Assembly (NCBI GenBank): GCA_021823305.1 | Contig: JAKAOE010000010.1 | Coordinates: 1-12,411, forward strand | Length of the DNA: 12,411 nucleotides | Direction: 5' to 3' | DNA from: Acidobacteriota bacterium | GTDB lineage: Bacteria > Acidobacteriota > Terriglobia > Terriglobales > SCQP01 | In this document: positions 1-12,411 of the stretch, in pieces | How the letters are laid out: each line of letters opens with the position of its first letter | Position numbering within the stretch: the first letter of the stretch is position 1 | Translations under genes and position numbers: made by a program | Notes under the pieces: model-generated | Databases searched by the model: none | What the model was told of the DNA's origin: nothing | Seen by the model: the letters and a program-made list of their open reading frames with translations, nothing else

Positions 1-7
1 GAGGTGG
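1..7 (+). promoter_or_regulatory. Ribosome binding site of the FecR-domain gene
   Basis: GAGGTGG lies three bases before the ATG at 11, so part of it (GAGG) is 6 bp from the start. It is purine-rich and supports initiation at 11. The promoter must lie left of the window. Confidence 0.5.
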
Positions 8-10
8 CAT

Positions 11-2203
11 ATGTCAGGAGCGGTAAAACGTGCGGTCAACCTGGCAGTCATCGCGTTGATTGGCTTGGGATGGTTAGGCGCGGCGGCGCAAAGCTCGAAC
101 ACGCCGCCGGTTTCCGACGCCGTGGTGGCGCGCCTCAGCCTGATCAGCGGCAACGTCTCCACCCAACGCGCCGACACCGCCGAGTGGCAGTCGGGCGCCA
201 TCAACACGCCGCTGGTCAGCGGCGATAAGGTCGCCGCCGGCCCCGGCTCGCGCGCCGAAGTGCAGATTGACTACGCCGATCTGCTCCGCCTCGGCGACAA
301 CGCCCAGGCCAACCTCGTCAGCCTGACCCGCAACCAAATCCAGATTCAACTCGCCTCCGGCCTGGCCGATTACGTGGTGCTGCGCAACCCGCGCGCCACC
401 AGCGAAATCGACACCCCCAACGTCGCCATTCGCCCGCGCGGACAGGGCGTCTTCCGCATCCTGGTCAACTCCGCCAGCGAGACCCAGGTGATCGTGCGCC
501 GCGGCGAGGCCGACATCTCCACCCCGCAGGGCAGCACCACGCTGCGCGCCGGCCAACTGATCACCGTCGAAGGCGTCAACTCGCCCGAATACAAAATCAG
601 CGACGCGCCCGGACGTGATTCCTGGGACCGCTGGAACAGCCGCCTCGACGCCAAGGTCGAGGACGCCGCCAACTTCCAGTACGTCAACCCCTACTACACC
701 GGCGCGCAGGACCTGAGCGCCTACGGCTACTGGACCTACGTGCCCGGCTACGGCGAAGTCTGGGCGCCCTACAACCAGAACGCCGGCTGGACCCCCTACA
801 GCCACGGCCGCTGGGACTGGGAGCCCTACTGGGGCTGGACTTGGCAGGACTATGAGCCCTGGGGTTGGGCGCCGTATCACTACGGCCGCTGGTTCCCCTA
901 TGGCTCGGTGTGGGTGTGGTGGCCCGGTCCGGTGACGCCCTACTACCGGCCGATTTGGGCGCCCGCCTACGTCTCCTTCTTCGGTTGGGGCGGCGGCTTC
1001 GGTGTGGGTGTCGGCTTCGGCTACGGCAGCATCGGCTGGCTGCCCATCGGACCCTGCGACCCGTTCCGTCCGTGGTGGGGCGGCTACGGCTTCCACGCCG
1101 TCAACATCTACAACATCCGCGACTACGGCCGCTACGGCCGCGTGGTCCCGCCGCTGGCGGTCGCCGGCCGCGGCCGCATCGCCTACTCCAATCTGGACGG
1201 GCTGGAGAGCAATGCCCGCCTGCGCCGCGCGGTGGTCCGCATTCCCGCCAACCAGTTCCAGCACGGCGTCATCGGCACGCGGGAACGCGTGACCGTGGCC
1301 AATATCCGCCAGGGCCAGGCGCTCGGCGGCCGCCTGCCCGTGGTGCCCGGCCGCGGCGCGCTCGGCGGCGGACGCCCCTTGGCCCGCTCCGTGGTGGCGC
1401 GGCCGGTCGCGACCCGCTTCTTCGGGCGGGCGCGTGGCGCCGCGACGCCCAGCTTCCAGCAGGAGCAGGCGCGCATCCAGACCCGCGTCCGCACCTTCTC
1501 CCCGGCCGCGGCCGGACGGGTGACGGCGCCGCGCGGCACCATGCGCCCGGCAGCCCCGGCTTCGCGCCCCGGCTTCCAGCGCTTCGGCGGCCCCGCCGCC
1601 AATGCCCGCATCCCGGGCCGCACCTTCGCCGCGCCCAACGCCGGCCGTACTTTCGCCGCGCCGCGTGGCACCCTGCGCCCGGCCCCGGCAACCCGTCCTG
1701 GCTTCCAGCGCTTCAACGGCGGCGGCCAGACCCCGGTCAACGGCCGCACCTTCGCCGCGCCGCGCGGCACTATGCGCCCGGCGGCCCCGGCCACCCGCCC
1801 CGGCTTCCAGCGCTTCCAGCCGCAGCAGCCGCAGCAGTATGGCGGCGCGCGCTCCTACGGCGGTGGACGCCCCTACGCCGGGGGCGGATCGCCTGCCTAC
1901 GGCGGCTATCGCAGCTATGGCGGTGGCGGCGGCCGCCCGCCGCTGCACATCGGCCAGACCATCGTCACCCCGCGCGCCAGCTCCGGCCCGCGCTACAGCG
2001 CCCCGCGCGGCAACGGCGGCTTCCGCAGCTACGGCGGCGGCCGGCCCAGCGGCGGACAGCCGCATTACAGCGCGCCCCCGCGCGGCTCCTTCGGCGGCGG
2101 CCACGTCAGCGCCCCGCACGGTGGCGGCGGCGGCGTTCCCCACGGCGGCGGTGGCCCCCGCGGCGGCGGGGGCCGCGGTGGCCGCGGCGGCCGCGGCCAC
2201 TGA
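11..2203 (+). CDS. Secreted FecR-domain protein with Trp/Tyr-rich (DUF6600-like) middle and Gly/Arg-rich tail
   Basis: This 730-aa protein is probably exported to the periplasm or outer surface. Residues 1-27 form a signal peptide (KR, then a Leu/Ile/Ala core ending in AAAQS). Residues about 38-200 match a FecR-type beta domain (start ARLSLISGNVS, with LVSGDKV and LRAGQLITVEG). Residues about 235-330 are extremely rich in Trp, Tyr and Pro (for example GYWTYVPGYGEVWAPY), as in the DUF6600 region that often follows FecR in acidobacterial proteins. Residues about 505-605 hold three imperfect copies of an APRGTMRPAAP...RPGFQRF unit. The last 120 residues are Gly/Ser/Tyr/Arg-rich and end in repeated RGG. 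No sigma-factor or TonB-receptor gene is adjacent, so a classical Fec signalling role is not supported; a structural or envelope-binding role is an inference. The start is fixed by the signal peptide and the upstream purine-rich site. Several long overlapping frames on both strands are composition shadows of this very GC-rich gene. Confidence 0.85.
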   Translation: MSGAVKRAVNLAVIALIGLGWLGAAAQSSNTPPVSDAVVARLSLISGNVSTQRADTAEWQSGAINTPLVSGDKVAAGPGSRAEVQIDYADLLRLGDNAQANLVSLTRNQIQIQLASGLADYVVLRNPRATSEIDTPNVAIRPRGQGVFRILVNSASETQVIVRRGEADISTPQGSTTLRAGQLITVEGVNSPEYKISDAPGRDSWDRWNSRLDAKVEDAANFQYVNPYYTGAQDLSAYGYWTYVPGYGEVWAPYNQNAGWTPYSHGRWDWEPYWGWTWQDYEPWGWAPYHYGRWFPYGSVWVWWPGPVTPYYRPIWAPAYVSFFGWGGGFGVGVGFGYGSIGWLPIGPCDPFRPWWGGYGFHAVNIYNIRDYGRYGRVVPPLAVAGRGRIAYSNLDGLESNARLRRAVVRIPANQFQHGVIGTRERVTVANIRQGQALGGRLPVVPGRGALGGGRPLARSVVARPVATRFFGRARGAATPSFQQEQARIQTRVRTFSPAAAGRVTAPRGTMRPAAPASRPGFQRFGGPAANARIPGRTFAAPNAGRTFAAPRGTLRPAPATRPGFQRFNGGGQTPVNGRTFAAPRGTMRPAAPATRPGFQRFQPQQPQQYGGARSYGGGRPYAGGGSPAYGGYRSYGGGGGRPPLHIGQTIVTPRASSGPRYSAPRGNGGFRSYGGGRPSGGQPHYSAPPRGSFGGGHVSAPHGGGGGVPHGGGGPRGGGGRGGRGGRGH
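1526..1816 (+). repeat. Three imperfect 57-60-bp coding repeats
   Basis: The units are at 1526-1585, 1658-1714 and 1757-1816. Each encodes A-P-R-G-T-(M/L)-R-P ... R-P-G-F-Q-R-F; the middle copy is one codon shorter. Shorter GRTFAAP-encoding copies lie between them (about 1616-1635, 1643-1662, 1742-1761). The spacing is uneven, which suggests old duplication with drift in a low-complexity, probably disordered region of the FecR-domain protein. Confidence 0.8.
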
Positions 2204-2226
2204 ACGCGGTGCAGAACGGTCGTGCC

Positions 2227-2261
2227 CAGGCGGCGCGGGGGAAACTCCCCCGCGCCGCTTG
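2227..2261 (+). terminator. Strong hairpin terminator after the FecR-domain gene
   Basis: A perfect 12-bp stem pairs 2231-2242 with 2246-2257 around a 3-nt loop. It extends to about 16 bp with one G-U pair (2227-2230 with 2258-2261). It begins 23 bp after the stop at 2203. Only a broken T-rich run follows (CTTGCTCTTGAGTT), so it is strong in stem but weak in U-tract. It separates the gene from the promoter just downstream. Confidence 0.7.
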
Positions 2262-2264
2262 CTC

Positions 2265-2291
2265 TTGAGTTCAGCCAAAATCTCTTATAAT
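2265..2291 (+). promoter_or_regulatory. Sigma-70-type promoter of the OmpH/Skp gene
   Basis: A perfect -10 box, TATAAT, lies at 2286-2291. TTGAGT at 2265-2270 is the best -35 match, with a short 15-bp spacer. Transcription would begin near 2298, giving a leader of about 15 nt that contains the AGAGG ribosome site (2299-2303), 9 bp before the ATG at 2313. The AT-rich patch stands out from the GC-rich surroundings. Confidence 0.6.
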
Positions 2292-2312
2292 CTCGCCCAG
2301 AGGCTGCCACGC

Positions 2313-2906
2313 ATGAACTACCTGCACCGGGCCGCCGCGATCGGCCTGTTTTTCGCCTGCGCGGCGGCAGCACAAGCGAAACCCGCTTCCCCGCCCCCGC
2401 CCCCGCTGAAAGACCCCGGCAAGCTGGCGGTGATCAATTTCCAAGGCGCCATCGCCGCCACCGCGGAAGGCAAGCAACTGCTCGCCGCGGTGCAGCAGCG
2501 CTTCACCCCCCAGCGCACCCAGCTCGCCAAGTACGGCCAGGAGATCACGGCGCAGCAGAAGCAGCTCAGCGACGGCGCCAGCACCCTGAGCGCCGGCGCC
2601 AAGAACGCCCTGACGGAAAAGATCCAGGAAGAACAGCGCGACGCGCAGCAGTTGCAGCAGGACGCCCAATCCGACGTCCAGGCCGCCATCAGCAACGTGG
2701 TCAGCCAAGTCGGCAACAAGATGGCGCCGATCATCCGCCAGTACGCCGCCGGCCACGGCTTCGCCCTCGTGGTCGACACCAGCGTCGGCTGGCCCCGCAA
2801 CCCGGTGCTCTTCGCCCAGCCCAGCACCAACATCACCCAGGCGATCATCGCCCTCTACAACGCCAAGTACCCCCAGCCCACCCCCGCCAAAACCGCCGGC
2901 CACTAA
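2313..2906 (+). CDS. OmpH/Skp-family periplasmic chaperone-like protein
   Basis: This 197-aa protein begins with a signal peptide ending in AAAAQA (about residue 22) and a Pro-rich linker (about 25-34). The OmpH/Skp fold follows: a first beta strand (LAVINFQGAIAATAEGK, about 39-55), a long Gln/Ala-rich helical hairpin (about 58-125) predicted to be coiled coil, and returning strands (GFALVVDTSVG, about 150-160). Skp proteins are periplasmic holdases that escort unfolded outer-membrane proteins to the BAM machinery; that role is inferred from family. The length is slightly above Skp's usual 160-ish residues because of the Pro-rich linker and the tail. The ATG at 2313 is chosen because it starts the signal peptide, lies 9 bp from AGAGG, and is just downstream of a TATAAT promoter; the frame is open much further upstream inside the previous gene, but that part is a shadow. 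No bamA or lpx genes are in view, so it stands alone here. Acidobacterial genomes often carry several such paralogues. Confidence 0.85.
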   Translation: MNYLHRAAAIGLFFACAAAAQAKPASPPPPPLKDPGKLAVINFQGAIAATAEGKQLLAAVQQRFTPQRTQLAKYGQEITAQQKQLSDGASTLSAGAKNALTEKIQEEQRDAQQLQQDAQSDVQAAISNVVSQVGNKMAPIIRQYAAGHGFALVVDTSVGWPRNPVLFAQPSTNITQAIIALYNAKYPQPTPAKTAGH

Positions 2907-2943
2907 ACTGTGGCGCCTTCGCCCGGGGGCTTGTTGCGGGCCC

Positions 2944-2971
2944 TTGCGCCAAATCGCACAGCGCGTAGAAT
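2944..2971 (+). promoter_or_regulatory. Promoter of the unknown two-gene cassette, probably leaderless
   Basis: A -10 box, TAGAAT, lies at 2966-2971. TTGCGC at 2944-2949 is a weak -35 at 16 bp. The expected transcription start, 7 bp past the -10 end, is 2978, which is exactly the G of an in-frame GTG. This predicts a leaderless message. Confidence 0.5.
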
Positions 2972-2977
2972 GTGCAT

Positions 2978-3700
2978 GTGCCTTTAACGACCGAGGAATT
3001 TCGGGCAAAGGCGGTCGAATTGGTGCGCGATCACTACTCGCGCAGCCGCTCGCCTCTCCTCCTGGCAGCGTTGGGCCTTGAACTAAACCGTAAGGACGCG
3101 TGGCCGACGGACAGGCGCGGGCGCAGCCTCAAGCAGCTTATTGCTGACCTCATCTCACCAGAGCTCCAAACGGCGTCCGATCCAGGCTCCCCGGCATACG
3201 TTGCCGTGTTCCGACCAGAGGACCGGGAGGTCGTCGACCGCGCGATTTCCCTCCGCCGCGCGACCCCGTCTGCCGGCCCCGCCCTCGGCGACCTCGCCAG
3301 GCCCGTTCTCCTAGCGTTCTGCGTCCACGCCCAAGCAGGAGCCCCAGTTTATCTGCGCCGACGGGCTCCGTTTCGCTACTGGATCGGCACGCTCCCCCCC
3401 GATATGCAACCGGACTATGTCCCGGTGGAACCCGAGTATAGGCGGCCCGGTCTGAAGGTGGGTTCACCCGGAGCGCTGCCCCCAGCCGACCGCATGGACC
3501 TCGTCGAAAAAATCGCGAACTGGGCGACGGTCCATGGCATAGACCTGCAGGAGCTTGCCAGCTTCAAACCACAGCCGAGCAGCGCGTACTCGGAGAGCGG
3601 GTCCGCCCTTGAACGGCTTCTCGCAGCCCAGCCCGCAGACCTTGGACGCGCCATCGTCATACCGGCGGACATCGCGCTAGCGTTGTCAAGAATGCGGTAA
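2978..3700 (+). CDS. Hypothetical protein, possible N-terminal LOTUS/OST-HTH-like winged helix
   Basis: The protein is 240 aa from GTG 2978 (242 aa from GTG 2972). I do not recognise its full-length family. The first 75 residues (SPLLLAALGLELNRKD...GRSLKQLIADL...LQTASDP...AYVAVFRP) have the pattern of a LOTUS/OST-HTH-like winged helix: a hydrophobic helix, an LG-x(2)-L turn, a K/R-x-L helix and a closing strand pair. That is a recognition by eye with low certainty; such domains bind RNA or act as protein adaptors. A middle segment (about 105-150: PVLLAFCVHAQAGAPVYLRR...FRYWIG...YVPVEPEYRRPG) looks like a second, beta-rich domain. The end (LGRAIVIPADIALALSRMR) reads like a natural C-terminus. 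There is no signal peptide or membrane segment, so it should be cytoplasmic. Codons ending in A or T are common, unlike the flanking genes, which suggests acquisition. The next frame follows after 6 bp. Start 2978 is preferred because it coincides with the predicted transcription start. Confidence 0.65.
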   Translation: MPLTTEEFRAKAVELVRDHYSRSRSPLLLAALGLELNRKDAWPTDRRGRSLKQLIADLISPELQTASDPGSPAYVAVFRPEDREVVDRAISLRRATPSAGPALGDLARPVLLAFCVHAQAGAPVYLRRRAPFRYWIGTLPPDMQPDYVPVEPEYRRPGLKVGSPGALPPADRMDLVEKIANWATVHGIDLQELASFKPQPSSAYSESGSALERLLAAQPADLGRAIVIPADIALALSRMR

Positions 3701-3706
3701 CAGAGA

Positions 3707-4567
3707 TTGGCGGGCAAGGGCATCCGAGATCCGCAGGCACCGACACCTCGCCCCCTTGCGCTCGTCGCCGGGCTACCGAACCCGAACCACATGCAGGCGG
3801 AGGCATGTGCCAAACGCGTCGTCGGCGCGTTGACCAAAGTCATCGCGATAGCGTCAAGAGCTCGTAGCCAGTCTCTCTACCCGACGGACACAGTTCAGCG
3901 GCTGATGGACGCCGCGGCCGGGCATGTCAGCAGTCGGTCGGTCTCGCCGGCAGAATTGGTGCTCTTTTACGTGCGAGCGGTCGACGATGAGTCCCTTCTG
4001 AGGGCGTTCGATTTTTGCGCGATGCCGGCCCCCCTCGATTTGCCCCTCCCGGATCGCCTCTCCCCGAACCTTTACGAACAAGCGATGAAAGCCGCCTACC
4101 AAAAAATCTCATCGCGTCTACACAGCGATGTGAAGAATAGGGTAGCCGGTGGCAGGTCCGCTGAGCCCCTCCTTTTGCCGCCGAGAAATTTTGTCACGAA
4201 TGCGGGGCGCATGGCGGATGAATTCGTCAAAATCAGGAGGGGGCTTCCGGATTGGCACACATGCGGCCTCCAAAGCCCGGCGAGGGTTCCTGGCGCTTCC
4301 AGGTGTTTCACCGACTCACGCGGGCTGCTGTTCAAGGCCGCAGCCCCTGGCGCGATGCATGGCCAAGCGCGGCAGGTGCCGCCTCAGCAGCTGCTCCGGG
4401 GCAGGTTCCGGTTTGGCGCGCCGCTCCGCACGGGATTCCACCACGACGTCTCCCGTTCCGACGCGGGACGGCTGGATAACGTAGAATTCGAATGCTGCGA
4501 GAAGGGCCCGATCCGGGCAAGCGGCACGCACGCTAACATTTACCCAAACGACTACGTGCGCTGGTGA
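3707..4567 (+). CDS. Hypothetical protein, second gene of the cassette
   Basis: This frame encodes up to 286 aa and I do not recognise its family. It opens with TTG at 3707, 6 bp after the preceding TAA and in the same frame; the first in-frame ATG is at 3791 (258 aa). Neither has a convincing ribosome site, so the start is unsure. The N-terminal half (about residues 30-190) reads as a well-folded helical protein (for example AKRVVGALTKVIAIASRA, PAELVLFYVRAVDDESLLRAFDF). The end (RFRFGAPLRTGFHHDVS...NVEFECCEKG...HANIYPNDYVRW) has a conserved-looking look, with His pair HH and a Cys pair CC. The stretch at about 4255-4400 is less convincing and another frame there also reads plausibly, so a frameshift pair or local decay is possible. 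There is no signal peptide. Codon use is mixed, like the gene before it. It is probably translated in an operon with 2978-3700, or is the severed second half of one longer gene. Confidence 0.5.
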   Translation: MAGKGIRDPQAPTPRPLALVAGLPNPNHMQAEACAKRVVGALTKVIAIASRARSQSLYPTDTVQRLMDAAAGHVSSRSVSPAELVLFYVRAVDDESLLRAFDFCAMPAPLDLPLPDRLSPNLYEQAMKAAYQKISSRLHSDVKNRVAGGRSAEPLLLPPRNFVTNAGRMADEFVKIRRGLPDWHTCGLQSPARVPGASRCFTDSRGLLFKAAAPGAMHGQARQVPPQQLLRGRFRFGAPLRTGFHHDVSRSDAGRLDNVEFECCEKGPIRASGTHANIYPNDYVRW

Positions 4568-4740
4568 GACAAAGACAGAGATGCCGCGGCATTATCCGTA
4601 GTAGCGCCGCGGCGAATATCGGCGAACGATTGCGGAGCATAAGCCTCTGTCCCAGCCGATCAGCTGACAATTTCTTGCAGCCACGGCAATCTGGGCGGTG
4701 AAGCTGCCCGGATCACGGGGGCGAGATCGCCCTTCGGGTC

Positions 4741-4765
4741 TCAGGGCCGAAGCCCTGGCGCTTTT
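4741..4765 (+). terminator. Possible intrinsic terminator after the unknown cassette
   Basis: A 6-bp stem (CAGGGC/GCCCTG, extendable by one wobble pair) closes a CGAA tetraloop at 4741-4758. GCG and then CTTTTC follow. The stem is short and the T-run has only four bases, so efficiency is uncertain. It lies 173 bp past the stop at 4567 and just before a promoter candidate. Confidence 0.35.
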
Positions 4766-4789
4766 CACTGGCCTTCGCGCATCTAGAAT
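4762..4789 (+). promoter_or_regulatory. Upstream promoter candidate for lhr
   Basis: TTTTCA (4762-4767) and TAGAAT (4784-4789) are spaced 16 bp. Transcription would start near 4796, inside the palindrome CGGTGCACCG (4791-4800), which could be an operator. The resulting leader to lhr would be about 130 nt and contains a short frame (GTG 4793 to TAG 4916-4918) in frame with lhr. Confidence 0.35.
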
Positions 4790-4912
4790 TCGGTGCACCG
4801 GGCCAGCGTCCACGCGGATACCACTAAGCTCGCTATCGCTCAAGGCAATTGTGGCACCGACATTACCTGCCAGTCAAGCTGCCCCGCCCACCGCGGCTTC
4901 GCTTTTTCTTTG

Positions 4913-4921
4913 TGCTAGCAT
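4913..4921 (+). promoter_or_regulatory. Extended -10 promoter of lhr, leaderless start
   Basis: TGC-TAGCAT (extended -10: TG at 4913-4914, TAGCAT at 4916-4921) has its last base exactly 7 bp before the A of the lhr ATG at 4928. There is no recognisable -35, as is allowed for extended -10 promoters. There is no Shine-Dalgarno match apart from GGGG at 4923-4926, which is too close, so leaderless translation is likely. Confidence 0.5.
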
Positions 4922-4927
4922 CGGGGC

Positions 4928-7900
4928 ATGGCGGCAGGGCTCGGCGCAACCGTGGGGAGTTGGTTCGCCGCGCGCTTCGGCGAGCCCAGCGAGCCCCAGG
5001 CCCAGGGCTGGCCGCTGATCGCCGCCGACAACGACGTCCTCATCGCCGCGCCCACCGGCTCGGGCAAAACGCTCGCCGCCTTTCTCATCGCCATTGACCG
5101 CCTGGCGCGCCAGGCGGAAGCCGGCCGGCTGGACGACGCCGTGCAAGTGGTCTACGTCTCGCCCCTGAAGGCGCTCGCCAACGACATTCACAAAAACCTC
5201 GAGCGCCCGCTCGCCGAGCTGGGCTTCACCGGCCGCATCCGCGCCGCGGTGCGCACCGGCGACACGCTCGCGGGCGAGCGCCAGGCGATGCTGCGCCGCC
5301 CCCCGCACATCCTGGTGACCACCCCCGAGTCGCTCTACATCCTGCTCACCTCCGCCGGCGGCCGCAAGCTGCTGCGCCCCGCCCGCACCGTCATCGTGGA
5401 CGAAATCCACGCCCTGGTCGCCAACAAGCGCGGCGCCCACCTCGCGCTCAGCCTGGAGCGTCTCGACCATCTAAGCGGCGGCCCGCAGCGCATCGGCCTC
5501 TCCGCCACCGCCAGGCCGCTCGAGGAGGTCGCGCGCTTCCTCGCCGGCGGCCGCCCGCTGCCGCAGATCGTCGCCGTGCGCGACCAGCGGCATTGGGACC
5601 TCGCCGTCGAAGTCCCCGCCCAGGAGCTCGGCCCCATCGCCACCAACGAGGAGTGGGAGGAGCGCTACCAGCGCCTCGCCGAACTGGCGCGCGAGCACCG
5701 CTCCACGCTGGTGTTCGTCGGCACGCGGCGCATGGCCGAGCGCGTCGCCCACCGCATGCGCGAGCGCCTCGGCGAGGACGCCGTGGCCGCGCACCACGGC
5801 AGCCTGTCGCGCGCCATCCGCCTGCGCGCGGAGGAGCGCTTCCAGCGCGGCGAGCTGCAAATGATGGTGGCTACCGCCTCGCTCGAGCTCGGCCTCGACA
5901 TCGGCAGCGTCGGCTTGGTCTGCCAGTTGGGCTCGCCGCGTCAGTTCGCCGCCGCCTGGCAGCGCGTCGGCCGCGCCGGACACTGGAAAGGGGCAATTCC
6001 GAAAGGTCGCTTCTTCGCCCTCACCCGTGACGACCTGATCGAATGCGCCGCCTTGGTGCGCGCGCTCCGCGGCGGCGCGCCCGCGGCGGACCTCGAAGCC
6101 CTCCAGGTCCCCGCCTGGCCGCGCGACATCCTCGCTCAGCAGATCGCCGCCGCGGTGGCGTCGAGCGACACCCCCGAAGGCTGGGGCGAGGACGAACTCT
6201 TCGCCCTCGCCCGCCGCGCCTGGCCCTACCGCGATCTGCCGCGCCCGGAGTTCAACGCTCTGCTCGAGCTGCTCAGTGAAGGCATCAGCACCCGGCGCGG
6301 CCGCCGCGGCGCGCTGCTCCATCGCGACGGCGTGCATCACCGCCTCCGTCCCCGCCGCGGCGCGCGCATGGCCGCCATCCTCAATGGCGGCGCCATCGCC
6401 GAAACCGCCAGCTACGTCGTCCAGGCCGAGCCCGAAAACCTCGCCATCGGCAGCGTCGACGAGGACTTCGCCACCGAAAGCAACGCCGGCGACATCATCC
6501 TGCTCGGCACCCACTCCTGGAAGGTGCGCGGCATCGAGACCGGCCGCGTGCGCGTCGAGGACGCCCACGGCGCCCCGCCCACCGTGCCGTTCTGGCTGGG
6601 CGAGGCGCCCGGGCGCACGCCCGAGCTCTCCGCCTCGGTGGCCGAATTGCGCGACTGGATCGGCGCTCTGCCCCCCGCCGCCTGGCCCGAGCTCGCCGCG
6701 GCCTGCGGCCTCAACGAAAGCGGCGCGCGCCAGGCCATCGCCTACCTCCACGCCGCCCAGGCCGCGCTCGGCGCCATGCCCACCGCGCGCCGCCTCGTCG
6801 CCGAGCGCTTCTTCGACGATGGCGGCGGCATGCAGCTCGTCATTCACGCCCCCTTCGGCGCCGCCATCAACAAGGCTTGGGGCATGGCGCTGCGCAAGCG
6901 CTTCTGCCGCGGCTTCGATTTCGAGCTGCAGGCCTCGGCCGGCGACAACGGCCTGGCGCTGGCGCTTTCTGAGCAGCACAGCTTTCCCCTGGAAACGATC
7001 TTCGCCTTCCTGCGCGCCGCCACCGTGCGGCCCATCCTCGAGCAGGCCGTGCTCCAGGCCCCCATCTTCGGCACCCGCTGGCGCTGGACCGCCGGCCGCG
7101 CGCTGGCGCTGCAGCGCTTCAGCGGCGGCCGCAAGCTCGCGCCCCAAATCCAGCGCATGCGCGCCGAGGATCTGCTCGCCGCCGCCTTCCCCATGCAGGT
7201 CGGCTGCCAGGACAACCATGGCGGCGAGGACCTCGAGATTCCCAATCACCCCTACGTGCAGGAAACCATGCGCGATTGCCTGCACGATTTCCTCGACCTT
7301 GACGGCCTCGAGGCCGTGCTCCGCGGCATCGAATCCGGCGCCATCGCCCTCCACGCCGTGGACACGCCCGCGCCCTCCGCCCTGGCCCACGAAATCCTCA
7401 ACGTCGCGCCCTACGGCTTCCTCGACGACGCCCCGCTCGAAGAGCGCCGCGCCCGCGCCGTGGACCTCCGCGCCGCCGCCGGCGCCGCCGCGCCCGCGCC
7501 CGGCGCCCTCGACCCCGCCGCGGTCGAGGCGGTGCGCGCCGAGGCCTGGCCCCAACCCGAATCGCCCGAAGAGCTGCACGACCTGCTGCTCTCCCTCTTC
7601 TGGCTGCCCGAGGAGGAAGTCGCCGCCGGCTGGCGCGCCTGGCTCGACGCATTGCGCGCCGCCGGCCGCGTCCTGCCCCACAACCGCGGCTGGATCGCGG
7701 CCGAGCGCGCCGCCGCCCTCACCGGCGCCGGGAAAAAGCCCGCCTCCGGCGCCGGCCTGGCCGGCGCCGTCTGGCCCGGCGTCGAGTTCGCCGGCGCGAC
7801 CCCCACCGCGGATGAGGCCGCACTCGCGCGCATGCTCGGCGGCTGGATGGAAATCCTCGGCCCGGTCACCGAGGCCGATTTAGCCCGCCGCCTGCACCTC

Positions 7901-8986
7901 CCCGCGGACGCCGTCGCCACCGCGCTGCTCGCCCTCGAAGGCCAGGGCCGCGTGCTGCGCGGCGCCACCTTCGGCTGGTGCGAGCGCGGCCTGCTCGCCC
8001 GCATCCAGCGCCGCATGGTGCGCCGCCTGCGCGCCGAGATCGAGCCCGTCGCCCCGGCGGTCTACGCCCGCTTCCTGCGCCGCTGGCAGCACCTCGAGCC
8101 CGGCGCCCGCCTGCACGGCCAGCGCGGTCTGGCGGCGGTGCTCGAGCAGTTGCAGGGCTTCGAAGCCGCCGCCAGCGCCTGGGAGCGCGAGCTGCTCCCG
8201 GCGCGCGTCGCCGACTACGCCCCCGCCCTGCTGGATGAGCTCTGCCTCAGCGGCGAGTTCGCCTGGGCGCGCATCTCGCCGCGCAAAAGCCGCGTCAGCG
8301 CCAACGGCGGCCCCGCCCGCGTCGCGCCCAACCGCAACTCACCCATCACCTTCTTCCGCCGCGGCGACGCCGCTTGGCTGCTGCGCGCTTCCGGCTGGCA
8401 GCCGGCGGCTGAACGCAACGGCAATTCGCGCCTCAGCCCGGCGGCGGCCCAGGTGCTGGCTCGTCTCGAGCGCCGCGGCGCCAGCTTCTTCGCCGCCCTC
8501 GCCGGCGACGGCCTGGTCGCCAGCCAAGTCGAGGACGCCCTCTGGGAACTGGTCGCCGCCGGCCTCGCCACCGCCGACGGCTTCGACAACCTGCGCGCCT
8601 TTCTCGATCCCAAGCGCCGCGCCGGCCAGGGCCGCGCCGCCGCCGCCCGCCCCCGCCACTCCCCCGGCCGCTGGACCCTGGTGCAGGAGGCCCTCCCCGA
8701 CGCCGCCGCCCCGCCCGCCTCGCAGGGCGACCTCGAGCTCGCGCGCCACGCGCTCGCCGAGCAGCAGGCGCGCCAGTGGCTGCGCCGCTACGGCGTCATC
8801 TTCAAAGCCGGTCTCGAGGACGAGAGCAGCGCCGTGGGCTGGTACGAAGTCCTGCTCGCCTGCCGCCGCCTCGAGGCCCGCGGCGAGATCCGCGGCGGCC
8901 GCTTCGTCAGCGGCTACGCCGGCGAGCAGTACGCCCTGCCGCAGGCGGTCGAAGCCCTGCGCATCGTCCGCCGCGTCGCTTATTGA
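4928..8986 (+). CDS. lhr: Lhr-type superfamily 2 ATP-dependent helicase
   Basis: This 1352-aa protein is a large helicase-related (Lhr) enzyme, a 3'-to-5' translocase that unwinds DNA or RNA:DNA duplexes and is linked to DNA repair. Visible motifs in order: a Q-motif-like GWPLI (about 27-31), Walker A APTGSGKT (41-48), TTPESL (about 133-138), Walker B DEIH (158-161), SAT (192-194), the second RecA domain from LVFVGTRRMAERV, ASLELGLDIG, and motif VI QRVGRAGH (345-352). The Lhr-core winged helix and DEAD-associated region follow (about 400-870, including ESNAGDIILLGTHSWKVRGIE and GCQDNHGGEDLEIPNHPYVQ). About 480 residues of Lhr C-terminal domain end in GGRFVSGYAGEQYALPQAVEAL, typical of the family. 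It is shorter than E. coli Lhr (about 1538 aa) but shows no internal break. The start at ATG 4928 follows an extended -10 box at leaderless spacing. The metallophosphoesterase and ligase partners seen with Lhr-core operons are absent. The last two codons (Ala-Tyr) and stop lie inside a 124-bp palindrome. GC at third positions is near total. Confidence 0.95.
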   Translation: MAAGLGATVGSWFAARFGEPSEPQAQGWPLIAADNDVLIAAPTGSGKTLAAFLIAIDRLARQAEAGRLDDAVQVVYVSPLKALANDIHKNLERPLAELGFTGRIRAAVRTGDTLAGERQAMLRRPPHILVTTPESLYILLTSAGGRKLLRPARTVIVDEIHALVANKRGAHLALSLERLDHLSGGPQRIGLSATARPLEEVARFLAGGRPLPQIVAVRDQRHWDLAVEVPAQELGPIATNEEWEERYQRLAELAREHRSTLVFVGTRRMAERVAHRMRERLGEDAVAAHHGSLSRAIRLRAEERFQRGELQMMVATASLELGLDIGSVGLVCQLGSPRQFAAAWQRVGRAGHWKGAIPKGRFFALTRDDLIECAALVRALRGGAPAADLEALQVPAWPRDILAQQIAAAVASSDTPEGWGEDELFALARRAWPYRDLPRPEFNALLELLSEGISTRRGRRGALLHRDGVHHRLRPRRGARMAAILNGGAIAETASYVVQAEPENLAIGSVDEDFATESNAGDIILLGTHSWKVRGIETGRVRVEDAHGAPPTVPFWLGEAPGRTPELSASVAELRDWIGALPPAAWPELAAACGLNESGARQAIAYLHAAQAALGAMPTARRLVAERFFDDGGGMQLVIHAPFGAAINKAWGMALRKRFCRGFDFELQASAGDNGLALALSEQHSFPLETIFAFLRAATVRPILEQAVLQAPIFGTRWRWTAGRALALQRFSGGRKLAPQIQRMRAEDLLAAAFPMQVGCQDNHGGEDLEIPNHPYVQETMRDCLHDFLDLDGLEAVLRGIESGAIALHAVDTPAPSALAHEILNVAPYGFLDDAPLEERRARAVDLRAAAGAAAPAPGALDPAAVEAVRAEAWPQPESPEELHDLLLSLFWLPEEEVAAGWRAWLDALRAAGRVLPHNRGWIAAERAAALTGAGKKPASGAGLAGAVWPGVEFAGATPTADEAALARMLGGWMEILGPVTEADLARRLHLPADAVATALLALEGQGRVLRGATFGWCERGLLARIQRRMVRRLRAEIEPVAPAVYARFLRRWQHLEPGARLHGQRGLAAVLEQLQGFEAAASAWERELLPARVADYAPALLDELCLSGEFAWARISPRKSRVSANGGPARVAPNRNSPITFFRRGDAAWLLRASGWQPAAERNGNSRLSPAAAQVLARLERRGASFFAALAGDGLVASQVEDALWELVAAGLATADGFDNLRAFLDPKRRAGQGRAAAARPRHSPGRWTLVQEALPDAAAPPASQGDLELARHALAEQQARQWLRRYGVIFKAGLEDESSAVGWYEVLLACRRLEARGEIRGGRFVSGYAGEQYALPQAVEALRIVRRVAY

Positions 8987-9100
8987 GTCTTGCGTATTAC
9001 GGTGTCAATCGCCACAGGCTGGAATCGGGCCCGGCATCAAGCCGGGCCCGACGCGCTCGCTGCGGCAGTTGACGCTATATTACGCAAGACTCAATAAGCG
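8977..9100. repeat. 124-bp near-palindrome joining the ends of lhr and the convergent gene; probable bidirectional terminator
   Basis: Perfect 20-bp inverted arms lie at 8977-8996 and 9081-9100 and include TTATTGAGTCTTGCG. Further in, the two halves still pair imperfectly (for example GTCAA 9004-9008 with TTGAC 9069-9073, and 9011-9017 with 9060-9066, one mismatch). At the centre a perfect 11-bp stem, TCGGGCCCGGC and its complement (9025-9035, 9041-9051), closes an ATCAA loop. Transcripts from either side would fold into one long hairpin. Each arm contains the final Ala-Tyr-stop of its gene. The arms are AT-rich against their surroundings. A mobile palindromic unit (MITE- or REP-like) is the alternative to a terminator that evolved in place; no target duplication is obvious. 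Confidence 0.85.
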
Positions 9101-9945
9101 CGCGGCGCCAGCAGCGCGTTCAGGTCGGCGTAGGCGATCGCGCCCGCCAGCAGCTCGAAGCCGCCCCCGCCGCGCAGCGCCTCGGCGATGCGCCGGAACC
9201 CGGCCAGCGCGGCGCGGTACGGGCCCGAACCCAGGCTGATGCGACGCACCCCCACGCGCGCCAGCTCGCCCACCGGCGGCAGCCCCGGCCCGCCCAGAAT
9301 GTTCAGCGGCCCGGGCGAGGCCTCCAGCAGCCGCGCGATCAGCCCCAGCTCGCGCACCCCGGGCGTGAAGATGCAGGCCGCGCCGGCGGTGCGGTAGGCG
9401 CGCGCCCGCCGCGCCCCTTCGGCGAACGCATCCAACGCCTGCGGCCCTTTGAGGAAGAACGCGTCGGTGCGGGCGTTGATCACCAGCGCCACGCCGGCTT
9501 CCTCGCCCGCCGCGTGCAGCGCCGCCAGCTTCTCCACCTGCAACTCGATCGGCACCAGCCGGCGCTCGCCTTCGCTGTCTTCGAGGTTGCACCCCACCGC
9601 CCCCGCGGCGAGCAGATCGCGTCCGGTCTGGAGCACCTCCTCGGGCGAGGCGCCGTAGCCCGCCTCGATATCGGCGCTCACCGGAATGCGCACCGCCTCG
9701 GCGATGCTCTCCACCACGTTCAGCATCTCGCGCTTCGAGATCCGCTCCCCGTCGGGATAGCCCAGCGCATTCGCGATCGCCGCGCTCGAGGTGGCGACCG
9801 CCGGAAAGCCGATCTCCTCCAGCAGCCGCGCGCCCGCGACGTCCCAGACGTTGGGCAGCAGCAGCGGCTCGGGGCCTTGGTGAAGGCTCTGGAGCCGGCA
9901 GGCTAGCTCGGACTGGCTGGACATGACGGATGCAACCTTGCTCAT
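9091..9945 (-). CDS. Isocitrate lyase/PEP mutase superfamily protein
   Basis: This protein of up to 284 aa is a TIM-barrel enzyme of the isocitrate lyase/phosphoenolpyruvate mutase superfamily, which makes or breaks C-C or C-P bonds of alpha-oxo acids using Mg2+. Visible motifs: LLPNVWDVAGARLLE (29-43), GFPAVATSSAAIANALGYPDG (46-66), the metal-binding strand SADIEAGYGASPEE (90-103), GCNLEDSEG (118-126) and INARTDAFF (156-164). The KKCGH catalytic cysteine motif of true isocitrate lyases is absent, so it is not one; the substrate cannot be told (PEP mutase, oxaloacetate hydrolase or 2-methylisocitrate lyase-like are options). ATG 9945 and ATG 9924 (277 aa) are both possible; the latter is preceded by AAGG and matches where the family usually begins. 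A TACACT -10-like hexamer at 9952-9947 (minus strand) would start transcription near 9940, which favours 9924. It is divergent from the cytochrome gene across a CRP-like site and convergent with lhr. Cytoplasmic; no nearby pathway partner. Confidence 0.88.
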   Translation of the reverse strand: MSKVASVMSSQSELACRLQSLHQGPEPLLLPNVWDVAGARLLEEIGFPAVATSSAAIANALGYPDGERISKREMLNVVESIAEAVRIPVSADIEAGYGASPEEVLQTGRDLLAAGAVGCNLEDSEGERRLVPIELQVEKLAALHAAGEEAGVALVINARTDAFFLKGPQALDAFAEGARRARAYRTAGAACIFTPGVRELGLIARLLEASPGPLNILGGPGLPPVGELARVGVRRISLGSGPYRAALAGFRRIAEALRGGGGFELLAGAIAYADLNALLAPRAY

Positions 9946-10018
9946 TAGTGTAAAGCCCCTCGTGCCGCGCGCATGACGACGGTAGCATGCAGACTTACGG
10001 CGCCGCGCAAGTTATGTC

Positions 10019-10034
10019 TGTGACGGCGGTCACA
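10019..10034. promoter_or_regulatory. CRP/FNR-type operator between divergent genes
   Basis: TGTGACGGCGGTCACA is a perfect palindrome with the TGTGA-N6-TCACA spacing of the CRP/FNR family consensus. It overlaps the probable -35 (GTGACG, 10020-10025) of the cytochrome gene and lies about 29 bp from its start, a position expected to block RNA polymerase. It also lies about 80-95 bp upstream of the isocitrate lyase-like gene. Which regulator binds is unknown. Confidence 0.6.
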
Positions 10035-10048
10035 CTCTGCGGTAAGGT
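10020..10048 (+). promoter_or_regulatory. Promoter of the diheme cytochrome gene, near-leaderless
   Basis: GTGACG (10020-10025) and TAAGGT (10043-10048) are spaced 17 bp. The predicted start at about 10055 is one base before the ATG at 10056. There is no Shine-Dalgarno sequence between them. The -35 is embedded in the CRP/FNR-type palindrome. Confidence 0.4.
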
Positions 10049-10055
10049 AGCTTGC

Positions 10056-11171
10056 ATGCGATTCCCTTCCCTGCGCTTCCTGGCGGGTGCGGCGCTGGCG
10101 GCGCTGGCGTTGACCCCGATGCTCGCGGCCCAGCAGACCGCGGCCGAAAAGACCGCCGGTCAGGTGTTCAAAAACATCCAGGTGTTCAAGGGCCTGCCGG
10201 CGAGCGAACTGCGCCCGACCATGAGCTTCATCGCCAGCTCGCTCGGCGTGCGCTGCAACTTCTGCCACGCGCAGCCGTTCAGCGCCGACATCAAGCCGCA
10301 GAAGAAGATCGCACGCCGGATGATCGAGATGGTCTTCGCCATCAACAAGTCCACCTTCAACGGCCGCCCCGAGGTCAACTGTTTCACCTGCCACCAGGGC
10401 CGCCCCGAACCCGACGGCGCGCTCAGCATCGCCGCCGACGTCCCGCCGCCGGCCGCCGGCGCCATGGCGGCCGGGCCCGCCCGCGGGGGAGCCCGCGGCG
10501 GACGCGGTGGCCGCGGCGGCTTCGACCGCACCAACCTGCCCACCGCCGCCCAGGTGCTGGCCAAGTATGAGCAAGCGCTCGGCGGCGCGAGCGCCCTCGC
10601 GGCCATCCGCAGCGAGACCATGACCGTCTCGCAGCCGATGATGCGCGGCGCCGCCATGGCGCTCAACGTGGTCAAGCAGGGCGGCCGCTTCGCCATCACC
10701 CAGGGCCGCGGACGCGCCGGCTACAACGGCAGCGCCTTCTGGTCCTGGCGCGGCCGCGGCGCCGCCGGCCCGGCCGAAGGCGAAATGGCGACCGAGCTGT
10801 CGCTCTACCAGGGCATGTACCCCGCCGCCGGCCTCGACCCCGCCAAGGCGCGCGTCTTCGCCCGCGTCCCCTTCCAGGGCGGCAAGGCCTACCTGATGGC
10901 CGAGCGCACCGCGCACGGCTTCGTGCGCTATTACTTCAACGCCTCCTCCGGCCTGCTCCGCCGCATCATCACCGGCACGCCCACCTACCTCGGCATGCTC
11001 CCGCTGCAGGTGGATTTCTCCAACTACCAAAGCGTCGGCGGCGGCGTCAAGCTGCCCCTGACCCTGAAGTTCAGCAACCACGAGCGCAGCTGGACCCAAA
11101 CCGTCAGCGCGGTCAAGCTCAATGCGCCCGTCGCCGCCGGCGCCCTCGCCGAACCCAGCGGCGGCAATTAG
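10056..11171 (+). CDS. Secreted diheme c-type cytochrome of the reaction-centre cytochrome type, with C-terminal beta domain
   Basis: This 371-aa protein has a signal peptide at 1-26 (MRFPSLRFLAG...PMLAAQ). Residues about 32-120 match the photosynthetic-reaction-centre cytochrome c fold (KTAGQVFKNIQVFKGLPASEL...MSFIASSLGVRCNFCH), with two heme sites, CNFCH (67-71) and CFTCH (109-113). Met56 and Met89/Met92 are candidate axial ligands (inference). No reaction-centre genes are near; such diheme proteins are common in non-phototrophic Acidobacteriota and probably carry electrons in the periplasm. A Gly/Arg/Ala-rich linker (about 131-156, with RGG repeats) leads to a C-terminal domain (about 160-365: LAKYEQALGGASAL...FVRYYFNASSGLLRRI...VDFSNYQSVGGGVKLPLTLKFS) that resembles LolA-like or outer-membrane-lipoprotein-type beta sheets. 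ATG 10056 is chosen because it begins the signal peptide and follows a -10 box at leaderless spacing; an upstream in-frame start at 9987 would put the promoter palindrome inside the gene. A stem-loop covers the stop codon. Confidence 0.88.
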   Translation: MRFPSLRFLAGAALAALALTPMLAAQQTAAEKTAGQVFKNIQVFKGLPASELRPTMSFIASSLGVRCNFCHAQPFSADIKPQKKIARRMIEMVFAINKSTFNGRPEVNCFTCHQGRPEPDGALSIAADVPPPAAGAMAAGPARGGARGGRGGRGGFDRTNLPTAAQVLAKYEQALGGASALAAIRSETMTVSQPMMRGAAMALNVVKQGGRFAITQGRGRAGYNGSAFWSWRGRGAAGPAEGEMATELSLYQGMYPAAGLDPAKARVFARVPFQGGKAYLMAERTAHGFVRYYFNASSGLLRRIITGTPTYLGMLPLQVDFSNYQSVGGGVKLPLTLKFSNHERSWTQTVSAVKLNAPVAAGALAEPSGGN

Positions 11172-11178
11172 CCGCCGC
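11158..11178. terminator. Bidirectional terminator hairpin over the cytochrome stop codon
   Basis: A perfect 8-bp stem, GCGGCGGC (11158-11165) with GCCGCCGC (11171-11178), closes an AATTA loop; the TAG stop begins in the loop (11169-11171). It lies 17 bp beyond the stop of the convergent antitoxin gene, so it could serve both. No U-tract follows on either strand. Confidence 0.45.
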
Positions 11179-11195
11179 CCCGGGCGCCGCTCCTC

Positions 11196-11480
11196 TCAGA
11201 GCGCAACCGCGGGTTTGGGCAACCCGTGCTCGTCGTACAACAACTCGGCGTGGGCGACATAAGGACGCCGCACGTGCGCGGCCGCCCGGTCGGCGATGGC
11301 AAGCAACTCCTCGACCGACGCCTTTCTGTGCCGCCGCTGCAGGCGCTCCAGCCGCTCCCGCAGGGCCGTCGTGACGGCATGGGTAAGCTTTTCTCCCGTC
11401 AAGCCGGCGATGGCCAGGGCGAGCCGGTGCGCTTCTGGGTCTTTTACGTTCAGGCTGGTGGACTTCCTCGCTTTCGGCAT
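11196..11480 (-). CDS. VapB-type antitoxin, no adjacent toxin
   Basis: This 94-aa protein matches the Rv0623-like VapB antitoxin family (PSK-operon transcription factor type). The N-terminus STSLNVKDPEAHRLALAIAGLTGEKLTHAVTTALRERLERLQRRH (about residues 7-51) is a ribbon-helix-helix DNA-binding domain. The C-terminal part (VEELLAIADRAAAHV...YDEHGLPKPAVAL) is the toxin-neutralising tail, with the family's usual Y-D-E-H-G-L-P ending. VapB normally represses its own operon and is co-transcribed with vapC, a PIN-domain ribonuclease just downstream. Here only 24 bp separate its stop from the end of the cytochrome gene on the opposite strand, so there is no room for a toxin; upstream (right) is the dehydrogenase gene. 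It is an orphan antitoxin. ATG 11480 is preferred over GTG 11483 because AGAAGGG (11496-11490) lies 9 bp before it; TAGAAT (11524-11519) is a likely -10. Confidence 0.85.
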   Translation of the reverse strand: MPKARKSTSLNVKDPEAHRLALAIAGLTGEKLTHAVTTALRERLERLQRRHRKASVEELLAIADRAAAHVRRPYVAHAELLYDEHGLPKPAVAL

Positions 11481-11489
11481 CACAGTCTG

Positions 11490-11524
11490 CCCTTCTGCCC
11501 TTTTTCTGGTTTTTCTTTATTCTA
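11490..11524 (-). promoter_or_regulatory. Promoter -10 and ribosome site of the VapB-type gene
   Basis: On the minus strand TAGAAT (11524-11519) would start transcription near 11512. An A-rich leader containing AGAAGGG (11496-11490) ends 9 bp before ATG 11480. The -35 region falls inside the preceding terminator hairpin and has no good match. Confidence 0.45.
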
Positions 11525-11533
11525 AGCCCACAA

Positions 11534-11566
11534 CCGCCTGCGGCAGGCGGCGCCCGATGGGCGCCC
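11534..11566. terminator. Two overlapping hairpins after the dehydrogenase gene
   Basis: CCGCCTGC and GCAGGCGG (11534-11541, 11543-11550) form one stem (6 bp with a realistic 5-nt loop). GGCGCCC-GAT-GGGCGCC (11549-11565) forms a second, sharing two bases with the first, so the two compete at their junction. They begin 16 bp after the stop of the minus-strand dehydrogenase gene and probably terminate it. No clear U-tract follows. Confidence 0.5.
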
Positions 11567-11581
11567 GCGTTCAATCAATCC

Positions 11582-12411
11582 CTAGTAACTGTAAAACCCG
11601 CGCCCTGACTTCCGCCCCAGCCACCCGGCGGCCACCATGTTGCGCAGCAGCGGGCACGGCCGGTACTTGTCGTCGCCCAGCCCGTGGTGCAGCACTTCCA
11701 TGATCTCCAGGCAGACGTCCAGCCCGATGAAGTCGGCCAGCGTCAGCGGTCCCATCGGATGCGCCATCCCCAGCTTCATCACCTCGTCGATCGCCTCCGG
11801 CTTGGCCACGCCCTCCATCACGCAGTAAATCGCCTCGTTGATCATCGGCAGCAGCACCCGGTTGGAGATGAAGCCGGGAAAATCGCGCACCTCCACCGGC
11901 GTCTTCTCCAGCTTCAGCGCCAGCCCGGTCACCGCCTGCAGCGTCGCGTCGCTGGTCTGCAGCCCGCGGATCACCTCCACCAGCTTCATCATCGGCACCG
12001 GGTTCATGAAGTGCATGCCGATGCAGCGCTCCGGCCGCCGCGTCGCCGCCGCCAGCTCGGTGATCGAGATCGAGCTGGTGTTCGACGCCAGGATCGCCTC
12101 CGGCGCGAGCAAATCGTCGAGCTGCTTGAGCAGCGGCGCCTTGAGGTCGCGCCGCTCCGGAATCGCCTCGATCGCCAGTTGCGCCCCGGCGGCGCCCGCC
12201 AGCTCGGTGCTGAACGTGACCTGCTCCAGCGCCGCCCGCGCCGCGCCCTCCTCCAGCTTCCCCTTCGCCACCTCGCGCGCCAGGTTCTTCTCGATCGTGC
12301 CGCGCGCCCGCACCAGCGCTTCCTTGTTCGCCTCCACCAGCGTGACGCTATAGCCGAACTTGGCCAGCACGTGGGCGATGCCGTTGCCCATCATGGCGAC
12401 GCCGATCACCG
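11582..12411 (-). CDS. 3-hydroxyacyl-CoA (3-hydroxybutyryl-CoA) dehydrogenase, N-terminus cut by window edge
   Basis: Some 276 codons are visible, ending in GRGFYSY and TAG; the first few residues lie beyond the right edge (the codon at 12409-12407 is GTG read as internal Val). The enzyme oxidises (S)-3-hydroxyacyl-CoA with NAD+ in fatty-acid or butanoate metabolism, in the cytoplasm. The NAD-binding Rossmann start is [14 protein letters not shown], followed by LVEAN at the end of the second strand. Then come [21 protein letters not shown], the catalytic [17 protein letters not shown] (His and Glu dyad), [18 protein letters not shown] and the C-terminal dimerisation domain with [22 protein letters not shown]. 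Its length matches the single-domain Hbd/PaaH type (about 280-290 aa), not the fused FadB type. One oddity is that the usual GxGxxG reads G-V-A-M-M-G, with the second glycine replaced by alanine. Downstream hairpins probably end its transcript. Confidence 0.92.

Follow-up and report, generated by a model that had tools for sequence, protein, structure and literature searches.

Palindromes that are read in frame within a gene are known from the palindromic elements of Rickettsia, and IS630 reportedly takes CTAG as its target (Tenzen and Ohtsubo 1991, cited in PMC2170065). Short mobile palindromes have been described from other bacteria as well. In the parts of the descriptions consulted, RUP of Streptococcus pneumoniae is 107 bp long, has terminal inverted repeats like those of an IS630-family element and inserts at TA, with IS630-Spn1 as the proposed mobiliser (PMC2229807), and it is over-represented between convergent genes (PMC3049150). 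The ERIC-related element MITEPlu5 of Photorhabdus is described, in the sections of the source consulted, as 123 bp long, with very strong secondary structure, a terminal TA duplication and IS630-like ends (PMC6267812). BOX, also from S. pneumoniae, supplies the 3' stop codon in 36 cases, with no strong evidence of truncation in the passages concerned (PMC3049150).

The window analysed here, a stretch of 12,411 nucleotides of acidobacterial DNA, carries a palindrome between two convergent genes. We conclude, with a probability of about 95%, that it is a MITE of the IS630/Tc1-mariner kind inserted in the TA common to two overlapping stop codons. It is a known kind of element in an unusual landing site. 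RUP resembles it in size, in IS630-like terminal inverted repeats and in insertion at TA; the host differs, and the comparison is one of published descriptions. RUP has stops in all six frames according to the description consulted, whereas frame +2 is open in 9 of the 10 copies found here, and the portions of its descriptions covered mention no landing in overlapping stops. MITEPlu5 is recorded in its source, as far as consulted, with 552 complete copies and CCC-type ends, as against ten copies here. BOX likewise supplies stop codons; it is modular, however, and insertion at a TA within a stop does not figure in the part of its description consulted.

The convergent genes are lhr and a PEP-mutase/isocitrate-lyase-like gene (Table 1), whose Pfam family is related to isocitrate lyase. 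Upstream of lhr, the reading frames at 2972-3700 and 3707-4567 gave no Pfam match. The first-pass annotation held that both genes end in Ala-Tyr-stop, which is true of the sequence: the 3' ends read GTC GCT TAT TGA in lhr and CGC GCT TAT TGA in its neighbour. Sequence and fold also confirmed the 124-bp palindrome it had described at 8977-9100, with imperfect inner arms and a perfect 11-bp core. The outermost 20 bp form a perfect inverted repeat (8977-8996/9081-9100, arm CGCTTATTGAGTCTTGCGTA), the ungapped arms 8977-9017/9060-9100 are 83% complementary, and the perfect core stem (9025-9035/9041-9051) encloses a loop of 5 nt, ATCAA. Folded as RNA, 8970-9107 reached -102 kcal/mol versus a shuffle mean of -50.55 (sd 3.68; z -14; 0 of 200 shuffles equal), and 8981-9096 alone gave z -11.5. 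A very stable hairpin is formed on either strand of the palindrome. No Rfam family matched the window at the gathering score.

The boundaries of the element were set by an alignment of ten copies as TA-TTGAGTC...GACTCAA-TA. In the window copy the terminal inverted repeats amount to 16 consecutive pairs at the tips, and the outer CGCT/AGCG of the 20-bp arms are host DNA outside the element; the palindrome runs these 4 bases further on each side because the target happened to be palindromic. The view that the arms contain the last codons and stops of both genes therefore stands for the perfect 20 bp as such, whereas CGCT/AGCG, and hence the shared Ala codon, belongs to the host. The length of the element leaves no room for a transposase gene.

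Table 1. Features of the window, landing sites of the ten copies and related palindromes in the own genome (G000) and in G004. Positions without a locus handle are those of the window.
Feature	Location	Strand	Basis or context
lhr, large helicase-related protein, 1352 aa	4928..8986	+	Pfam DEAD, Helicase_C, DEAD_assoc, WH_Lhr, WH3_Lhr, WH4_Lhr
PEP-mutase/isocitrate-lyase-like gene, 284 aa	9091..9945	-	Pfam PEP_mutase PF13714, E 4e-80
IS630-type MITE (very probable)	8981..9096	.	116 bp including both TAs, net insertion 114 bp = 38 codons; ten-copy alignment and empty site in G002
Duplicated target TA, left copy (inside YTAR)	8981..8982	.	
Duplicated target TA, right copy	9095..9096	.	
Left terminal inverted repeat and inner arm, TTGAGTCTTGCGTATTACGGTGTCA	8983..9007	+	Largely invariant in ten copies; resembles IS630-type ends in related genomes
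Right terminal inverted repeat and inner arm, TTGAGTCTTGCGTAATATAGCGTCA on minus strand	9070..9094	-	Ten-copy alignment; resembles IS630-type ends in related genomes
Central hairpin, core A: 11-bp perfect stem TCGGGCCCGGC, loop ATCAA	9025..9051	.	Same core also in a palindrome with other arms
lhr TGA stop, from element tip (TAT TGA)	8984..8986	+	TAG here in lhr of G002
TGA stop of PEP-mutase/isocitrate-lyase-like gene, from other tip	9091..9093	-	TAA here in the G002 gene
Window copy			Stops of both convergent genes
Copy C11			Stop of PIN-domain gene (PF01850) behind Phd/YefM antitoxin gene
Copy C35			Stop of redoxin-domain gene
Copies C110 and C105			Gene stops, by orthologue
Copy C104			Stop of 94-codon frame, no Pfam match; reading frame only
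Copy C365			5 bp after stop of AIM24-family gene
Copy C23			Between divergent genes
Copy C167a			In front of PIN gene
Copy C167b			About 200 bp downstream of recA
Palindromes with ends TAGAGCAGTTTTAGC (G004)	L191 5871-5986; L200 17668-17784; L210 11241-11357; L204/L205 border		Core equal or like TGCGGCTTTTC/GAAAAGCCGCA of subfamily B
118-bp palindrome GAACCTGTCTCATAAT (G000, C333)	L190 2920-3037		Core equal or like TGCGGCTTTTC/GAAAAGCCGCA of subfamily B
Second GAACCTGTCTCATAAT-type palindrome (G000, C167)	L002 about 1665-1780		Left tip unlike; core about 90 bp from copy C167a

In the mechanism that we propose, an IS630-type transposase acting in trans would join the element to a TA within Y-TA-R, duplicating the TA. 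The target at this locus would have been the TA common to the overlapping stops of the convergent genes, with a presumed ancestor that read GCT-TAA on each strand. Each split stop would then become TAT TGA, and each protein would keep its end and gain one Tyr, because the tip after TA reads TTGA. Wherever the TA of a TAA or TAG stop is struck, the reading goes on as TAT TGA, from either side and on either strand. YTAR includes TAR on each strand, so that an insertion there can spare both members of a convergent pair whose stops overlap. The MITE probably moved in trans, presumably through a transposase of this type. The element would be, or would once have been, mobile in this organism.

Judged by Lhr, the nearest relative is G002 (90% identical), in which these two genes also converge but no element is present. 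Its lhr closes with GTG GCT TAG and the second gene, on the other strand, with CCC TAA, one TA being common to both stops. When the window flanks were joined over a single TA, the resulting ...GTC GCT TAA GCG CGC... aligned with G002 across the junction and gave a stop on both strands. Of the four copies compared, G002 has empty sites for three; those of C110 and C105 each correspond to a split TAA stop. At C110 the protein ends ...MHQR TAA in G002 versus ...MHQR-Tyr TGA in G000, and at C105 a small conserved protein ends ...DADR TAA versus ...DAGR-Tyr TGA, respectively. For C35, the comparison found distant homologues only. Instead of a single copy conserved at this junction in all relatives, as a plain terminator would have it, we thus found a junction that is empty in G002.

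The orthologues also bear on whether the gene ends were trimmed or extended at the arm, as the first-pass annotation had wondered: trimming did not occur, while each protein is longer by one Tyr and its stop has been swapped. Over 8900-8986, Lhr of the window lacks, as does that of G002, a C-terminal tail, DPL or DPV, that is present in 10 of 10 relatives with a readable lhr end (the minus-strand ends of G007 and G013 were left out of this comparison) and is followed by ..GI in 8 of those ten. Trimming of lhr by the element was rejected, given that G002, without the element, has an equally short lhr end; the short C-terminus therefore predates the insertion.

In the own genome (G000; 2.46 Mb, 471 contigs, 73% complete) the element is present ten times, spread over nine contigs; C11 is 111 bp long, with 5 bp missing, and the other nine copies measure 116 bp. 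The search for dispersed copies that had been suggested thus proved productive, and together with the TA duplication, the empty site in G002 and the IS630-type ends it upholds the idea that a mobile palindromic unit entered the gene junction and brought the stops with it. The palindrome search itself returned seven long copies and fragments of others; C365, C105 and C110 were added by end pattern and a second search, and all are full copies. All ten copies have Y just 5' of the left target dinucleotide and R just 3' of its right counterpart. TA stands at both ends in 9 of 10, one end of C365 now being CA. In a sample of 40 contigs (189 kb) of G000, YTAR accounts for 163 of 2295 TA sites. As is reported of IS630, the MITE uses a TA inside a 4-bp palindromic target, here YTAR and not CTAG alone.

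A covariance model built from the ten copies, which recovers those ten by construction, was run with 150 candidates scored per genome. Beyond the ten it gave weak matches only (E 3e-7 to 1e-3), namely C55, C38 and C333 in G000 and one place each in G002 and G004, and no match in 11 other genomes of the family. The full palindrome was not found in the other relatives, 59 of which were searched; the only matches were to the core hairpin, in G002. Neither the plasmid and viral collections nor the genome contig collection, the latter searched with the exact own-end pattern, gave a match. Palindromes of about 90-140 bp were also sought by a gap-free scan that covered the window, 189 kb and 11 further loci of G000, and 812 kb of G004. 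Four rows came out (window, C167a, L127 and L194); the scan overlooked 8 of the ten known copies and is therefore no evidence of absence.

The end motif TATTGAGNNTCGCATAWTATANTG, with at most two mismatches, occurred in 24 of 397 genomes of the order, the own genome included, and a reversed-pattern control gave zero. Four loci in related genomes (L094, L110, L111 and L113) have two such ends each, at a distance of 1093-1142 bp, and the reading frames enclosed by them match DDE_3 (PF13358) and IS-type HTH models; these ends are similar, not identical, to those of the MITE. Since its ends are thus common to IS630-type (DDE_3) elements of about 1.1 kb, the element was classed as an IS630-type MITE. 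Other short elements with these ends measure 104, 190, 195 and 278 bp. Related genomes supplied 41 further distinct ends of the kind, counted as ends and not as insertions, and Y precedes TA in 40 of them. Seven named stretches carry such ends, six under acidobacterial names (two from one assembly) and one labelled Deltaproteobacteria; three of the seven are the same junctions as in relatives G005 and G007. The own-end pattern with 2 mismatches was present in 6 of 298 genomes, the own one among them, versus 3 for the reversed control (G010, G031 and G177), so that single weak own-end matches mean little. Some transposase-bearing relatives have deviating tips, TATTGCG or TATTTAG (L072).

The own genome yielded no transposase flanked by TATTGAGTCTTGCG ends; as its assembly is 73% complete, a partner may lie in the missing part, and the definition of a MITE does not require one in the same genome. 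The only DDE_3 match in G000 is C410, which has other ends, CTAGTGTCCTGAGTCAGA, and C410 was rejected as the own-genome partner on account of this difference. The C410 element itself (L073 1360-2521) is IS630-type, with a 385-aa open frame carrying DDE_3 and 18-bp perfect ends, and its tip after TA would likewise give TAG. In G007, an end copy beside DDE_3 fragments (L066 1501, TATTGAGTGTCGC) closes the ispG/GcpE reading frame by TAT TGA.

Six of the ten copies lie in a gene's stop. For the window copy, C11, C35, C110 and C105 this is backed by Pfam or by an orthologue, and for C104 by the reading frame alone. Stops make up 16-19% of YTAR sites according to one simple gene caller. When this caller was applied to sites and copies alike, 5 of 10 copies scored (P 0.013-0.027 versus all YTAR; P 0.045-0.12 versus YTAR outside coding sequence); C11 and C110 escaped it, and its tally includes a doubtful frame at C365. 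The hand-curated 6 of 10 corresponds to P 0.002 and 0.01, which is not a like-for-like test. We regard the copies as modestly enriched at gene ends, which is no proof that stops are targeted.

At copy C105 (L032 2998-3113, compared with L175 in G002), a single landing closes one gene and would extend its neighbour. In G002 the next gene starts within the last codons of the small gene (ATG CGG ACC GCT AAC...). The element, at GCT A, ends the upstream gene with Tyr-TGA, and the next gene is predicted to carry 38 extra in-frame codons near its start, in a protein otherwise much like that of G002; it stays in frame because the net insertion is 114 bp. As an in-frame palindrome in a gene, C105 resembles the Rickettsia palindromic elements.

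A stronger form of the MITE reading would have the tips selected to rebuild stops, so that harmless insertion at YTAR is a landing strategy and not luck. Frame 0 meets a stop at codon 1 or 2 from both ends in 10 of 10 copies, and the share of copies in gene stops, set beside that of YTAR sites, speaks for this idea. So does an element type of G004 with tips TAG/TAA, of which 2 of the 4 copies in 812 kb end genes, one for a glycosyltransferase and one for a DUF892 protein. On the other hand, the same-caller count of 5 of 10 includes the doubtful C365 and yields P up to 0.12 against non-coding YTAR, and simple arithmetic predicts an immediate stop (TAA/TAG) for roughly one in two random tips placed after TA. 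In a stop-frame screen by longest open frame alone, which is noisy in GC-rich DNA, 12 of 63 ends passed; for related genomes the figure was 5 of 43, some of these spurious by appearance (L065 and L103). The tip letters TGA are conserved no better than several inner positions, and an excess at gene ends would result even if selection did no more than remove insertions that harm genes. Selected tips therefore seem rather unlikely to us, whereas near-neutral landing in stop codons may well have helped copies to survive.

The further alternatives fare worse. An ordinary bidirectional transcription terminator would suit a position between convergent genes and a very stable hairpin on both strands; however, 8700-9400 contains 0 sites with a stem and T-run, the structure is absent at the same G002 junction, where the stops overlap, and the ten copies are dispersed, with one that separates divergent genes and another that precedes a gene. 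A plain terminator is accordingly highly improbable and was rejected. We give equally little credit to the idea that a single-strand (HUH/Y1) transposase spread a hairpin of the REP/REPIN kind, which would accord with a short palindrome and with a central hairpin common to elements with different arms; the TA duplication, the YTAR target and the IS630-like ends speak against it, although the core hairpin alone may have a REP/REPIN-type origin. That one gene's 3' end was copied inverted onto the other, as an Ala-Tyr-stop encoded in both genes by the same DNA might suggest and as the first-pass annotation had entertained, is next to impossible in view of 116-bp copies at nine other places and unlike homologous ends in G002, and the empty site there excludes it.

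Within the IS630-type MITE, the centre seems to vary separately from the ends. Seven of the ten copies (type I) contain core A (TCGGGCCCGGC-ATCAA) and the other three core B (TGCGGCTTTTC-CYCAA), with outer arms that are nearly the same throughout, and simple copying does not account for the differing cores of these subfamilies. RNAalifold on the ten copies showed 12 of 37 pairs changed on both sides, mostly through one A-to-B replacement and not through independent events. A 113-bp palindrome with CTGAGTTGCGCGC arms, present in G000 (C55 and C38) and in G002, has core A as well. This palindrome sits in a longer repeat with conserved flanks at L020 368-480 (C55), L021 (C38) and, in G002, L010, L012, L013, L015 and L017, the copies at L013, L015 and L017 being partial. 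The CTGAGTTGCGCGC arms have TGAG..TTGCG in common with type I, a likeness that 36-60 of 500 shuffles match about equally well (IA ends); this second kind of arm may be related to that of type I.

Core B recurs in a palindrome of 116-117 bp in G004, TA(G/A)AGC(A/G)GTTTTAGC, with four copies in 812 kb, three of them with core changes, and like cores lie within the GAACCTGTCTCATAAT-type palindromes of G000 (Table 1). Another strong palindrome of G004 (L205 about 4790-4910) has ends like GAAACCAGAC and a core-B-like hairpin (L205 4836). None of 12 perfect inverted repeats with arms of at least 10 in the 189-kb sample equals core A or B. A core-A-like stem in G004 (L218 17049) lacks arms of this kind, and TTTTCTT comes after it as in an ordinary terminator, so that GGGCCCGG stems may be commonplace.

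We put forward tentatively, as a possibility rather than an expectation, that palindromes of nearly constant total length (113-118 bp) with several kinds of ends, probably in Acidobacteria, have at their centre either of two interchangeable hairpins with an 11-bp stem and a loop of 5 nt, often NNCAA, and that those with TA-type ends land in YTAR with tips that rebuild a stop. This reading is weakened because the arm kinds around core A may be kin and the core-A-like stem of G004 is terminator-like. Cores may have come to be shared through recombination between MITEs, or because MITEs arise where a hairpin folds back and is copied.

Among the matches listed from titles and abstract openings in the PubMed Central open subset, which leaves most subscription papers, ISfinder and preprints outside, no report was found of IS630-type MITEs in overlapping stops, and within the same limits none of hairpin cores common to MITEs with different ends. 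The locus offers a base-level view of a transposable element that enters two overlapping stops while both reading frames stay intact, and this bears on the survival of MITEs in compact genomes. If the wider reading is true, landing in stop codons would be a way of harmless insertion, even at overlapping genes, and the hairpin would be a module of its own, either the fold-back point of MITE birth or a functional RNA/DNA hairpin captured by different transposons. Should the pattern of same core and different ends hold, the origin of MITEs would become testable, as cores and ends seem to be inherited separately.
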